From Pseudoxanthomonas sacheonensis (GTDB lineage: Bacteria; Pseudomonadota; Gammaproteobacteria; Xanthomonadales; Xanthomonadaceae), in contig NZ_PDWS01000001.1 in assembly GCF_010093305.1 (NCBI RefSeq), forward strand, positions 186,001 through 250,000: a stretch of DNA of 64,000 bases, given 5' to 3'. Position numbers and translations under genes: made by a program. A model generated the notes under the pieces. That model searched no databases, was not told the DNA's origin, and saw only the letters and a program-made list of their open reading frames with translations. Positions 1-64,000 of the stretch are shown piece after piece. Positions within the stretch are counted from its first letter, which is position 1; the number at the start of each line of letters is the position of its first letter.

Positions 1-1985
1 ATGCGGTGACTTTGACCGACACCATCAGCGGCGACCAGACGCTTACCGGCACGTTGCCGGCGGGTTGCGCAGCCAGTGCGACCGGCCTGGTGTGCACGGT
101 CGCGGCCGGCACTTTGCCTGGCACCTACACCTTTGCGTACACCACCCTGGTGGATACCGATGCGACCGGCACGGTCGGCAACGTAGTGGTGCCCACCGGC
201 GCCGATTCGCCGACCTGCGCGCTGGCTTGCAGCACCGAGCATCCGGTGTTGTCCGACTACCAGTTGCGCATCCTCAAGACCGTTGCCGTGCGCGAAGTGA
301 AGATCGGCGATCTGGTCCGCTACACGTTGAGCGTGGAGAACGTGGGCAACGGCAGGCTGATCAACGGCAGCATCGTGGACACGCCGCCGCTTGGTTTCAG
401 CTACGTGGAAGGTTCGCTGAGCGTGACCGACGGCGACAACCAGGCCACGGCCGTAGGCCAGAGCCCCCTGCGCTTCGAAGGCCTGGATATCGAACCCGGC
501 CAGACCGCCACGCTGATGTATGCGATGCGCGTGGGCGCGGGCGTGCGCCCAGGCGTGCAACGCAACCTGGCCCAGGCCTTCACCCAGAGCGGCGCGCCGA
601 TCTCCAACAGCAGCACCGCTGCGGTCACCCTGGTGGCCGATGCGCTGGTCGACGACAGCCTGTTGATCGGCACCGTGTTCGACGATCGCGACGGCGATAC
701 CTGGCAGGACAGCGCGGCGCTGAGCGGCGTGCGCGTGCAGGGCGGTTTTGCTTCCGGTGCTTACGTGGCCAACTCGACCACCGTGGATCGTGGCATGGGT
801 GCGCAACCGGAAGCCGACGCCAGTTCGCCGTTGCTGCACGGCATCGACGTGGGCGCCATCGGTGCGCGCCAGTCGATCGCCGATCCGGTCGAACACCACC
901 AGGTCGTGATCCGCCAGCGTCTGAACCAGCCTGCCTTCACCAACGACTTCGTGCTGACCAGCGCGCAGGGCGTCACCGTACGTATGGATGCCGCCGGCAA
1001 AACCACCGTGGAGAAGAGCGGCGAAGCGGCCAAGGGCCTCAACGCGGCCGAACCGAAAGTGGAGCGTCGCATTGCGCAGGGCGAGGGCGGTTACGTGGTG
1101 GATTACGTGATCAGCAACCTCGGCATCGATGAACGCGGCGTTCCGGGCGTGCGTATCGCTTCGGTGGAAGGCCTGCTGATCGAGACCGACCAGTTCGGGC
1201 GCTACCACCTGGAAGGCATCGCCGGTGGCGATAGCGGCCGCGGCCGCAACTTCATCCTCAAGGTCGATCCGTCGACATTGCCGGCCGGAACGGCGTTCAC
1301 CACCGACAACCCGCTGGTGCGCCGCATCACTCCCGGACTTCCGGTGCGTTTCGACTTCGGCGTCAAGCTGCCGGTCGAGGAAGTGCAGGGCGGCGAACAG
1401 CAGGTGGAGCTGGAACTGGGCGAAGTCATCTTCGCTCCGGGCAGCGCCAAGCTGCGCGATCAATACCTGCCGGTGATCGAACAAATCGCCGCCAAGGTGG
1501 CCGAGTACCGCGGCGGCGAAGTGCTGGTCAGCGCCAATGGCGATACCGAAAGCCTCGCTTTCGATCGCGCCAGCGCGGTGAAGGACGCACTGGTGAGCTA
1601 CGTGCCCGCCGACATCGCCAAGGCATTGACGGTCAGCGTGCGCACCGAGCTGGACGATCCGTCGTCCTTGCTCGTCGGCATCGCCGAAGGCGGCCCGCTG
1701 CTGGGCACGGTGCTGTTCGATACCGACAAATCGACGGTCAAGCCGCAGTTCCTGCCGCTCCTGGACAAGGTGGCTGCCTATCTGGACGAAAAAGGAGGAG
1801 GAGCGATAGCGATCGTCGGCCATGCCGATCCGCGCGGTTCCGATGCCTACAACGCGGCGCTGGGTATGCGTCGTGCCAAGGCGGTTTACGAAGCGGTTGC
1901 CGCCAAGTTGAGTCCTGCCGTGCGCGCCAAGGTGCGTGTCGAGTCCAGTAACGATCCGGCAGCCCCTGCCGGTACCGGCAAGTAA
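1..1985 (+). CDS. DUF11-type surface protein with tandem C-terminal OmpA-like domains (5' partial)
   Basis: The frame is open to the left edge (codons run from base 3), so the start lies outside the window; the GTG at 6 is only the first in-window start codon. What is visible: a DUF11-like immunoglobulin-type repeat around residues 85-215 (the segment from RILKTVAV through RVGAGVRPG), a middle part with the SdrD/CNA-like turn FDDRDGDTWQDSA near residues 223-235, and a second such segment near 370-460. The C-terminus carries two related OmpA-like modules, about residues 475-545 (VIFAPGSAKL, later FDRASAVKDAL) and 570-645 (VLFDTDKSTV, then GHADPRGSDAYN and MRRAKAV), the second with the Asp and Arg that bind diaminopimelate in OmpA-type domains. 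Inferred role: envelope or surface protein anchored to peptidoglycan. It ends 12 bp before the barrel gene, so the two are probably cotranscribed. The export signal is not visible. Confidence 0.8.
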   Translation, partial: AVTLTDTISGDQTLTGTLPAGCAASATGLVCTVAAGTLPGTYTFAYTTLVDTDATGTVGNVVVPTGADSPTCALACSTEHPVLSDYQLRILKTVAVREVKIGDLVRYTLSVENVGNGRLINGSIVDTPPLGFSYVEGSLSVTDGDNQATAVGQSPLRFEGLDIEPGQTATLMYAMRVGAGVRPGVQRNLAQAFTQSGAPISNSSTAAVTLVADALVDDSLLIGTVFDDRDGDTWQDSAALSGVRVQGGFASGAYVANSTTVDRGMGAQPEADASSPLLHGIDVGAIGARQSIADPVEHHQVVIRQRLNQPAFTNDFVLTSAQGVTVRMDAAGKTTVEKSGEAAKGLNAAEPKVERRIAQGEGGYVVDYVISNLGIDERGVPGVRIASVEGLLIETDQFGRYHLEGIAGGDSGRGRNFILKVDPSTLPAGTAFTTDNPLVRRITPGLPVRFDFGVKLPVEEVQGGEQQVELELGEVIFAPGSAKLRDQYLPVIEQIAAKVAEYRGGEVLVSANGDTESLAFDRASAVKDALVSYVPADIAKALTVSVRTELDDPSSLLVGIAEGGPLLGTVLFDTDKSTVKPQFLPLLDKVAAYLDEKGGGAIAIVGHADPRGSDAYNAALGMRRAKAVYEAVAAKLSPAVRAKVRVESSNDPAAPAGTGK

Positions 1986-1997
1986 GGGGGCTGGATC

Positions 1998-4900
1998 ATG
2001 AAGATGAAGATGAAACTACTCGACTACACCCTGATCAGCTTGCTGGCGGGCATGACGCCGCTGGCGGTTGCGCAGCAGGCGGCTCCGGTCGCGGCCGGCA
2101 AAACGGAAGGCGCCGCGCAGACGCCGGAAGTCGATTGCACCGACGCCGGTTGCAGTTCGCAGGACGGCCTGCTGTTCCGGTTGCGCACGCGCGGCGAACG
2201 CAAGCCGGTGGTTGCCGCCGGCGCAAACGCATCGTCGGAAGCGCTGCAGCCCGATCGCCGCGTGACCGTGGCCATGGAACAACCCGGCAAAGCCGTGGCC
2301 AAGGGCAAGTTCTCCATCCAACTGGCCAATGGCGGCGCGATCTGGGCCACCGAGGATCCCGCGCTTGGCCAGCCCGAGCTCTCGATCTCCGCACCGGGCA
2401 TCGTGCCGTTCGACGGCACCGCCATCACCAAGCCTGTGCAGTTCTACACGCGCAGCAATTACTCCACGTTCGTGAAGCGCTACCAGCTGACGATCTACCG
2501 CGCCAGCGACGCCGACCTGATCGATCCCCTGGTCACGCTGCCGATGGACGTGGGCAACATCGTATCGGCCGAATGGGACGGAACCCTGCCGGCGAAATAC
2601 CGTTTCCGCGCCGGCGACGAGCTGGTCTACGTGCTGCGCGCCTTCGATGCCGAAGGCAATTTCGACGAAACCTATCCCAGCAAGCTGCAACTGGTTTCGC
2701 CGGAAGAAGCCGAGCGCGGCGGACAAGCCCTGCGCGACACCACCGAGAAGTATCTTGGCACCGCGCTGAGCATCGACCAGGCCCAGACGCAAAGCCTGAT
2801 CGACGACGCGTTCGCCCAGAACGGGCTGCGCCAGCAGAACATCCCCATCTACGGTTCGCGCATCCGCATCCAGGGCCGCAACCTGCCCCAGGGCTACGCG
2901 CTGAAGATCAACGGCGACAACTATCCGGTCGATATGGAACGCAAGTTCACGGCCGAATATCTGGTGCCGGTCGGGCAGCATGCGTTCGACATCGAGATCC
3001 AGGGCGGCGCGCCGCGCCTGGATGGAGCGCCGGCGACCACGTCGCAGAATTCGACCGCCCACCACACGCTCAACGTGGATGTCACCGGACGCTATTTCTT
3101 CGGCGTCGGCCTGGCCGATGTGACTATCTCCCAGAACAAGATCGGCGGTTCGGCCGATCCGTCGCTGGTGGACCCGCGCTACGACGACGATGTGATCAGC
3201 GATGGCCGCCTGGCGTTCTACGGCAAGGCCAAGTTCAAGGGCAAGTATCTGCTGACGGCGCAGGCCGACACTACCGAACGCGACCTGGAGCATCTGTTCG
3301 ACGGTTTCACCAACGCCGACCCGCAGGACGTCTTCCGCCGCCTCGATCCGGATCTTTATTACCCGGTCTACGGCGACGACTCCACGACCTATCGCGACGT
3401 GGACACCATGGGCCGTTTCTATCTGCGCATGGATTGGGACAAGAACCAGGCGTTGTGGGGCAATTTCTACACCGGCTTCACCGGTACCGAGTACGCGCAG
3501 TACGTGCGTTCGCTGTACGGCGCGGCGCTCAACTGGCGTTCGCGCGCGACCAACGCCTGGGGCGATCCGGGCACCGAAGTGCGCGCGTTCGCTTCCGAAG
3601 CGCAGACCGCCCCCGGCCACAGCGAATTCATCGGCACCGGCGGCAGCCTGTACTACCTGAAGCATCAGGATGTGCTGCCGGGTTCGGACGTGGTGGTGCT
3701 GGAAATACGCGACCTGACCACCGGCCGCGTCGAGAACCGCATCCCGATGACCCGTGGTGCCGATTACGAAATCGACGAGATGCAGGGCCGTCTGCTGCTG
3801 ACGCGCCCGCTGTTGCAGATCACCCGCGACAACATTCCCACCTTGACCCGCGACACGCCGCTGGACGGCTTCGAGCAGCGCCTGGTGGTGGATTACGAAT
3901 GGGTACCGTCGGGTTTCGATCCGGACGATGTCACCGCCGGCGTGCGCGCCAAGCACTGGTTCGGCGATCACCTGGGCGTGGGCGCCACTTACGTGGACGA
4001 AAACCGCGCAGGCGAGGACTACACCCTGGCCAGCGGCGACATCACGTTGCAAGCGGGCAAGGGCACCTACCTCAAGGCCGAATACACCCAGACCGAATCG
4101 TTCAGCGCACCGGTGTTCTTCTCCGACAACGGCGGTTTCACCTTCACCCAGCTCAATCCGGTCGGTCCGCGCGAAGGCCAGGCCAAGTCGGTCGAAGCGC
4201 GCGTCAACTTCAAGGAACTCGGCTGGACCGAACAGGATTGGAGCGCGGGTGCGTGGTGGCGCGATGTCGGCGCCGGCTATTCCATCAGCCGCTACGACAA
4301 CGGCCTGGACATCACCGAAGTCGGCGCCGAGGTGCTGGGCCAGTTCACGCCCAACACCGGCCTCTACGCGCGCTTCAGCAAGGCGGAACGCGGCGATGAA
4401 ACCCTGACCCAGGCGCAAGTCACCGCGGAATGGCGCATCAGCGACCACAGCACGCTGAGCGGTGAGGTCCGCCGGGTCGAGGAAGACCGCTTGCTCGGCG
4501 AAGTGGCCGGCACGCTCGGTGCGGTGAAGTACACCCACCGTTTCGGCACGTCGCTGGACGTCTACGGCACCGCGCAGGTGACGCTGGACGATGATGGCGG
4601 CCAGTATGCGGACAACGATGCCTTCACTTTGGGCGGCAAATATCTGTTCGGCGATCTGTCGTCGGTCGGTGCGGAAATCAGCACCGGCGATCGCGGCGAT
4701 GCGGCCACGGTCAATGCGGAATACCGCCTGGCGCCGGAACATACGATCTACGGCGGCTACACCTATTCGACCGACACCACCGCCTACGACTCGCTGTTCA
4801 ATCCGAACCGGCAGAATGGTTGGACGCTGGGCCAGCGTTGGCGCCTGTCTAACCAGGTCAATCTGTTCAACGAAAGCCAGTTCCTGAAAACCCCGGCCGA

Positions 4901-5726
4901 ATCCGGCCTGGCCCACACCTTCGGCATGGATTTCTATCCGTCGCAGGGCTGGACCACCGGCTTCACCCTGCAGTCCGGCGAACTGACCGGTGCGCAGGGC
5001 GTGGTCGACCGGCGCGCGGTCAGCATCAACGGCGGACGCACCTCGCCCGACACCGACTGGAACAGCAAGCTTGAATGGCGCAAGGACACCGGCGCCGAGC
5101 AGCGCGAGCAGTGGGTCAGCACCAACCGCTTCACCCACAAGTTCAACGAAAGCTGGCGCATCGCCGCACGCCTGAACTATTCGGACACCGACGACGAACT
5201 GAATCCGCAAGCCGGCGCCAAGTTCATCGAAGGCAACGTGGGTTTCGCTTGGCGTCCGTGGAACAGCACGCGCTGGGGCGTGTTCGGCCGTTACACCTAC
5301 CTCTACGATCTGTCCACGCTGGACCAGATCAACGGCGTCGATTACGACCAGCGCTCGCAGGTGTTCTCGCTGGAAGGCGTGTACAAGCTGGATACGCACT
5401 GGGAGTTCGCCGGCAAACTGGCGCGGCGCGAGGGCGAAGTGCGTTTCGGACGTGGTGTCGGCGCCTGGACGGACTCGGCCACTACCTTCGCCTCCGGACA
5501 GATCCGTTACGAGCTGCGCACGCAGTGGCACGCGTTGGCCGAGTATCGCTGGCTGGACGTGAAAGACGGCGGCACCCGCAGCGGCTACCTGGTCGGCGTG
5601 GACCGCGACCTCAACAAGAACTTCCGCGTGGGCGTGGGCTACAACTTCACCGATTTCAGCGACGACCTCACCGATTTCGATTACGACCACAAGGGTTTCT
5701 TCATCAACATCGTGGGTAGCTATTGA
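1998..5726 (+). CDS. Large outer-membrane beta-barrel protein linked to DUF11 proteins
   Basis: A 1242-residue exported protein of unknown specific function. The N-terminus (MKMKMKLLDYTLISLLAG, cleavage near AVAQQ) is a signal peptide. Residues about 30-390 form a periplasmic region of mixed composition; from about 390 to the end the protein shows alternating polar/aromatic short strands (for example GKYLLTAQADTTER, HTIYGGYTYSTDTTAYD) and finishes with an aromatic residue (FFINIVGSY), as outer-membrane barrels do. The ATG at 1998 follows a GGGGGCTGG stretch, and alternative ATGs lie 6 and 12 bp downstream. It sits between two DUF11 proteins with almost no spacing (12 bp upstream, TGATG overlap downstream). 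I infer that it anchors or exports the neighbouring surface proteins; no assigned family was recognised. A very long antisense frame lies opposite it and is a codon-bias shadow. Confidence 0.85.
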   Translation: MKMKMKLLDYTLISLLAGMTPLAVAQQAAPVAAGKTEGAAQTPEVDCTDAGCSSQDGLLFRLRTRGERKPVVAAGANASSEALQPDRRVTVAMEQPGKAVAKGKFSIQLANGGAIWATEDPALGQPELSISAPGIVPFDGTAITKPVQFYTRSNYSTFVKRYQLTIYRASDADLIDPLVTLPMDVGNIVSAEWDGTLPAKYRFRAGDELVYVLRAFDAEGNFDETYPSKLQLVSPEEAERGGQALRDTTEKYLGTALSIDQAQTQSLIDDAFAQNGLRQQNIPIYGSRIRIQGRNLPQGYALKINGDNYPVDMERKFTAEYLVPVGQHAFDIEIQGGAPRLDGAPATTSQNSTAHHTLNVDVTGRYFFGVGLADVTISQNKIGGSADPSLVDPRYDDDVISDGRLAFYGKAKFKGKYLLTAQADTTERDLEHLFDGFTNADPQDVFRRLDPDLYYPVYGDDSTTYRDVDTMGRFYLRMDWDKNQALWGNFYTGFTGTEYAQYVRSLYGAALNWRSRATNAWGDPGTEVRAFASEAQTAPGHSEFIGTGGSLYYLKHQDVLPGSDVVVLEIRDLTTGRVENRIPMTRGADYEIDEMQGRLLLTRPLLQITRDNIPTLTRDTPLDGFEQRLVVDYEWVPSGFDPDDVTAGVRAKHWFGDHLGVGATYVDENRAGEDYTLASGDITLQAGKGTYLKAEYTQTESFSAPVFFSDNGGFTFTQLNPVGPREGQAKSVEARVNFKELGWTEQDWSAGAWWRDVGAGYSISRYDNGLDITEVGAEVLGQFTPNTGLYARFSKAERGDETLTQAQVTAEWRISDHSTLSGEVRRVEEDRLLGEVAGTLGAVKYTHRFGTSLDVYGTAQVTLDDDGGQYADNDAFTLGGKYLFGDLSSVGAEISTGDRGDAATVNAEYRLAPEHTIYGGYTYSTDTTAYDSLFNPNRQNGWTLGQRWRLSNQVNLFNESQFLKTPAESGLAHTFGMDFYPSQGWTTGFTLQSGELTGAQGVVDRRAVSINGGRTSPDTDWNSKLEWRKDTGAEQREQWVSTNRFTHKFNESWRIAARLNYSDTDDELNPQAGAKFIEGNVGFAWRPWNSTRWGVFGRYTYLYDLSTLDQINGVDYDQRSQVFSLEGVYKLDTHWEFAGKLARREGEVRFGRGVGAWTDSATTFASGQIRYELRTQWHALAEYRWLDVKDGGTRSGYLVGVDRDLNKNFRVGVGYNFTDFSDDLTDFDYDHKGFFINIVGSY

Positions 5727-7090
5727 TGAATCCGCATTCGGATATCCGGATCGTCCGGGCCCGTGCACGTAGCGGGCTGAATTCAGTCGGTCAGTTGTTC
5801 TGCGGACTGCTGGGCCTGGCCATGCTGTTCTGCTCTTCGCAAGCCGATGCGCAGAACCTGATCGGAAATCCGGGTTTCGAGGCCAATCCTCCCCCGGCGT
5901 TCGGCAACAACATCGGCTACCCGATCACGCCGTGGACCCTCGGTGCAGGCAACAGCTCGAACGTGGTCAAGGTGGATGGCGGTGCAACCTTCAACTACGG
6001 CACTAGCGGCCCCAGGCTGGACGCGGACCCCGCGACCGGCGTAGGCGTTCGGCAGCACTATCTGGATATCGCCAGCGGGTCCAATGACTTCTATCAGTCT
6101 TTCACCGTACCGGCATGCGGGGGAACGCAGCCGGGCGTGACCCGGCAAGCGGCTTTTTCGGGTTGGTTCTCGACGCGCGACAACCTGTCCGCCGCAACGG
6201 CCAGCATTTCCATCAGGCAGGGCGTGGGTACCGCGGGCGCAGTCCTGGCAACGGCCAGCGCAAGCCTCCCGGCGCCGGTCCCGCCGGTGACTTCGGGCAC
6301 CGCTCCCTGGGTGCAGGTATCGGGGGTCGTCGATATCCCTGCCGGAACCACGGTCTCCTATGTGGTCTCCATGGACAACAACGCGAACTTCGATCAGGCG
6401 GCCCTGAGTTTTTCGACCAACCAGTGCGTTCCCGCACAGTTGACGCTGGTGAAGGCATGGTCGAACGCATCGGCAGGCGACGATGCCACGCTGACCATTT
6501 CGCGCGGCGGCACCGTGATCGATACGCTGGTCTCCGATGCGGGCGCGGCAAACGAAACCGATACCGACAGCACGCCGGTGACGGTCTACGGCGGGGAAAC
6601 GCTGGTCCTCGCCGAGACCTTGGCTGGTTCGAACACGGGTCTGTACAACGGTGCGCTGACCTGCACGGGCGACGGAATATTGAGCGGCAACACCTTGGTC
6701 GTGGGCAATAGCGGTACCGCCGTTGTCTGCAGATATACCAATACCCGCAGGGCCTCGGGCCTGATGATCACAAAGACCAACACACCTGGGACGAATGGCG
6801 ACATAGATCAGGCCTCGGACACAGTGACCCGGGGCGTCCCCACCACCTACAGCATCGTCGCGGCCAATACCGGCCCTGACGCGGCCGACGGGGCGAGGTT
6901 GCGGGATCCCGTATCGACCGGTCTGACCTGCACCACGGCGACATGCGCGGTGACTACGGGAACCGCGGCCTGTCCTGCCGCAACCGGCGCGGCGCTGGTG
7001 ACGGAGTTGCAATCGGCGGCTGGTGTGGCCATTCCCGCTTTGTCGGCCAACAGTTCGGTCACCGTGACTTTGATCTGTACGGCGCAATAA
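5726..7090 (+). CDS. Exported DUF11-domain protein
   Basis: The ATG at 5726 shares its A with the TGA of the barrel gene (TGATG), so translational coupling is likely; a TTG three bases earlier is also in frame. After a long positively charged N-region comes a signal peptide (LFCGLLGLAMLFCSS, cleavage near ADAQN). Residues about 45-200 look like an N-terminal carbohydrate-binding-like beta sandwich (NLIGNPGFEANPP opening, with two cysteines CGGTQ and NQC). Then follow a SpaA/prealbumin-like repeat (LTLVKAWSNASAGDDA, about 205-310) and a DUF11 repeat (MITKTNTPGTNGDIDQASD to the end). The protein stops at the natural end of the DUF11 unit. It is probably a surface-exposed partner of the two upstream proteins; the actual ligand is unknown. 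Confidence 0.82.
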   Translation: MNPHSDIRIVRARARSGLNSVGQLFCGLLGLAMLFCSSQADAQNLIGNPGFEANPPPAFGNNIGYPITPWTLGAGNSSNVVKVDGGATFNYGTSGPRLDADPATGVGVRQHYLDIASGSNDFYQSFTVPACGGTQPGVTRQAAFSGWFSTRDNLSAATASISIRQGVGTAGAVLATASASLPAPVPPVTSGTAPWVQVSGVVDIPAGTTVSYVVSMDNNANFDQAALSFSTNQCVPAQLTLVKAWSNASAGDDATLTISRGGTVIDTLVSDAGAANETDTDSTPVTVYGGETLVLAETLAGSNTGLYNGALTCTGDGILSGNTLVVGNSGTAVVCRYTNTRRASGLMITKTNTPGTNGDIDQASDTVTRGVPTTYSIVAANTGPDAADGARLRDPVSTGLTCTTATCAVTTGTAACPAATGAALVTELQSAAGVAIPALSANSSVTVTLICTAQ

Positions 7091-7206
7091 CGGGGCAGGA
7101 AGATTCGATCCGCCCTCGGCAGCGCGTGCGGCCCGTACCCAGGTATGCGCGATGCCCGGACCAGCCATCTTCGGCCCGACGTGCGCGGTCCGGCCACGGG
7201 GCGCGT

Positions 7207-7214
7207 TTTTTTTG
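7207..7214 (+). terminator. Possible terminator of the DUF11 operon
   Basis: A run of eight T follows a GC-rich segment (GCGC at both ends of a 20-base loop region) about 115 bp after the operon. The stem is weak, so this is only a candidate. Confidence 0.3.
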
Positions 7215-7313
7215 CGGCCGTGCATGTCGAAGCGATGAACCGCCGATTCCACCGTCATACGCAGGTGCGGCCGGCGTGGCATGCTGTGGCCCCGATCGCC
7301 AGACAGGCCATGG

Positions 7314-8210
7314 ATGAAACTCGCCATTCTCTCGCGCAACAGCAAGCTTTATTCCACCAGGCGTCTGGTGGAAGCGGCGCGCGTGCGCGGCCATACCGTG
7401 CGCGTCCTCGATCCTCTTCGCTGTTACATGCGCATCGCCAGCGATGGTTTCAGCATGCATTACAAGGGCAAACCGATCGCCGGTTACGACGCGGTGATCC
7501 CGCGTATCGGCGCCTCCATCACGCGCTACGGCACCGCCGTGCTGCGCCAGCTCGAAATGATGGGCAGTTACACGCCCAATCCTTCCGATGCGATCCTGCG
7601 CGCGCGCGACAAGCTGCGCGCGCACCAGTTGTTGGCCGCCCAGGGCATCGGCATGCCGATCACGGTCTTCGGCGACAATCCGGACGACACCGTGGACCTG
7701 CTGTCCATGCTGGGACCGCCGCCGCACGTCATCAAACTCAACGAAGGCACTCAGGGGGCGGGAGTGATGCTGACCGAAAAACCCTCCGCCTCCCGCAGCG
7801 TGATCGAGGCGCTACGCGGGCTCTACGCCAATTTCGTGGTCCAGGAATTCATCGGGGAAGCCCAGGGCGCCGATCTGCGCTGTTTCGTGGTGGGCGACCG
7901 GGTGGTGGCTTCGATGCGGCGGCAGGCGCCGGAAGGGGATTTCCGTTCCAATCTGCATCGGGGAGGCACCGCCGAGCCGGTGGAAGCGAGTCAGGCCGAA
8001 AAGGACGTCGCAGTGCGCGCGGCGCGTAGCCTGGGACTCAACGTGGCCGGTGTGGACCTGATCCGGGCGCAGCGCGGCCCGCTGGTGCTGGAGGTCAATT
8101 CGACCCCGGGGTTGGAAGGTATAGAGCAGGTGGGCGCCGAAGATGTGGCGGGCGCCATTATCGATCACATAGTGGTATCAAGAAAAAGTAATTCATTAAA
8201 AATCAATTAG
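7314..8210 (+). CDS. rimK: Ribosomal protein S6 glutamate ligase RimK
   Basis: ATP-grasp ligase of 298 residues, the length of E. coli RimK, which adds glutamate residues to the C-terminus of ribosomal protein S6. The start MKLAILSRN at 7314 matches the family N-terminus; the upstream in-frame ATG at 7281 would add eleven unrelated residues. Seen in sequence: the N-terminal preATP domain ([14 protein letters not shown]), ATP-grasp segments ([15 protein letters not shown], the glycine-rich phosphate loop; [16 protein letters not shown]), and the C-terminal metal-binding signature [15 protein letters not shown]. The gene stands alone; the 3' end becomes AT-rich and overlaps a possible promoter for the downstream segment. 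No clear Shine-Dalgarno is visible. Confidence 0.95.
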
Positions 8211-8220
8211 TTAATATATA
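8192..8220 (+). promoter_or_regulatory. Putative sigma-70 promoter at the rimK 3' end
   Basis: TTCATT at 8192-8197, a 17 bp spacer and TATATA at 8215-8220 lie in an AT-rich island (about 8190-8260) that contrasts with the surrounding GC-rich DNA. It would start transcription near 8227, upstream of the hairpin terminator at 8370. Confidence 0.4.
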
Positions 8221-8226
8221 AATTCA

Positions 8227-8402
8227 AGCCTTCACGTCAACTTAACCTAATTTTTTTAACGGCCGTTTAATCGCCACCAGCGTAGCGTCTGCCGACCGCA
8301 AGTCTGTGCTCTCAAGCTATCGTCAGTGGCTACGGGAAGCAGGGTTACGGTAATCGGGCAACTCTTTGGCCCAAGCGGGTGTCTACCCGCTTGGGTCTTT
8401 TT
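8227..8402 (+). ncRNA. Candidate small RNA or terminated leader
   Basis: This is the product predicted from the promoter ending at 8220 and the strong terminator at 8370-8402: about 175 nt in a gene-free gap of 331 bp. No open reading frame of note lies inside. I compared it by eye with the TPP, FMN, glycine, c-di-GMP-I and 6S consensus motifs and saw no fit. A near-palindrome TTAACGGCCGTTTAA (8256-8270) and a TTAAC copy 14 bp upstream could be a regulator site for the neighbouring response regulator. Existence of the RNA is inference. Confidence 0.35.
8370..8402 (+). terminator. Strong Rho-independent terminator
   Basis: Perfect 11 bp stem CCCAAGCGGGT / ACCCGCTTGGG with a GTCT loop (8370-8395), followed by TCTTTTTGTT. 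It lies 140 bp upstream of the next gene and about 160 bp after rimK. Confidence 0.9.
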
Positions 8403-8541
8403 GTTGCGGGCCGGGTCGCTCAATCTTTGGCAGCTGTGCAAGAATCGAGGCTCCGCGCGCTCGAATCACGGCAGCGGCAATGGCTCCGGGTGGCCGTCTG
8501 GCGATCCGGTTAATGAGTAAGCATCAACATGGAGCGGAAGA

Positions 8542-9027
8542 ATGTACCGATTAGTTGCAGCGGCTTTGCTGATCGCAGTGTTCCCCCTTGCGCAGGCGAG
8601 CATCAGCCAGACCGGACCTGGCAAACAGAAGTCCGAGCTCAACTTGGAGAAGAACGCTTTCGCAGACCAAAGCGCGCGGATAATCGAGCAATTGGCGGAC
8701 GGTGAGACCTATAGCGAAATCAGCGCGGAAAACCGAGCCAAAGTGAGGGACGCACTGAACAGGATAGACAGCCAGCTCCAGGCGGCCGGTGGCGTGGAGG
8801 GTTTGACCGCACAGCAAAAGGCGGAGGTATTCAACGATCAGGAGCTGATCAACACACTTCTGACAAAAGCAGGCGAGGACAGCCGGCTGGTCTGCAGCCG
8901 CGAAAAGAAAGTGGGTTCACACCGCCAAACGACCCAATGCATGACAGTAGCGGAGCGGAAACGCGCGCACGAGGATGCGCAAAGTGCGATACGCAACATC
9001 AGAGTCCCCACCCTTGAAGCAAGATAA
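8542..9027 (+). CDS. Small exported protein of unknown function
   Basis: 161 residues. A signal peptide is clear (MYRLVAAALLIAVFPLAQAS, cleavage after AQA). The mature part is charged and probably helical (SARIIEQLADGETYSEI, VRDALNRIDSQLQAAGGV), with two cysteines (LVCSREKK, TTQCMTV) that could form a disulfide. A GGAG Shine-Dalgarno lies 8 bp before the ATG. It ends 13 bp before the response-regulator gene and is probably cotranscribed with that two-component pair, so it may be a periplasmic accessory or target of the sensor. I do not recognise a named family. Confidence 0.75.
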   Translation: MYRLVAAALLIAVFPLAQASISQTGPGKQKSELNLEKNAFADQSARIIEQLADGETYSEISAENRAKVRDALNRIDSQLQAAGGVEGLTAQQKAEVFNDQELINTLLTKAGEDSRLVCSREKKVGSHRQTTQCMTVAERKRAHEDAQSAIRNIRVPTLEAR

Positions 9028-9040
9028 AGGCTGAAAAACA

Positions 9041-9718
9041 GTGCGAATCCTGGTTATCGAAGACAACAGCGACATCGCGGCGAATCTCGGGGACTATCTC
9101 GAAGACCGCGGCCACACCGTGGATTTCGCGGCCGACGGCGTGACCGGCCTGCACTTGGCGGTCGTGCATGACTTCGATGCCATCGTGCTGGACCTCAACC
9201 TTCCAGGCATGGATGGCCTGGAAGTCTGCCGCAAGCTGCGCAACGAGGCGCGCAAGCAGACGCCCATACTCATGCTCACCGCGCGCGATACGCTGGACAA
9301 CAAACTGGCCGGTTTCGATTCGGGCGCCGACGACTATCTGATCAAGCCGTTCGCGTTGCAGGAAGTCGAGGTCCGCCTGAATGCGTTGTCGCGCCGCGGC
9401 AAGGGCGTGCAGACGCGCGTGCTGGAGGTGGGCGAGCTGGAATACAACCTGGACACGCTGGAAGTGCGCCGCCAGGGCAAGCTGCTGCAGCTTAATCCCA
9501 CCGCGCTGAAGATCCTGCAGGCGTTGATGGAAGCCTCGCCTGCGGTGGTCACCCGCCAGGAGCTGGAAACCCGCGTGTGGGGCGAAGAGCTGCCGGATTC
9601 GGATTCGCTACGCGTGCACATCCACGGCCTGCGCGCGGTGGTCGATAAGCCGTTCGATACGCCGTTCATCCAGACCCGGCATGGCATTGGTTACCGGATA
9701 GCCGCGCCGGATGCCTGA
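9041..9718 (+). CDS. OmpR-family response regulator
   Basis: 225 residues. Receiver domain residues 1-115 with the acidic pair E7/D8, phosphoacceptor D51 (IVLDLNLPGMDG), the conserved Thr in MLTARD and the Lys in YLIKPF. The C-terminal winged helix (about 125-222) contains LNPTALKILQALMEAS and the recognition end DSDSLRVHIHGLRAVVDKP with the RTRHGIGYR-like hairpin (QTRHGIGYRI). The start is GTG at 9041, which matches the usual MRILVIED beginning; the Shine-Dalgarno is weak. The gene overlaps the kinase gene by 8 bp. Its regulon is unknown; neighbouring envelope proteins suggest an envelope signal. Confidence 0.93.
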   Translation: MRILVIEDNSDIAANLGDYLEDRGHTVDFAADGVTGLHLAVVHDFDAIVLDLNLPGMDGLEVCRKLRNEARKQTPILMLTARDTLDNKLAGFDSGADDYLIKPFALQEVEVRLNALSRRGKGVQTRVLEVGELEYNLDTLEVRRQGKLLQLNPTALKILQALMEASPAVVTRQELETRVWGEELPDSDSLRVHIHGLRAVVDKPFDTPFIQTRHGIGYRIAAPDA

Positions 9719-11039
9719 AACAACAGAGACTTCAACACGGCGGCGGCCGGCACGATTCAGGCGCCGGCTTCGCAGCCGCATCATTCTATCGTTCGTGCTG
9801 CTAGGCTTCGGGCTGACTGCCCTGTTTGCATTCGCCACCAACTGGACCCGTACGAGGGTCGAGAGCCAGTTGGTGGAAGATCTGATGAGCCGCAACATTG
9901 ATCAGTTTGCGAAGCAGTTTCAACGCGACCCCGGAAACCCTCAGTTTGCAGTTGATCAGATTAGGGCCTTCGTTTACACGCCGGACAAATTTGAATCCGT
10001 ACGCAAGAACAAACAGGAGTGGTATGCCCTCAATGATGGTATCCACAGTTTGATAGGAGCCGACGAGCAAGGTAAGCCGTTTGCTTACAAGTTGGCAGTG
10101 CGTAAAACCCCATCTGCTTGGTTCTTTCTGGCTTATGACACCAGTGAGTCGATTCGGGGCGAACAGCAGTTCAATCGAGCCATCTATCTGTCGGTAATAT
10201 TTTTCACGCTGCTCTCCTTGGTGGTCGGTTGGTGGGCGGCATCAAGGGTCATGAGTCCGGTTTCCGAACTCGCTGCGCGCCTTCGCTCCTATCGTGGCAG
10301 CAGCAATCCCAAGCCATTGGCTGCCCATTTCCCCGAAGACGAGGTGGGCGAACTGGCCAAGGCGCTCGACGACTACTCCGCACGTCTTACCGAAGTAGTG
10401 CAGCGCGACCGAGAATTCAACGCCGACGTCAGCCACGAGTTGCGCACGCCACTGGCAGTGATACGCGGTGCGACCGAATTGCTGCTGGCCCGACCCGGGT
10501 TGGATGAAAAAGTGCAGCAACGGCTCTATCGCATCCAGCGCGCGGAACAGCAATGCACCGACCTGATCGGATCGCTGCTGCTGCTGTCGCGCAACGAGCG
10601 CGGACAGGGCAACACGCTGGTGGCGCGCGTCGCCGAACAATTGCTGGATGCGCACCGTGCGCAATTGGGAAACAAGCCCTTGACTCTGCGCATGGAAGGC
10701 GAGAGCGGATTGACCGTAGATGCGCCCGAATCGGCAGTTTCAGTGGCGCTTGGCAACCTGATCGGCAATGCGGTGAAGTACACGCTGGAGGGCGACGTGG
10801 TGGTGCGGCTGCTGGCCGACAGCGTGGAAGTCATCGATTCCGGTCCGGGACTGAGCCCTGAAGACGCAGCCCGCCTGTTCGAACGCGGGTATCGCGGCAC
10901 CCATGCCGGTCATTCGCAGGGTGGCGGCATCGGTCTGTCCATCGTCAGCCGTCTTTGCGAGCTTTACGGCTGGCAAGTGGGCGTACGGCCGGGCGAAACA
11001 CGTGGCGTGGTCGCCACGTTGAAGTTCACCGCTGCTTGA
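9711..11039 (+). CDS. Sensor histidine kinase
   Basis: 442 residues. A basic N-terminus precedes TM1 (about 24-43), a periplasmic sensor of about 114 residues (44-157) and TM2 (158-177), followed by a HAMP-like linker. The dimerisation domain carries the phosphorylated histidine H242 in DVSHELRTPL. The ATPase domain has the N box (GNLIGNAVKYT), G1 box (DSGPGLSP) and G2 box (GGGIGLSIVSRLC). It overlaps the response-regulator stop by 8 bp, so the two form a pair. The periplasmic domain is not one I recognise. The first 20 residues are unusually Arg-rich. Confidence 0.93.
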   Translation: MPETTETSTRRRPARFRRRLRSRIILSFVLLGFGLTALFAFATNWTRTRVESQLVEDLMSRNIDQFAKQFQRDPGNPQFAVDQIRAFVYTPDKFESVRKNKQEWYALNDGIHSLIGADEQGKPFAYKLAVRKTPSAWFFLAYDTSESIRGEQQFNRAIYLSVIFFTLLSLVVGWWAASRVMSPVSELAARLRSYRGSSNPKPLAAHFPEDEVGELAKALDDYSARLTEVVQRDREFNADVSHELRTPLAVIRGATELLLARPGLDEKVQQRLYRIQRAEQQCTDLIGSLLLLSRNERGQGNTLVARVAEQLLDAHRAQLGNKPLTLRMEGESGLTVDAPESAVSVALGNLIGNAVKYTLEGDVVVRLLADSVEVIDSGPGLSPEDAARLFERGYRGTHAGHSQGGGIGLSIVSRLCELYGWQVGVRPGETRGVVATLKFTAA

Positions 11040-11043
11040 CTCT

Positions 11044-11118
11044 CCTTGTAGAGCCGAGCTTGCTCGGCTGCTTTGTGCGCGAATGAAAGCAGCCGAGCAA
11101 GCTCGGCTCTGCAAGGAT
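11044..11118. repeat. Extragenic inverted repeat, family E
   Basis: Inverted arms of about 27 bp (TTGTAGAGCCGAGCTTGCTC and its complement ending at 11118) around a 20 bp centre. It begins five bases after the kinase stop codon. The whole gap 11040-11381 contains only this element, the family A element that follows, and unremarkable sequence between. Confidence 0.8.
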
Positions 11119-11234
11119 ATCGCCAGGAATTGAACTCACGGTCTTGGCGCGGAGCTTGTCTGAGCGCTCTTGGCGGCAATCTGGAGTTGCCGGGAAACGT
11201 CGATCCAGCAGCACAAGATCCTGCCCGACGAGTC

Positions 11235-11318
11235 GTGGGAGCGGCGTCCCGCCGCGAGCTCTTGTTCTGCTTTTCTGGCTGCAAGAAAGCAAAGCTCGCG
11301 GCGGGACGCCGCTCCCGC
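11235..11318. repeat. Extragenic inverted repeat, family A, copy 1
   Basis: Arms GGGAGCGGCGTCCCGCCGCG and its complement, with a variable centre. The same arms recur at 44458-44548 and 57307-57388, so this is a dispersed REP/REPIN-like element. Confidence 0.85.
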
Positions 11319-11381
11319 GGTTGGGCCGCCATTGGAACTTTGAACAGTGCGCGGGGAAAGTCCAGCGCTACAGCGAGACGA

Positions 11382-12293
11382 TCACAGGTAATCCAGCCAC
11401 CCGTGCTTGTCCTCGGTACGCCCTTCGAACAAACCGAAGAACAGATCCTGGATCTTCTTGGTCACCGGACCGGGCTTGCCATCGCCGACCGGCTTGCCGT
11501 CTACCGAGCGCAGCGGCGTGATTTCGGCCGCGGTGCCGCACATCAGCAACTCGTCGCACAGGTACAGATATTCGCGCGGAAGATCGCGTTCGACCACTTC
11601 GATACCGTTGTCGCGGGCCAGGCGGATGATCGAATTGCGGGTGATGCCCGCAAGCAACGAAGCGCTGGCGGGCGTGGTGTGCAGCGCGCCCTCGAACACC
11701 AGGAACAGGTTCTCGCCCGCGCCTTCGCTCAGCAAGCCGGTGGAAGCCAGCGCGATGCCTTCGCCATAACCGTGCCGGCGCGCCTCGCGCGTGACCAGTT
11801 GGCCCGAAAGATAATTGCCGCCGGCCTTCGCGCCCGCCGGCAGGGTATTGGGCGCGAAGCGCTGCCAGCTCGACACGCAGGCGTCGATGCCTTTCTCCAT
11901 GCCGTCCTCACCCAGGTAGCGGCCGAATTCCATCGCCGCCACCGCCACGTCGATCGGCGTATCCGCCGCGATGCCGACCCCGCCGTAGCCGCGGAACACG
12001 ATGGGACGCAGGTAAGCCTTGCTCAAGCCATTGACCTTGACGATTTCGCGGCACGCCTGGTTGATCTCTTCCAGCGTGTAGGGAATATCGATGTCGTAGA
12101 TCTTCGCCGACTGGAACAACCGCTTGTTATGGTCGTTGAGGCGGAAGATCGCGGTACCTTTCGGCGTCTCGTAGGCGCGGATGCCTTCGAACACGGACGA
12201 GCCGTAGTGGATGGCATGCGCCATCACGTGCGTGGTGGCTTCGGCCCAGGGCTTGATGACGCCGTTGTGCCAGATTTTGTCGGGGAATTTCAT
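11382..12293 (-). CDS. ilvE: Branched-chain amino acid aminotransferase
   Basis: 303 residues, fold-type IV PLP enzyme interconverting Leu, Ile and Val with their 2-oxo acids. The N-terminus (MKFPDKIWHNGVIKPW) and the HYGSSVFEGIRAY segment are typical. The catalytic lysine is K156 (LPAGAKAGGNYLSG), and the PLP phosphate-binding part is GITRNSIIRLARDNGI. The C-terminal CGTAAEITPLRSVDG motif matches BCAT class I. The ATG at 12293 follows a good AGGAG (CAACAGGAGCCCCCGC). It stands alone on the minus strand between repeats. D-amino-acid and aminodeoxychorismate relatives are less likely given the length and motifs. Confidence 0.95.
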   Translation of the reverse strand: MKFPDKIWHNGVIKPWAEATTHVMAHAIHYGSSVFEGIRAYETPKGTAIFRLNDHNKRLFQSAKIYDIDIPYTLEEINQACREIVKVNGLSKAYLRPIVFRGYGGVGIAADTPIDVAVAAMEFGRYLGEDGMEKGIDACVSSWQRFAPNTLPAGAKAGGNYLSGQLVTREARRHGYGEGIALASTGLLSEGAGENLFLVFEGALHTTPASASLLAGITRNSIIRLARDNGIEVVERDLPREYLYLCDELLMCGTAAEITPLRSVDGKPVGDGKPGPVTKKIQDLFFGLFEGRTEDKHGWLDYL

Positions 12294-12341
12294 GCGGGGG
12301 CTCCTGTTGGCTCCTCCTATTCTGCCAGCTGCAGCCGCCTT

Positions 12342-12421
12342 TGTAGGAGCGGGCCCTGCCCGCGACGCTTTTGGCGCAATGCATGTGCCCAAAAGCGTCG
12401 CGGGCAGGGCCCGCTCCTACA
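12342..12421. repeat. Extragenic inverted repeat, family B, copy 1
   Basis: Arms TGTAGGAGCGGGCCCTGCCC and its complement surround a short centre. The right arm overlaps the end of the adjacent minus-strand gene, whose TAG stop (12417-12419) is the TAG of the repeat. A second copy is at 21131-21200. Confidence 0.88.
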
Positions 12422-13007
12422 GGCTGATCCAGAAGCAGTTGTAGCTGCGGTGCAGGCCGAATACCGTGCGCGAGGGGGTGCTGCCGTTCTTCAAGGTCTG
12501 CTCCAGCCGCAGACCGATCGGGCGCCGCGGCGCCGCTGTCTGGGGATAGTAGCCGTCGCTGTTGTCGTCGATCACCACCCCGTCTGCATCGACGATGGGC
12601 GGCGGCTGGGGGCGCACCGGTACGATGTCCACCAGCGGACGATCGACGACGGCCTGCAGCTTGTCGAGAATGCTGTTGGCCGCCGCATTGGAAACGCCAG
12701 TCCATTGATACACGCTGGCCAGGCGATTGACGTCCTTGTTCTCCACTGCCGAGGTGATCTGATAGACCAGATCGCTCAGCGTCCGTGAACAACCCGCACG
12801 GTAGATGCCTCCCGACCCGCTTGAGCTGCCAGGCGTGACCTGCGGCAACCGGTCCATGGCCCCGATATCCTCGCAACGCTTGTCGGTATAGACGGTCTCG
12901 CCGCTCATGGTGGTGCAGCGTTGTACTTTCTGCGCGAATGCCGGTGTCGCCGCGCCATACAACAGGGCAGCACCGGACAATGAAACCGTGAGCAAGAGCG
13001 AACGCAT
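12417..13007 (-). CDS. Exported protein with a DUF4124-like N-terminal motif
   Basis: 196 residues from the ATG at 13007; an upstream GTG would add 15 residues before the signal peptide. The signal peptide (MRSLLLTVSLSGAALLYG, cleavage near AFAQK) is followed by QRCTTMSGETVYTDKRCED, the two-cysteine segment common in small xanthomonad exported proteins of DUF4124 type. The rest has a helical middle (NRLASVYQWTGVSNAAANSI) and a Pro-rich stretch (VPVRPQPPPIVD), ending SYNCFWISL. The stop codon falls inside a family B palindrome, so the original C-terminus may have been altered by the repeat. Function unknown. Confidence 0.75.
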   Translation of the reverse strand: MRSLLLTVSLSGAALLYGAATPAFAQKVQRCTTMSGETVYTDKRCEDIGAMDRLPQVTPGSSSGSGGIYRAGCSRTLSDLVYQITSAVENKDVNRLASVYQWTGVSNAAANSILDKLQAVVDRPLVDIVPVRPQPPPIVDADGVVIDDNSDGYYPQTAAPRRPIGLRLEQTLKNGSTPSRTVFGLHRSYNCFWISL

Positions 13008-13064
13008 CGGCGTGCAGCCTAACCCGTCGCCATCGGGCGAGGGAAGCACCACCTTTGCGTCGGT

Positions 13065-13892
13065 TCAGTCGAGCCGGCTCAATACCGATTGCGTGGGCTT
13101 GGCCAGGTTGAGTGTGTAGAAATGCAGCGCCGGGGCGCCGCCGGCGATCAGGCGCTGGCACAGGCCAGCGACCACATCGGCGCCGAACTCGCGGATGCTG
13201 TCCGCGTCATCGCCCAGGGCCTGCATGCGCTTGCCGATCCAGCGCGGTATTTCCGCGCCGCAGGCCTCGGAGAAGCGCTTGAGCTGGGTGTAGTTGGAGA
13301 TGGGCATGATTCCTGGAATGATCGGAATCTGCACGCCCAGCTTGCGCACGGCATCGACGAAGTGGAAATAGGCGTCGGCGTTGTAGAAATACTGGGTGAT
13401 GGCGCCATCGGCGCCGGCGTCGACCTTGGCCTTGAAGTGCTTCAGGTCGGTCAGCGCGTCGTCGGACTGGGGATGGGTTTCCGGATAGGCGCCCACTTCG
13501 ATATGGAAGGCGTCGCCATGCTCGGCACGGATGAACTGGATGAGTTCGGAGGCGTAGCGCAAGTCGCCTGGATGGCCCATGCCCGAGGGCAGGTCGCCGC
13601 GCAGCGCGACGATGCGCTTGCAGCCCAGGGCGCGGTAGAGACGCAGCAATTCGCGGATTTCCTCGCGGCTGCCGCCGACGCAGGAAAGATGCGGCGCGGC
13701 ATCGAAGCCGTGGGTCTGGTTGAGATGGCGGACGGTTTCGGAGGTGTAGCTGAGCGTGGAGCCGCCGGCGCCGAAGGTGCAGGAAACGTATTCCGGCGAA
13801 TACGCTTTGAGTTTTTCCGCAGTACGGTCCAACTGCGAACGTTGTTCGTCGGTCTTGGGCGGATAGAACTCGAAGGAAACGGGTGTGCGCAT
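13065..13892 (-). CDS. metF: Methylenetetrahydrofolate reductase
   Basis: 275-residue FAD-dependent TIM-barrel enzyme reducing 5,10-methylene-THF to 5-methyl-THF for methionine synthesis. Family segments: VSFEFYPPKTDEQ at the start, the VSCTFGAGGSTLSYT segment, KRIVALRGDLPSGM (folate/FAD site), FHIEVGAYPETHPQ, and the conserved GADGAITQYFYNADAYFHF. MRTPVSFEF at 13892 is the family start; the longer frame runs into the family G palindrome. It lies 205 bp downstream of ahcY on the same strand, probably within the SAH-riboswitch transcript unless the intervening palindrome interrupts it. Confidence 0.95.
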   Translation of the reverse strand: MRTPVSFEFYPPKTDEQRSQLDRTAEKLKAYSPEYVSCTFGAGGSTLSYTSETVRHLNQTHGFDAAPHLSCVGGSREEIRELLRLYRALGCKRIVALRGDLPSGMGHPGDLRYASELIQFIRAEHGDAFHIEVGAYPETHPQSDDALTDLKHFKAKVDAGADGAITQYFYNADAYFHFVDAVRKLGVQIPIIPGIMPISNYTQLKRFSEACGAEIPRWIGKRMQALGDDADSIREFGADVVAGLCQRLIAGGAPALHFYTLNLAKPTQSVLSRLD

Positions 13893-13940
13893 TGGCCAGG
13901 TCCGCGTGCGTGCAGTCGGGAGTCGCTCCCAGAACGAATC

Positions 13941-14027
13941 GTCATCCCCGCGAAGGCGGGGACCCAGCGACTTTCCCATTTCGCCGAAGAGCAAAGTCCC
14001 TGGGTTCCCGCCTTCGCGGGAATGACG
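13941..14027. repeat. Extragenic inverted repeat, family G, between ahcY and metF
   Basis: Arms GTCATCCCCGCGAAGGCGGG and a near complement (CCCGCCTTCGCGGGAATGAC) enclose CAGCGACTTT...AAAGTCCCTG. A diverged half copy lies at 18697-18722. It sits inside the presumed ahcY-metF transcript and could protect the mRNA end or lower metF expression. Confidence 0.8.
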
Positions 14028-14097
14028 GCCGAAAAATTACGCTTGAACAAAGACGGCAAAAAACAGGGCGGCGAACCGGAGAACGCCGCCCCTTCGA

Positions 14098-15528
<1,431 letters not shown>

Positions 15529-15570
15529 GGCATTGCTCCGGGTTCTTGCGATTTGGATCGCATGTTATCC

Positions 15571-15642
15571 GGGCGCCGTTGCAGGAACATTCCACCGAGC
15601 CTGGCCGGACTCCAGTGGTCTCGGTCGCAGCGCCCCTCGGCG
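15571..15642 (-). promoter_or_regulatory. S-adenosylhomocysteine (SAH) riboswitch
   Basis: Read on the minus strand this leader contains the conserved core in order: CCGAGGGGCGCTGCGAC, then GGCCAGGCTCGG, then CAACGGCGCCC. The GGGCGC/GCGCCC pairing forms the closing helix and CCGAG/CTCGG the pseudoknot helix known for SAH riboswitches, which turn on downstream genes when SAH accumulates. It ends about 40 bases before the ahcY ATG, the classical position. A -10 element TATAAT lies immediately upstream (15653-15658, minus strand). Confidence 0.93.
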
Positions 15643-15652
15643 AAGGCCGGGT

Positions 15653-15658
15653 ATTATA
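15653..15658 (-). promoter_or_regulatory. -10 element of the ahcY-metF promoter
   Basis: Perfect TATAAT on the minus strand. It would start transcription about 7 bases downstream, right at the riboswitch 5' edge. No convincing -35 hexamer is visible, so activation or a weak -35 is possible. Confidence 0.65.
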
Positions 15659-15659
15659 T

Positions 15660-15926
15660 CTCTCATTCGCGATGAAAGGATATACGGGGAGATGCGGCGG
15701 TGTCCGGCCATGACCCAAGGCGGTTGCCCGGTCAGGTCAGCCCGGCGGACACCGTCGCCGAATGGCAGGTTCCCGTAGGGGATATCTGGGTGACTCGGAA
15801 GAGACACGCTAGCGCCCATTCTGCTGTCCTGGGACAAGCGGCCGCCCCCGATGCCGCATTGCACAAAACGCCCGCGGCTTCGGTTAGGCTTCGGCCTCCC
15901 ACCTGCTTTGCGAGACGCAATTGCTG
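15660..15926. other. Gene-free divergent spacer between ahcY and ppc
   Basis: About 270 bp without a supportable gene. A possible ppc promoter begins with TTGCAC near 15856, but the -10 match is poor. I see no repeat and no operator-like palindrome. Confidence 0.5.
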
Positions 15927-18635
15927 ATGAACGACCCACGCAGCCTCGAATTCGCCGCTCCCGACCTGCCGTTGCGCGACGACGTGCGGCGCCTGGGTGC
16001 GTTGGTAGGCGACATGCTGGCCGAACAGGTGTCTCCGCAATTCCTGCAGGAAGTGGAAAAGGTCCGCACCACCGCCATCGCCCGGCGCCAGGGCGACGAG
16101 CCGCCCGCATCGCTGGCGGGGTTGCTGGCCGGGCTGGAGCCGCATCGCGCCGAGGCGCTGATCCGCGCCTTCAGCGCCTATTTCCAGGTGGTCAACATCG
16201 CCGAGCGCGTGCATCGCATCCGCCGCCGCCGCGATTACCAGCGTGCCGGCAGCGCGCCGCAGCCCGATGGCCTGCACGATGCGCTGATCAAACTGAAAGC
16301 GCAGGGCGTGACCTTGGAGGAACTGGCCGAGTGGTTGCCCCGCGTCGACATCGAACCGGTGTTCACCGCCCACCCGACCGAAGCGGTGCGCCGCGCGCTG
16401 CTTGAGAAGGAGCAGCTGATGGTCGCCAGTCTGATCAACGACCTGGACGGCCAGCGCACGCCGGGCGAGCGCGCCACCGATATCGCGCGTTTCCGCATGG
16501 CGTTGACTTCGTCGTGGCAGACCGCCGATTCCTCTCCGGTGCGTCCGGGTGTGGAAGACGAGCGCGAGCATGTCGGCTTCTATGTCACCAACGTTCTGTA
16601 CCGGGTCATGCCGGTGTTGTACGAAACCCTGGAGACTTCGCTGCTCGAGACCTTCGGCAAGGCCATCGATGTGCCGCGGCTGCTGCGCTTCGGCACCTGG
16701 GTGGGCGGCGACATGGACGGCAATCCCAATGTCGACGGGAGCACCATCGCGGCGACCCTGCGCGCGCAGCGCCGTTCCGTGCTGCAGTTGTACCTGAAGG
16801 AGCTGCGCCAGCTGACCACGCTCCTGAGCCAGTCCAAGGACATGGTCGGCGTATCGCCCGACGTCGAAGCGCAGGTCGAACGTTACCGTGCATTGCTGCC
16901 GCAGGCGGCCGCGCGCTCCAAGCCGCGCCATGCCGACCAGCCTTACCGCCTGCTCAACGATCTGATGCGCGCGCGCCTGCAAGCTACCCTGGAGGATGCG
17001 CCCGAAGGCTATTCGACGCCGCGCGAATTCGCCGACGACGTCGACCTGATCCTGCACAGCCTGGAACAGAACCGCGGCGTGCATGCCGGCTGGTTCGCGG
17101 TGCGCCGGCTGGCTTGGCGAGTGCGCAGTTTCGGCTTTCACCTGGCGCGGTTGGACGTACGCCAGGAATCCAGCGTGCATGCGCGCGCCGTCGCCGCCGC
17201 GTTGAAAGACGAGGGCTGGGAGTCGCGCGACGCAGTGGAAAGAGGAACCCTGCTGGGACCGTATGCGAGCGGCGAAACGCCGTTGCCGCACAACGACGAC
17301 GAGATCGGCCTGCGTATGGATGCGGTGTTCGCCGCGCTCGCCGAAGCGCGGCGGCTGCACGGCACCGATGCGCTGGGCGCCTACATCATCAGCATGGCCC
17401 ACAACCGGGCCGACGTACTGACGGTGCTCGCATTGGCGCGGCGTGGCGGGCTGGTGGACGAGAACGGGAACGTTCCGCTCGATATCGCTCCGCTGTTCGA
17501 AACGGTCGACGACCTTCAGCATGGCCCGGACACCCTGCGCGACCTGCTAGCCGATCCGGTCTACCGCACCCACCTTGAGGCGCGCGACAACGTGCAGATG
17601 GTGATGCTGGGCTATTCGGACAGCGGCAAGGACGGCGGTATCGCCGCTTCGCGCTGGGGACTGCAGCGCGGACAGGTGGAACTGCTGCAGGCGGCCAAAG
17701 AATTGGGCATCAAGCTGACCTTCTTCCACGGCCGCGGCGGCTCCATCAGCCGCGGCGGCGGCAAGACCACGCGCGCCGTGGACGCGTCGCCGCGCGGCAG
17801 CGTGGACGGCCGTCTGCGCGTGACCGAGCAGGGCGAGGTGATCCACCGCAAATACGGCATCCGCGCGCTGGCGCTGCGTTCGCTGGAACAGGCGACCGGC
17901 GCGGTGCTGGTGTCCAGCCTGCGTCCGCGTCCGCTGGAACCGCGCGAAGCGAAGTGGCGCGAAGCGATGGATACGGTGGCCATGGAAAGCACGCGGGCGT
18001 ACCGCGGTTTCGTGGATGCGCCGAAGTTCATGGACTATTTCCGCAACGCCACGCCGATCGACGTGATCGAACGCATGACGCTTGGGTCGCGTCCTTCCCG
18101 ACGCCTGGGCGAGGATGCGGCGTTGACCAATCTGCGCGCGATTCCGTGGGTGTTCGCCTGGAGCCAGTCGCGCGCGGTGATTCCGGGCTGGTTCGGGGTG
18201 GGCAGCGGGCTGCAGGCGGTGATCAAGGCCGGCGGTGAGGAGACACTGCGCGAGATGGCGCGCGATTGGCCGTTCTTCAAGACGTTCCTGGACGACATTT
18301 CCATGGTGCTGGCCAAGGGCGATCTGAGCATCGCGGCGATGTTCTCGCGCATGGCGGGTCCGTTGCACGACGAGTTCTTCCCGTTGATCGAACGCGAGCT
18401 GGCGTTGACCAAGAAGTGGGTGCTGCGGCTCAACGACAACGAGTGGCTGCTGCAGAACGACCAGCGCCTGGCGCTGTCGATCCGCTTGCGCAATCCTTAT
18501 GTGGATCCGATCAGTGTGCTGCAGGTGGACCTGTTGAAGCGCTGGCGCGAAAGCGGGCGCAACGACGATGCGTTGCTGCGGGTGCTGGTGGCGAGCGTGA
18601 ATGGCGTGTCGCAGGGTGTGCAGAATACGGGCTAG
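15927..18635 (+). CDS. ppc: Phosphoenolpyruvate carboxylase
   Basis: 902 residues from the ATG at 15927 (an in-frame TTG lies two codons earlier). The enzyme carboxylates PEP to oxaloacetate to refill the TCA cycle. Signatures: VFTAHPTE with catalytic H149, [18 protein letters not shown], the second signature [14 protein letters not shown], the glycine-rich [14 protein letters not shown] loop, and a C-terminus ending QGVQNTG, which matches the conserved QNTG tail that carries allosteric function. The gene stands alone, divergent from ahcY and convergent with uup. No good Shine-Dalgarno is visible. Confidence 0.96.
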
Positions 18636-18696
18636 CGTCACTACCGGCATACGTCGATGTACTGCCGTGCAGAACAGGCTCGGGATACCGTCAGTC

Positions 18697-18722
18697 GTCA
18701 TCCCAGCGCAAGCTGGGATCCA
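18697..18722. repeat. Half copy of family G palindrome
   Basis: GTCATCCCAGCGCAAGCTGGGATCC is a small palindrome related in sequence to the family G arm. It lies just after ppc. Confidence 0.5.
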
Positions 18723-18762
18723 TTTTGATCTTGATTTTGCACCTGCTTCTGCATTTGCTTCT

Positions 18763-18818
18763 GCCTCCTCCCTTGCGCGCAGCGCAGGGGAGGATTGAGG
18801 AGGGGTGTTCTTGATCTT
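18763..18818. repeat. Family I repeat, copy 1
   Basis: CTCCTCCCTTGCGC / GCAGGGGAGGATTGAGGAGGGG followed by GTTCTTGATCTTG. The same order (CCCTCCCTTGCG..., CAGGGGAGGGTTGGGGAGGGG, TTGCTCTTGATCTTG) recurs at 57886-57970. Confidence 0.7.
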
Positions 18819-18843
18819 GCTTTGTTTTTTTATTTTTACTTCG

Positions 18844-19142
18844 AAGCAAAAGCGTTTCGCGTTTTGCGCGAGTCACCCTTCGACAAGCTCAGGGCATGCT
18901 TTTCTTTGAACGGCAAAGAAAAGTAACCAAAAGAAAGCCGCCCCCGTATCAAGTACGGGGCAGGCTCTACGTCGCGCCCGGCGATGAAGCCGCCGGGTCC
19001 GCAAGCAGGCCGGGAATTTCCGTAAGACACATCCCTGTATCAAGTACAGGGCAGGCTCTGTGTCTACGGAAACGGCGCACATCCTTGTGCGCCGCCCTTG
19101 CGGGGTTTATCCCGGCCTGCTTGCCGCGTCTCACGGGGTTTG
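18844..19142 (+). repeat. Long multi-hairpin repeat element, copy L1 (with nested palindromes)
   Basis: About 299 bp, homologous to L2 (50504-50731) and L3 (62294-62518). Order of conserved parts: AAAGCGTTTCGCG, the perfect hairpin CTTTTCTTTG/CAAAGAAAAG, GTAACCAAAAGAAAGCCGCC, hairpin CCCGGCG/CGCCGGG, CCGTA-GACACA/TGTGTC-TACGG, CGGCGCACA/TGTGCGCCG, and TTGCCGCGTCTCACGGGG. L1 is longer because short segments are inserted after GAGTCAC, after GCCGCCC and inside the GACACA hairpin loop; two inserts share ATCAAGTAC and GGCAGGCTCT. The element fills most of the 587 bp gap between convergent ppc and uup. The rest of that gap holds only the family G and I pieces and featureless sequence. Confidence 0.88.
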
Positions 19143-19222
19143 GTGCAGGATCAAAGGCAAAAGCAGAAGCAGCGCACTGTCAGCCGCAAGTGCGCATCGT
19201 GCGCCCCTACGCCAGTGCGTGA

Positions 19223-21097
19223 TCAGGCGTCGAGCTCGTTCCAGCGCTGGTAGGCGTGCTCCAGGTCGGCCTGCAACTTTGCGGAAGCTTCGTTGTAGGC
19301 CAGTATCGCCGCGCTGTCCTGTTGGTAGAACTTCGGCTCGTTCATGGCGTCGGCGCGCGCGGCGATCTCCGCTTCGAGCTTCTCGATACGCTCCGGCAAC
19401 AGCTCCAACTCGCGTGCATCCTTGTAGCTCAACTTGCGCTTGGGCGCGGCGGCCACGGCGGCGGTCTGCACCGGGCTGGGCGAGGCTTTCGCCGGCGCTG
19501 CGGATTCTGCGTTGAAAAGCGCATTCGGACGCTGGCGCACCCAGTCGGTGTAGCCGCCCACGTAGTCGGCCAGGCGGCCCTGGCCTTCCAGCACCAGCGT
19601 GCTGGTGACCACGTTGTCGATGAACTCGCGGTCATGGCTGACCAGCAGCAGCGTGCCCTTGTATTCGCCCAGCAGCTCTTCCAGAAGCTCCAGCGTTTCC
19701 ACGTCCAGGTCGTTGGTGGGTTCGTCCATCACCAGCAGGTTGGAGGGTTGGGCGAACAGTTTGGCCAGCAGCAGGCGATTGCGCTCACCGCCGGACAGGC
19801 GGGTGATCGGTGCGCGTGCGCGTTCGGGCGAGAACAGGAAATCCTGCAGGTAGCCGATGATGTGCTTGCGGGTGCCGTTGACCTCGATGAAATCGCGGCC
19901 CTCGGCCACGTTCTCCAGCGCGTTCAAGCTGTCGTTGAGCTGGCTGCGGTGCTGGTCGAAGTAGGCGATCTGCAGACCCGTGCCCAATTGCACGTCACCC
20001 TGCTGCGGCTGCAGTTCGCCCAGCATGATCTTCAGCAGCGTGGACTTGCCGGCGCCGTTGGGACCGATGATGCCCACGCGGTCGCCGCGCATGATCGTAG
20101 CCGAGACGTCGTTGAGCAGTGCGCGGCCGTCATAGGCCTGGGTGACGTGATCGAATTCGATGACCTTCTTCCCCGAATTCTGCGCCGCCGATACTTCCAT
20201 ACGCACGTTGCCGCCCAGCTCACGACGCTGCTGCCGCTCGCGGCGCATCGCCTTGAGCGCGGTGACACGGCCTTCGTTGCGGGTGCGGCGCGCCTTGATG
20301 CCCTGGCGGATCCAGATTTCTTCCTGCGCCAGCAGTTTGTCGAAGCGTGCGTTCTCCTGCGCTTCGGCGTGCAGGCGCTCTTCGCGGCGACGCAGATAGT
20401 TTTCGTAGTCGCCCGGCCAGCTGGTGACCTGGCCGCGGTCGATTTCCACGATCCGGGTGGCCAGCGCGCGCAGGAAGCTGCGGTCGTGGGTGACGAAAAC
20501 GATGCTGCCTTCGAACTGCTTGAGGAAGCCTTCCAGCCAGGCGATCGCATCGATGTCCAGATGGTTGGTGGGCTCGTCCAGCAGCAGGATATCGGGCTTG
20601 CGCACCAGCGCCTGGGCCAGCAGCACGCGGCGCTTCATGCCGCCGGAGAGCGCGGCGAAGTCGGCGTCTTCTGGCAATTCCAGCTTGGTCAGCACCTGCT
20701 GCACGCGCAGATCCAGGTCCCAGCCGTGCTGGGCCTCGATCTTTTCCTGCGCATCGCCCATGGCTTCCATGTCGCCGTCGTGCAATGCGTGGTGGTACAG
20801 CGCCAGCAGGTGGCCCAGATCGCCCAGGCCTTCCGCCACGACGTCGAACACGGTGCCGCTGGTGTCCTGCGGCACTTCCTGGGCCATGCGCGCGACCACC
20901 ACGCCGTTCTGCAGGCGCACTTCGCCGTCGTCGGGCGTGATCTCGCCGGCCAGCAGCCGCATCAAGGTGGATTTGCCCGCGCCGTTGCGTCCCACGATGC
21001 AGACGCGCTCGTTGGGTTCCAGGGTGAGGTCGACGTGTTCGAGTAGGAGCGGTCCGCCGATGCTGAAATCGACGCGCTGCAGTTGCATGAGGGACAT
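19223..21097 (-). CDS. uup: ABC-F ATPase Uup
   Basis: 624-residue soluble twin-ABC protein without membrane segments. First ATPase: Walker A GRNGAGKST, signature LSGGMKRR, Walker B ILLLDEPTNHLD. Second: GPNGAGKST, LSGGERNR, LLVMDEPTNDLD. Between them lies the Arg/Lys-rich linker (EEIWIRQGIKARRTRNEGR...) and at the end a coiled coil (ELELLPERIEKLEAEIAARAD) as in Uup, which acts on ribosomes and in transposon excision and DNA-branch processing. Start MSLMQLQ at 21097. A TACAAT -10 element (21104-21109, minus) lies only 6 bp from the ATG and no Shine-Dalgarno is visible, suggesting a leaderless mRNA. Confidence 0.93.
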   Translation of the reverse strand: MSLMQLQRVDFSIGGPLLLEHVDLTLEPNERVCIVGRNGAGKSTLMRLLAGEITPDDGEVRLQNGVVVARMAQEVPQDTSGTVFDVVAEGLGDLGHLLALYHHALHDGDMEAMGDAQEKIEAQHGWDLDLRVQQVLTKLELPEDADFAALSGGMKRRVLLAQALVRKPDILLLDEPTNHLDIDAIAWLEGFLKQFEGSIVFVTHDRSFLRALATRIVEIDRGQVTSWPGDYENYLRRREERLHAEAQENARFDKLLAQEEIWIRQGIKARRTRNEGRVTALKAMRRERQQRRELGGNVRMEVSAAQNSGKKVIEFDHVTQAYDGRALLNDVSATIMRGDRVGIIGPNGAGKSTLLKIMLGELQPQQGDVQLGTGLQIAYFDQHRSQLNDSLNALENVAEGRDFIEVNGTRKHIIGYLQDFLFSPERARAPITRLSGGERNRLLLAKLFAQPSNLLVMDEPTNDLDVETLELLEELLGEYKGTLLLVSHDREFIDNVVTSTLVLEGQGRLADYVGGYTDWVRQRPNALFNAESAAPAKASPSPVQTAAVAAAPKRKLSYKDARELELLPERIEKLEAEIAARADAMNEPKFYQQDSAAILAYNEASAKLQADLEHAYQRWNELDA

Positions 21098-21130
21098 GGC
21101 GCCATTGTACAGCCCAGCTTATGCGCGGAC

Positions 21131-21200
21131 TGCAGGAGCGGGCCCTGCCCGCGACGCTTTTTCGCCTGAAGAGCGGTCGCGGACAGGGCCCGCTCCTACA
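21131..21200. repeat. Extragenic inverted repeat, family B, copy 2
   Basis: TGCAGGAGCGGGCCCTGCCC with its complement ending CGCTCCTACA, between uup and the CdsA-like gene. The arms match 12342-12421 and the centre differs. Confidence 0.85.
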
Positions 21201-21224
21201 AAGAGGACAACAGATCGCCAATAC

Positions 21225-22214
21225 CTATTGGTACAGGTAGCGCACTACGTGGAAGAACACCGGCGCGGCATATACCACCGAATCCAGCCGGTCCAGGATG
21301 CCGCCGTGTCCTTCGATCATCTCGCCCCAGTCCTTCGCCCCCAGGCTGCGCTTGACTGCCGACAGCGCCAGACCGCCCAGGAAGCCGCACACCACGATCA
21401 GCAGCGACAGCAGTGCCGATTGCAGCGGCGTGAACGGGGTGATCCACCACAACGCCGCGCCCACGCCCGCCGCGGAAAGGCCGCCGCCCATCAGGCCTTC
21501 CACCGTCTTGGAAGGGCTGACCAGCGGGGCCAGCAGGTGCTTGCCGAACAGTTTTCCGAAGACGTATTGCAGCACATCGCTCAGCTGCACCACCAGCAGC
21601 AGATAGAACAGCAGCAACAGGTTCTGGCCCTCGTAGCCCGGGATGCGCAGCAGCATCAGCGCCGGTGCATGGCTGAGGCAGTACACGGTCAGCATCAGGC
21701 CCCATTGGACCTTGGTATTGCGTTCAAGGAAGTTCTCGGTATCGCCGGACAACGCCGAAACCGCCGGCAGCAGCAGGAACCCGAACACGGGGATGCACAT
21801 CACGAACAACCCGTACCAGTCGATGCCGATCAGCCAGTACTGCAATGGGATGGCGACGTAGAAGCACAGGCATAGCGACCAGTGGTCGCCGCGCCGCGTC
21901 GGCGTGAGGGTCAGAAACTCGCGCAGGGCGAAGAAAGATAGCAACGCGTAAAGCACCAGGGTGGCGGTCTTTCCCAGCAGGAAGCAGGCCGCCAGCACGC
22001 CGACCATGACCCACCACGCGCGCACCCGCGCGTTGAGGTTTTCGACTACCGGTCCCGGCCTGCTTCTGGACAGGATCCAGCCGATCAGGCTGGCCAGCAG
22101 CAGCACGCCGACGACGCCGGCGATCACCCACCAGAATTTCTGCGGCGCGCGGGCCAGGGCGGTTTGCAGGAAGCCGTCCAGGGACAGGTTTCCGGACGAA
22201 AAATCCGTAATCAT
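21225..22214 (-). CDS. CdsA-like phosphatidate cytidylyltransferase
   Basis: 329 residues with about eight membrane segments. The C-terminal CTP-transferase signature is nearly complete: SAVKRSLGAKDWGEMIEGHGGILDRLDS (spans about residues 283-310), with the expected S..KR....KD and GHGG..DR.D residues. The reaction is CTP plus phosphatidate to CDP-diacylglycerol. Its first bases overlap the acyltransferase gene by 4 bp, and the CDP-alcohol transferase is directly upstream, an arrangement reminiscent of E. coli ynbA/ynbB rather than of the housekeeping cdsA next to uppS/dxr. It is therefore likely a paralogue dedicated to a particular lipid. Confidence 0.88.
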   Translation of the reverse strand: MITDFSSGNLSLDGFLQTALARAPQKFWWVIAGVVGVLLLASLIGWILSRSRPGPVVENLNARVRAWWVMVGVLAACFLLGKTATLVLYALLSFFALREFLTLTPTRRGDHWSLCLCFYVAIPLQYWLIGIDWYGLFVMCIPVFGFLLLPAVSALSGDTENFLERNTKVQWGLMLTVYCLSHAPALMLLRIPGYEGQNLLLLFYLLLVVQLSDVLQYVFGKLFGKHLLAPLVSPSKTVEGLMGGGLSAAGVGAALWWITPFTPLQSALLSLLIVVCGFLGGLALSAVKRSLGAKDWGEMIEGHGGILDRLDSVVYAAPVFFHVVRYLYQ

Positions 22215-22804
22215 GCCAACGCCTCCACAGCGCCGCGTGCGCGCTGCAGGAAATCTTCCTTGCCCTCATCCGGTTTCAGCGGCGTCGCCGGGCCGAAGCG
22301 CACGGTGCAGATCAGCGGCACCGGCAACAGGCTGCCCTTGGGCATGCTGCGGCGGGCGTTGTCCAGATGGACCGGGATCAGTTCCACGTCGGGAAAGCGC
22401 GTGGCCAGATGGAACAGTCCCGACTTGAACGGCAGCAGCCGCGTTTCGCTGTTGCGGGTGCCTTCGGGGAACAGGATCAGCGATTCTCCTGCGGCCAGCG
22501 CGTCGTACAGCGGTTGCAGCGGATCGCCTTGGCAGTGTTCGCGGTTGCGCTCGATCAGCACCGCGTTGAAACCGTTGCGGGCGACGAAATTCCGCAGACC
22601 GCTGCCCCAGTAATCGCGCGCGGCGACCGGGCGCGTGCGTTTTCGCAGCTGCGGCGGCAGCGCGGACCACAACGCCACCGTGTCCACATGGCTGGAATGG
22701 TTGGCGAAGTAGATGCGCTGCTTGCGCGTGGGTTTGGAGCCGACCCAGCGCGGATAGGCGCCGAGGAATATATGCACGAAGTAGACCAGCAGGCGGGAGA
22801 ACAC
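22211..22804 (-). CDS. PlsC-like 1-acyl-glycerol-phosphate acyltransferase
   Basis: 197 residues starting at a GTG (22804), 4 bp after the upstream stop. Acyltransferase block I is NHSSHVD (catalytic His/Asp; canonical NHxxxxD), block III FPEGTRNSE, and block IV VELIPVHLDNARR. One hydrophobic N-terminal segment (LLVYFVHIFLGAY) is present. It probably acylates a lysophospholipid or related alcohol. It is the middle gene of the three-gene lipid module and overlaps the CdsA-like gene by ATGA-type coupling. Confidence 0.88.
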   Translation of the reverse strand: MFSRLLVYFVHIFLGAYPRWVGSKPTRKQRIYFANHSSHVDTVALWSALPPQLRKRTRPVAARDYWGSGLRNFVARNGFNAVLIERNREHCQGDPLQPLYDALAAGESLILFPEGTRNSETRLLPFKSGLFHLATRFPDVELIPVHLDNARRSMPKGSLLPVPLICTVRFGPATPLKPDEGKEDFLQRARGAVEALA

Positions 22805-22808
22805 CGCC

Positions 22809-23435
22809 TCAGCCCTTCTGATGCAGCTGGCCGGCGATCGCGCGGATGCGGGTGTAGCAGGTCAGCGCCGATCCGGCGGCGATGATGGCCGCCGCCAGCA
22901 GCAAGCAATGGCGGGTTCCATTCCAGCGCCACTCCGCTGCACCGACCAGGCAGGCCACGGTCAGCACCGCCATACGGTGCGGCTTGGCCATCGGCCCGCG
23001 GAAATCCTGGGCCAGGCCCGAACTGCCGCCGAATACGCGGACATAGGCGGTGAGCGCGGCCAGCAGCGCGCCCAGCCAGCCCAGCCACGGGTGCAGTGCG
23101 GCGTAGCCCAGCGCCACGATCAGCAGGGAGTCGGCGATGCGATCGGGGAATTCGTTGTAGAGCGCGCCCGTCGGCGTCTGCTTGCCGCCTTCCACCGCGA
23201 CCATGCCGTCCAGCAGGTTGCACAGCAGGCGCAGCTGCACGCAAACCGCCGCAAGCAACAGGCCTGCCGGCGAAATCCCCCAGACCAGCATCATCGCGCC
23301 GACGCCCGCGAAGAAAATGCTGACTATCGAGATCTGGTTCGGAGTGATGGAAGAGCGCGCCAGGGACGCACTGAGCGCACGCGCCCAGCTACTGGCTCGC
23401 GCGGCTATCGGCCTGCGGTTGTCGTCTTTCCCCAT
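22809..23435 (-). CDS. CDP-alcohol phosphatidyltransferase, YnbA-like variant
   Basis: 208-residue integral membrane protein with about six hydrophobic segments. The family motif D-x2-DG-x2-AR-x8-G-x3-D-x3-D appears as NLLDGMVAV, then G-ALYN-EFP-D: the first and third Asp are Asn and the Arg is Val. From memory YnbA of E. coli also has Asn at the two Asp sites but keeps the Arg, so this is a YnbA-type enzyme with an extra change. It begins the three-gene lipid operon at the ATG 23435. The acceptor alcohol is unknown. Confidence 0.82.
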   Translation of the reverse strand: MGKDDNRRPIAARASSWARALSASLARSSITPNQISIVSIFFAGVGAMMLVWGISPAGLLLAAVCVQLRLLCNLLDGMVAVEGGKQTPTGALYNEFPDRIADSLLIVALGYAALHPWLGWLGALLAALTAYVRVFGGSSGLAQDFRGPMAKPHRMAVLTVACLVGAAEWRWNGTRHCLLLAAAIIAAGSALTCYTRIRAIAGQLHQKG

Positions 23436-23523
23436 GCGCCAATGGTAGTGCAGAACCCGGGCGTGGACAGCCCTCGGGATCAGCGAACTGCGTGCGCCGT
23501 CACCAGACAGTCGGCCGGTAGAC

Positions 23524-23730
23524 GTAGGTCGGGGCTACGCCCCCGACCTCGGGGAGGCGGACGCATTCGGAAGCACGCATCAACGCCATCGCTGCGCGCG
23601 TCGGCCACGTAGGCCTGCCCCGCACTTGATAGGGGGACCGACCTGCGGCGGTGGTCAATCGGGGGCACGCCAATGAAAAAGCCGCATCGACTTCATTACC
23701 GTGCGGGTCGGGGGCGTAGCCCCGACCTAC
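23524..23730. repeat. Pair of inverted family C repeats with intervening segment
   Basis: GTAGGTCGGGGCTACGCCCC (from 23524) and the reverse arm GGGGCGTAGCCCCGACCTAC (ending 23730) flank about 155 bp that contains CCTGCCCCGCACTTGATAGG, a sequence related to the insert found in L1. No open frame in the segment looks real. This accounts for the 332 bp gap between the lipid operon and the SDR gene. Confidence 0.7.
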
Positions 23731-23767
23731 GGCAAGCCATTTTTCTTGAGGAAGGCAGGCGGTGGAG

Positions 23768-25306
23768 CTACCAATCCGTCGGCCGGTAGTCCTTGAGGAA
23801 CTGCCCCCAGACATGTTCGCCGGTATTGATGCCATGGATGATCGGGTCGACGATGCGGGCCGCTCCGTCGACGATGTCCAGCGGCGGATGGAAACGTTCC
23901 TGCACGGTCTTGCGGGCGGCCAGCTCCACCGGATCCTCGTCGGTCACCCAGCCGGTGTCGACGCTGTTCATGTGGATGCCGTCGCCGTGGTAATCGGCGG
24001 CGGCGGTGCGCGTCATCATGTTGAGCGCGGCCTTGGCCATGTTGGTGTGCGGGTGGCGCGTGGTCTTGAAATTGCGGTAGAACTGCCCTTCGACCGCCGA
24101 CACGTTGACGATGTGCTTGTCCCGATCGGCGGTGCGCAGCATCAGCGGCTTGAGGCGCGCATTGATGAGGAAGGGGGCGATGGCGTTGACCAGTTGCACC
24201 TCCAGCAGCTCGACCGACGGCACCTCGGCCATTTGCAGGCGCCACGAATTGCGGCCGCGCAGGTCCACTTGCTGCAAATCCTGATCCAGCCGGCCCTCGG
24301 GGAACAGGTGCTTCTGCCCCAGCAGTTCCTCGGCCAGCAGCGGCACCTGCGAAAGCTCTGCGGCGTGGGTGAGGCCGGCGACTTCCGAAAAACTTCGACC
24401 GACTGCAGCCTGCTTGATCGCGACCTGCAAAGCCGAGGCTTCCGGCAGCAGGTCGTGGCTGCGCAAGCCTCCGTAGCTGCCCAGCAGTTTGCGCACGTGT
24501 TCGGGCGTGTCGCGCAACGCGGCGGTCTCTGCCTCCATCATGTGCGCGTAGAACTCGGGTGGGCGGCGCACGGTCTGGCAGGCGTTGTTGATGATGAAGT
24601 CCAGGCGCGGATACTTGGCCGACAGTTCGCGGCAGAACGCCTCCACGCTGGGCGTGTGGCGCAGGTCCAGGCCGAACACTTCCAGCCTGTGGCTCCACTG
24701 TTCGAAATCCGGTTCCTGCGCGTACCGCGCCGCCGAATCGCGCGGGAAGCGCGTGGTGACGATCAGATGCGCGCCGGCGCGCAGCAGCTTGAGCCCGGCC
24801 TGGTAGCCGATCTTCACCCGCCCGCCGGTCAGCAGCGCCACGCGCCCGCTCAGGTCGGCCAGTTCGGTGCGCTTGGCGAAATTGAACTCCGCGCATTCGG
24901 GGCACATCTGGTCGTAGAAGTGATGCACCTGCGTGTACTTCTTCTTGCACACGTAGCAGTGACGCAACTCGGGCGATTCCAACGGCTCGGACCGCTCTTC
25001 CACGCTGTCCTGCGCGACGAAGCCGGCCGGCGGGAAATAGTTGGGCGTGGTGAACACCGGCGCGCGGCGCAGGGTGCGGATGCCGGTCTGGTCCAGCAGC
25101 GCATCGGCGCGGCGGAGCTTTTCGGCGTGGCGTTCGCGTTCCAGCTCCTTGGCTTTCTTCCTGCGCAGCTTCGGCTCGGGGTGGTAGATCGAGGCGATGG
25201 CTTTGTGCAGGCGTACGCGTTCTTCCTCCGGCCAGGCATCGAGAGCGGTACGGTCGGCGGCGATCGACTCGAGTAGTTCCAGTATCGCGGTGGTCGTGGT
25301 CGTCAA
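23768..25306 (-). CDS. Zinc-ribbon/SDR fusion oxidoreductase with altered active site
   Basis: About 512 residues. Residues roughly 1-110 are helical and charged (LRRKKAKELERERHAEKL), followed by a four-cysteine knuckle CYVCKKKYTQVHHFYDQMCP plus EC, then an SDR domain: dinucleotide loop LLTGGRVKIGYQAG (instead of TGxxxGIG), NNACQT (NNAG site), NVSAVEGQFYRNF (catalytic Ser). The usual YxxxK is replaced by HTNMAKAALNMM, which keeps Lys but has Thr where Tyr is expected. I chose the TTG at 25306 because the longer frame to 25366 would overlap the metK terminator; no ATG start exists in the N-terminal region, so the start is uncertain. Substrate unknown. Confidence 0.75.
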   Translation of the reverse strand: MTTTTTAILELLESIAADRTALDAWPEEERVRLHKAIASIYHPEPKLRRKKAKELERERHAEKLRRADALLDQTGIRTLRRAPVFTTPNYFPPAGFVAQDSVEERSEPLESPELRHCYVCKKKYTQVHHFYDQMCPECAEFNFAKRTELADLSGRVALLTGGRVKIGYQAGLKLLRAGAHLIVTTRFPRDSAARYAQEPDFEQWSHRLEVFGLDLRHTPSVEAFCRELSAKYPRLDFIINNACQTVRRPPEFYAHMMEAETAALRDTPEHVRKLLGSYGGLRSHDLLPEASALQVAIKQAAVGRSFSEVAGLTHAAELSQVPLLAEELLGQKHLFPEGRLDQDLQQVDLRGRNSWRLQMAEVPSVELLEVQLVNAIAPFLINARLKPLMLRTADRDKHIVNVSAVEGQFYRNFKTTRHPHTNMAKAALNMMTRTAAADYHGDGIHMNSVDTGWVTDEDPVELAARKTVQERFHPPLDIVDGAARIVDPIIHGINTGEHVWGQFLKDYRPTDW

Positions 25307-25344
25307 GACTTGTATTCCGTATCGATTGGGCGAGCATGCGTGGG

Positions 25345-25377
25345 AAGAAACAGAAACGGGCCGCAAAAGCGGCCCGT
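25345..25377 (-). terminator. Rho-independent terminator downstream of metK
   Basis: Minus-strand stem ACGGGCCGC / GCGGCCCGT with a TTTT loop, then TTTCTGTTTCTT. It lies 160 bp after metK and directly before the SDR gene, so these two are probably separate transcription units. Confidence 0.75.
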
Positions 25378-25384
25378 CCTAGTT

Positions 25385-25530
25385 TCCTTCTCCCTACGGG
25401 AGAAGGTGCCCGAAGGGCGGATGAGGGAGCGGGCTATCGGATCACTTCAAGTTTCCGTGGGTCGGAATTCCCATGCCCTCATCCGTCGCTGCGCGCCACC
25501 TTCTCCCGGTGGGAGAAGGGAGCAACAGCC
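25385..25530. repeat. Inverted pair of family H repeats
   Basis: TTCTCCCTACGGGAGAAGGT followed by GCCCGAAGGGCGGATGAGGG, then the opposite orientation (CCCTCATCCG...CCTTCTCCCGGTGGGAGAAG). A related unit is at 50433-50478. It fills the gap between metK and its terminator. Confidence 0.8.
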
Positions 25531-25536
25531 CGTCGG

Positions 25537-26748
<1,212 letters not shown>

Positions 26749-26972
26749 TCGACTTATATCCCTTGATCGAGATGAAAAGATGGGTGCGCATGATACACGC
26801 ACCGGGTAGAACGCGCATTGTGCCGGGTTCAGGACGCGATTGGCGTTAAGGAATCCGGGGCGCCGGCTGTGTCGCCTGTCACTTGACTGCCGCAAAACCG
26901 CAACCAGCCTGAAGCCGACCACGGGCAGGCTGCCGGCGAAACCCGCCGAGGGCGGGCTGCGGGACGAAGATC

Positions 26973-28691
26973 ATGAACACCCTGGAACGGCAACTGGCCG
27001 AACGTTATCCGCACTGGTTCCGCGGCCGCCGCGCCGCGGTCGCGCGGCCCTTGCTGCGCGGATTGGCGCAGTGGTCGCGGCTGGAGCATGTCTACGGATT
27101 CCTGGAAAGCCACGCGCACCTGACCGGCTTCGCCCTGATCGAGGCCGCGCTCGGATTCCTCAATCTGCGCTATACCGTCGATCAGGTGGAGCGGGGCCGC
27201 ATTCCCTCCACGGGAAGGCTGCTGATCGTCGCCAACCATCCTTCCGGCGCGCTGGATGCGCTGGCGCTGCTGCATCTGGTGGGCAGCGTGCGCACCGATG
27301 TGAAGATCGTGGCCAATGATCTGCTCAGCCAGGTCGAAGGCTTGCGCGAACTACTGCTGCCAGTGCGGATCCTGGGCGGAAAGCCCGGCGCGCAAAGCCT
27401 GGCGGCGATCGACGCGGCCCTGCGCGACGAGCAATGCGTGATCGTGTTTCCCGCCGGCGAAGTGTCGCGGCTGGGCGCGCGCGGCATTACCGACACGCGC
27501 TGGCGCCGGGGCTTCCTGCGTTTCGCCATGGACAACGATGCGCCGGTGTTGCCGGTGCGGATACAGGCGCGCAATTCGGCCCTGTTCTATGGCGCTTCGG
27601 CATTGTCCAAGCCGATAGGGACCGCGCTGCTGGCGCGCGAGATGTTCAAGCGCAGCGGGCGGCGCATCGCTCTGCGCGTGGGATCGGTGATGCGGATGGA
27701 CCGCGCCGCCGAGCCGGAAGCGGCCTTGGCGCAGGTGCGCCGCACGCTGTATGCGCTGGGCAGGAAAACCGAAGAGAACGCACCGCCGCCGCAACAGCCG
27801 CTCATAGCGCCTGTCGACCCGCGCGTGCTAGCCCATGCCCTGCAGGGGCTGGAGATCCTGGGCGAAACCACCGACGGCAAGCGCATCCTGGTGGGCCGCC
27901 TGCAAACCGGTTCGCCGCTGCTGCGCGAGATCGGCCGGTTGCGCGAGACGACTTTCCGGGCGGTGGGCGAGGGTACCGGCAACGCCCTGGATGTCGATGC
28001 CTACGACGGATATTACGAACACATCGTGCTATGGGACGCCGCCGCCATGAAGATCGCAGGCGCGTACCGCATCGCGCGCGGGGCGTCGATGCTGGCCGAG
28101 CACGGCTTGAAGAGCCTGTATACCGCTTCGCTGTTCCGCTACGCGGACGATGTCGTGCCGCATCTGGCCCAAGGCATGGAGCTGGGCCGCAGTTTCGTGG
28201 CGCAGGAGTACTGGGGAAGCCGCAGTATCGACTACCTGTGGCAGGGCATAGGCGCCTACCTGCGCCGGCACCCGAACGTGCGCTACCTGTTCGGCGCGGT
28301 GTCCCTCAGCGCCGCGTTGCCGCTGGCCGCGCGCGAGCAGATCGTCGCCTATTACGCCCGCTATCACGGCGATGCCGAAGGAAGGGCGGTGTCGCGGCAT
28401 CCCTTCCAGTACCGCGATGCGCCGCCTTCGTTCGGCGAACTGGATGCCGAGACCGCACTCGGCGTGCTGAAAGCGAACCTGGACAGCCTGAGCGCCACCA
28501 TCCCCATGCTCTATAAGCAATATACCGAGCTGTGCGAACCGGGCGGTGCGCGTTTCCTGGCCTTCGGCGTGGATCCGGCTTTCAGCGATTCCATCGATGG
28601 CTTGATCGAGGTCGATCTGCAGCGCATACGCCCGAAGAAACGCGCCCGCTACCTCGAGCGTGCCGCACGGCAAGCGGAGGCGACCGCGTGA
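26973..28691 (+). CDS. Bifunctional acyltransferase: PlsC-like plus GNAT/OlsB-like domains (OlsF-like)
   Basis: 572 residues. The N-terminal half (about 75-250) is an acyl-glycerol-phosphate acyltransferase: NHPSGALD (block I, His/Asp) and VFPAGEVSR (block III). The C-terminal half (about 290-540) resembles the OlsB/hemolysin-like N-acyltransferase fold (LRETTFRAVGEGTGN, then YDGYYEHIVLWD, IVGAYRI-like IAGAYRIARG, and the ending FLAFGVDPAFSDSIDGLI with YTELCEPGG). This order, O-acyltransferase then N-acyltransferase, is that described for OlsF, which makes ornithine lipid in one protein. The phosphoesterase gene overlaps its stop by 4 bp (GTGA). The substrate amino acid is an inference. Confidence 0.78.
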   Translation: MNTLERQLAERYPHWFRGRRAAVARPLLRGLAQWSRLEHVYGFLESHAHLTGFALIEAALGFLNLRYTVDQVERGRIPSTGRLLIVANHPSGALDALALLHLVGSVRTDVKIVANDLLSQVEGLRELLLPVRILGGKPGAQSLAAIDAALRDEQCVIVFPAGEVSRLGARGITDTRWRRGFLRFAMDNDAPVLPVRIQARNSALFYGASALSKPIGTALLAREMFKRSGRRIALRVGSVMRMDRAAEPEAALAQVRRTLYALGRKTEENAPPPQQPLIAPVDPRVLAHALQGLEILGETTDGKRILVGRLQTGSPLLREIGRLRETTFRAVGEGTGNALDVDAYDGYYEHIVLWDAAAMKIAGAYRIARGASMLAEHGLKSLYTASLFRYADDVVPHLAQGMELGRSFVAQEYWGSRSIDYLWQGIGAYLRRHPNVRYLFGAVSLSAALPLAAREQIVAYYARYHGDAEGRAVSRHPFQYRDAPPSFGELDAETALGVLKANLDSLSATIPMLYKQYTELCEPGGARFLAFGVDPAFSDSIDGLIEVDLQRIRPKKRARYLERAARQAEATA

Positions 28692-29503
28692 AGGCGATGG
28701 CGGCCCCGCCGGTACGGCGTGCGGTGTTCGTTTCCGATGTGCACCTGGGCTCCAAGCACTGCCATGCGGCGGAATTCGCCGATTTCCTGGAAAACCTGCA
28801 TTGCCGCCAGCTCTACCTGGTAGGCGACATCGTCGATCTGTGGTGGATGGCGCAGAAGCGCGCCGCCTGGAACCAGGCGCACAACCGCGTGGTCGAGGCA
28901 CTGCATGCGTTGCGCCGCCGCGGCACCGAGCTGATCTACATACCGGGCAACCACGACCGGCCCATTCGCAGGTTCTGCGGGCTGGTGCTGCCGGCCATGC
29001 AGGTGCGTCGCCGCGCCATCCACGTCACCGCCGACGGCCGCCGCCTGCTGGTTACCCACGGCGACGACTACGATGCGGTCACCCATTTCGGCGGCCTGCA
29101 GGAGCGCTTCGGCGACTGGCTGTACTACCGCATCCTGACCGGCAACAAGATCGTCAATGGGCTGCGCCGGCGTTTCGGCCTGCGCTATTGGTCGCTGTCC
29201 GAATACCTGAAGCGGCAGAGCGTCGCCGCCGAACGCTACATCAACCGCTTCGTGCAGGCGGGGCTGGACGATGCGCGCCGGCGCGGCCTGGACGGCATCA
29301 TCTGCGGACACATCCACCGCGCGGCGCTGGTCCAGCGCGAGGGGCTTATCTACGCAAACGATGGCGACTGGGTGGAAAGCCTGACCGCATTGAGCGAGGA
29401 AGCCGACGGCAGCCTGTGCCTGCTCGCGCACACCGGCGAGACCCTGGCGGCCTTGCCGGCGCGGTTGCGGCTGATGATGCAGGATCTACCGAAAGCAGCG
29501 TGA
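28688..29503 (+). CDS. LpxH-like UDP-2,3-diacylglucosamine diphosphatase family phosphoesterase
   Basis: 271-residue calcineurin-like metallophosphoesterase. Metal-binding motifs in order: FVSDVHLGS, LVGDIVDLWW, PGNHDRP, VTHGDDYD, GHIHRAAL; these match the LpxH-like group closely (DxHL, GDxxD, GNHD). Start GTG at 28688 overlaps the previous stop; an ATG lies three codons later. Because it is coupled to the acyltransferase fusion rather than to lpx genes, it may be an LpxH paralogue (LpxH2-type) acting on another pyrophosphate lipid. Hydrolase chemistry is secure, substrate is not. Confidence 0.85.
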   Translation: MKAMAAPPVRRAVFVSDVHLGSKHCHAAEFADFLENLHCRQLYLVGDIVDLWWMAQKRAAWNQAHNRVVEALHALRRRGTELIYIPGNHDRPIRRFCGLVLPAMQVRRRAIHVTADGRRLLVTHGDDYDAVTHFGGLQERFGDWLYYRILTGNKIVNGLRRRFGLRYWSLSEYLKRQSVAAERYINRFVQAGLDDARRRGLDGIICGHIHRAALVQREGLIYANDGDWVESLTALSEEADGSLCLLAHTGETLAALPARLRLMMQDLPKAA

Positions 29504-29512
29504 TTCCGTGGC

Positions 29513-29591
29513 GTAGGAGCGACGTGAGTCGCGACTGATACCGTTCCGTGCGTGGTCGACGGTTGGCCTTCGCGACTTGCGTCGCTCCTAC
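29513..29591. repeat. Extragenic inverted repeat, family F
   Basis: GTAGGAGCGACGTGAGTCGC and its near complement GCGACTTGCGTCGCTCCTAC enclose about 38 bp. It starts 9 bp after the phosphoesterase stop. The GTAGGAGCG edge resembles family B. Confidence 0.8.
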
Positions 29592-29632
29592 ACGCACCTA
29601 CGGGAAATCCTGTTGGCTGTTAGCATCGGCGC

Positions 29633-30664
29633 ATGGATTCCATTACCCACCTGTTCCTCGGCGGCGCCATCGCCGCCGTAATCGCTCCCGCCCAACACCG
29701 CCGCGCCGCGCTGCTGGCGGGCGCCGCACTGAACACTTTGCCCGATCTCGATTCGCTGTTCATCGTTTTGTTCACCGACGACCCCGTGTCGCTGATGACG
29801 GTGCACCGCAGCTTCAGTCATTCGCTGTTCGTGCTGCCGGTGCCGGGCTGGCTGATCTGGTGGCTGTGCAGGAAGCGGGGGAAGCGCGTGGCGGAATCGC
29901 CGGCCAGATGGTTCTGGGCCATCCAGCTGGCGCTGATCGCCCATCCGCTGCTGGATGCTTTCACTGTCTACGGCACGCATTTGTTGTGGCCCCTGCGCAC
30001 GCAGCCGGTGATGGGCTCCAGCCTTTTCATCATCGATCCGCTGTATACGGCAGGGCTGTTCGGGGGATGTGTGGTCGCTTGGTTCGCACGTGAAAAATCG
30101 CAGGCGCAACGCGCGCTGCTTGCCGGCCTGGCGCTGAGTACCGCGTACCTGGGCTGGTCGCTGCTGGCCAAGGCGAGGATCGACGACGAAGCCGACCGGG
30201 CCCTGGCTGCGATGGGTCTGCAGGCGGCGCCGCGCTTTTCCGTACCCATGCCGTTCAATACCCTGTTGTGGCGGGTGGTGGCCATGACCCCCGAGGGTTA
30301 CGTGATCGGCGATCGCTCGCTGGTGGCCGACCGTGGCGCCATGCGCTTCAAGGGCTACAAGTCGAACGTACAGGCGCTGGCCGAAGCCAAGGACATCCAG
30401 GCGGTGCAGGAGCTGGCCTGGTTCAACCACGGATTCATGCGCGCGCAAGTCCGCGGCGATGAGCTGGTGCTCAGCGATCTGCGCATGGGCCTGGAGCCGG
30501 ACTACAACTTCAACTTCGCCGTCGCCGTTCGCGAAGGCGGGCAGTGGCGTGCGATGCCGCCGCGGCAGCTGCAGGCGGCGTACCGCGCGCCGGTGGCGTC
30601 TGGAAAATTGAAGGATGCGCTGGCCCAGCTGTGGCACAGGATCTGGTATCAGCCGGAAGCGTGA
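29633..30664 (+). CDS. YdjM/DUF457-family membrane-bound metal-dependent hydrolase
   Basis: 343 residues. The N-terminal half has four to five hydrophobic segments and the His/Asp pattern of the family (MDSITHLFLGG, NTLPDLDSL, HRSFSHSLFVL, IAHPLLDAFTVYG). The C-terminal part (about 195-343) is soluble and beta-rich. Family members were named from a metal-dependent hydrolase model but no reaction is proven to my knowledge. It follows a family F palindrome and is the last gene of the plus-strand run. Confidence 0.82.
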   Translation: MDSITHLFLGGAIAAVIAPAQHRRAALLAGAALNTLPDLDSLFIVLFTDDPVSLMTVHRSFSHSLFVLPVPGWLIWWLCRKRGKRVAESPARWFWAIQLALIAHPLLDAFTVYGTHLLWPLRTQPVMGSSLFIIDPLYTAGLFGGCVVAWFAREKSQAQRALLAGLALSTAYLGWSLLAKARIDDEADRALAAMGLQAAPRFSVPMPFNTLLWRVVAMTPEGYVIGDRSLVADRGAMRFKGYKSNVQALAEAKDIQAVQELAWFNHGFMRAQVRGDELVLSDLRMGLEPDYNFNFAVAVREGGQWRAMPPRQLQAAYRAPVASGKLKDALAQLWHRIWYQPEA

Positions 30665-30745
30665 ACCGCGTCTGCGGCCACGCAACCCGGTTCATCGGCT
30701 GCCGAAGCCGGCAGCGCTCTCCAATTCGATCTCTTTCTCGCCGAG

Positions 30746-31108
30746 TTACGGCTGCTGGATCGCGGAAGCCGTCCGGACACTGGCAACATGGACAGCTCTC
30801 TGGTTGTACAGCTCGATCCTGCGTCCGGCCATCAGATCGTTGTAGCGCTCCTCGCCCAGCGCGTTCCTGAATTGCTTCTGCACGCGGTCGAAATTGACGC
30901 GATATTCGCCGTAGCCGCTACGGGCGCCGACTACCATGCGGACGCGTTGCGGAGTCAGGCCGGTTTCGTCCGCCAGTTGCCTTACGGTGACCTGCTGCGT
31001 GTCGTCGGACGCGGCGGGGACGGGGGACAAAGTTACGGTGGAATCCTGCGCAGCCGCGGGGGCGGCAATCGCGGCGAGCAGGGTCAGTGCCAGCAGATTT
31101 ATTTTCAT
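30746..31108 (-). CDS. Small exported protein of unknown function
   Basis: 120 residues with a clean signal peptide (MKINLLALTLLAAIAAPAAA, cleavage before QDS). The mature part looks helical (VTVRQLADETGLTPQRVRMV) and resembles a short HTH-like fold sometimes seen in small xanthomonad exported proteins, ending with a basic helix (YNDLMAGRRIELYNQRAV). No cysteines. A strong AGGAGA lies 7 bp before the ATG. The 265 bp upstream of it hold no gene I can support. Confidence 0.78.
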   Translation of the reverse strand: MKINLLALTLLAAIAAPAAAQDSTVTLSPVPAASDDTQQVTVRQLADETGLTPQRVRMVVGARSGYGEYRVNFDRVQKQFRNALGEERYNDLMAGRRIELYNQRAVHVASVRTASAIQQP

Positions 31109-31373
31109 GATGTTCTCCTGAAACCTGGTCCATCCGTGGAGAGGGGGAGTCCATAGTCCGGCGAGGGTTGTCCGGCAGGATCATTTATGCGCCGCAGGCG
31201 TCGAGAAAACGAGTGCCGGAGAGCACCGTTACCTATGCCACGGTTGTCGTTTCGCGATGTCATGGAATCGCATCGCGCACCATGGAAAGAGGCGTTTCCT
31301 ATCGCTGTGGATCGTTGGCAGCGATGTTTCCGTCATGCATGGACAACACTCGCGCCAAGCTCGGCAAAGCCGT

Positions 31374-32207
31374 TCAGTACACGGTCGCGCGTGCCTGCAC
31401 GAACGAATAGAAGAACACCGCATCGGGATCGTTCTGCACCTGGCGCATCTCACGGCGCACGCCCTCCACCACTTCGTCGGTGACCTTGCCTTCGGCCAGC
31501 AACTGATCGGCGGCCGAAAGCAGCAGTTCCTCCCAGAACGCGATCATGGTCTTGCGCCGCGCGGGCTCGCGATTGTCGAAGTGGAAGGTCTTGATCTGCG
31601 TGGTCACGTCGCGGTAGCCGCCCGCCAGCAGCAGATTGCCCAGCTTGGCGCCCACGAACGGGTCGCCGCCGCTGTCGATCTGGAAATCGTTGAACGCCAT
31701 CCAGTAGCGCCACACATTGGGCGAATACGGATCCAGCAGGAAAGAGGCGTTCATGACCTCGGTGATGTACACCGGCGAGCCCGGCGAAAGTACGCGCCGC
31801 ACTTCGTTGAGCACGCGCGCCGGAGACGGCACGTGTTCCAGCACCCAGCACAGGAAGGCGCAGTCGAAGCTGCGCGGCGCGAACGGCAGATCGGTTGCGT
31901 CGGCCTGATGCAGTGCATAACGGCCCTCCAGCCAGGGCATCGCCGACAACCGCCGGGAAGCGGCACCCAACTGCGCGGGACTCAGGTCGACGCAGGTCGC
32001 GTGCAGCGCGGGGAAGCGCCGCAGCAGGATCTCGGTCTGGGCGCCGACGCCGCTGCCCACTTCCAGCAGACGGCCGGCGCCGGCGTAATCGATGTCGTGG
32101 AAGATGGTCGATTCGGCGATCTGGGCCTGCTTCACCAGGCGCGCCTGCTCCACTTCGGAGAATCCGTGCAGGTAGGGGAATTCGGTGCTGCTGGATGGGT
32201 CGCTCAT
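31374..32207 (-). CDS. Class I SAM-dependent methyltransferase
   Basis: 277 residues. SAM-binding motif I is LLEVGSGVGAQTEILLRR, followed by ATCVDLSPAQLGAA (acidic residue binding the ribose), the HQADATDLPFAPRSFDCAF segment (motif II region) and LEHVPSPARVLNEVRRVL (post-II), typical of Methyltransf_11/UbiE-like enzymes. A perfect GGAGGAA lies in front of the ATG at 32207. No cue in the neighbourhood reveals the substrate. Confidence 0.85.
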   Translation of the reverse strand: MSDPSSSTEFPYLHGFSEVEQARLVKQAQIAESTIFHDIDYAGAGRLLEVGSGVGAQTEILLRRFPALHATCVDLSPAQLGAASRRLSAMPWLEGRYALHQADATDLPFAPRSFDCAFLCWVLEHVPSPARVLNEVRRVLSPGSPVYITEVMNASFLLDPYSPNVWRYWMAFNDFQIDSGGDPFVGAKLGNLLLAGGYRDVTTQIKTFHFDNREPARRKTMIAFWEELLLSAADQLLAEGKVTDEVVEGVRREMRQVQNDPDAVFFYSFVQARATVY

Positions 32208-32253
32208 GGCTTCCTCCGGGAACTGCCAGACGAGTAAAGACGCTCTGAAAAAT

Positions 32254-32366
32254 AATCCCGTTCGTGGTGAGCCTGTCGAACCACGCCCTTGGCGGATTCC
32301 TTCAAATATTACCGGTCAATATTCCTGTGAAAAGCGTGGTTCGACAGGCTCACCACGAACGGGATT
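32254..32366. repeat. Extragenic inverted repeat, family D, copy 1
   Basis: AATCCCGTTCGTGGTGAGCC at the left and GGCTCACCACGAACGGGATT at the right, with CTGTCGAACCACG/CGTGGTTCGACAG inside: a perfect 33 bp inverted repeat around a 46 bp AT-richer centre. It lies upstream of the methyltransferase gene. Confidence 0.88.
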
Positions 32367-32418
32367 TTTATATGGGACTTGTCCCCGCTTGATCCGGATC
32401 CTGCATGGCGGGTTTTCT

Positions 32419-33417
32419 TCACGCCGCCACCGACAACTCGGGAACGACGCCGGCGATCAGCGCGTCGAAGTAATCGCTGGTCAGGCGTATCTGCGCGTCC
32501 GCGCTTTCGGCCCGATTGACCACCGCGCGGAAGGCCGCGTTTTCCGGTCGGTCTTTCGCGTACCAGCCCAGATGCTTGCGGGCGATGCGCACGCCCTGGT
32601 GTTCTCCATAAAAATCGTGCAGCGCATGCAGGTGGCCCAGCAGGATCTCCCGCACTTCGTTCAGTGTGGGCGCCGGCAGCAGATCGCCAGTGGCCAGGTA
32701 GTGGGAGATTTCACGGAAGATCCACGGCCGGCCCTGCGCGGCGCGACCGATCAGCAAGGCATCGGCGCCCGTGGCTTGCAGCACGAAAGCCGCCTTGTGC
32801 GGGGAGTCGATGTCGCCATTGGCCATCACCGGGATACGCAATGCGGACTTGATCTCGGCGATGGTGTCGTACTCGGCCACGCCCGTGTACTGCTGGTCGC
32901 GGGTGCGGCCGTGCACCGCCAGCGCGGCGATGCCGGCGCTCTCGGCGATGCGGGCGATGCTCAGGCCGTTGCGGTTCTCGGCGTTCCAGCCGGTGCGGAT
33001 CTTCAGGGTCACCGGCACTTCCACGGCGCGCACCACCGCTTCCAGGATGCGCGCGACCAGCGCTTCGTCGCGCATCAGCGCCGAGCCGGCCCACGCGTTG
33101 CAGACTTTCTTGGCGGGACAGCCCATGTTGATGTCGATGATCTGCGCGCCGTGATCGACATTGTGGCGCGCCGCATCGGCCAGCGCCTGCGGCTCGGTGC
33201 CGGCGATCTGCACGCTGACCGGCGCCGGTTCCCCGATGTGGTCCATGCGGTGCAGCGATTTGCGCGTATGCCAGAGCCGTGGATCGCCGGTGGTCATTTC
33301 CGACACCGCGAGCCCCGCGCCCGACCGTTTGCACAATTGCCGGAACGGCTTGTCGGTGACCCCGGCCATGGGGGCCAGGATCAGCGAGGGTTCGATGCGG
33401 TAGGGCCCGATTCGCAT
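32419..33417 (-). CDS. dusB: tRNA-dihydrouridine synthase DusB
   Basis: 332-residue FMN TIM-barrel enzyme reducing uridine to dihydrouridine in tRNA. Features: APMAGVTDKPFRQLC (FMN site), VQIAGTEPQALADAAR, DINMGCPAKKVCNAWAGSAL with the catalytic Cys, TLKIRTGW, LAVHGRTRDQQYTG, MANGDI, and IGRAAQGRPWIF. The CPAKKVC arrangement and length fit DusB better than DusA or DusC. The frame runs 103 codons past the ATG at 33417, but the MRIGPYRIEPSLILAPMAG start is clearly the family start. No fis gene is next to it, unlike in enterobacteria. Confidence 0.94.
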   Translation of the reverse strand: MRIGPYRIEPSLILAPMAGVTDKPFRQLCKRSGAGLAVSEMTTGDPRLWHTRKSLHRMDHIGEPAPVSVQIAGTEPQALADAARHNVDHGAQIIDINMGCPAKKVCNAWAGSALMRDEALVARILEAVVRAVEVPVTLKIRTGWNAENRNGLSIARIAESAGIAALAVHGRTRDQQYTGVAEYDTIAEIKSALRIPVMANGDIDSPHKAAFVLQATGADALLIGRAAQGRPWIFREISHYLATGDLLPAPTLNEVREILLGHLHALHDFYGEHQGVRIARKHLGWYAKDRPENAAFRAVVNRAESADAQIRLTSDYFDALIAGVVPELSVAA

Positions 33418-33503
33418 GGCGCTATTGTAATCGTCGCGGACTGGCCGGATGCGCGGAAGCCCGGCCGGAGCCGGGCTTCGACAGGCGCTTCCGGCAGGGG
33501 CCG

Positions 33504-33839
33504 TCAGAGCGTTTCGTCGGCCAGTTCGGCATCCGGAGCGTTGCTCTTCACCGAAGCGATGCCGTTGTCGCGGCCCGCATCGTCGGCGTACATCTGGCTG
33601 CTGCCGATCACCTGGCCGTTGGTCGCGGTCAGGTTGAAGTACGGTTTGCCGTTGCTGGCGGTCTTGCGCTCGTAGCGCGCATCGTCCTGGCTGTTCTTGC
33701 GCACCGAGTCCACTCCATTCAGGCAACTGGCCTTTGCGGCGTAACCCTCGGAGGTGAGGATGACCAGACCGTTGCCTGCCTTCAGGTTGAATTGGAATTC
33801 GCCGTTGCTGCGCTTGCCGATCACGAATTTGCCTGCCAT
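33504..33839 (-). CDS. YegP-like protein with two DUF1508 repeats
   Basis: 111 residues built from two tandem copies of the DUF1508 unit: GEFQFNLKAGNGLVILTSEGY then GKPYFNLTATNGQVIGSSQMY, each followed by an asparagine/glycine-rich helix (GVDSVRKNS, GIASVKSN). The length and doubling match E. coli YegP. The function is unknown; these proteins are usually small and cytoplasmic. It stands alone on the minus strand between dusB and the kinase gene. Confidence 0.9.
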   Translation of the reverse strand: MAGKFVIGKRSNGEFQFNLKAGNGLVILTSEGYAAKASCLNGVDSVRKNSQDDARYERKTASNGKPYFNLTATNGQVIGSSQMYADDAGRDNGIASVKSNAPDAELADETL

Positions 33840-33941
33840 ATCCGCTTCCTGTGGTTGGGTGGAGGCAGGAGCGTAAGGCGTTGGATGGTATTTCTTCGTT
33901 ACGCGGCGGTTACCGCCGGTCGGACGGTCTTCCAGGCGGTC

Positions 33942-34907
33942 CTAACGGGGGAACCGCTCTTCCACTTCAGCCAGCCGCGGCATGGAGAGCGCCGCGCCCA
34001 CGCGCTCGGTGGACGCCGCTGCATAGCGGTTGGCGAAGCGCACGTGGTCGGCGAACGCCAGTTCCGCATCGCCCGCCAGCGAAGCGGCGAGCGCTCCGTT
34101 GAAGGCATCTCCGGCGCCGGTGGTGTCGATCGCTTCGGCGGCCTCGGCGGCTAGGCGGTAATGGGGTTTGGCGTCCCCGCGCAGAGCGTCCTCGGGATGC
34201 GACACGAACACGCCCGCCGAACCCAGCGTCACCACCACCGTGCCATGGGCCAGCAGTTCGCGGCAAAGCGCGTGCAGGCTGACGCCATCGGTGATGCCGA
34301 CATCGTCCGGCTCGATCTTCTCGCCGATGTGGCGGGCGACCAGCGCGGCGAATTCGGTTTCGTTGGGGGTCAGTATGTCGGCGAGACCCAGCAGTTCGAT
34401 ACTGGTCGCCGAATTGGCGGGCGCGGGGTTCAACAGGGTCGCCACGCCGCGCGCGCGCGCCAGTTCCAGCGCGGCGACGATGCTTTCGCCCGGGGATTCC
34501 AGCTGCGCCAGCACCGCGCCGGCAGCGGCGATGGCTTCGCCTTGCGAGCGCACGAAGGCGGGCGTCAGCGACGCATTGGCGCCAGCGCCGATCACGATGC
34601 TGTTGCGCCCATGCGCATCCACGTAGATACCGGCGGTGCCGGTGGGCTGGTCCGACACCAGATCGCGCAGGTCGAGGCCCTCGGCGGCGGCCAGCGAACG
34701 CGCCATCGTGCCGCCAGAGTCGTTGCCCAGCGCGCAGAGAAAAAGGGTGTCCGCGCCCGCGCGTCTGGCGGCGATGGCCTGGTTGAAGCCCTTGCCGCCC
34801 GGGCCGCTGGCATAACTGCCGGCAATGGTGGCGCCTGGCGCGGGCAATGCTTCGCATTGCCAGACGTGGTCGACATTGAAGGAACCCACTACCACTACCG
34901 AAGCCAT
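33942..34907 (-). CDS. PfkB-family ribokinase-like sugar/nucleoside kinase
   Basis: 321 residues. N-terminal GSFNVDHVWQCEALPAPGAT and the PfkB signature 1 region GPGGKGFNQAIAARRAGAD; C-terminal signature DTTGAGDAFNGAL with the catalytic Asp in the GAGD loop. The NPAPAN stretch is typical of ribokinases. It starts 4 bp after the nupC stop, so both are cotranscribed. I therefore favour ribose (from salvaged nucleosides) or a nucleoside such as adenosine/inosine as substrate; the symbol rbsK is not assigned for that reason. Confidence 0.85.
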   Translation of the reverse strand: MASVVVVGSFNVDHVWQCEALPAPGATIAGSYASGPGGKGFNQAIAARRAGADTLFLCALGNDSGGTMARSLAAAEGLDLRDLVSDQPTGTAGIYVDAHGRNSIVIGAGANASLTPAFVRSQGEAIAAAGAVLAQLESPGESIVAALELARARGVATLLNPAPANSATSIELLGLADILTPNETEFAALVARHIGEKIEPDDVGITDGVSLHALCRELLAHGTVVVTLGSAGVFVSHPEDALRGDAKPHYRLAAEAAEAIDTTGAGDAFNGALAASLAGDAELAFADHVRFANRYAAASTERVGAALSMPRLAEVEERFPR

Positions 34908-34911
34908 ACTT

Positions 34912-36210
34912 TTACCCGAAATGCGACAGAACGCCGGCGATGGTCGCGGTCATCAGGGTGGCGATGGTGCCGCCCAATACCGCGCGCAGGCCGAAGCGCG
35001 CCAGATCCGAACGCCGCTCCGGCGCCAGCCCGCCGATGCCGCCGATCTGGATGGCGATGGAACTGAAATTGGCGAAACCGCACAGCGCATAGGTGGCGAT
35101 CAGCTTGCCTTCCGCCGACAGGCTCACGCCTGCGACCTTGCCGTTGACGATGTCGGCGAGCTGCAGATAGGCGACGAATTCGTTGATCACGATCTTCTGG
35201 CCGATCAGCGAACCCACGGTGGTGGCGTCCTGCCAGGGCACGCCGATCACCCAGGCGATCGGCGCCAGCAGGTAGCCGAAGATCAGCGCCAGATCGGTCG
35301 GCTTGCCCAGCATGGCCTGCAGCCCGGTGACTTCACCGATCCAGGTCAGCGGCCAGTTGACCAGCGCGATCAGCGCGATGAAGGCCAGCAGCATGGCGCC
35401 GATGTTCAGGGCCAGGCGCAAACCGTCGCCGGCGCCCGCGGCGGCCGCATCGATGATGTTGCTGGAGGTCTTCTCCACTTCCATCTTCACCGTGCCGCGG
35501 GTCAGTGGCGTCCCGGTTTCCGGGATCAGCAGCTTGGCCACCACCAGCGTCGCTGGCGCAGCCATGATCGAAGCGGCCAGCAGGTGCTTGGCGTAGAACG
35601 CCTGCTGCGCGGGATCGCCGCCGCCCAGCATGCCCACGTAGGCGGCCAGCACGCCGCCGGCGATGTGGGCCATGCCGCCGATCATCATGGTGATCAGCTC
35701 CGATTCGGTCATCTTGGGGATGTACGGGCGCACGGTCAGCGGCGCCTCGGTCTGGCCGATGAACACGCTGGCGCAGACGCTGGTGGTTTCGGCGCCGGAA
35801 ACGCGCATGACCTTGGTGATGGCCCAGGCCATCGCGCGCACCACGGCCTGCATCACGTTCAGGTGGTACAGCACGCCCATCAGCGCGGCGAAGAAGATGA
35901 TGGTCGGCAGCACCTGGAAGGCGAAGATGAAGCCGTAGGTCTTCACGTCCATCAGGCTGCCGAAGATGAACGACGAGCCGGCATTGACGAAGCTCAGGAT
36001 CTTGACGAAGACCTGGCCCAGCCAGTCGAACACTTCGCGTCCGCCCGGCACCAGCAGCACCAGTGCCGCGAAGCCGATCTGCAGGGTGATGCCGGTGACC
36101 ACCAGCTTCCAGTCGACGGCCTTCCGGTTGTTGGAAAACAGGAACACGATGCCGATCAGCACCGCCAGCCCGAACAACCCGAATCCGATTCGCCCCAAAC
36201 CTTCCAGCAT
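34912..36210 (-). CDS. nupC: Concentrative nucleoside transporter (NupC/CNT family)
   Basis: 432-residue membrane protein with about ten hydrophobic segments. Family marks: SFIFGSLMDVKTYGF, FVFQVLP-like FAFQVLPTIIFFAALMGVLYH, SVFIGQTEAPLTVRPYI (the conserved GQTEAPL), and the C-terminal GFANFSSIAIQIGGIGGLAPERR. It imports nucleosides with Na+ or H+ across the inner membrane. First gene of a nupC-kinase pair. Within the CNT family the short bacterial type fits; the exact substrate range is not visible. Confidence 0.93.
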   Translation of the reverse strand: MLEGLGRIGFGLFGLAVLIGIVFLFSNNRKAVDWKLVVTGITLQIGFAALVLLVPGGREVFDWLGQVFVKILSFVNAGSSFIFGSLMDVKTYGFIFAFQVLPTIIFFAALMGVLYHLNVMQAVVRAMAWAITKVMRVSGAETTSVCASVFIGQTEAPLTVRPYIPKMTESELITMMIGGMAHIAGGVLAAYVGMLGGGDPAQQAFYAKHLLAASIMAAPATLVVAKLLIPETGTPLTRGTVKMEVEKTSSNIIDAAAAGAGDGLRLALNIGAMLLAFIALIALVNWPLTWIGEVTGLQAMLGKPTDLALIFGYLLAPIAWVIGVPWQDATTVGSLIGQKIVINEFVAYLQLADIVNGKVAGVSLSAEGKLIATYALCGFANFSSIAIQIGGIGGLAPERRSDLARFGLRAVLGGTIATLMTATIAGVLSHFG

Positions 36211-36288
36211 GTGCAGCCCCGCCTAGTCCCCGAATCGAAGCAGACTAGAGCAGGGCAGCAGGCTGGGCAAGGCAAATAAGTCCGCGCT

Positions 36289-36858
36289 TCAGCTTATTCC
36301 GCGCACAGCCACCCACACGGCCAGGACCAGGAACACCATTGCGGCCACGCTGCGGGCGAGTTTCAGCGGGAGGCGGTCGGCGAAACGATGGCCCAGCCAG
36401 ACCACGGGCAGATTGGCGATCAGCATGCCCAGCGTAGTGCCGGTGATGACCTCCCACAGGGGCGAATATTTGGTCGCCAGCAGCACGGTCGCCACCTGGG
36501 TCTTGTCGCCGATTTCGGCCAGGAAGAAAGCGATGGTGGTGGCGATGAACGCCCCGTGCGCCGGCAGCCGCTCGCCTTCGTCCAGCTTGTCGGGCTTGAG
36601 CGTCCACAAAGCCACGGCCAGGAAACTGCCCGCGACGATCCAGCGCAGGACTTCAGGCGACAGCCATTGCGACAGTTCGGCGCCCAGCCAGGCCGATATC
36701 GCATGATTGACGAGCGTGGCCGCCAGGATGCCGAAGGCGATCGGCCACGGTCTGCGGAAACGGGCCGCCAGCAGCAGCGCCAGCAATTGCGTCTTGTCGC
36801 CGATTTCGGCCAGCGCCACCGTTCCGGTGGAAACCAGCAGGGCTTGCAGGGTGGACAT
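36289..36858 (-). CDS. UPF0016/TMEM165 family Mn2+ (or Ca2+) exporter
   Basis: 189 residues with six hydrophobic helices arranged as two repeats, each carrying the family motif E-x-G-D-K-(T/S): VALAEIGDKTQLLAL near residue 15-30 and FFLAEIGDKTQVATV near 108-122. Bacterial members (MneA/Mnx) export manganese. The gene follows a yybP-ykoY riboswitch, which senses Mn2+ and supports this role. ATG at 36858. Ca2+/H+ exchange, as in the eukaryotic GDT1 proteins, is a less likely alternative. Confidence 0.9.
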   Translation of the reverse strand: MSTLQALLVSTGTVALAEIGDKTQLLALLLAARFRRPWPIAFGILAATLVNHAISAWLGAELSQWLSPEVLRWIVAGSFLAVALWTLKPDKLDEGERLPAHGAFIATTIAFFLAEIGDKTQVATVLLATKYSPLWEVITGTTLGMLIANLPVVWLGHRFADRLPLKLARSVAAMVFLVLAVWVAVRGIS

Positions 36859-36869
36859 TCATGACTCCG

Positions 36870-37080
36870 GGACCGGGCATTCGCGAAGGACGCGAAGGCA
36901 AACGCCGCGCGGCCCGGTCCGGGTGAGCGCAACGCCTGCCTACGGTCTTGCCCGGCGACGAAGCGGAAGCTTCGGCCCTGCGCGCCATGGCGAGGATTCC
37001 ATCGGGAGATTCCCTCAAGAACACGGCCAAGTATGTTGACGCGCAGACCCCGCACGCGGCGGGTGGGCTACTCCCCGGAG
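36870..37080 (-). promoter_or_regulatory. yybP-ykoY (Mn2+) riboswitch
   Basis: On the minus strand the leader shows the two conserved internal-loop sides GGGGAGTAGCCC (37065-37076) and GTCAACATACTT (from 37040), then, after a long variable arm, GCCGGGCAAGACCG (near 36945-36956) and a closing GC-rich stem. These are the hallmarks of the manganese riboswitch, which raises expression of Mn2+ exporters when Mn2+ is high. It precedes a UPF0016 exporter gene. A TACAAT -10 element (37096-37101, minus) lies just upstream. Boundaries are approximate. Confidence 0.88.
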
Positions 37081-37163
37081 GAGGAAAGTGCGGCGATTGT
37101 ACAGAGGCCCCGCCCGGCATGGGTAAACTCTTCTCATTCGCCAGAACGCTTTGGAGCAAACGC

Positions 37164-38138
37164 ATGCAATACCGACGCCTGGGTTCCTCCGGCCTGCAGC
37201 TTTCGGCGCTGTCCTTCGGCGCCTGGGTCACTTTCGGCGGCCAGATCGGACGCAGCGAAGCGCGCAACCTGATCGCGGCCGCGTACGACAACGGCATCAA
37301 TTTCTTCGACAACGCCGAGGTCTATGCGAAAGGCGAGGCGGAGAAGGTCATGGGCGATGTGATCGCCGACCTGCGTTTGCCGCGCGATGGCTATTGCGTA
37401 TCCAGCAAGGTGTTCTTCGGAGCGGTGGAAGATCCCGGGCCGACCCAGCGTGGGTTGTCGCGCAAGCACGTATTCGAAGCCTGCCATGCGGCATTGCAAC
37501 GCCTGCGCGTGGACCATCTGGACCTGTATTTCTGCCATCGCCCCGATCCGGACACACCGATCGAGGAAACCGTTTGGGCCATGGACGCGCTGATCCGCCA
37601 GGGCAAGGTGATGTACTGGGGAACTTCGGAATGGCCCGCCGCGCAGATCAAGGAAGCCGCGCGCATCGCGCGTGCGCACCACCTGCATGCGCCGACCATG
37701 GAGCAGCCGCAGTACAACCTGCTGCACCGCGCGCGCGTGGAGCTCGAATACGCGCCGCTGTATTCCGAGCTGGGATTGGGCACCACCATCTGGTCGCCGC
37801 TGGCCTCGGGCCTGCTGACCGGCAAGTACAACGAAGGAGTGGCCGCGGAATCGCGGCTGGGGCAGAAAGACAATGCGTGGTTGCAGCGCATGGTGATCGG
37901 GGATGAAGGGAGCAGGCGCATCGACCGCGTCCGCCGCTTCACCGCCGTGGCGGCGGAGCTGGGCGAGAAGCCTTCGCAACTGGCCATCGCCTGGTGCCTG
38001 CGCAATCCGCACGTGTCCACGGTGATGCTGGGCGCCAGCCGCACCTCGCAATTGCTGGAAAACCTGGGCGCGCTGGAGCTGGCCGGCCGTTACGACGATA
38101 CGGTATGGGCGCGGCTGGAAGTGGCTACGGCCGAATGA
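37164..38138 (+). CDS. Aldo/keto reductase
   Basis: 324 residues. NADPH-dependent TIM-barrel reductase; MQYRRLGSSGLQLSALSFG is the family start (a long frame extends upstream through the riboswitch region and is not used; GGAG precedes the ATG at 37164). Catalytic tetrad parts: D and Y in FFDNAEVYAKGEAEKVMG, K in YCVSSKVFFG, and H in LDLYFCHRPDP. QPQYNLLHR and WSPLASGLLTGKYN bind the cofactor. The pattern with GKVMYWGTSEWPAAQI resembles Kv-beta-like/YghZ enzymes. Function is probably carbonyl detoxification; the substrate is unknown. Confidence 0.92.
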   Translation: MQYRRLGSSGLQLSALSFGAWVTFGGQIGRSEARNLIAAAYDNGINFFDNAEVYAKGEAEKVMGDVIADLRLPRDGYCVSSKVFFGAVEDPGPTQRGLSRKHVFEACHAALQRLRVDHLDLYFCHRPDPDTPIEETVWAMDALIRQGKVMYWGTSEWPAAQIKEAARIARAHHLHAPTMEQPQYNLLHRARVELEYAPLYSELGLGTTIWSPLASGLLTGKYNEGVAAESRLGQKDNAWLQRMVIGDEGSRRIDRVRRFTAVAAELGEKPSQLAIAWCLRNPHVSTVMLGASRTSQLLENLGALELAGRYDDTVWARLEVATAE

Positions 38139-38159
38139 GCCAGGTTACAGGGCGGGGTC

Positions 38160-38187
38160 TTGACGTAGTAATGAGAATCATTATCAT
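38160..38187 (+). promoter_or_regulatory. Promoter of the hemin-uptake operon
   Basis: TTGACG (38160-38165), a 16 bp spacer and TATCAT (38182-38187), 29 bp before the hemP ATG. The Fur box overlaps the spacer and -10 element. Confidence 0.75.
38167..38185 (+). promoter_or_regulatory. Fur box
   Basis: AGTAATGAGAATCATTATC matches the 19 bp Fur consensus (GATAATGATAATCATTATC) at 16 of 19 positions. Placed over the -10 region, it should repress the operon when iron is plentiful. Confidence 0.92.
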
Positions 38188-38216
38188 CTAATCCTGTTCC
38201 CACAGGAGCTACCCAG

Positions 38217-38432
38217 ATGAGCGCCCAACCGGTCTTCTTTTCCCGCCCCGGACATCTCCATCCGGAAACCGGGGTTCCGCCTGAACGCATCGTCTCCCAG
38301 CCGGTACGCGTGGAAGAAACCCTCAGCAGCGAACTTCTGCTCAACGGGCGGCGCGAAATCCTGATCAGCCATGGCGATCGCGTCTACCGCCTGCGCCATA
38401 CCAGCAACGACAAGCTGATCCTGACCAAGTAA
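38217..38432 (+). CDS. hemP: Hemin uptake protein HemP
   Basis: 71-residue soluble protein with the HemP-family C-terminus (REILISHGDRVYRLRHTS then NDKLILTK). HemP is needed for full expression of hemin uptake in several proteobacteria and may bind a regulatory partner. AGGAG lies about 8 bp before the ATG. First gene of the Fur-controlled operon; a GC-rich stem-loop follows it, which may separate its high expression from that of the receptor gene. Confidence 0.93.
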   Translation: MSAQPVFFSRPGHLHPETGVPPERIVSQPVRVEETLSSELLLNGRREILISHGDRVYRLRHTSNDKLILTK

Positions 38433-38458
38433 TCCAGTTCCCGATCCGCACAGGATCG

Positions 38459-38479
38459 CGCCACGCGGGGATCGTGGCG
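38459..38479 (+). other. Intercistronic stem-loop after hemP
   Basis: Perfect 7 bp stem CGCCACG / CGTGGCG with a CGGGGAT loop, followed by TGTGTTG. It lacks a proper T tract, so a partial terminator or mRNA-stabilising structure is more likely than a full terminator. Confidence 0.5.
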
Positions 38480-38580
38480 TGTGTTGCCGCACCACGAAAC
38501 CAAAGCCTCTCTCCACCCGAGCGCCAGCCATCGGTTCGCCAGCTCACCGGGTCACACCTTGCACAGGACCCGTAGAACCG

Positions 38581-40788
38581 ATGAACCGTCCCACCTTGCT
38601 CGTTTCAGCGCTATGGCTCGCGCTCGCCGCCACCGCCCATGCGAAAACCGCCGCCGACACTTCCGCCGATGCAGGCGCCTCGATCAACGAACTGGAACGC
38701 GTGCAGGTGACCGCAACGCGTACCGCACGCGCGATCTCCGACGTTCCCAATACCGTCGATGTGATAGACCGCGAACAGCTCGACGACCGTTTGATCCGCG
38801 ACATCAAGGATCTGGTGCGCTATGAGCCTGGGGTATCGGTGACTTCCGGTTTCGGACGCTTCAACGGGCTGGGCGGTTTCCGCATCCGCGGCCTGGACGC
38901 CAACCGCGTGCTGATCCAGACCGACGGCATCGCCGTTTCAGATTCCTTCTCTTTTGGCAGCTTCATCAACGCCAACCGCAACTTCGTCGACCTGGACACG
39001 CTCAAGCGCGTGGAGATCGTGCGCGGGCCGGCCAGTTCGCTGTACGGCTCCGACGCGCTGGGCGGCGTGGTCGCCTACGTTACCAAGGACCCTTCCGATT
39101 ATCTGAAGGACGGCAAGGATGCCTACTTTGGCCTCAAGTTCGGTTTCGAAGGCGAATCCGAAGGTCTGTTCGGCGGCGCTACGGCCGCTTTCGGCGGCGA
39201 GCGCTGGAGCGGCATGGCCGCCGTCAGCCATCGCCAGGGCAAGGAAACCGAAAACCAGGGCGAGAACGAAGCCAAGGGCGCGTTGCGCACCGCTTCCAAT
39301 CCGGTCAGCAGCAACGGCCGCAGTCTGCTGACCAAGCTGGTCTACGCGCCCAGCGGAAGCCAGCGTTTCAAGCTGACCGTCGAAGGCAACGAGGACTACG
39401 CCGACGTCGATGCGCTGAGCGGCGTCACGGCCACCGTCCTGTCCCAGTTGGGCAAGGATCACCAGACCCGTGCCCGCGTTTCGCTGGAGCACGAGATCGA
39501 CAGTCTCGAAGCCGGCTTCGCCGACAGCCTGAACTGGAAGCTCTATCGCCAGGACAGCGAAAGCACCAACCGCACGTTCGAAACCCGCAGCAACGGAACA
39601 CGCCGCGATCTGGAACACAACTTCGACCAGCGCGTCTATGGCGTGCAGGGAACGTTCTTCAAGGCGTTCCAGACCGGCAGCGTGGCCCATGACTTGACCT
39701 ACGGCCTGGATGCCTCGGTCACCGACAGCAAGGAAAAGCGCGACGGCGTGTCGGTCACCCTGGCCACCGGCGCCACCACGCCGCTGGTGGGCCAGGATCT
39801 GTTTCCGGTCCGCGATTTCCCGATCAGCAAGACCACCAGGATCGGCGCCTACGTGCAGGATGAAATGAAGTTCGCCGACGGCAGGTTCAGCCTGATCCCC
39901 GCCTTGCGCGTGGATTACTACAAGCTCGACCCGACCCTGGACAACATCTTCGCCGAAGACAATCCGGGGGTTGCGGTCGAAGGCCTCACCGAGACCAGCG
40001 TCTCGCCGAAGTTGGGCGGCATCTGGCGCTTCAACGACCAGTGGTCGCTGTTCGGCAACTATGCGCACGGTTTCCGCTCGCCGCCCTATGGCGACGTCAA
40101 TGTGGGCTTCACCAATCTGGTGGGCGGCTACACGGTGATCGCCAACCCGGATCTGAAGCCGGAGACCAGCGATGGCTTCGAACTGGGCTTGCGTTTCGCC
40201 AACGAAGCCTTCTACGCGGGGTTGACCGCCTACTACAACGACTACAAGGATTTCATCGAGTCGTTCGTGCTGGTCAGCGCGCCGCCGCAGACGCCGTTGA
40301 TGGTGTTCCAGTCGCAGAACGTGGCCGACGCCCGCATCTATGGCGCCGAGTTCAAGGCCGGCGTGGATTTCGGTGCGCTGAACGAGTCCCTCGATGGCCT
40401 CTCGCTTCGCGGCTCGGTGGCCTACGCCCGGGGCGACAACAAGACGGCCGACACTCCGCTCAACTCGATCGATCCCTTGCGCGGCACCTTGGGACTTGGC
40501 TACCAGCGCGACGCGTGGGGCGCCGAAGTGGTGGGCACGTTCGCCGAAAAGAAGAAGCGGCCGGGCGTGGCGACCTACTACCGGCCGGCCGGTTACGGTG
40601 TGATCGATCTGCTCGCGCACTGGAACTTCGCGCCGGGCGCCAAATTCAACTTCGGTGTGATCAATGTCACCGACAAGAAGTACACCGATTGGGCCGACGT
40701 CAACGGCGTCGCCGCCACCAGCCTGGTACTTGACCGCTACACGCGACCGGGCCGCAGCCTGGCAGCCAGTCTGTCGGTCGAGTGGTAG
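38581..40788 (+). CDS. TonB-dependent hemin/hemoglobin receptor
   Basis: 735 residues from MNRPTLLVSALW (signal peptide ending TAHAK). The plug domain has the TonB-box-proximal segment ELERVQVTATRTARAISDVPNTVDV and the RGPASSLYGSDALGGVVAYV barrel entry. The heme-receptor motifs FRxP and NPxL appear as FRSPPYGDVN and NPDLKPETS, and the C-terminus ends in an aromatic residue (SLSVEW). It transports heme across the outer membrane with TonB energy. Second gene of the Fur-regulated operon. Related siderophore receptors are less likely because of the hemP context. Confidence 0.92.
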   Translation: MNRPTLLVSALWLALAATAHAKTAADTSADAGASINELERVQVTATRTARAISDVPNTVDVIDREQLDDRLIRDIKDLVRYEPGVSVTSGFGRFNGLGGFRIRGLDANRVLIQTDGIAVSDSFSFGSFINANRNFVDLDTLKRVEIVRGPASSLYGSDALGGVVAYVTKDPSDYLKDGKDAYFGLKFGFEGESEGLFGGATAAFGGERWSGMAAVSHRQGKETENQGENEAKGALRTASNPVSSNGRSLLTKLVYAPSGSQRFKLTVEGNEDYADVDALSGVTATVLSQLGKDHQTRARVSLEHEIDSLEAGFADSLNWKLYRQDSESTNRTFETRSNGTRRDLEHNFDQRVYGVQGTFFKAFQTGSVAHDLTYGLDASVTDSKEKRDGVSVTLATGATTPLVGQDLFPVRDFPISKTTRIGAYVQDEMKFADGRFSLIPALRVDYYKLDPTLDNIFAEDNPGVAVEGLTETSVSPKLGGIWRFNDQWSLFGNYAHGFRSPPYGDVNVGFTNLVGGYTVIANPDLKPETSDGFELGLRFANEAFYAGLTAYYNDYKDFIESFVLVSAPPQTPLMVFQSQNVADARIYGAEFKAGVDFGALNESLDGLSLRGSVAYARGDNKTADTPLNSIDPLRGTLGLGYQRDAWGAEVVGTFAEKKKRPGVATYYRPAGYGVIDLLAHWNFAPGAKFNFGVINVTDKKYTDWADVNGVAATSLVLDRYTRPGRSLAASLSVEW

Positions 40789-40793
40789 CAGGC

Positions 40794-41438
40794 ATGAGCG
40801 GTGCGCTGACGCGTGGGAGTTTCGGAGCGGCCGATGCCGCCCCGCTGCTGCCGCGCGCGCAGCAACTGGCCGCGCTGGGCACGGTGTTGTGTCTTTATCG
40901 GCCGCAGCACGGTGGCGAGCTTTCCGGCTGGGCACAGGCCAGCTGCGCCGAATCGCAAGCCGGAGTGGACAGCGACGGTCTGCGCGAAAGCCTGGCCTTC
41001 TTCGACGAAAACGGACGCTGCTGCTGGCGTCTGTTCCTGTTGCCGGACAGCGATTTTCTGGCCTGGGACCGCCTGCTGGCATGCCTGCCTGCGCGCGAGG
41101 AAGTCGAACCCGCCACCGGCGTGGGCGAACGGCTGTGGCGCAAGCTCGCGGGCCGCTTGCTGGGCGAGCAGTGGCGGGCCTGCGTGCTGATGCTGCATGT
41201 GCTGCCTTCCGCGGCCCGGCAGCCGGTGCTGGCTGCCAGCCTCGCGACGCTTTCTCCGTTGGGCGCCAGCATCGCACGGCGCATCGTCGAGGCCGAAGGC
41301 GCGGAAGAGAGTGCGGTATTCGACGATTGCTGTTGCGCCCGCTCGGCGTTGGCCGCACGCAACATTCGGGCCCGTTCCGCCGGCAGCGGCGGGGGCGAAA
41401 TTCCATTGATCAAGTTGAATCCCAGGGAAAAAACATGA
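40794..41438 (+). CDS. Heme-operon cytoplasmic protein (possible hemin transport/degradation protein)
   Basis: 214 residues starting at the ATG 40794, six bases after the receptor stop. It is rich in cysteines (RCCWRLF, DDCCCARS) and has the segment RESLAFFDENGRCCWRL followed by PDSDFLAWDRLLACL. That pattern recalls a half-length relative of the HemS/HmuS fold, so a heme-handling role is plausible. No signal peptide, so it is cytoplasmic. It overlaps the next gene by ATGA. I would call it an uncharacterised heme-operon protein. Confidence 0.72.
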   Translation: MSGALTRGSFGAADAAPLLPRAQQLAALGTVLCLYRPQHGGELSGWAQASCAESQAGVDSDGLRESLAFFDENGRCCWRLFLLPDSDFLAWDRLLACLPAREEVEPATGVGERLWRKLAGRLLGEQWRACVLMLHVLPSAARQPVLAASLATLSPLGASIARRIVEAEGAEESAVFDDCCCARSALAARNIRARSAGSGGGEIPLIKLNPREKT

Positions 41439-42373
41439 AGAACCTGCTAGCCATCGCCGCCTTGTCTCTGTCGCTGCCCGCGGGCCTGGCCTGTGCGCAG
41501 GCCGCCGCCGATACCGCCCGCGACCGCCAGTCCATTCTCGCCATGCAAGGCGAGTACATCGTCGATTTCGCATTCGACGAAACCGTGCTGCTGCAGCCCG
41601 GCTACGAACGCGCCGCGGCGATGCGCAGCAGCGGCAACGAGACGGTGATCGTGGTCGAAGACACGCCCACCAAGATCGTGTTGCAACACATCCTGGTGGA
41701 TGGCAAGAGCGGCCATGTGACCAAGCACTGGCGGCAGGACTGGGTGTACGAAGCGTCCAGCCGCTTCGAATTCAGCGCCGACCAGACCTGGCAGGTGCGC
41801 ACGATTCCGGCCGACAGGAACAAGGGCGCCTGGACCCAGTGCGTGTTCGAGGTCAGCGACGCACCGCGCTATTGCGGCACGGGGCGCTGGGACTACGTCA
41901 ACGGCATAGCCACCTGGACCAGCGACCTGAGCTGGCGTCCGCTGCCGCGCCGCGAGTACACCAAGCGCAGCGATTACAACGCGGTATCGGCCATCAACCG
42001 GCATACGATCACTCCGAACGGCTGGACCCACGAGCAGTTCAACACCAAGGTGCTGCGCAAGCCCGATGGCAGCCGAGTGGAACTGGCGCGCGAGTTCGGC
42101 TTCAACGATTATCAGAAGACTACCGAGGTCGATTTCAAACCCGCCTACAAGTACTGGAAAGCGACCGGGGATTTCTGGGGCAAGGTACGGATGCGCTGGG
42201 ACGCGTTCCTGTCCAAGCCGCCGGGCGTGCACTTGAAGACCAAGATCGACGGCATGGCCATGATCATTCCCTTGTTCACCCAGGCTGGCGAGCTCGAGGA
42301 AGGCAAGCAGGTCGCCGATCAGGACATCGACAAGGTGTTCGCCGAGTGGGTGGAGCCGGCGTCGGCGAAGTAG
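41435..42373 (+). CDS. DUF6607-family exported protein
   Basis: 312 residues with a signal peptide (MKNLLAIAALSLSLPAGLAC, cleavage near CAQAA). The conserved features I recognise are the RQSILAMQGEYIVDFAFDET opening, IVLQHILVDGK and KHWRQDWVYE, and near the end the KTKIDGMAMIIPLF segment. It ends the Fur-regulated operon and overlaps the previous gene by 4 bp. Its consistent place after a heme receptor suggests a periplasmic role in heme or iron metabolism, but no activity is known to me. The TAG stop lies at the edge of a family C palindrome. Confidence 0.8.
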   Translation: MKNLLAIAALSLSLPAGLACAQAAADTARDRQSILAMQGEYIVDFAFDETVLLQPGYERAAAMRSSGNETVIVVEDTPTKIVLQHILVDGKSGHVTKHWRQDWVYEASSRFEFSADQTWQVRTIPADRNKGAWTQCVFEVSDAPRYCGTGRWDYVNGIATWTSDLSWRPLPRREYTKRSDYNAVSAINRHTITPNGWTHEQFNTKVLRKPDGSRVELAREFGFNDYQKTTEVDFKPAYKYWKATGDFWGKVRMRWDAFLSKPPGVHLKTKIDGMAMIIPLFTQAGELEEGKQVADQDIDKVFAEWVEPASAK

Positions 42374-42468
42374 GTCGGCGCTACGCCGCCGACGCTTTGC
42401 ACGGGTTCCGTGCGTCGGGGGCGTAGCCCCGACCTACCGGAAAGCGTCGGGCGCCGCCCCGACCTACC
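42371..42468. repeat. Family C repeats adjoining the DUF6607 gene
   Basis: GTAGGTCGGCGCTACGCCGC, then the inverted unit GTCGGGGGCGTAGCCCCGAC and a third partial unit (GCGTCGGGCGCCGCCCCGAC). The first unit begins with the GTAG whose TAG is the stop codon of the upstream gene. Confidence 0.75.
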
Positions 42469-42508
42469 GTCTATACTTCTCCCCTATCTAAGGAAAGGGG
42501 AGAAACGC

Positions 42509-43462
42509 ATGTTCGAGACAGGTTTCCTGGCCATCGTGCTGCTGGTGGCCGGCGTCATCGTGCTGTTCAAGACGGTGCGCATGGTGCCGCAGGGCTTCGA
42601 ATGGACGGTCGAGCGCTTCGGCAAGTACACCAGCACCATGTCGCCCGGGCTGCACTTCCTGATTCCGGTGATGTACGGCGTCGGCCGCAAGGTCAACATG
42701 ATGGAGCAGGTGTTCGAGGTTCCCTCCCAGGACGTCATCACCAAGGACAACGCTGTGGTGCGCGTGGACGGCGTGGTGTTCTTCCAGGTGCTGGACGCGG
42801 CCAAGGCCGCCTATGAAGTGTCCAACCTTGACCAGGCGATGATCGCGCTGGTGCAGACCAACATCCGTACCGTCATCGGCTCGATGGACCTGGACGAGTC
42901 GCTGAGCCAGCGCGAGACCATCAACGCCAAGCTGCTGGGCGTGGTCGACCACGCCACCAGCCCGTGGGGCGTGAAGGTCAACCGCATCGAGATCAAGGAC
43001 CTCCAGCCGCCGCAGAACCTGATCCAGTCCATGCAGCAGCAGAAGATGGCTGAACAGAACAAGCGCGCCGCCATTCTGGAAGCCGAGGGCGTGCGCCAGT
43101 CCGAGATCCTGCGCGCCGAAGGCGAGAAGCAGGGCGCCATCCTGCAGGCCGAAGGCAAGCGCGAAGCCGCCTACCGCGAAGCCGAAGCCCGCGAGCGCCT
43201 GGCCGAAGCCGAGGCCAAGGCCACGCAGATGGTCAGCGACGCGATCGCCAAGGGCGACGTGCAGGCGATCAACTACTTCGTCGCCCAGAAATACGTCGAA
43301 GCGTTCCGCGAACTGGCCATCGCGCCCAATGCGAAGTTCGTGATGATGCCGATGGAGACCAGCGGCGTCATCGGCTCGATAGCGGGCATCGCCGAGCTGG
43401 CCAAGGAATCGCTGGAGAAACAGCAAGCCAAGATCGCCGGCAAGCCGCCGGCCCTGCGCTGA
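42509..43462 (+). CDS. qmcA: SPFH/stomatin-like protein QmcA
   Basis: 317 residues. An N-terminal membrane anchor (FLAIVLLVAGVIVLF) is followed by an SPFH/prohibitin domain (VPQGFEWTVERFGKYTST, FLIPVMYGV, AVVRVDGVVFFQVLD) and a long coiled coil (KMAEQNKRAAILEAEGVRQS onwards). A repeated AEGxR pattern typical of bacterial stomatins is present. ATG at 42509 with AAGGAAAGGGGAG before it. Directly followed by an NfeD-like partner, the classical pairing; likely organises membrane microdomains or regulates the FtsH/HtpX-type proteolysis. Confidence 0.92.
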   Translation: MFETGFLAIVLLVAGVIVLFKTVRMVPQGFEWTVERFGKYTSTMSPGLHFLIPVMYGVGRKVNMMEQVFEVPSQDVITKDNAVVRVDGVVFFQVLDAAKAAYEVSNLDQAMIALVQTNIRTVIGSMDLDESLSQRETINAKLLGVVDHATSPWGVKVNRIEIKDLQPPQNLIQSMQQQKMAEQNKRAAILEAEGVRQSEILRAEGEKQGAILQAEGKREAAYREAEARERLAEAEAKATQMVSDAIAKGDVQAINYFVAQKYVEAFRELAIAPNAKFVMMPMETSGVIGSIAGIAELAKESLEKQQAKIAGKPPALR

Positions 43463-43488
43463 GCCATCCGGGCCAAGGAGAGAACGCC

Positions 43489-43920
43489 ATGCGTTGGGAT
43501 GTGGTTAGCTGGGCAGCCATCGCGCTGCTGTTGTTCGCCGCCGAGGCGATGGCGCCGGGCGCGTTCATGCTGTGGATGGGATTCGCCGCGGCGGTGGTGT
43601 TCGTCGGCGTGCTGCTGATTCCCGGCGTGCCGGTATTGGCGCAGGTGGCGGCCTTCGTCGTGCTGAGTTTCGTTTCCATCCAGATCTACCGCCGCTGGTT
43701 CCGCAAGAACGAACCGCAGAGCGACCGGCCGCACCTCAACCAGCGCGCCAACACGCTGGTCGGGCACGTGGCCAAACTGGACCAGGCCATCGTCAATGGC
43801 CGCGGACGCGTGCAGATCGCCGATGCGTTCTGGGTGGTGGAAGGCGCCGATCTTCCCGCCGGCACGCCGGTGCGCGTCGTCGCGGTGGACGGCATGGTCC
43901 TGAAGGTGCAGGAAGCCTGA
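43489..43920 (+). CDS. NfeD-like membrane protein
   Basis: 143 residues with two to three hydrophobic helices (ISWAAIALLLFAAEAMAPGA-like start, then FVGVLLIPGVPVLAQVAAFVV) and a C-terminal OB-fold (LVGHVAKLDQAIVNGRGRVQ to VRVVAVDGMVLKVQ). NfeD proteins of this short type accompany SPFH proteins and are thought to work with them. It lies 26 bp after qmcA; an AAGGAGAG sits upstream of its ATG. Confidence 0.9.
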   Translation: MRWDVVSWAAIALLLFAAEAMAPGAFMLWMGFAAAVVFVGVLLIPGVPVLAQVAAFVVLSFVSIQIYRRWFRKNEPQSDRPHLNQRANTLVGHVAKLDQAIVNGRGRVQIADAFWVVEGADLPAGTPVRVVAVDGMVLKVQEA

Positions 43921-43923
43921 GCC

Positions 43924-44433
43924 ATGCCTGTCCGGGCCGTCTCGCTGGTGCTTGCGATGCTGCCGATGGCCGCCAGTGCGGTCGAGCTGGTCGGCAAGAC
44001 CATGCCGCCGTATCCGCCGGGCTTGCGGGATGTCGGCGGCTCGTGCCTTTCCGATTCGGCCGACCCGGCGCACGTGTGCGATTTCTCCATCGGCCTGTTG
44101 GCCGACGCCGGTGCCGACCCCGGCGCCGAGCCTGTGCTGCGCTATGTCGTCGCCGGCCGCATGGCCGGCCGCGAAGGGCCGCTGGCGCTGTGGAAGATCA
44201 CCGATGCGCAGGCTTATCCCAAGGTGGAGAAGGGATATTTCTGGCAGGCCGGCAGTTGCCGCGTGGACAAGGTGGACGACGCCAAGGTCATCGCGGTGGT
44301 GCGGCAGGGCGCTGAAGAGGAATACCTGGCCGACGTCGCCTGGGCCAGGCGTCTGGATCTGAAGAGCGGCAAGTTCTCCGTGCTGGACCCCACGCGCGTC
44401 GACTGCGTCAACGAAGGCTATGGCGAACCGTAA
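43924..44433 (+). CDS. Exported protein of unknown function
   Basis: 169 residues. Signal peptide MPVRAVSLVLAMLPMAASAV with cleavage near SAVEL. The mature part contains four cysteines (GGSCLSDS, VCDFSI, SCRVDK, DCVNEGY), suggesting disulfides in the periplasm. Conserved-looking pieces are KTMPPYPPGLRDVGGS and LRYVVAGRMAGREGP. It begins three bases after the NfeD stop, so it is the third gene of the qmcA-nfeD transcript; no family was recognised and no function can be assigned. Confidence 0.72.
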   Translation: MPVRAVSLVLAMLPMAASAVELVGKTMPPYPPGLRDVGGSCLSDSADPAHVCDFSIGLLADAGADPGAEPVLRYVVAGRMAGREGPLALWKITDAQAYPKVEKGYFWQAGSCRVDKVDDAKVIAVVRQGAEEEYLADVAWARRLDLKSGKFSVLDPTRVDCVNEGYGEP

Positions 44434-44457
44434 TCTGCGGGCAGTGGTGGGGTGGTT

Positions 44458-44548
44458 GTGGGAGCGGCGTCCCGCCGCGAGCTTTTGCTTCGGGGATATC
44501 CAAGAAGAGGGCGCAAGATCGAAAGCTCGCGGCGGGACGCCGCTCCCA
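44458..44548. repeat. Extragenic inverted repeat, family A, copy 2
   Basis: GGGAGCGGCGTCCCGCCGCG with its complement ending GCTCCCA. It occupies most of the gap before gcvT. The arms are conserved and the centre differs from the other copies. Confidence 0.85.
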
Positions 44549-44607
44549 TGGCCGCTCCCGGCGTCGGCTCCATCTGGGATAATGGCGATCTTTCACAAGG
44601 CGCCGCC

Positions 44608-45744
44608 ATGACCCAGAAGACCATCCTCAACGACACCCATCGCGCGCTCGGCGCCAAGATGGTCGACTTCGGCGGCTGGGACATGCCGATCCACTACGGT
44701 TCGCAGATCGACGAGCACCACATGGTGCGCAGCGATGCGGGCATGTTCGACGTCAGCCACATGACCGTGGTCGATCTGCGCGGGCCGCGCACCCGGGATT
44801 TCCTGCGCTACCTGGTCGCCAATTCGGTGGACAAGCTGAAGAAGCCGGGCAAGGCGCTGTATACCGCGATGCTGGACGAACGGGCCGGCGTCATCGACGA
44901 CCTGATCGTCTATTTCATGGCCGAGGATTTCTTCCGCCTGGTGGTCAACGCCGCCACCCGCGACAAGGACCTGGCCTGGATCCAGAAGCAGGCCCAGGCC
45001 TTCCAGGTGCAAGTACAGGAGCGCCCGGAGTTCGCCATGATCGCCGTGCAGGGACCGACCGCGCGCGCGCGCGTGATCGGCCTGCTGCGCGAGGCGGACC
45101 GCGTCGCCGCCGACAAACTGACCCGCTTCGCAGCGGTCGAGGCGCATACCGCCGACGGCGTGCCGTTGTTCGTCGCCCGCACCGGCTATACCGGCGAGGA
45201 CGGCTATGAGATCGTGCTGCCGCAGGAACATGCGGTCGCTTTCTGGAATGCGCTGCTGGCTGCGGGAGTGAAACCGGCCGGTCTGGGCGCGCGCGACACC
45301 TTGCGCCTGGAAGCGGGCATGAATCTGTACGGACAGGACATGGACGAAACCACCACGCCCTACGAAGCCGCGCTTGCGTGGACCGTGGCGCTGGACCAGG
45401 GCGCCGATTCGAAGCCGCGCGATTTCATCGGCCGCGCCGCGCTGGAAGCGCAGGCCGCCGCCGGCGCGCCGCGCCAGTTGATCGGCCTGGTGATGGACGA
45501 GAAAGGCGTGCTGCGCCATGGCCAGAAAGTGCTGACCGCCGGCGGCGAGGGCGAAATCCTGTCGGGCACTTTCTCGCCGACGCTGGGCAAGGCCATCGCC
45601 TTCGCGCGCGTGCCGGCCGGCGACATTCCACTGGGAGCGGGGGGCGCCGTGCGCGTGGACATCCGCGGTCGCGAGGTGCCGGTGCGGGTGGTGAAATTCC
45701 CGTTCGTCCGCGAGGGGCAGGCGCAACCCGGCGTGCTGGAATAG
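44608..45744 (+). CDS. gcvT: Glycine cleavage system T protein (aminomethyltransferase)
   Basis: 378 residues. It transfers the methylene carbon from H-protein-bound aminomethyl to THF, releasing ammonia. Landmarks: [63 protein letters not shown] and the [12 protein letters not shown] end domain. The ATG at 44608 is the family start. A -10-like GATAAT lies about 30 bp upstream. No glycine riboswitch pattern is visible in the leader. gcvH follows 100 bp downstream; gcvP is not in this window. Confidence 0.96.
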
Positions 45745-45768
45745 GCGCATGGGAATAAGCGCGCGTTG

Positions 45769-45798
45769 TTGTCCACGGAACGGATTCCTTCGTTAAAC
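45769..45798 (+). promoter_or_regulatory. Putative gcvH promoter
   Basis: TTGTCC (45769-45774), an 18 bp spacer, TTAAAC (45793-45798), 46 bp before the gcvH ATG. It suggests gcvH can be transcribed separately from gcvT. Confidence 0.4.
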
Positions 45799-45843
45799 TA
45801 GCGCCATCCGCACACCCTCAACCCGATCCCCCGGAGCAGCAAC

Positions 45844-46239
45844 ATGAGCGAGATCCCAGGCGACCTCAAATTCCTCAAGTCCCACGAGTGGGCACGCGTT
45901 GAAGGCAGCGGCCGCGTCACCGTCGGTATTTCGGACCATGCGCAAGGACTGCTCGGCGATCTGGTCTACGTCGAATTGCCGAACGTCGGCGACCGCGTCG
46001 AAGCCGGCAACGCCGCTGCGGTGGTGGAGTCGGTGAAGGCGGCCTCGGACGTCTACAGCCCGCTTACCGGTACGGTGGTCGAAGTGAATTCGGACCTGGC
46101 CGACAAGCCGGAGACCATCAATGAAGATGCCTACGGCGAAGGCTGGATCTATGTGCTGGAGATCGAGGAGCCCGACCAGTTGAACGATCTGCTGGCGCCC
46201 GACGACTACGCCGAATTGCTGGAGGACGAGGATCACTGA
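45844..46239 (+). CDS. gcvH: Glycine cleavage system H protein
   Basis: 131-residue lipoyl carrier. The lipoylated lysine is in [17 protein letters not shown]. The N-terminus ([12 protein letters not shown]) and the tail ([28 protein letters not shown] read around residues 98-125) are typical. GGAG lies 9 bp before the ATG. An intrinsic terminator follows at 46270. It functions with GcvT, GcvP and Lpd. Confidence 0.96.
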
Positions 46240-46269
46240 TCCCGTCGCGCCCGCTTCGCGTACCCGCTA

Positions 46270-46298
46270 CCGGCCGCCTTGTGCGGCCGGTTTGCTTT
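46270..46298 (+). terminator. Terminator after gcvH
   Basis: Stem CCGGCCGC / GCGGCCGG (46270-46290) with a CTTGT loop and the tail TTTGCTTTT. Confidence 0.85.
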
Positions 46299-46299
46299 T

Positions 46300-46824
46300 C
46301 GGGATTCGCGTTTTCCGGGAGCGGAATCTGTTCGGCTTGGCGCCGACAAACGGCGGCCAACCCGGCCGGCCGGGTTGTTTTCCGCTGCGCTGCGGAACCG
46401 GAAACGGCAGCTCGTCTGCGCTGGCGGAATCGGAATCGGACCATCGCGATGCGGATGCGCGAGCGTCGCCGCTCGTCTTCGCGGCCGCGGCCGCGACGTT
46501 CGCCGACCGAAAAAGTTTGCGCAAATCCGCGCATTTGGACTTGTGCGAGTCCCAAACGAGCGGTTCTCCGCAGTGCCGCGAACGCTTCCGTTTATTCCTC
46601 GGCAGGCGTCGCATCGACGCGACGACGCGGCGCGGATCGCTAGCGCGCATCCGGCGACGCGAACGCGCCGCTTTAAAAAAACCGCATTAAACGCGGCGTT
46701 TTTGAATGCGGCGCGCTCGCGATGCGGAAGTCGGCGCGCTCGCGTCGGCGCGACGCGCGCAAGCTCTCCGTCCGGGCGGCGGGATCGCGGTCGGGGCGGG
46801 GACGAAAATATTTTTGCAAAACTG
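46300..46824. other. Long gene-free GC-rich stretch
   Basis: About 525 bp without a supportable gene on either strand; candidate frames lack start context and typical codon bias. It contains a second terminator-like stem AACCCGG / CCGGGTT with GTTTT (46359-46380) and a poly-A/T-flanked inverted repeat (CGCATTAAACG and CGTTTTTGAATGCG, about 46681-46711). It ends at the promoter at 46825. Confidence 0.55.
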
Positions 46825-46853
46825 TTGACACATCGAAAAAGCGTGATTAGGTT
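46825..46853 (+). promoter_or_regulatory. Sigma-70 promoter upstream of the H1-like gene
   Basis: Consensus TTGACA (46825-46830), 17 bp spacer, TAGGTT (46848-46853), preceded by an A/T-rich segment (AAAATATTTTTGCAAAA) that looks like an UP element. It would start transcription near 46860. Confidence 0.65.
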
Positions 46854-46859
46854 TCGCCC

Positions 46860-47031
46860 CAGCAGACGTTTCCTGCGGAAGCAAGTGAGCCGACCATCGC
46901 GACAATAAGCAAAACAAAACGGCCCCCCACCCGCGCCCTCGGCATGACGGACGCAGGCTTCGCTTCCCCGACGAAAACGCAGACCCCTTCCCGATACCGC
47001 ACCCGCGCCGTATGCGACGCGGGTGTTTTTT
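46860..47031 (+). ncRNA. Candidate ~172 nt RNA or attenuated leader
   Basis: Defined by the promoter at 46825 and the terminator at 47001-47031. It holds no convincing frame. By eye it does not match 6S, 4.5S, tmRNA or RNase P RNA cores. It may be an independent small RNA or a leader whose terminator controls the H1-like gene 180 bp further on. Confidence 0.4.
47001..47031 (+). terminator. Rho-independent terminator
   Basis: ACCCGCG (47001-47007) pairs with CGCGGGT (47018-47024) around a 10-base loop, followed by GTTTTTT. Confidence 0.85.
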
Positions 47032-47211
47032 CATCCGCGCCGACCGGCGCGAACAGGCGCGGCCGTTCCCCGGCCGGGCTTGCCACCATCCGTTCCGACG
47101 CGCCTGGCGCGACGGCGGCTGCCTGCGGGTCCGACTCCCGCGGCGTTCCATTGCAACTGGGCTTTGTAAACGGATTCACCAATCCATAGTTCACTGACGA
47201 GGAGCCATAAC

Positions 47212-47631
47212 ATGGCAACGAAGAAAGCTGCTAAGAAAAAACCCGCCAAGAAAGCCGCCAAGAAATCGGCAGCCAAGAAGGCCGTGAAGAAGACCGTAAA
47301 GAAGGCCGCCAAGAAAGTAGCCAAGAAGAAGCCGGCTAAGAAGGCTGCCAAGAAAGTAGCGAAGAAGGCCGCCAAGAAAGTAGCCAAGAAGCGTCCGGCT
47401 AAGAAGGCTGCCAAGAAGACCGCCAAGAAAGCTGCCAAGAAGCCAGCCAAGAAGGCCGCTAAAAAGGCCGCCAAGAAAGTAGCCAAGAAGCCGGCCAAGA
47501 AGGCCGCCAAGAAAGCTACCAAGAAGGCTGCCAAGAAGAAGCCTGCCAAGAAAGCCGCCAAGAAGCCTGCCAAAAAGGCAAAGAAAAAGGCTCCGGTAGC
47601 GCTGCCGCCAACCCCGGCTCCGCTGATCTAA
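47212..47631 (+). CDS. Lysine/alanine-rich histone H1-like DNA-binding protein
   Basis: 139 residues consisting almost entirely of KKAAKK/KKPAKK-type repeats, ending APVALPPTPAPLI. This composition is that of bacterial H1-like proteins, which bind DNA non-specifically through lysine side chains and pack in alpha-helical repeats. GAGGAG lies 8 bp before the ATG; a terminator follows at 47664. The repetitive DNA makes length variation between strains likely, since slippage between the AAGAAAGCC-type units can add or remove repeats. Expression may be controlled by the upstream terminator-bearing leader. Confidence 0.93.
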   Translation: MATKKAAKKKPAKKAAKKSAAKKAVKKTVKKAAKKVAKKKPAKKAAKKVAKKAAKKVAKKRPAKKAAKKTAKKAAKKPAKKAAKKAAKKVAKKPAKKAAKKATKKAAKKKPAKKAAKKPAKKAKKKAPVALPPTPAPLI

Positions 47632-47663
47632 AAAAAGAAATCCCGATTACCTGTAAGCCATAG

Positions 47664-47702
47664 AACTCTCTCCCCGGTGCCCAGCGGGGAGGGAGTTTTT
47701 TT
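47664..47702 (+). terminator. Terminator of the H1-like gene
   Basis: AACTCTCTCCCC pairs with GGGGAGGGAGTT (one mismatch) around GGTGCCCAGC, followed by a seven-T run. Confidence 0.88.
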
Positions 47703-47747
47703 ATGCGCCAGGGTGTAGCCTGCGCCTCCAGACCGAGGAGAGCGGGC

Positions 47748-48284
47748 ATGAGAATCCTGAAATGGCTTTTGTGGACGATGGTGGTGCTGGCGGTGCTGAT
47801 CGGCGGAGGCGGGCTGCTCTTTCCGGCCACCTCCCACCTGGAGCGGTCGACACTCATCCAGCGTCCACCCGCGGAAGTATTCGCCACCCTCAATTCCTTC
47901 GGCCGGTTCAACGAGTGGTCGCCCTGGTTCGAAATGGACCCCTCCGCCAAATACGCCTACAGCGGTCCGGCATCGGGAGTCGGCGCCAAGATGGCCTGGG
48001 TAGGGAACAGCTCGGTCGGCAGCGGCAGCCAGGAAATCATCGAGAGCGTGCCGGACGGCAGGATCGTCAACGCGCTGGACTTCGGCGGCAGCAAAGCCAA
48101 GGCGACTTTCCAGCTGACCCCCGATGGCAACGGAACCCGGGTGACCTGGTCGCTGGATAGCGAACACGGCTACAACCCGATCAATCGCCTGTTCGGCGCA
48201 TTGCTGCTCGACCGCATGGTCGGCAAGGACTACGAAAAGGGTCTGGCCAAACTGAAGGGCGTGCTGGAAAGCGGCCCGCGTTGA
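47748..48284 (+). CDS. Membrane-anchored SRPBCC (START/polyketide-cyclase-like) protein
   Basis: 178 residues from the ATG 47748, which is preceded by GAGGAGAG; the in-frame ATG at 47703 lies inside the terminator tail and is rejected. An N-terminal membrane helix (LLWTMVVLAVLIGGGGLL) is followed by an SRPBCC domain (STLIQRPPAEVFATLNSFGRFNEWSPWF opening, read from residues 30-57; NGTRVTWSLDSE strand). The domain binds hydrophobic ligands. It probably faces the periplasm. Ligand and role unknown. Confidence 0.82.
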   Translation: MRILKWLLWTMVVLAVLIGGGGLLFPATSHLERSTLIQRPPAEVFATLNSFGRFNEWSPWFEMDPSAKYAYSGPASGVGAKMAWVGNSSVGSGSQEIIESVPDGRIVNALDFGGSKAKATFQLTPDGNGTRVTWSLDSEHGYNPINRLFGALLLDRMVGKDYEKGLAKLKGVLESGPR

Positions 48285-48338
48285 GAACAGTGCCTGTCCG
48301 CCTCCGGCGCATGCCGGATGGCGGATGTTGCATTTGGC

Positions 48339-49721
48339 TTACTTGGGCGAGGCCGAAGCCTTGGTCGAAGAACTGCCGCTGTCGTTGGCGGGGGTATCGG
48401 CCGATTCGGCCATCAGCAGGTCGTTGCCGATTGGCGTATCCAGCCATTGCTGCGCAGGCAAGCCCATCGCACGGTCCAGGATGGTGGGCAACAGTCCCGA
48501 GGGCACGCTGCTGTCGCTGTTCCACAGGATGGCGATACCCAGGTCGCGCTCCGGCACCAACGCCACCAGGCCCCGGTAGCCCTGCACGGCGCCGGCATGG
48601 AATACCACCTGGTGCCCCGCATAGTCGAACACGCGCCACCCCAGCGCATAGCTGGCCGAGTACACCCGTTCGCGACGCCAGCCGGCGCGCATTTCGCCCG
48701 GCGTACTGATCAGCGGCGCATGCAAGGTCGCCAGCAACGGCGCGGGCAACACGTCGGGACGATGTCCCGTCTGTGCGATCAGCCACTGCGCCATGTCGCT
48801 TGCGCTGGCATTGACGCCGGCCGCCGGCGGAAGCTTGTAGTAGGTCGGTTTGGGCATCAGCGACACCCAGCCGTTGCGGCTGCGCACATGCGGACGCGCC
48901 CAGCGCGGGCTGCTTTCGATCCCGGTCAGGCCGATGCTGGCATCGTTCATGCCGAGCGGTTTGAAGATGCGCCGATCCACCGCCTGGTCGTAGAAGCTGC
49001 CGGTGGCCGCGAACACCACATCGCCGATCAGGCTGAAGGCGACATTCTGATAGGCATAGCATTGCCCAGGCGCGCAATCGAGCGGCGCGGAGGCCAGCTT
49101 GCGGGAGACGCCGTAATAGTCGGCGTTGGATTCGATGTCGCGGTCGAAGGCGTTGTGGGCGTGCAGGCCGACGCGATGGCTGAGCAGGTCGGCCACGGTG
49201 ACGCGCTGCGTCGCCAGCGGATCGCTGAGTTGGAAGTCGGGTACGTAATCGGTGACTTTGCTGTCCCAGCGCAGGGAACCGTCGTTGACCAGCAGGCCGG
49301 TCATGGTGCCGGCGAAGGCCTTGGACAATGAGGCCAGGCGGAAAACGGTGTGGCTATCCACCAACTGAGGTTCGGTCACATCGGTCACGCCATAGCCGCG
49401 CGCACTGAGCACGCGTCCGTTCTGCACGATGGCCATGGCAAGGCCGGGGACACGCTCGCCAACGGTCAGCGAGTTGGCCATGTTTTCGAAGGCCGCCACG
49501 TCGAAACCCTGCGCCAGCGGCATCACGCGCTGGCTGGCCAGGCTGGTGCGGTACGCCTGCGGTTGTGCGGGCGACCGGTACTGCGGCGCGGGGGCGACGC
49601 TGGCGGTCTGGTTCCAGCGGATCGGAGTCTGCGCGGTGGAGGAAAGCGTCAACGGCAACAGCAGGCCCAGCAGTCCGATGCGGATGGACCTTGCAGGCCG
49701 CGAGTTGCTGTTGTCTTTCAT
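48339..49721 (-). CDS. Serine beta-lactamase-family hydrolase (class C/esterase-like)
   Basis: 460 residues from the ATG at 49721; the longer frame upstream is non-coding. Signal peptide near MKDNSNSRPARSIRIGLLG with LLLPLTLSSTAQ. Active-site elements of the penicillin-binding/AmpC-like fold: SxxK in RLASLSKAFAG (about residue 130), YxN in CYAYQNVAFSL, and the HxG motif in VFHAGAVQG replacing KTG. It is most like the EstB/PBP4*-type serine hydrolases, so an esterase or D-amino-peptide hydrolase role is as likely as beta-lactam breakdown. It is transcribed opposite lemA. Confidence 0.88.
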   Translation of the reverse strand: MKDNSNSRPARSIRIGLLGLLLPLTLSSTAQTPIRWNQTASVAPAPQYRSPAQPQAYRTSLASQRVMPLAQGFDVAAFENMANSLTVGERVPGLAMAIVQNGRVLSARGYGVTDVTEPQLVDSHTVFRLASLSKAFAGTMTGLLVNDGSLRWDSKVTDYVPDFQLSDPLATQRVTVADLLSHRVGLHAHNAFDRDIESNADYYGVSRKLASAPLDCAPGQCYAYQNVAFSLIGDVVFAATGSFYDQAVDRRIFKPLGMNDASIGLTGIESSPRWARPHVRSRNGWVSLMPKPTYYKLPPAAGVNASASDMAQWLIAQTGHRPDVLPAPLLATLHAPLISTPGEMRAGWRRERVYSASYALGWRVFDYAGHQVVFHAGAVQGYRGLVALVPERDLGIAILWNSDSSVPSGLLPTILDRAMGLPAQQWLDTPIGNDLLMAESADTPANDSGSSSTKASASPK

Positions 49722-49802
49722 CGTGTGTCGCGCCTGCGTAAGCTGTCTCTGTTCCGGATAATAGCGCCGGTTTTTGCGATTGCACAAACGGGGAGAGGTT
49801 CG

Positions 49803-50405
49803 ATGACCATCTTGTTCATATTGTTGGTGATTGTAGGCCTGGCGGTGGTGGTTGGCTTGTGGGGCGTTGGCATTTATAACGGGTTGGTCACTGCCCGCAA
49901 CGCATTCAAGAACGCGTTCGCGCAGATCGACGTTCAGCTTCAGCGCCGCTTCGACCTGATTCCCAACCTGGTGGAAACGGCCAAGGGCTACATGAGCCAT
50001 GAGCGCGAGACGCTGGAGGCGGTTGTCGCCGCGCGTTCGGCGGCGCAGTCCGGGCTTTCGGCAGCCAAGGCCAATCCCGGCGATCCTGCGGCGATGGCGC
50101 AGCTGGCCGCCGCGCAGGGGCAGCTGAATGCGGGGCTGGGGCGGCTGCTGGCGGTGGCCGAGGCCTATCCGGACCTGAAAGCCAATCAGAACATGATGCA
50201 GCTCACCGAGGAGCTGACCACCACCGAGAACAAGGTGGCGTTCGCGCGGCAGGCGTACAACGATTCTGTGATGGCGTTCAACAATAAGCGCGAGGTGTTT
50301 CCGTCCAGTCTGCTGGCGGGGATGTTCAATTTCGCGCCGGCGGCGTTGTTGGATATCCCGGCGGACAAGGCCGAGGTGCGCGAAGCGCCTAAGGTGCAGT
50401 TCTGA
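49803..50405 (+). CDS. LemA family protein
   Basis: 200 residues. One N-terminal membrane helix (ILFILLVIVGLAVVVGLW), then a long helical bundle (YNGLVTARNAFKNAFAQIDV, QLQRRFDLIPNLVETAKGYM), the LemA signature NxFxxIDVQLxRRxDLIPNLVExVK. The tail has FPSSLLAGMFNF. LemA genes usually lie next to an M48/HtpX-like protease or TPM domain gene; here the M48 gene follows after 409 bp that contain the L2 element. The role is envelope-associated. Confidence 0.93.
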   Translation: MTILFILLVIVGLAVVVGLWGVGIYNGLVTARNAFKNAFAQIDVQLQRRFDLIPNLVETAKGYMSHERETLEAVVAARSAAQSGLSAAKANPGDPAAMAQLAAAQGQLNAGLGRLLAVAEAYPDLKANQNMMQLTEELTTTENKVAFARQAYNDSVMAFNNKREVFPSSLLAGMFNFAPAALLDIPADKAEVREAPKVQF

Positions 50406-50432
50406 GTTCTTCGCGCTGACTTTAGTTTGCCA

Positions 50433-50478
50433 ACCCTTCCCCCGTTTACGGGGGAAGGTGCCGAAGGCGGATGGGGGC
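50433..50478. repeat. Family H repeat unit after lemA
   Basis: CCTTCCCCCGTTTACGGGGG followed by AAGGTGCCGAAGGCGGATGG. It is related to the pair at 25385-25530. Confidence 0.7.
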
Positions 50479-50503
50479 GCTCTTGGCGTGGTCCATCCGA
50501 TCA

Positions 50504-50731
50504 GAGCAAAAGCGTTTCGCGCTTTGCGCGAGTCACTTTTCTTTGAACGGCAAAGAAAAGTAACCAAAAGAAAGCCGCCCTAACGTCGCGCCCGGCGATG
50601 AAGCCGCCGGGTCCGCAAGCAGGCCGGGAATTTCCGTAAGGCGCATCCTGCGCCTCCGGAAACGGCGCACATCCTTGTGCGCCGCCCCTGCGGGGTTGAT
50701 CCCGTCCTGCTTGCCGCGTCTCACGGGGATT
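50504..50731 (+). repeat. Long multi-hairpin repeat element, copy L2
   Basis: About 228 bp, the least decorated copy with L3. It has the 11 bp perfect hairpin ACTTTTCTTTG/CAAAGAAAAGT, CCCGGCG/CGCCGGG, GGCGCA/TGCGCC, CGGCGCACA/TGTGCGCCG. It lies between lemA and the M48 protease gene and takes up most of that gap; the remainder is a family H unit and about 80 bp of plain sequence before the protease gene. Confidence 0.9.
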
Positions 50732-50814
50732 GGATCCAAAGCAGAAAAGCAAAGCGAACAGCGATAAAGCGAAATCCGGCACCAATCGCGAACCAACAGG
50801 GCATCACTCCCTCT

Positions 50815-52719
50815 ATGAACTTCTTCGAGCACCAAGCCAAGGCACGCAGCAGTTCCACCCGTATGGTGGTTCTGTTCGCGCTGGCGGTGGGCGGGATCGT
50901 GCTGGCGGTGGATCTGGCGGGGCTGGTGCTGTTGGGGGCGCAAGTGGGGAGCGCGGGAGGCATTGCGGCGCTGTTGTTCGTCGCCACGGTCGGTACGTTG
51001 CTGGTGATCGGTCTGGGTTCGATGTACCGCATGGCTTCGCTGCGCGGCGGCGGCGAGTCGGTCGCGCTGCAGATGGGCGCCACCGAAGTGCCTGAGAACA
51101 CCGCGGACTTCCAACTGCACCGCCTGCGCAACGTGGTGGAGGAAATCGCCATCGCTTCCGGCGTGCCGGTGCCCAAGCTGTACGTGATGGAGCACGAGGC
51201 GGCCATCAATGCGTTCGCCGCCGGCTATTCGCCTTCCGATGCCGCCATTGCGGTCACCCGCGGCGCGCTGGACCGGCTCAACCGCAATGAACTGCAGGGC
51301 GTGATCGCGCACGAGTTCAGCCACATCCTCAACGGCGACATGCGTCTCAACATCCGCCTGATGGGTACGCTGTTCGGGATCATGATGCTGAGCATCATCG
51401 GCCAACGCGTGCTGATTTATGGGCGTGGGGGCGGCAAGAATGGCGGTGCGATCCTGGGCGTGGCCCTGGTCGCGCTGATCGTCGGCAGCATCGGCGCGTT
51501 CTTCGGGCGCATGATCAAGGCAGGCGTCAGCCGCCAGCGCGAATTGCTGGCCGACGCCTCGGCGGTGCAATTCACGCGCCAGACCGAGGGGCTGGCGGGC
51601 GCGTTGAAGAAGATCGGCGGCCTGCACGAAGGTTCGCAACTCACCGACAAGGCCAAGGCAGAGGAAGTCAGCCACATGCTGTTCGGCGAGGGACTGTCGA
51701 TGTCCGGTTTGTTCGCCACCCATCCGCCGCTGGTGGAGCGCATCCGCCTGCTGGATCTGTCTTTCAACCAACAGCAGCTGCAACAACTCGCCGCGCGCTG
51801 GATGACCGCGCCGCCCGACGGCATGCAGGAGGACTTGGCCTTGGGTCTGGCTTCTGCACCGCCGCCGCTGCCGCCGCTGGCGCGGGAAATCAGGGTCACC
51901 CCGCCGATGATCGCCGCGCAGGTGGGCATGCCGGCCGAGGACGACTACCGCCGTGCCGACAGCATCGCGCAGTCACTGTCGCCGGAACTGCGCCAGCTGG
52001 CGGCGCAACGCGAAGGCGTCATGCCGCTGCTGCTGGGCCTGCTGGTCGACGACGACCCTGCCATCGCCGCCAACCAGCGCATCGAAATCACCGCGCGGCT
52101 GGGCGAAGCCGTCGCCGCACAAGCCTGGTCGCTGCGCGCCCAGCAGCTCGCGTCCTTGCACCCGATGCTGCGGCTGCCGCTGGCGTCGCTGGCCTTTCCG
52201 GTCCTGCGCCTGCGCCCGCGGCCGGAACTCGATGCCTTCCTCGCCGCCGTCCATGCCGTGGTGCATGCGGACGGCAAGGTCTCGTTGTTCGAGTACTGCC
52301 TGGGCAAGCTGCTGGAAGTACAGGTGCGCGAATCGTTGGATCCCGCGCGTTACGCGCGCTTCGGCCGCCGCAAGCCCGGCAACGTAAAGCAGGAATTCGC
52401 GACCTTGCTGGCGGTGGGGGCGCAGTCCGGGAACGACAACAATCCCATCGCCGCCCAGCACGCTTACCTGAGCGGGCTGCAGCGTGTGCTACCTCGCGAT
52501 CATCTTCCCTATGCGCCACCATCTGAAGGCGTGCTGGCGCTGGAAAGCGTATGGGAAGGGCTGGATGCGCTGGATCCGCTGGCCAAGCAGGTGATGGTGG
52601 AAGCCATCACCGCCGCGATCAGCCACGACGGTCGGGTCAGCGTGGCCGAGTCCGAACTGCTGCGCACGATCTGCGGCGTGCTGCATTGCCCGTTGCCGGC
52701 GATGCTCGAACGCGGATGA
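50815..52719 (+). CDS. M48 peptidase (HtpX-like) with TerB-like C-terminal region
   Basis: 634 residues, about twice the length of HtpX. Three to four hydrophobic segments (LFALAVGGIVLAVDLAGLVL, GIAALLFVATVGTLLVIGLG, GIMMLSIIGQRVLIY region) surround the zinc motif IAHEFSHILNGD (HExxH) and the downstream Glu in RQRELLADASAV. The C-terminal half (about 340-634) is soluble and has two TerB-like units: VHADGKVSLFEYCLG and SHDGRVSVAESELLRTI. Start at the ATG 50815 (MNFFEHQAKARSSS), without a clear Shine-Dalgarno. LemA is the expected partner; L2 has come between. Confidence 0.87.
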   Translation: MNFFEHQAKARSSSTRMVVLFALAVGGIVLAVDLAGLVLLGAQVGSAGGIAALLFVATVGTLLVIGLGSMYRMASLRGGGESVALQMGATEVPENTADFQLHRLRNVVEEIAIASGVPVPKLYVMEHEAAINAFAAGYSPSDAAIAVTRGALDRLNRNELQGVIAHEFSHILNGDMRLNIRLMGTLFGIMMLSIIGQRVLIYGRGGGKNGGAILGVALVALIVGSIGAFFGRMIKAGVSRQRELLADASAVQFTRQTEGLAGALKKIGGLHEGSQLTDKAKAEEVSHMLFGEGLSMSGLFATHPPLVERIRLLDLSFNQQQLQQLAARWMTAPPDGMQEDLALGLASAPPPLPPLAREIRVTPPMIAAQVGMPAEDDYRRADSIAQSLSPELRQLAAQREGVMPLLLGLLVDDDPAIAANQRIEITARLGEAVAAQAWSLRAQQLASLHPMLRLPLASLAFPVLRLRPRPELDAFLAAVHAVVHADGKVSLFEYCLGKLLEVQVRESLDPARYARFGRRKPGNVKQEFATLLAVGAQSGNDNNPIAAQHAYLSGLQRVLPRDHLPYAPPSEGVLALESVWEGLDALDPLAKQVMVEAITAAISHDGRVSVAESELLRTICGVLHCPLPAMLERG

Positions 52720-52804
52720 CGCATGGCTCCGCGACCGACCAAAGTCGTGATGACTCCATGGCCGATACGAACGATGATGCGCATCGGCGCATCGCGGATA
52801 CTCA

Positions 52805-53704
52805 ATGAGCAATTCCCCATCGACCACCCGGAGCAGCAGCGGTTTGTCCGTGCTCGGAGTGGCGTTCGTCGTCGTCTGGTGCACCGGTTATATCGCCGGC
52901 AAGCTGATGCTGGACCATGCGGCGCCCTTCACCGCACTGATATGGCGTTTCGGATTGGCCGGGCTGATGTTCGCCGTGCTCGCGCTCATGGCGGGAGCTC
53001 GCGGCGGCGGCCGCGATGTGCTGCACAGCATGGTCGCCGGCATGCTGATGCTGTCCATGCAGTTCGGCGGCGTCTACCTGGCCATGGGCTGGGGCGCGAG
53101 CGCCGGGGTGACGGCCCTGGTGATCGGCGTCATGCCGCTGCTGGTGGCGTTCCTGGCCATGCTTGCGGGCAGCGAGCGGTTGGGTCCTGCGCAGTGGTGC
53201 GGCTTGCTGCTGGGCTTCGCTGGCGTGTTGCTGGTGGTGGCCGACCGCGTGGATGGCGTAACCCCCGCGCGGGCGTGGATCGCATTGGCGGTGGGCTTGG
53301 CGGGCATCAGCATGGGAACGCTGTACCAGAAGCGCTATTCGTCGAAGATCGATCTGCGCCTGGGCCTGGCCATCCAGAACGGCGTGGCCACGCTGGCGTT
53401 GCTGCCCTTGGCCCTGGCCGAGGGATTCCGCTACGAAGCCGGCATGGCGTTCTACCGGCCGTTGGCCTGGACCGTGCTGGTCAACTCGGTCGGCGGATTC
53501 GCTTTGCTGTTCCTGTTGATCCGCCGCGATGCGGCGACCGGTGTGGCCGCCCTGTTCTTCCTGATGCCGCCGGTCACCGCGGTGTTCGGGCATCTGTTGC
53601 TCGGAGAGCATCTGACGCTGCTGAAGATCGGCGGCTTCTTGTTGGCGACGGTGGGCGTGTGGTTGGCTACCCGGACTTCCACCCCGGTGCCTTCGACAGG
53701 GTGA
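52805..53704 (+). CDS. EamA-family (DMT) transporter
   Basis: 299 residues with ten hydrophobic segments forming two EamA repeats (GVAFVVVWCTGYIAGK... and AWIALAVGLAGISMGTLYQK...). The RhaT/YdcZ-like pattern GHLLLGEHLTLLKIGGFLL near the end is typical. Exports a metabolite or small molecule; the substrate cannot be deduced. Start ATG at 52805; the 85 bp before it are non-coding. The gene is convergent with the GMC oxidoreductase. Confidence 0.88.
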   Translation: MSNSPSTTRSSSGLSVLGVAFVVVWCTGYIAGKLMLDHAAPFTALIWRFGLAGLMFAVLALMAGARGGGRDVLHSMVAGMLMLSMQFGGVYLAMGWGASAGVTALVIGVMPLLVAFLAMLAGSERLGPAQWCGLLLGFAGVLLVVADRVDGVTPARAWIALAVGLAGISMGTLYQKRYSSKIDLRLGLAIQNGVATLALLPLALAEGFRYEAGMAFYRPLAWTVLVNSVGGFALLFLLIRRDAATGVAALFFLMPPVTAVFGHLLLGEHLTLLKIGGFLLATVGVWLATRTSTPVPSTG

Positions 53705-53719
53705 ACCGCCCGCGCGGAA

Positions 53720-55318
53720 TCAGCCCAGCAAGGATTTTCCGAGGATCAGATCCGAAGCGCGCTCGGCGATCATGATGGTGGGCGCATTGGTATTGCCGCC
53801 GATCAGCGACGGCATCACCGAAGCGTCGACCACGCGCAGGCCTTCCACGCCGTTGACCCGCAGCTGGCTGTCCACCACGGCGGTTTCGTCGCTGCCCATG
53901 CGGCAGGTGCCGACCGGGTGGTAGACGGTTTCGGCCTTGGCGCGGATGAATGCCGCCAATTCGCTATCGGTCAGGTCGCTGCGCGGCGGCTGGATCGGCG
54001 CGCCGCGATAGGCGTCGAAGGCCTTTTGGGCGAACAGTTCGCGCGACAGCTTGGCGCACTCCAGCATCATCTTCAGGTCGAAGCCTTCCTCGTCGCTCAG
54101 GTAGTTCGCTTCGATGCGCGCATCGGCACGCGGATCGGAGCTGTTGAGCGCGATCCGGCCGCGGCTGCGCGGACGCAGGAAACAGGCGTGCAGAGTGTAG
54201 CCGTCGCCCTTGAGGCGATTGCGGCCGTGGTCGTCCAGCATCGCCGGGACGAAGTGCAACTGGATGTCGGCGCGCGCGTCCGGCGCCAGCGACGAACGCA
54301 GGAAGCCGCCGGCTTCGGCGATATTGCTGCTGCCCGGGCCGCTGTGGTGCTTGAGGTAGTAGTGGTAGGCGATGGCCAGGTCGCCCACGCGGTCGTAGGT
54401 CACGCGCTGGGTGGAATGCTGCAGCGTGCAGATATCCAGGTGGTCCTGCAGGTTGCGGCCGACATAGGGCGAATCCACGGCCACGGCGATGCCGTGTTCC
54501 TGCAGATGATCGGCCGGGCCGATGCCCGACAGCATCAGCAGTTGCGGCGAATTGATCGCGCCGCCGCTCAGCAGCACTTCGCGTTCGGCGCGGGCCTGGA
54601 TCTCCTGGCCGCCGCTGGCGTAGGCCACGCCGACGGCGCGGCCGTTCTCCAGCAGGATGTGCCGCACCAGCGCGCCGGTCATCACGTCCAGGTTGGTTCG
54701 GGATTTGGCCGGCCGCAGGTAGGCCACGGCCGCCGAACAGCGTGCGCCATCCTTCTGGGTGACCTGGTACAGGCCCACGCCGGATTGTTCGGAGCCGTTG
54801 AAGTCGCTGTTGTGGCGAAAACCCGCCTGCTGCCCGGCTTCGATGAAGACCGACGACAGTGGGTTCGTATAGCGCAGGTCCGAAACGTACAGCGGGCCGT
54901 CGCCGCCGTGCAGCGCGTCGGCGCCGCGGGAGTTGCGTTCGGAGCGCTTGAAGTAGGGTAGCGCGCTGTTCCAGTCCCAGCCTTCGGCGCCTCCTGCCGC
55001 CCAGTCGTCGTAGTCGCCGGCCACGCCGCGGATGTAGCACATGGCGTTGATCGAGCTGGAGCCGCCCAGCACCTTGCCGCGCGGCCACCACAGGCGACGG
55101 TTGTCCAGCTGCGGCTCGGGCGCGGTGTCGTAATTCCAGTTCACGCCTTTCTGCCCGACCAGCTTGGCCAGGCCGGCGGGCATGTGGATGAAGGGGTGCC
55201 AGTCGCGGGGGCCGGCTTCCAGCAGCAGCACTTTGACGGCGGGGTCTTCGGAAAGGCGGTTGGCCAGCACGCAGCCGGCGGAACCGGCGCCAATGATGAT
55301 GTAGTCGTACACGCGCAA
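53720..55318 (-). CDS. GMC-family FAD oxidoreductase (choline/alcohol dehydrogenase type)
   Basis: 532 residues. FAD-binding loop YDYIIIGAGSAGCVLANRLSE, GMC signature 1 region PRGKVLGGSSSINAM, signature 2 GAINSPQLLMLSGIGP, and the C-terminal catalytic His/Asn part YHPVGTCRMGSDETAV with GGNTNAPTIMIAERASD. BetA- or AlkJ-like enzymes have this length and motif set. It is divergent from the MFS-like transporter gene. Choline is not specially supported because betB or a choline transporter is absent nearby; a medium- or long-chain alcohol is equally possible. Confidence 0.92.
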   Translation of the reverse strand: MRVYDYIIIGAGSAGCVLANRLSEDPAVKVLLLEAGPRDWHPFIHMPAGLAKLVGQKGVNWNYDTAPEPQLDNRRLWWPRGKVLGGSSSINAMCYIRGVAGDYDDWAAGGAEGWDWNSALPYFKRSERNSRGADALHGGDGPLYVSDLRYTNPLSSVFIEAGQQAGFRHNSDFNGSEQSGVGLYQVTQKDGARCSAAVAYLRPAKSRTNLDVMTGALVRHILLENGRAVGVAYASGGQEIQARAEREVLLSGGAINSPQLLMLSGIGPADHLQEHGIAVAVDSPYVGRNLQDHLDICTLQHSTQRVTYDRVGDLAIAYHYYLKHHSGPGSSNIAEAGGFLRSSLAPDARADIQLHFVPAMLDDHGRNRLKGDGYTLHACFLRPRSRGRIALNSSDPRADARIEANYLSDEEGFDLKMMLECAKLSRELFAQKAFDAYRGAPIQPPRSDLTDSELAAFIRAKAETVYHPVGTCRMGSDETAVVDSQLRVNGVEGLRVVDASVMPSLIGGNTNAPTIMIAERASDLILGKSLLG

Positions 55319-55495
55319 GCCTGCTGCGGAAGTCCGGCGAAGCTAGCCGCCAGGGGTAGAGCAAATGCTCTGCGCGCGGCGGTGGCGCCTAAGCGACTGA
55401 AAGCTGGTGGGGATCGGGCTTCCCAACGCTGGCGATGTTGCAGTGCATCGGATACCGTGCGCGCTGGCGTGGCGGTAAAGGACGGGAACGGGGTC

Positions 55496-56824
55496 ATGCA
55501 GCCGAACCAGGGGCGCATCCACATGGGCGAATGGCGCGGGGTCGCTATTTCGTTCGTCTACTTCTTCTGCGTACTGGCCGCCTATTACATGATCCGCCCG
55601 GTGCGGGAACAGTTGTCGTCCGCGGTCGGTTCGACCCAGTTGCCCTGGTTCTACGCCGCGACCTTCATCGCCACACTGGTGTTGACGCCGGTATTCGCCG
55701 CGCTGGCTTCGCGCTGGCCGCGCCGGGTGCTGGTGCCAGTGGTGTACGTATTCTTCATCGCCTGTCTGCTGGCCTTCATGCCGGCCTTCACCCACACGGG
55801 CCTGCTCAGCCCGCGCGCGCTGGGCATGGTGTTCTTCGTCTGGGTCAGCGTGTTCAACCTGATCGTGGTATCGGTGTTCTGGATTTTCATGTCCGACATC
55901 TGGAGTCTGGACCAATCCAAGCGCCTGTTTCCCGTCATCGCCGTCGCCGGCACGCTGGGTGCGCTCGCCGGGCCAGCGCTGACCCGCTCGCTGGTCAGCG
56001 TGATCGGCGTGGCGCCGTTGCTGCTGATATCGGCCAGCCTGCTGGGCATCGCCACGGTCTGCGTGATGCTGCTGAACCGCTGGGCGCGCGTGCACGGTGC
56101 GCGCCGGCACGAAGTCGGTCACGAGGACGCGGTCGGCGGCGGCATGTGGGATGGTCTGAAGCAGATATTCGCCGACCCGTTCATACGCGGCATGGCCGTT
56201 CTGCTGCTGCTGGCCGACGGCATCGGCACGGTCAACTACGCGCTGATGATCGATTACTCCGGCGCGACCTTCGCCGACGCGGCGGCGCGCACGCGCTTCC
56301 ACGCCGACGTGGACCTGGTCGCGAACCTGCTGACCGTGATCGTGCAGGTCACCTTGACCCGCTGGCTGTTGCCGTTGCGCGGGCCGGGCACGGTGATCAT
56401 GCTCTGGGCGCTGGTCAGCATCGCCGTGCTGCTGGTGGTGGTGTTCTCGCCGGATCCGCATGCGCCGTTGTTCACCCTGCCGTTGCTGCTTGGACCGGTG
56501 GCGCCGACCGTGCTGGCCTTGATCGTCAGTCGCGGCTTGGCCTATGGCATGGCCGAGCCGGCGCGGCACAGCCTATACACCCGTGTGCCGCGCAATGTGC
56601 GCTACAAGGGCCAGGACGCGGTCGACACCGCGGTATGGCGTTTCGGCGACTTGGCCATCGCGACCGGCATGAATGGCCTGAAGTCGCTGGGCATGACGAT
56701 TGGCGGCTTCGCTGGACTGAGCGCGCTGGCTGCATTCGCCGCGGCGGGCATCGGCTGGCGCTTGTGGAAGCGGGTGGAAAAGGTGGGGGAAACAGTGCCC
56801 GTGCAGACGGAAACTGGCAAATGA
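55496..56824 (+). CDS. MFS-like/NTP-transporter-related membrane protein
   Basis: 442 residues with 11-12 predicted helices from MQPNQGRIHMGEWRG. Segments SDIWSLDQSKRLFPVIAVAG and PARHSLYTRVPRNVRYKGQD resemble the Tlc/NTP-NTP exchange family and the related bacterial MFS members often annotated as such; the KRLFPVIAVAGTLGALAGP stretch is characteristic of them. The ATP exchange activity of obligate intracellular bacteria is improbable here. Substrate unknown. The start is chosen over longer frames because upstream codons overlap the divergent GMC gene. Confidence 0.82.
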   Translation: MQPNQGRIHMGEWRGVAISFVYFFCVLAAYYMIRPVREQLSSAVGSTQLPWFYAATFIATLVLTPVFAALASRWPRRVLVPVVYVFFIACLLAFMPAFTHTGLLSPRALGMVFFVWVSVFNLIVVSVFWIFMSDIWSLDQSKRLFPVIAVAGTLGALAGPALTRSLVSVIGVAPLLLISASLLGIATVCVMLLNRWARVHGARRHEVGHEDAVGGGMWDGLKQIFADPFIRGMAVLLLLADGIGTVNYALMIDYSGATFADAAARTRFHADVDLVANLLTVIVQVTLTRWLLPLRGPGTVIMLWALVSIAVLLVVVFSPDPHAPLFTLPLLLGPVAPTVLALIVSRGLAYGMAEPARHSLYTRVPRNVRYKGQDAVDTAVWRFGDLAIATGMNGLKSLGMTIGGFAGLSALAAFAAAGIGWRLWKRVEKVGETVPVQTETGK

Positions 56825-56877
56825 TCCGTTCGTGGCGAGCCCCGGACTTGATCCGGAGCTCACCACGAACCGGAATT
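56825..56877. repeat. Family D repeat, mosaic copy
   Basis: TCCGTTCGTGGCGAGC...GAGCTCACCACGAACCGGA with the different core CCCGGACTTGATCCGG. It starts one base after the TGA of the upstream gene and appears to be a family D element whose centre was replaced. Confidence 0.6.
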
Positions 56878-56931
56878 TTCCCGCGCAGTCTTCCGGTATG
56901 CTGGTCTGAACCGAATCGCCAAAGGGCCGAC

Positions 56932-57294
56932 ATGCTGATGCTTGCGCAAATCCTGACCGCGCTGGTCGCCCTGCTGCATGTGTATTTCCTGGTGCTGGAA
57001 ATGTTTCTGTGGACCAAGCCGCTGGGCATGAAGACTTTCCGCAATTCGCCTGAGAAAGCGGAGACCACGCGCGTACTGGCCGCCAACCAGGGGCTCTACA
57101 ACGGTTTCCTTGCCGCGGGTTTGCTCTGGTTCCTGTGCGCCGCGCAGTGGAACGTGGTCCTGTTCTTCCTGGGCTGCGTGCTGGTCGCGGCGCTGTACGG
57201 CGCCTACAGCGTCAGCAAGCGCATCTTTTTCGTGCAGGGCGTGCCGGCCATCGCCGCCATCATCGCCGTGTGGTGTCTGACCCGCGGTGTCTGA
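56932..57294 (+). CDS. DUF1304-family small membrane protein
   Basis: 120 residues with four hydrophobic helices. The conserved opening ALVALLHVYFLVLEMFLWTKP, then TRVLAANQGLYNGFLAAGLLW, and the end VQGVPAIAAIIAVW match the DUF1304 group. Start ATG at 56932. These proteins are small inner-membrane proteins without an established function. Gene stands alone between two repeats. Confidence 0.9.
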   Translation: MLMLAQILTALVALLHVYFLVLEMFLWTKPLGMKTFRNSPEKAETTRVLAANQGLYNGFLAAGLLWFLCAAQWNVVLFFLGCVLVAALYGAYSVSKRIFFVQGVPAIAAIIAVWCLTRGV

Positions 57295-57306
57295 TGCACG
57301 CGCACC

Positions 57307-57388
57307 GTGGGAGCGGCGTCCCGCCGCGAGCTTTTTGCGCATGGGTTGAGCCCAGGATCAAGAGCTCGCGGCGGGACGCCGCTCCCAC
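57307..57388. repeat. Extragenic inverted repeat, family A, copy 3
   Basis: Arms GGGAGCGGCGTCCCGCCGCG and its complement, 12 bp after the DUF1304 stop. Confidence 0.85.
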
Positions 57389-57396
57389 GGTCGGTT

Positions 57397-57873
57397 CTAG
57401 CTGCGCGCGGGTTTGGGGGAAACCCACATCGAGATGCGTGCCTTGAACACCGCATCGCTCTGCGGATCGGTCACCACCACGTTGACCGGCAGCTCGTAAC
57501 CTTCGGCTGACTCGTACGGCGGGAATTCCGGCGTAGCCACGCCGCGCTGGGTGCCGACGGCCTTCTTCAGGTATTCCACGCTCATGCCTTTCGGAATCCA
57601 ACGCATCGATGCGGGAATGCTGACGTCGGTCATCAGTCCGCCGGCGAATTCGGCCAGGTTGCACAGGGCGATCGCATGCACGGTGCCCAGGTGGTTGGTC
57701 ACGCTGCGGCGATGGGCGATGGTGGCCTCTGCGCGGTTGGGCTCAAGCACGGTCATGCGCGGCTTGATGCTGCCGAAGTAGGGCGCCTTGAAACAGATCA
57801 GACGCGAGAACAGCCAATGGCCGAACGGCTTGCGGGTGATGCTGTTGTACAACTGAAGTACGGAAGCGCTCAT
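57397..57873 (-). CDS. DUF4442 hotdog-fold protein
   Basis: 158 residues from the ATG at 57873; a longer upstream frame runs into the family I palindromes and is not used. Segments: FSRLICFKAPYFGSIKPRM at the start, AHRRSVTNHLGTVHAIALCNLAE (the hotdog helix region) and GMSVEYLKKAVGTQRGVA. DUF4442 proteins are YiiD-like/thioesterase relatives and may hydrolyse acyl-CoA. It lies next to the fadE operon on the same strand, which fits an acyl-CoA link, but the 214 bp gap filled by repeats suggests separate transcription. Confidence 0.82.
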   Translation of the reverse strand: MSASVLQLYNSITRKPFGHWLFSRLICFKAPYFGSIKPRMTVLEPNRAEATIAHRRSVTNHLGTVHAIALCNLAEFAGGLMTDVSIPASMRWIPKGMSVEYLKKAVGTQRGVATPEFPPYESAEGYELPVNVVVTDPQSDAVFKARISMWVSPKPARS

Positions 57874-57885
57874 GGCAAAGGCTCT

Positions 57886-58085
57886 GCTTGGCTCCCTCCC
57901 TTGCGTAGCCCCCCAAGGGGACTTCCTTCGGGGCGCAGGGGAGGGTTGGGGAGGGGTTGCTCTTGATCTTGCCGTTGCGGTTGCCCTAAGGCCTGGAAAG
58001 TCAGCGCCAAAAGCACCCCCTCCCAGTCTCCCCCTGCGCCCCTTGCGAAGTCCCCTTGGGGGACTTCGCAAGGGGAGGGGCAGAG
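57886..58085. repeat. Inverted pair of family I repeats
   Basis: CTCCCTCCCTTGCGTAGCCC ... CAGGGGAGGGTTGGGGAGGG followed by TTGCTCTTGATCTTG, then the reverse arrangement (CCCCCTCCCAGTCTCCCCCT, with TGCGAAGTCCCCTTGGGGGA, and GCAAGGGGAGGGGC). Related to 18763-18818. It fills the gap upstream of the DUF4442 gene. Confidence 0.75.
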
Positions 58086-58087
58086 CA

Positions 58088-60568
58088 TCAAGCCGCTTCG
58101 CGCGACTGCCGCGTCCCAGCGCCGTGTTTGTCGTAGTAACCGGCCGACCGTAATTCATGCGCGTCGAAATCATCCACGGTGATGGTTTCCAGCGTGATCT
58201 CGCGCAGCTCTTCCAGCTGCTTGCGTTCGTCGGCCGTGATCCAACCCTCGCGCACGCCTTCGTCCAGCTGCGAAGCGAAATCCAGCGCTTCGATGTCGCT
58301 GTTCTTCAGCGCCTTGAGGAACTTGCGTTCCACCGGCTCGGCCAGAATGGCCTTGGCCAGGTAGCTGTTGATGCGGCCGCCGGGATTGTTCTCGCACGGG
58401 GTGAGGAACACGCCCTCACCCAGACGGTCGCGCGCTTCGTTGGGCGTCATCAGCAACGCGGCTACGCGGTGGCCCAAGCGGTCGCTGGGAGCGACGGCGC
58501 GGCGGCCCCACGGAAAGATCAGCGGCCACAGCAGCCATACCACCGGGCGGATGGGGAAGTTGCGCAGCGCGGACGAAAGAGCCTGTTCGATCTTGTGCAC
58601 GCTGTCGTGGAAGGCCCAGGCCAGCAACGGCTGGTCGGCCACCGGCGCGCCTTCGTCGTGGTAGCGCTTCAGCATGGCGCTGGTCATGTAGATGTGGCTC
58701 AACACATCGCCCAGCCGGCCGGACAGCGATTCCTTGAACTTCAGCTTGCCGCCCAGCAGCAGCATGGACACGTCGGCCATCAGCGCCAGGTTGGCGGAAT
58801 AGCGGTCCAGCTTGCGGAAATAGCGTCGCGTGTAGTCGTCGCCCGGGGCCGAGCCGATCCTGGCGCCAGTCAGGCCGAACCAGAACGAGCGCACCGCGTT
58901 GGAAATGGCGAAGCCGATGTGGCCGAACAGATTGCGGTCGAACTCTTCCAGGCCGGCCTGATGATCCGGATTGCCGGCGGCCTTCATTTCCTTCATCACC
59001 CACGGATGGCACAGGATCGCGCCCTGGCCGAAGATCAGCAGGCTGCGGGTCATGATGTTGGCGCCTTCCACGGTGATGGCGATGGGCGATGCTTGCCACG
59101 CGCGGCCGGCGAAATTCCGCGGCCCCAGGATGATGCCCTTGCCGCCGATCACGTCCATCACGTCCTTGGACACTTCGCGGCCCATTTCCGTGCAGTGGTA
59201 CTTGGCGATAGCCGACGGCACCGACGGCACGTCGCCGCGGTCGACCGCAGCCGCAGTGGCCTGCGAAAGCGCACTGATCGCATACGCCTTGCCGCCGATG
59301 CGCGCCAGCGCTTCTTCCACGCCTTCGAAACGGCCGACCGACAGGCCGAACTGCTTGCGGATGCGCGCATAGGCGCCGGTCACCAGCGCGCCGGCCTTGG
59401 CGCCGCCGCTGCCGGTGGAAGGCAGGGTGATGGAGCGGCCCACGGCCAGGCATTCGTTGAGCATGTTCCAGCCCAGGCCGGCCTTGTCCACGCCGCCGAT
59501 CAGCTGACTGAGCGGGATGAAGACTTCCTTGCCGTGGATCGGACCGTTCTGGAACGGCGAGTTGAGCGGGAAATGGCGGCGGCCGATTTCGACGCCCGCC
59601 GTGTCGCGCGGCAGCAGCGCCAGGGTGATGCCGATATCGCGCGTGTCGCCGATGAGTTTGTCCGGGTCGTACATGCGGAACGCCAGGCCGATCAGCGTGG
59701 CCACCGGAGCCAGCGTGATGTAGCGCTTGTCGAAAGTCAGCTTGACGCCCAGCACATTGGCGCCGTTCCACTCGCCCTTGCAGACGATGCCGAAGTCGGG
59801 AATGGAAGTGGCGTCGGAACCGGCGAACGGACCGGTCAGGCCGAAGCAGGGCACTTCCTCGCCCGCCGCCAGACGCGGCAGGTAGTAGTCCTTCTGTTCC
59901 TGGGTGCCGTAGTGGTTAAGCAGCTCGCCCGGGCCCAGCGAATTGGGCACGCCGACGGTGGAGCTGACCACGCTGGAGACCGAGGCGATCTTCTGGATGA
60001 CCTTGTGGTGGGCCAGCGCCGAGAAACCCAGGCCGCCGTATTCCTTGGGAATGATCATGCCGAAGAATTTGTTCTTCTTGATGAAGGCCCACAGTTCCGG
60101 CGGCAGGTCGGCGTAGACGTGGGTGATTTCCCAGTCGCTGGTCATCCGGCACAGCTCTTCCACCGGGCCGTCCAGGAAGGCCTGTTCTTCAGCCGACAAC
60201 TGCGGCTTCGGGTAGTTGAGCAATTTGTTCCAGTCGGGATCGCCGGTGAACAGTTCGCCTTCGAAACCCACCGAACCGGTTTCCAGCGCGATGCGCTCGG
60301 TCTGCGACAGCGGCGGCAGCACCTTGCGGAAGAACTTCAGCAGCGGCGCGGTCACCAGCGGCTTGCGGATGCCGGGAATCAGCAGCGGCACCGCGATCAG
60401 CGCCACCAGCACGGCGGCGGCGATGGTCGCGGTGTGGTTGGCGCCCAGCAGCCAACACGCCACCAGCAGGGTCGCGGTGATCGCGGCCCAGTAGGCCAGC
60501 CGGATACGGTGGTAAGCGGCGAACGCGCCGACCAGCAGGAAGGCGAGGAAGGGGGCGACGATGCTCAT
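58088..60568 (-). CDS. fadE: Long-chain acyl-CoA dehydrogenase FadE
   Basis: 826 residues, close to the 814 of E. coli FadE. Two N-terminal hydrophobic stretches (VAPFLAFLLVGAFAAYHRI; LLVACWLLGANHTATIAAAVL) may target it to the membrane. ACAD segments: PPELWAFIKKNKFFGMIIP with EYGGLGFSA, GLTGPFAGSDATSIPD, LGVKLTFDKRYITLAPVAT, RNFAGRAWQASPIAITVEGANI with the catalytic glutamate region. It performs the first step of beta-oxidation. The hydrolase gene overlaps its start by ATGA, so both share the promoter at 61541-61570. Confidence 0.95.
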   Translation of the reverse strand: MSIVAPFLAFLLVGAFAAYHRIRLAYWAAITATLLVACWLLGANHTATIAAAVLVALIAVPLLIPGIRKPLVTAPLLKFFRKVLPPLSQTERIALETGSVGFEGELFTGDPDWNKLLNYPKPQLSAEEQAFLDGPVEELCRMTSDWEITHVYADLPPELWAFIKKNKFFGMIIPKEYGGLGFSALAHHKVIQKIASVSSVVSSTVGVPNSLGPGELLNHYGTQEQKDYYLPRLAAGEEVPCFGLTGPFAGSDATSIPDFGIVCKGEWNGANVLGVKLTFDKRYITLAPVATLIGLAFRMYDPDKLIGDTRDIGITLALLPRDTAGVEIGRRHFPLNSPFQNGPIHGKEVFIPLSQLIGGVDKAGLGWNMLNECLAVGRSITLPSTGSGGAKAGALVTGAYARIRKQFGLSVGRFEGVEEALARIGGKAYAISALSQATAAAVDRGDVPSVPSAIAKYHCTEMGREVSKDVMDVIGGKGIILGPRNFAGRAWQASPIAITVEGANIMTRSLLIFGQGAILCHPWVMKEMKAAGNPDHQAGLEEFDRNLFGHIGFAISNAVRSFWFGLTGARIGSAPGDDYTRRYFRKLDRYSANLALMADVSMLLLGGKLKFKESLSGRLGDVLSHIYMTSAMLKRYHDEGAPVADQPLLAWAFHDSVHKIEQALSSALRNFPIRPVVWLLWPLIFPWGRRAVAPSDRLGHRVAALLMTPNEARDRLGEGVFLTPCENNPGGRINSYLAKAILAEPVERKFLKALKNSDIEALDFASQLDEGVREGWITADERKQLEELREITLETITVDDFDAHELRSAGYYDKHGAGTRQSREAA

Positions 60569-61533
60569 GGGACGGCTCCGGATACGGCGTTGGTGACGGC
60601 GGATTCGCCGGTGGCGTTGAATGCTGTTGCGTCTGCGCGGGCCGCGGGCAGGTCGGCCAGATACTCCAGCACGGTGCTGGTAAACGCATCGTTGTCGTCG
60701 CCGGCCAGCATGTGCGTGGCCTGCGGCAGATGCGCGTGGCGCGCGTGCGGAACCAGCGTCTGGAATTCTTCCACGGTCTTGGCCGAAACCAGATCGCTGC
60801 GGCCGCCGCTGATCAGCAGCACCGGGCAGCGGATCGTGCGTGCGGCATCGACGATGTCGTCCTGGTGCTGCGCGCAATCGCGTACCAGATCGTCGATCAA
60901 ACGCGCATCCCAATGCCAGCGCCAGCGGCCGTCGCTGCCTTCGCGCAGGACTTCGCGCAGTTCCTGCGGCGTCTTGCGCGCACGGCGATGCGGCAGGTAC
61001 GCGGCGATGATGTCGGCGGCGTGATCCAGCGAATCGAAACCCTGCGGGAAAGCGGTGACGAAACCGAGGATGCGTTGCAGCCCGGCTTCTTCCCAGCGTG
61101 GGGTGATGTCGACCAGCACCATGGCGCGGAACAGGCCCGGCCAGCGCGCTTCGGAAATCATGCCGAACAGACCGCCCATCGAAGCGCCGATCAGCACCGG
61201 CGGCTGCATGTGTTCGCCAGCGACGATGATCAGGTCGTCGGCCAGTTGTTCGCCGGCGTAGGGCAGGTCGGCGGGATTGCGGGCCGACTCGCCATGGCCG
61301 CGCGCATCGTAGGAAAGCCCGGCATAGCCTTCCGCGGCCAGCGCCATGCCGCTGCGCTGCCACGCTCCGCGGGTCTGGCCGAAGCCGTGCGCGAAAAGCA
61401 GCGTGTTGGAAGCCTGCAAGGGCGAAGCGGTGGGGAAAGCGGTCGCGGCCAGGGCAAGACCGCCTGCGCCGGTCAGCGTCCGCGACTGCGCAGGCAGCTG
61501 ATCAAGAGGAGGCTTGGAAGAAGGAGATACCAT
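60565..61533 (-). CDS. Alpha/beta hydrolase of the fadE operon
   Basis: 322 residues from the ATG at 61533; a GTG at 61554 would add seven residues (MRSILAR). The alpha/beta core is clear: HGFGQTRGAW (oxyanion hole), YDARGHGESARN, nucleophile elbow GASMGG, and the His in LPQATHMLAGDD. Coupled by ATGA overlap to fadE, it probably hydrolyses a lipid ester or acyl thioester to feed beta-oxidation. The ATG lies 7 bp from the -10 element, so the mRNA is probably leaderless. Confidence 0.87.
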   Translation of the reverse strand: MVSPSSKPPLDQLPAQSRTLTGAGGLALAATAFPTASPLQASNTLLFAHGFGQTRGAWQRSGMALAAEGYAGLSYDARGHGESARNPADLPYAGEQLADDLIIVAGEHMQPPVLIGASMGGLFGMISEARWPGLFRAMVLVDITPRWEEAGLQRILGFVTAFPQGFDSLDHAADIIAAYLPHRRARKTPQELREVLREGSDGRWRWHWDARLIDDLVRDCAQHQDDIVDAARTIRCPVLLISGGRSDLVSAKTVEEFQTLVPHARHAHLPQATHMLAGDDNDAFTSTVLEYLADLPAARADATAFNATGESAVTNAVSGAVP

Positions 61534-61540
61534 ACGGGCT

Positions 61541-61570
61541 AGTATGGATCTCACAATTTAGAGTAGTCAA
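61541..61570 (-). promoter_or_regulatory. Promoter of the hydrolase-fadE operon (probably leaderless)
   Basis: Minus-strand TTGACT (61565-61570), 18 bp spacer, CATACT (61541-61546). The -10 element ends 7 bp before the ATG at 61533, so transcription should start at or next to the start codon. Confidence 0.6.
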
Positions 61571-61689
61571 TCGGTTTCGGCGCTGCCGCTCGGATCCGTT
61601 GCTGCTGCAAGCTGCTGATTCCAGGGATCTTCGATGTGATGCCGCAAAACGTACCGCAACAAACCTCAGCGTATGGTTAAATGTGAAAT

Positions 61690-62289
61690 ATGACTGCAAA
61701 CACGTCCGAACCGGCTTCGGCCAACACCTCCCGACCCACACGCCTCAGCGCTGAGGATTGGGCGCAGGCCGCGCTGGATCTGGTCGCCGAACAAGGGGTC
61801 GCCGCAGTGGCGGTGGAACCGCTCGCACGCCGGTTGGGCGTCACCAAGGGCAGCTTCTATTGGCATTTCCCTTCGCGCGATGCGCTTTTGCAGGCGGCGC
61901 TGGAGCGTTGGGAGGCGATTGAACAGGAAAGCGTGTTCGGTAGCCTGGAGGCCGTGCCCGATCCCCGGGCGCGCCTGCGCGAGCTGTTCCTGCTGGTCGC
62001 CCACGAAGTCAAACCACACGTTATCTATAGCGAGCTGCTGAAGGCGCTGGACCACCCGGCCGTGCAGCCGGTGATCAACCGGGTTTCGCAGCGGCGCCTG
62101 GAATACCTGGTCGCTTCCTTCCGTCAGGCTGGCCTGGGCCGTACCGAGGCCCAGCACCGTGCGCGCTTGGCGTATTCGGCCTATCTGGGGTTCCTGCAGC
62201 TGGCCCTGCAGCTGCAGCAGCCGCGCTTGCATCACGAGGAATTCGAGGCTTACGTGGAGCATGTGATCAGTACGCTGATCCCGAACTGA
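61690..62289 (+). CDS. TetR-family transcriptional regulator
   Basis: 199 residues. N-terminal HTH (AALDLVAEQGVAAVAVEPLARRLGVTKGSFYWHFPSRDALLQ, residues about 28-70, the last part being the typical TetR recognition/anchor pattern GVTKGSFYWHF). The C-terminal ligand domain is helical (VSQRRLEYLVASFRQAGL). Divergent from the hydrolase-fadE operon with a 156 bp spacer; it is a natural candidate for the acyl-CoA-responsive repressor of that operon. Its own start codon follows TTAAAT, again with no Shine-Dalgarno. Confidence 0.88.
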   Translation: MTANTSEPASANTSRPTRLSAEDWAQAALDLVAEQGVAAVAVEPLARRLGVTKGSFYWHFPSRDALLQAALERWEAIEQESVFGSLEAVPDPRARLRELFLLVAHEVKPHVIYSELLKALDHPAVQPVINRVSQRRLEYLVASFRQAGLGRTEAQHRARLAYSAYLGFLQLALQLQQPRLHHEEFEAYVEHVISTLIPN

Positions 62290-62293
62290 GGCT

Positions 62294-62518
62294 TCAAAAG
62301 CGTTTCGCGCGTTGCGCGAGTCACTTTTCTTTGAACGGCAAAGAAAAGTAACCAAAAGAAAGCCGCCCTAACGCCGCGCCCCACGATGAAGCCGTGGGGT
62401 CCGCAAGCAGGCCGGGAATTTCCGTAAGGCGCCTCCTGCGCCTCCGGAAACGGCGCACATCCCTGTGCGCCGCCCCTTCGGGGTTTATCCCGGCCCGCTT
62501 GCCGCGTCTCACGGGGCT
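62294..62518 (+). repeat. Long multi-hairpin repeat element, copy L3
   Basis: About 225 bp, undecorated as L2. Compared with L1 and L2 the hairpin CCCGGCG/CGCCGGG has become CCCCACG/CGTGGGG on both arms. It starts 5 bp after the TetR stop and covers most of the gap before the sigma-factor gene; the remaining 95 bp contain no clear feature. Confidence 0.9.
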
Positions 62519-62613
62519 GGTAGGGCGAACCAAAGCAAACCCAGAGCCGTACAGCGCCAGTTTTGCTTTATTGAGGGATCGCCTTAAACCTAACGGCCCA
62601 TTGCCGCATCCCA

Positions 62614-63213
62614 ATGTCTATGCTGACCGCTGCCATGAGCGAATCGATGACCGACACGACCACCGCCGAGGTGGCCGCAGCGACCGATGCGGCCCTGGCG
62701 CGATCGGCCGCGGCGGGTGACGCCGGTGCATTCGAGTCGATCTACCGCCGCCATGCCGGACGCGTGCACGGCGTGATCGTCAGGCTGGTGGGCGCCCACG
62801 GCGTGCGTGCGGAGGATCTGACCCAGGAAGCCTTCGTCCGCGCCTGGCAGGCATTGCCGAAATTCCGTTTCGAAAGCGCTGTCTCCACCTGGTTGCATCG
62901 GCTGGCGGTCACCACCGCACTGATGGAACTGCGCAGTCGGCGCGGCGGCCCGCGTTTCGACGAGGATGAAGACGCGCTCGATGGTTTGGGCGTCGCCGAT
63001 TCGGCCGGCAACGGCACCGCGCTTTCGATGGATCTGGAGCGCGCGGTCGCCACGTTGCCTCCGCGTGCCCGAGCGGTGTTGGTGCTGCACGATGTGGAAG
63101 GCTGGAAACACGAAGAAATCGCCAACGAGCTGGGCATGGCGGTAGGTAGCTCGAAGGCGCAGTTGCACCGCGCGCGGCAGTTGCTGCGCGGACGTTTAGG
63201 AGGTGAAGCATGA
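62614..63213 (+). CDS. ECF-type RNA polymerase sigma factor
   Basis: 199 residues. Region 2: FESIYRRHAGRVHGVIVRLVG and AEDLTQEAFVRAWQAL; region 4: LPPRARAVLVLHDVEGW then HEEIANELGMAVGSSKAQLH. The start is uncertain: ATGs at 62614, 62620, 62635 and 62647 are all in frame and none has a good Shine-Dalgarno. The long, Ala-rich N-terminus (about 30 residues before region 2) is unusual. The next gene overlaps by 4 bp (ATGA) and encodes a membrane protein, the classical sigma/anti-sigma pair. Confidence 0.92.
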   Translation: MSMLTAAMSESMTDTTTAEVAAATDAALARSAAAGDAGAFESIYRRHAGRVHGVIVRLVGAHGVRAEDLTQEAFVRAWQALPKFRFESAVSTWLHRLAVTTALMELRSRRGGPRFDEDEDALDGLGVADSAGNGTALSMDLERAVATLPPRARAVLVLHDVEGWKHEEIANELGMAVGSSKAQLHRARQLLRGRLGGEA

Positions 63214-63728
63214 ACACGCACAATGGCGGCACACACGATGACGGCACACAGGCCGACGAAACACTTCGCTGGCAACTGCGCGGGCTGCGCCGCGACCTGG
63301 AACCGCAGGCCGACCTGTGGCCGGGCATCGCCTCGCACATCGCCGCAGCGCCCCAGCAAGCGGTGGCGGCCGGCAAGCCGCGAGCGCGTCGTTTCGCTCC
63401 CTGGGCCATGGCCGCTTCGGTGCTGCTGGCCGTCGGCGTGGTCTGGCAGATGATGCCTGCCGCACAACCGCAAGCGCCGGCAGGCAATCCGATGATCCGC
63501 CAACAGGCCGTCTCCATGGCGCTGGATTACGAACGCGCATTCGCCCGCCTGCAGCAGCAAACCAATACCCATCCCGAGATGCATGGAGCCTTCGGCGAAC
63601 TCGACCGCAGCGCCGCGCAGATACTCAGCGCGATCGAAGCCGATCCCAACGCAACGTTCCTGCTCGAACAACTTCGCCGCACCTACGCACGACGCCTGCA
63701 ATTGACGCAGCGCGCGGTCATGACCTGA
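63210..63728 (+). CDS. Putative anti-sigma factor
   Basis: 172 residues. A cytoplasmic N-terminal part (about 1-63, with DETLRWQLRGLRRDLEPQAD) precedes one membrane helix (WAMAASVLLAVGVVW, about 68-84) and a helical periplasmic part (GELDRSAAQILSAIEADPNA). No HxxxCxxC zinc motif. Overlap with the sigma gene and single-helix topology support an anti-sigma role. The stress it senses is unknown. Confidence 0.75.
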   Translation: MNTHNGGTHDDGTQADETLRWQLRGLRRDLEPQADLWPGIASHIAAAPQQAVAAGKPRARRFAPWAMAASVLLAVGVVWQMMPAAQPQAPAGNPMIRQQAVSMALDYERAFARLQQQTNTHPEMHGAFGELDRSAAQILSAIEADPNATFLLEQLRRTYARRLQLTQRAVMT

Positions 63729-63738
63729 GGATATTCCC

Positions 63739-64000
63739 ATGCGCAACTTCGTTTCCGCCGCTTCATTGTTCTTCGTTCCGCTGCTGGCGCTTTCCGCGGC
63801 CGCCGGCGCCGCCACGCCCATCGACCAGACCCGCGCGCTGGATGCGCGGGGCCGCGTCGATATCGAAAACCTCAAGGGACGCATCCAGGTGCGCGCCTGG
63901 GAGCGCAACGAGGTGAAGATCTCCGGCACGCTCGGCGATGGGGTCGAGAAACTGCTGGTGGAGGGCGACTCCGAGCATCTGACAGTCAAGGTGCAATACC
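63739..64000 (+). CDS. Exported DUF4097-like protein (3' partial)
   Basis: Only the first 87 residues lie in the window. Signal peptide MRNFVSAASLFFVPLLALSA with AAGAATP; the mature start ALDARGRVDIENLKGRIQVR, then VKISGTLGDGVEKL is typical of the beta-helical DUF4097 repeats that often accompany ECF sigma/anti-sigma genes. It begins 10 bp after the anti-sigma stop and likely belongs to the same operon and is likely surface or periplasmic. Confidence 0.8.
   Translation, partial: MRNFVSAASLFFVPLLALSAAAGAATPIDQTRALDARGRVDIENLKGRIQVRAWERNEVKISGTLGDGVEKLLVEGDSEHLTVKVQY

Follow-up and report, generated by a model that had tools for sequence, protein, structure and literature searches.

The repeated element that occurs three times in the window analysed here, a stretch of 64,000 nucleotides from Pseudoxanthomonas sacheonensis (contig NZ_PDWS01000001.1, positions 186,001 to 250,000), is probably a dispersed structured-RNA element of about 215 nt that is read from the minus strand, the strand opposite to that on which its hairpins were first drawn; we place the probability of this reading at roughly 0.55. 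Judged from its sequence, its most likely identity is a dispersed CsrA/RsmA-binding RNA, a proposal held with slightly better than even confidence, and the RNA may end in a three-stranded helix.

The three copies reported by the initial annotation, L1 (18844–19142), L2 (50504–50731) and L3 (62294–62518), were all found where it had placed them, and both of the compensated stems that it described are present: CCCGGCG/CGCCGGG reads CCCCACG/CGTGGGG in L3, and GGCGCA/TGCGCC reads GACACA/TGTGTC in L1. The CTTTTCTTTG/CAAAGAAAAG stem, said to be perfect in every copy, is indeed so in these three, but it is shorter in copies L013, L015 and L018 of the same genome and so differs among copies. A blastn search of the whole genome, made with a query that includes the 3′ module, gave 20 matches, L1 to L3 among them, which comprise 19 full copies and one half copy, and the same 19 full copies were recovered by a covariance model of the body. 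A collection scan with the core pattern returned 33 stretches, all from Pseudoxanthomonas or Xanthomonas. The searches of the genus and order and of the family, which used stricter filters, were made on samples of genomes, as were the class-wide hairpin-plus-tract search and the swapped-arm search described below. The element is present in 24 of the 25 Pseudoxanthomonas genomes searched, our own included, with 1 to 33 matches each, and a match was found in one of 16 genomes from other families of the order (E 9e-7). In the Xanthomonadaceae sample it occurs in 55 of the 198 genomes, which represent 27 of the 54 genera, and two further Pseudoxanthomonas genomes in that sample gave no match under the stricter filters. 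Phage records contained no match to the element, and the matches in 12 plasmid records are confined to the region of the 3′ module (19–26% of the query). At gathering threshold, Rfam reports in the window only an unrelated SAH riboswitch (RF01057; 15564–15644, minus strand, 57.6 bits against a gathering score of 37). We found no publication naming the element in title or abstract and none through motif strings, in a search that covers subscription journals thinly.

The element was initially described as a chain of hairpins; the hairpins exist, and what that description understated is the long closing stem, the branched body and the 3′ module. The body is closed and branched, with a covarying stem of 14 bp that holds three hairpins, two of which are adjacent and carry GGA loops. 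In L2, where the folded body occupies 50581–50727 (contig 236581–236727, minus strand, 171.8 bits with the body covariance model R1), this most striking covarying stem, absent from the earlier description, is 14–15 bp long, pairs 50615–50629 with 50700–50714 with one mismatch, and encloses a GGA-loop hairpin at 50631–50662 (loop 50646–50648, TCC on the plus strand), the hairpin GGCGCACA-AGGA-UGUGCGCC at 50663–50684 (loop 50672–50675) and a small GC hairpin without a GGA loop at 50685–50695. The covarying CCCGGCG/CGCCGGG hairpin lies at 50591–50611, the 3′ module at 50536–50573 and a terminal TTCGCGC/GCGCGAG hairpin at 50516–50532, all on the minus strand. The L3 body, also on the minus strand, spans 62369–62515 (contig 248369–248515, R1 169.6 bits), and that of L1, which carries a palindrome of about 26 nt in one GGA hairpin loop, spans 18967–19137 (contig 204967–205137, minus strand, R1 156.6 bits).

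The covariance model that the initial annotation had called for, together with a comparison with shuffled alignments, shows covariation above the shuffled level. The 19 own copies were aligned, R1 was built from their bodies, and 135 matches were collected, 117 of them distinct, from the 83 loci supplied (L012, L019, L021–L050, L097 and L104 were omitted as overlapping or partial). Across these 117 copies, in an alignment that was fitted to the model from the own copies and therefore favours that structure, 44 of 51 base pairs show changes on both sides, against 27.0 in shuffled alignments, 95.9% of cells are paired against 79.3%, and none of 500 shuffles reaches any of the five measures used; sliding one side of a stem by one to three columns lowers pairing to 38–52%. 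The own copies alone, whose alignment was not fitted to the model and whose structure was drawn from one of its rows, are 98.3% paired and show two-sided changes in 18 of 51 pairs, where shuffles average 9.9 and none of 500 reaches 18, while the number of pair types, one of the five measures, does not exceed that of shuffles in this smaller set. The long stem contributes two-sided changes in 12 of its 14 modelled pairs over the 117 copies and in 8 of 14 over the own copies. For one copy, L005, the folding z-score is −8.1 on the minus strand and −9.7 on the plus strand, none of 200 shuffles being as stable on either, and chance is excluded as the source of the fold. The earlier claim that base pairing rather than a reading frame is conserved is thus borne out by the pairs that vary on both sides. 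Protein-coding frames were considered and rejected: all six frames are interrupted by stops, each in at least 14 and up to 19 of the 19 own copies, and the copy lengths include all three classes modulo 3. The stems are not all preserved in every copy: in L1 an insertion breaks the lower stem of the 3′ module on one side.

It is on the question of strand that the first reading has to be reversed, because the wobble pairs put the folded molecule on the minus strand and not on the plus strand where the hairpins had been drawn. Half-changed pairs are mostly A·C in the original orientation and G·U on the other strand. Read on the minus strand, the 19 own copies hold 18 G·U against one A·C and the 117 copies 106 against 50, a wider set in which A·C cells are not rare; the lower stem of the 3′ module, a helix independent of these, gives 62 to 4 over 84 distinct modules. 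From this excess of G·U over A·C it follows that the folded molecule is the minus strand of the window, and the count is of general use as a method, since it reveals which strand folds and here overturned the first reading. Wobble asymmetry alone cannot tell RNA from single-stranded DNA, in which G·T is also favoured, and folding energy does not settle the strand, as both strands fold far better than shuffles and the plus strand has the stronger z-score. The R1 scores of the two strands were dropped as evidence because R1 was built from minus-strand sequence.

The conserved loops point to the probable ligand. On the minus strand, GGA lies in or beside the loops of the two adjacent hairpins in 111 of the 117 distinct copies (the GGCGCACA-AGGA-UGUGCGCC hairpin of L2) and in 115 of 117 (its neighbour at 50631–50662), and the neighbouring GC hairpin has GGA in its loop in none of them. 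The motif GGCGCACA-RGGA-UGUGCGCC includes ACARGGAUGU, a stretch of the CsrA consensus RUACARGGAUGU known from the literature, and the element has the GGA in a stable hairpin loop by which CsrA/RsmA-binding sRNAs are recognised. Two CsrA genes are present in the genome (PF02599 matches of 92 and 54 bits, cut-off 27). In a transcript, the paired GGA hairpins would accommodate a CsrA/RsmA dimer. Each copy could then serve as a decoy of the global regulator or, at positions between genes that run in the same direction (flgF and flgG, for example), as a site of local binding. The accessible part of a 2020 study reports no homologue of CsrB or RsmX/Y/Z in Xanthomonas genomes (PMC7694677); if the RNA reading is true, the element provides a candidate class of RsmA-binding RNAs for the Xanthomonadaceae.

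Downstream of the body, the folded strand continues with UUUCUUUU, six nucleotides, and then the hairpin UUUUCUUUG-loop-CAAAGAAAAG. In L1 this 3′ module lies at 18899–18936, with arms at 18899–18908 and 18914–18923 and the pyrimidine tract (AAAAGAAA on the plus strand) at 18929–18936; in L2 the arms are 50536–50545 and 50551–50560 and the tract 50566–50573, and in L3, where the module spans 62324–62361, they are 62324–62333, 62339–62348 and 62354–62361, in every case on the minus strand. Tract and purine arm (AAAGAAAA) correspond when read in parallel, the relation expected of a pyrimidine-motif triple helix; an antiparallel pairing could reach seven of eight positions only if the two were shifted. 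The parallel match is exact in 54 of the 62 modules of the family and inexact in 8, and tract and arm change together: an A3GA4 arm is accompanied by U3CU4 in 29 of 32 cases, A3GA3 by U3CU3 in 24 of 29 and A2GA3 by U2CU3 in the single case. Hairpins with the swapped arm A4GA3, located with a pattern that lacks the tract (8 of 369 sampled genomes, eight genera), have U4CU3 in 8 of 11 cases, U4CU2 in two, U5CU3 in one and U3CU4 in none. There are at least three kinds of such joint change, and the copies are related, so these counts do not represent independent events. Six family hairpins have the tract on neither strand, and loci L149–L178, found with a pattern that already contained the tract, were listed apart and not used for the match between tract and arm. 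A direct-repeat (strand-exchange) alternative for the tract was rejected, since 56 of 101 distinct modules (these including the biased L149–L178) are mirror-only, 3 direct-only, 27 both and 15 neither. Of the 265 hairpin readings, 159 lacked a tract upstream, most of them being the same palindrome read on its other strand, and were excluded from this count.

We infer from these joint changes that the tract would occupy the major groove of the 3′ hairpin and form with it a triple helix of U·A-U and C+·G-C triples, which would cap or stabilise the end of the RNA. Of 84 distinct modules, 63 have a spacer of six nucleotides between tract and hairpin; the spacer pairs to form a lower stem, whose five inner pairs are all kept in 53 of these. 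Because this lower stem is conserved, the tract would have to span the deep groove across some six pairs, with almost no linker, for the predicted triple helix to form; A-form RNA, on the principle of the pseudoknot, perhaps allows such a crossing. A purine-motif triple helix on the plus strand would show the same mirror symmetry and is disfavoured, the evidence on strand being the sole argument against it. The triple-helix module would be what is novel in the element, and it provides a clear example, from comparison, of a predicted bacterial RNA triple helix, in which the covariation is of mirror type and not Watson–Crick.

Many copies in Pseudoxanthomonas are arranged head to head, forming 34 distinct pairs, 26 of them with a spacer of 55–70 bp. 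One member starts with a GGCACGG head and the other with GGTCCGG in 27 of the 34, the other seven hold variants, and no pair consists of two members of the same exact type. In G358, a distant genome, oppositely oriented body matches also lie side by side. Copies or pairs occupy the same two places in the flagellar locus in L079, L080, L081, L083 and L109 (all Pseudoxanthomonas). One separates the divergent genes flgA and cheV and the other lies between flgF and flgG, which are co-directional, the genes being named from Pfam domains and gene order; at flgA–cheV a single member was found in L083 and L109. The 5.3 kb units between pairs had been considered as rRNA operons, gave no Rfam match, and contain flagellar genes instead. 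Among the 20 neighbour proteins of the own copies that were scanned no functional theme is apparent; they include PEP carboxylase, ABC-F, LemA, M48 peptidase, TetR, an ECF sigma factor, DksA, MazG and prephenate dehydratase.

The element is also a target for smaller repeats. What was initially taken in L1 as a pairing CCGTA/TACGG extension, along with the extra length of this copy, is really the result of three inserted short palindromes: CCCTTCGACAAGCTCAGGG at 18876–18894 (no strand assigned), which causes the broken lower stem noted above, CCTGCCCCGTACTTGATACGGGG at 18942–18964 (minus strand) between body and 3′ module, and a second mini-palindrome at 19033–19055 (minus strand) in the GGA hairpin loop. 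The palindrome of about 26 nt, which sits in a loop or linker, occurs in own copies L010 and L016 and is absent from their orthologues in Pseudoxanthomonas sp. CF125 (the pairs L010/L116 and L016/L101). The mini-palindrome, CCTGCCC-GTACTTGATAC-GGG, has one more copy, with 2 mismatches, outside the L elements at 23614–23636 of the window. The flank beyond the 3′ module in L001–L020 is often one of three other palindromic repeats, and the left flanks contain simple repeats like GATCTTGC/GCTTTTGC that recur inverted on the other side.

Such a mosaic brings into view the main rival to the RNA reading, a non-autonomous mobile DNA element of MITE or REP type that folds as single-stranded DNA when it transposes or is replicated and in which the GGA loops form part of a transposase signal. 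The multicopy, dispersed distribution with its many head-to-head pairs, the insertion of other short palindromes, the eight Y1-type transposase matches in the own genome (seven above the Pfam cut-off) and a wobble asymmetry that suits one DNA strand as well as RNA are all in keeping with it. We consider it unlikely nonetheless, since the 3′ hairpin motif, the sole feature looked for, occurs in none of the eight Y1_Tnp loci of about 3.3 kb each, the twin GGA loops match a known RNA-binding site, all six loci fetched from CF125 are orthologous to own copies, with long alignments to the own loci, and the flagellar places are common to five genomes. At one orthologous place (L020/L114) the own genome has a divergent element of 125.8 bits where CF125 has a typical one of 170.7 bits, and the outer flanks align at 93–95%. 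Copies that can be compared with relatives are mostly inherited in place; the element would have spread in the past, in several species as head-to-head pairs of two subtypes.

A second rival would explain the compensatory changes as purely mutational, one arm of a palindrome being copied onto the other by template switching or conversion with no selection on structure. The simultaneous difference of several pairs in the otherwise similar L005, L007 and L012, and the scarcity of half-changed states, are what arm copying would leave, and it may contribute to how the arms change. As a full account it is improbable: the half-changed states that do occur carry the strand bias given above for the own copies and the lower stem, which is not predicted on double-stranded DNA, the non-palindromic GGA loops and the parallel match of tract and arm are still kept, and the orthologous elements L012/L085 are identical in sequence where their near flanks have diverged.

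The weakest link of the RNA reading is the putative transcript of the folded strand. No conserved promoter was seen by eye in the flanks or in the pair spacers of 41–199 bp, both of which are variable and low in complexity. The gene beyond the 3′ module, as called by a simple reading-frame script and not from annotation, runs towards the element in 17 of 20 own copies and in 34 of 49 single copies of the genus with a called gene, so that read-through from it would mostly give the plus strand and not the folded one. A 3′-end element of the neighbouring gene on the plus strand (a terminator, RNase III site or mRNA stabiliser) would fit this orientation in the own genome and the very stable plus-strand hairpins with their stronger z-score, but there is little to recommend it, since wobble pairs and GGA loops indicate the minus strand and the orientation bias is weaker over the genus. 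Integron attC sites were considered as a possible identity and dropped.

Elements with this 3′ module reach beyond the Xanthomonadaceae. A search for the strict hairpin-plus-tract pattern in 274 sampled genomes of the class found it in 9, our own included, from 8 genera, and the reversed control gave no hit among the matches listed. R1, which lacks the 3′ module, was applied to 26 loci outside the family (23 located by module or similarity, 3 as TwoAYGGAY matches) and matched the body with E < 1e-4 in 9 of them, from five families (genomes G369, G358, G247, G438 and G332; best L197, 2e-9), the other 17 having no body match below that value. The predicted fold upstream of the 3′ module in 26 outside-family loci has two or more GGA loops in 11, one in 5 and none in 10. 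L149, L158, L155, L180, L181, L183, L179 and L119 have the same 3′ module under a predicted upstream fold without a GGA loop, and several have a different apical hairpin, which suggests that the predicted apical domains are exchangeable. The Rfam family Bp1_684 (RF02421) has loci with the same hairpin in Burkholderia and Paraburkholderia (L120:1537–1649 and L121:1538–1615); in the former it starts inside the 3′ arm of this hairpin and may be cut short at its 5′ end.

Tentatively, these elements could together form an ancient, unnamed superfamily of dispersed bacterial RNAs in several gammaproteobacterial families. Its members would combine a constant base with an apical domain that can be exchanged (twin CsrA sites in one class) and with an RNA triple helix at the 3′ end, like the triple-helix ends of some eukaryotic long RNAs; their many copies in a genome would jointly set the level of free CsrA/RsmA, and the flagellar pairs would couple motility to it. 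Should the RNA reading be true, a range of gammaproteobacteria would have up to a few dozen scattered CsrA decoy or docking sites that present Rfam models do not report.

The initial annotation, which knew of no published name for the element, was nearly right: the body resembles the candidate RNA TwoAYGGAY (RF01731, clan CL00106), though below the Rfam threshold. Both have two adjacent GGA-loop hairpins closed by a stem, and TwoAYGGAY belongs to the same Rfam clan as RsmY. In the accessible parts of the two sources, TwoAYGGAY is a candidate RNA in a table (PMC2864571) and is proposed, in a 2014 paper, to bind CsrA (PMC4333381). Its model scores 31.8–36.6 bits (threshold 43) on copies of the element in the sister genomes G007, G009, G011 and G016 and 41.5 bits, again below the cut-off of 43, in Aeromonas beside the same 3′ module; it has no match in the own genome at E 0.01 and none in the window at gathering. 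Because it scores below the family threshold, the element was not filed as a member of TwoAYGGAY, from which it differs in having a third hairpin and a covarying 3′ hairpin as well as the pyrimidine-tract module, and in its many dispersed copies. Stronger TwoAYGGAY matches in other families of the order (L122 and L128 in G030, L123 in G027) have no pyrimidine-tract module in the stretch examined and no good R1 match, and L122 lies at the apex of a long inverted repeat.

The sRNAs that sequester CsrA/RsmA (CsrB, CsrC, RsmX/Y/Z and RsmU) share with the element several GGA motifs in hairpin loops. Each is encoded by one gene copy or a few, equipped with a promoter and terminator of its own, whereas the element has about 20 dispersed copies with two GGA loops each and no promoter seen by eye. 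RsmU of Xanthomonas, according to the available portion of its description, arises by processing of the 3′ end of an mRNA (PMC7694677). With REP, ERIC and MITE sequences the element has in common that it is intergenic, multicopy, palindromic and mosaic with other repeats; it differs from them in a much larger conserved fold, strand-specific wobble pairs and conserved loops. REP elements associated with Y1 transposases (RAYT) carry a conserved GTAG-type guide adjoining the hairpin. The putative triplex, finally, has its closest parallels in telomerase RNA and MALAT1, in whose triple helices a U-rich strand likewise runs parallel to an A-rich hairpin strand, with a C+·G-C step. Unlike these, it is predicted from joint changes alone and in dispersed elements of bacteria, and its tract precedes the hairpin, with the six-nucleotide segment of the lower stem between them.
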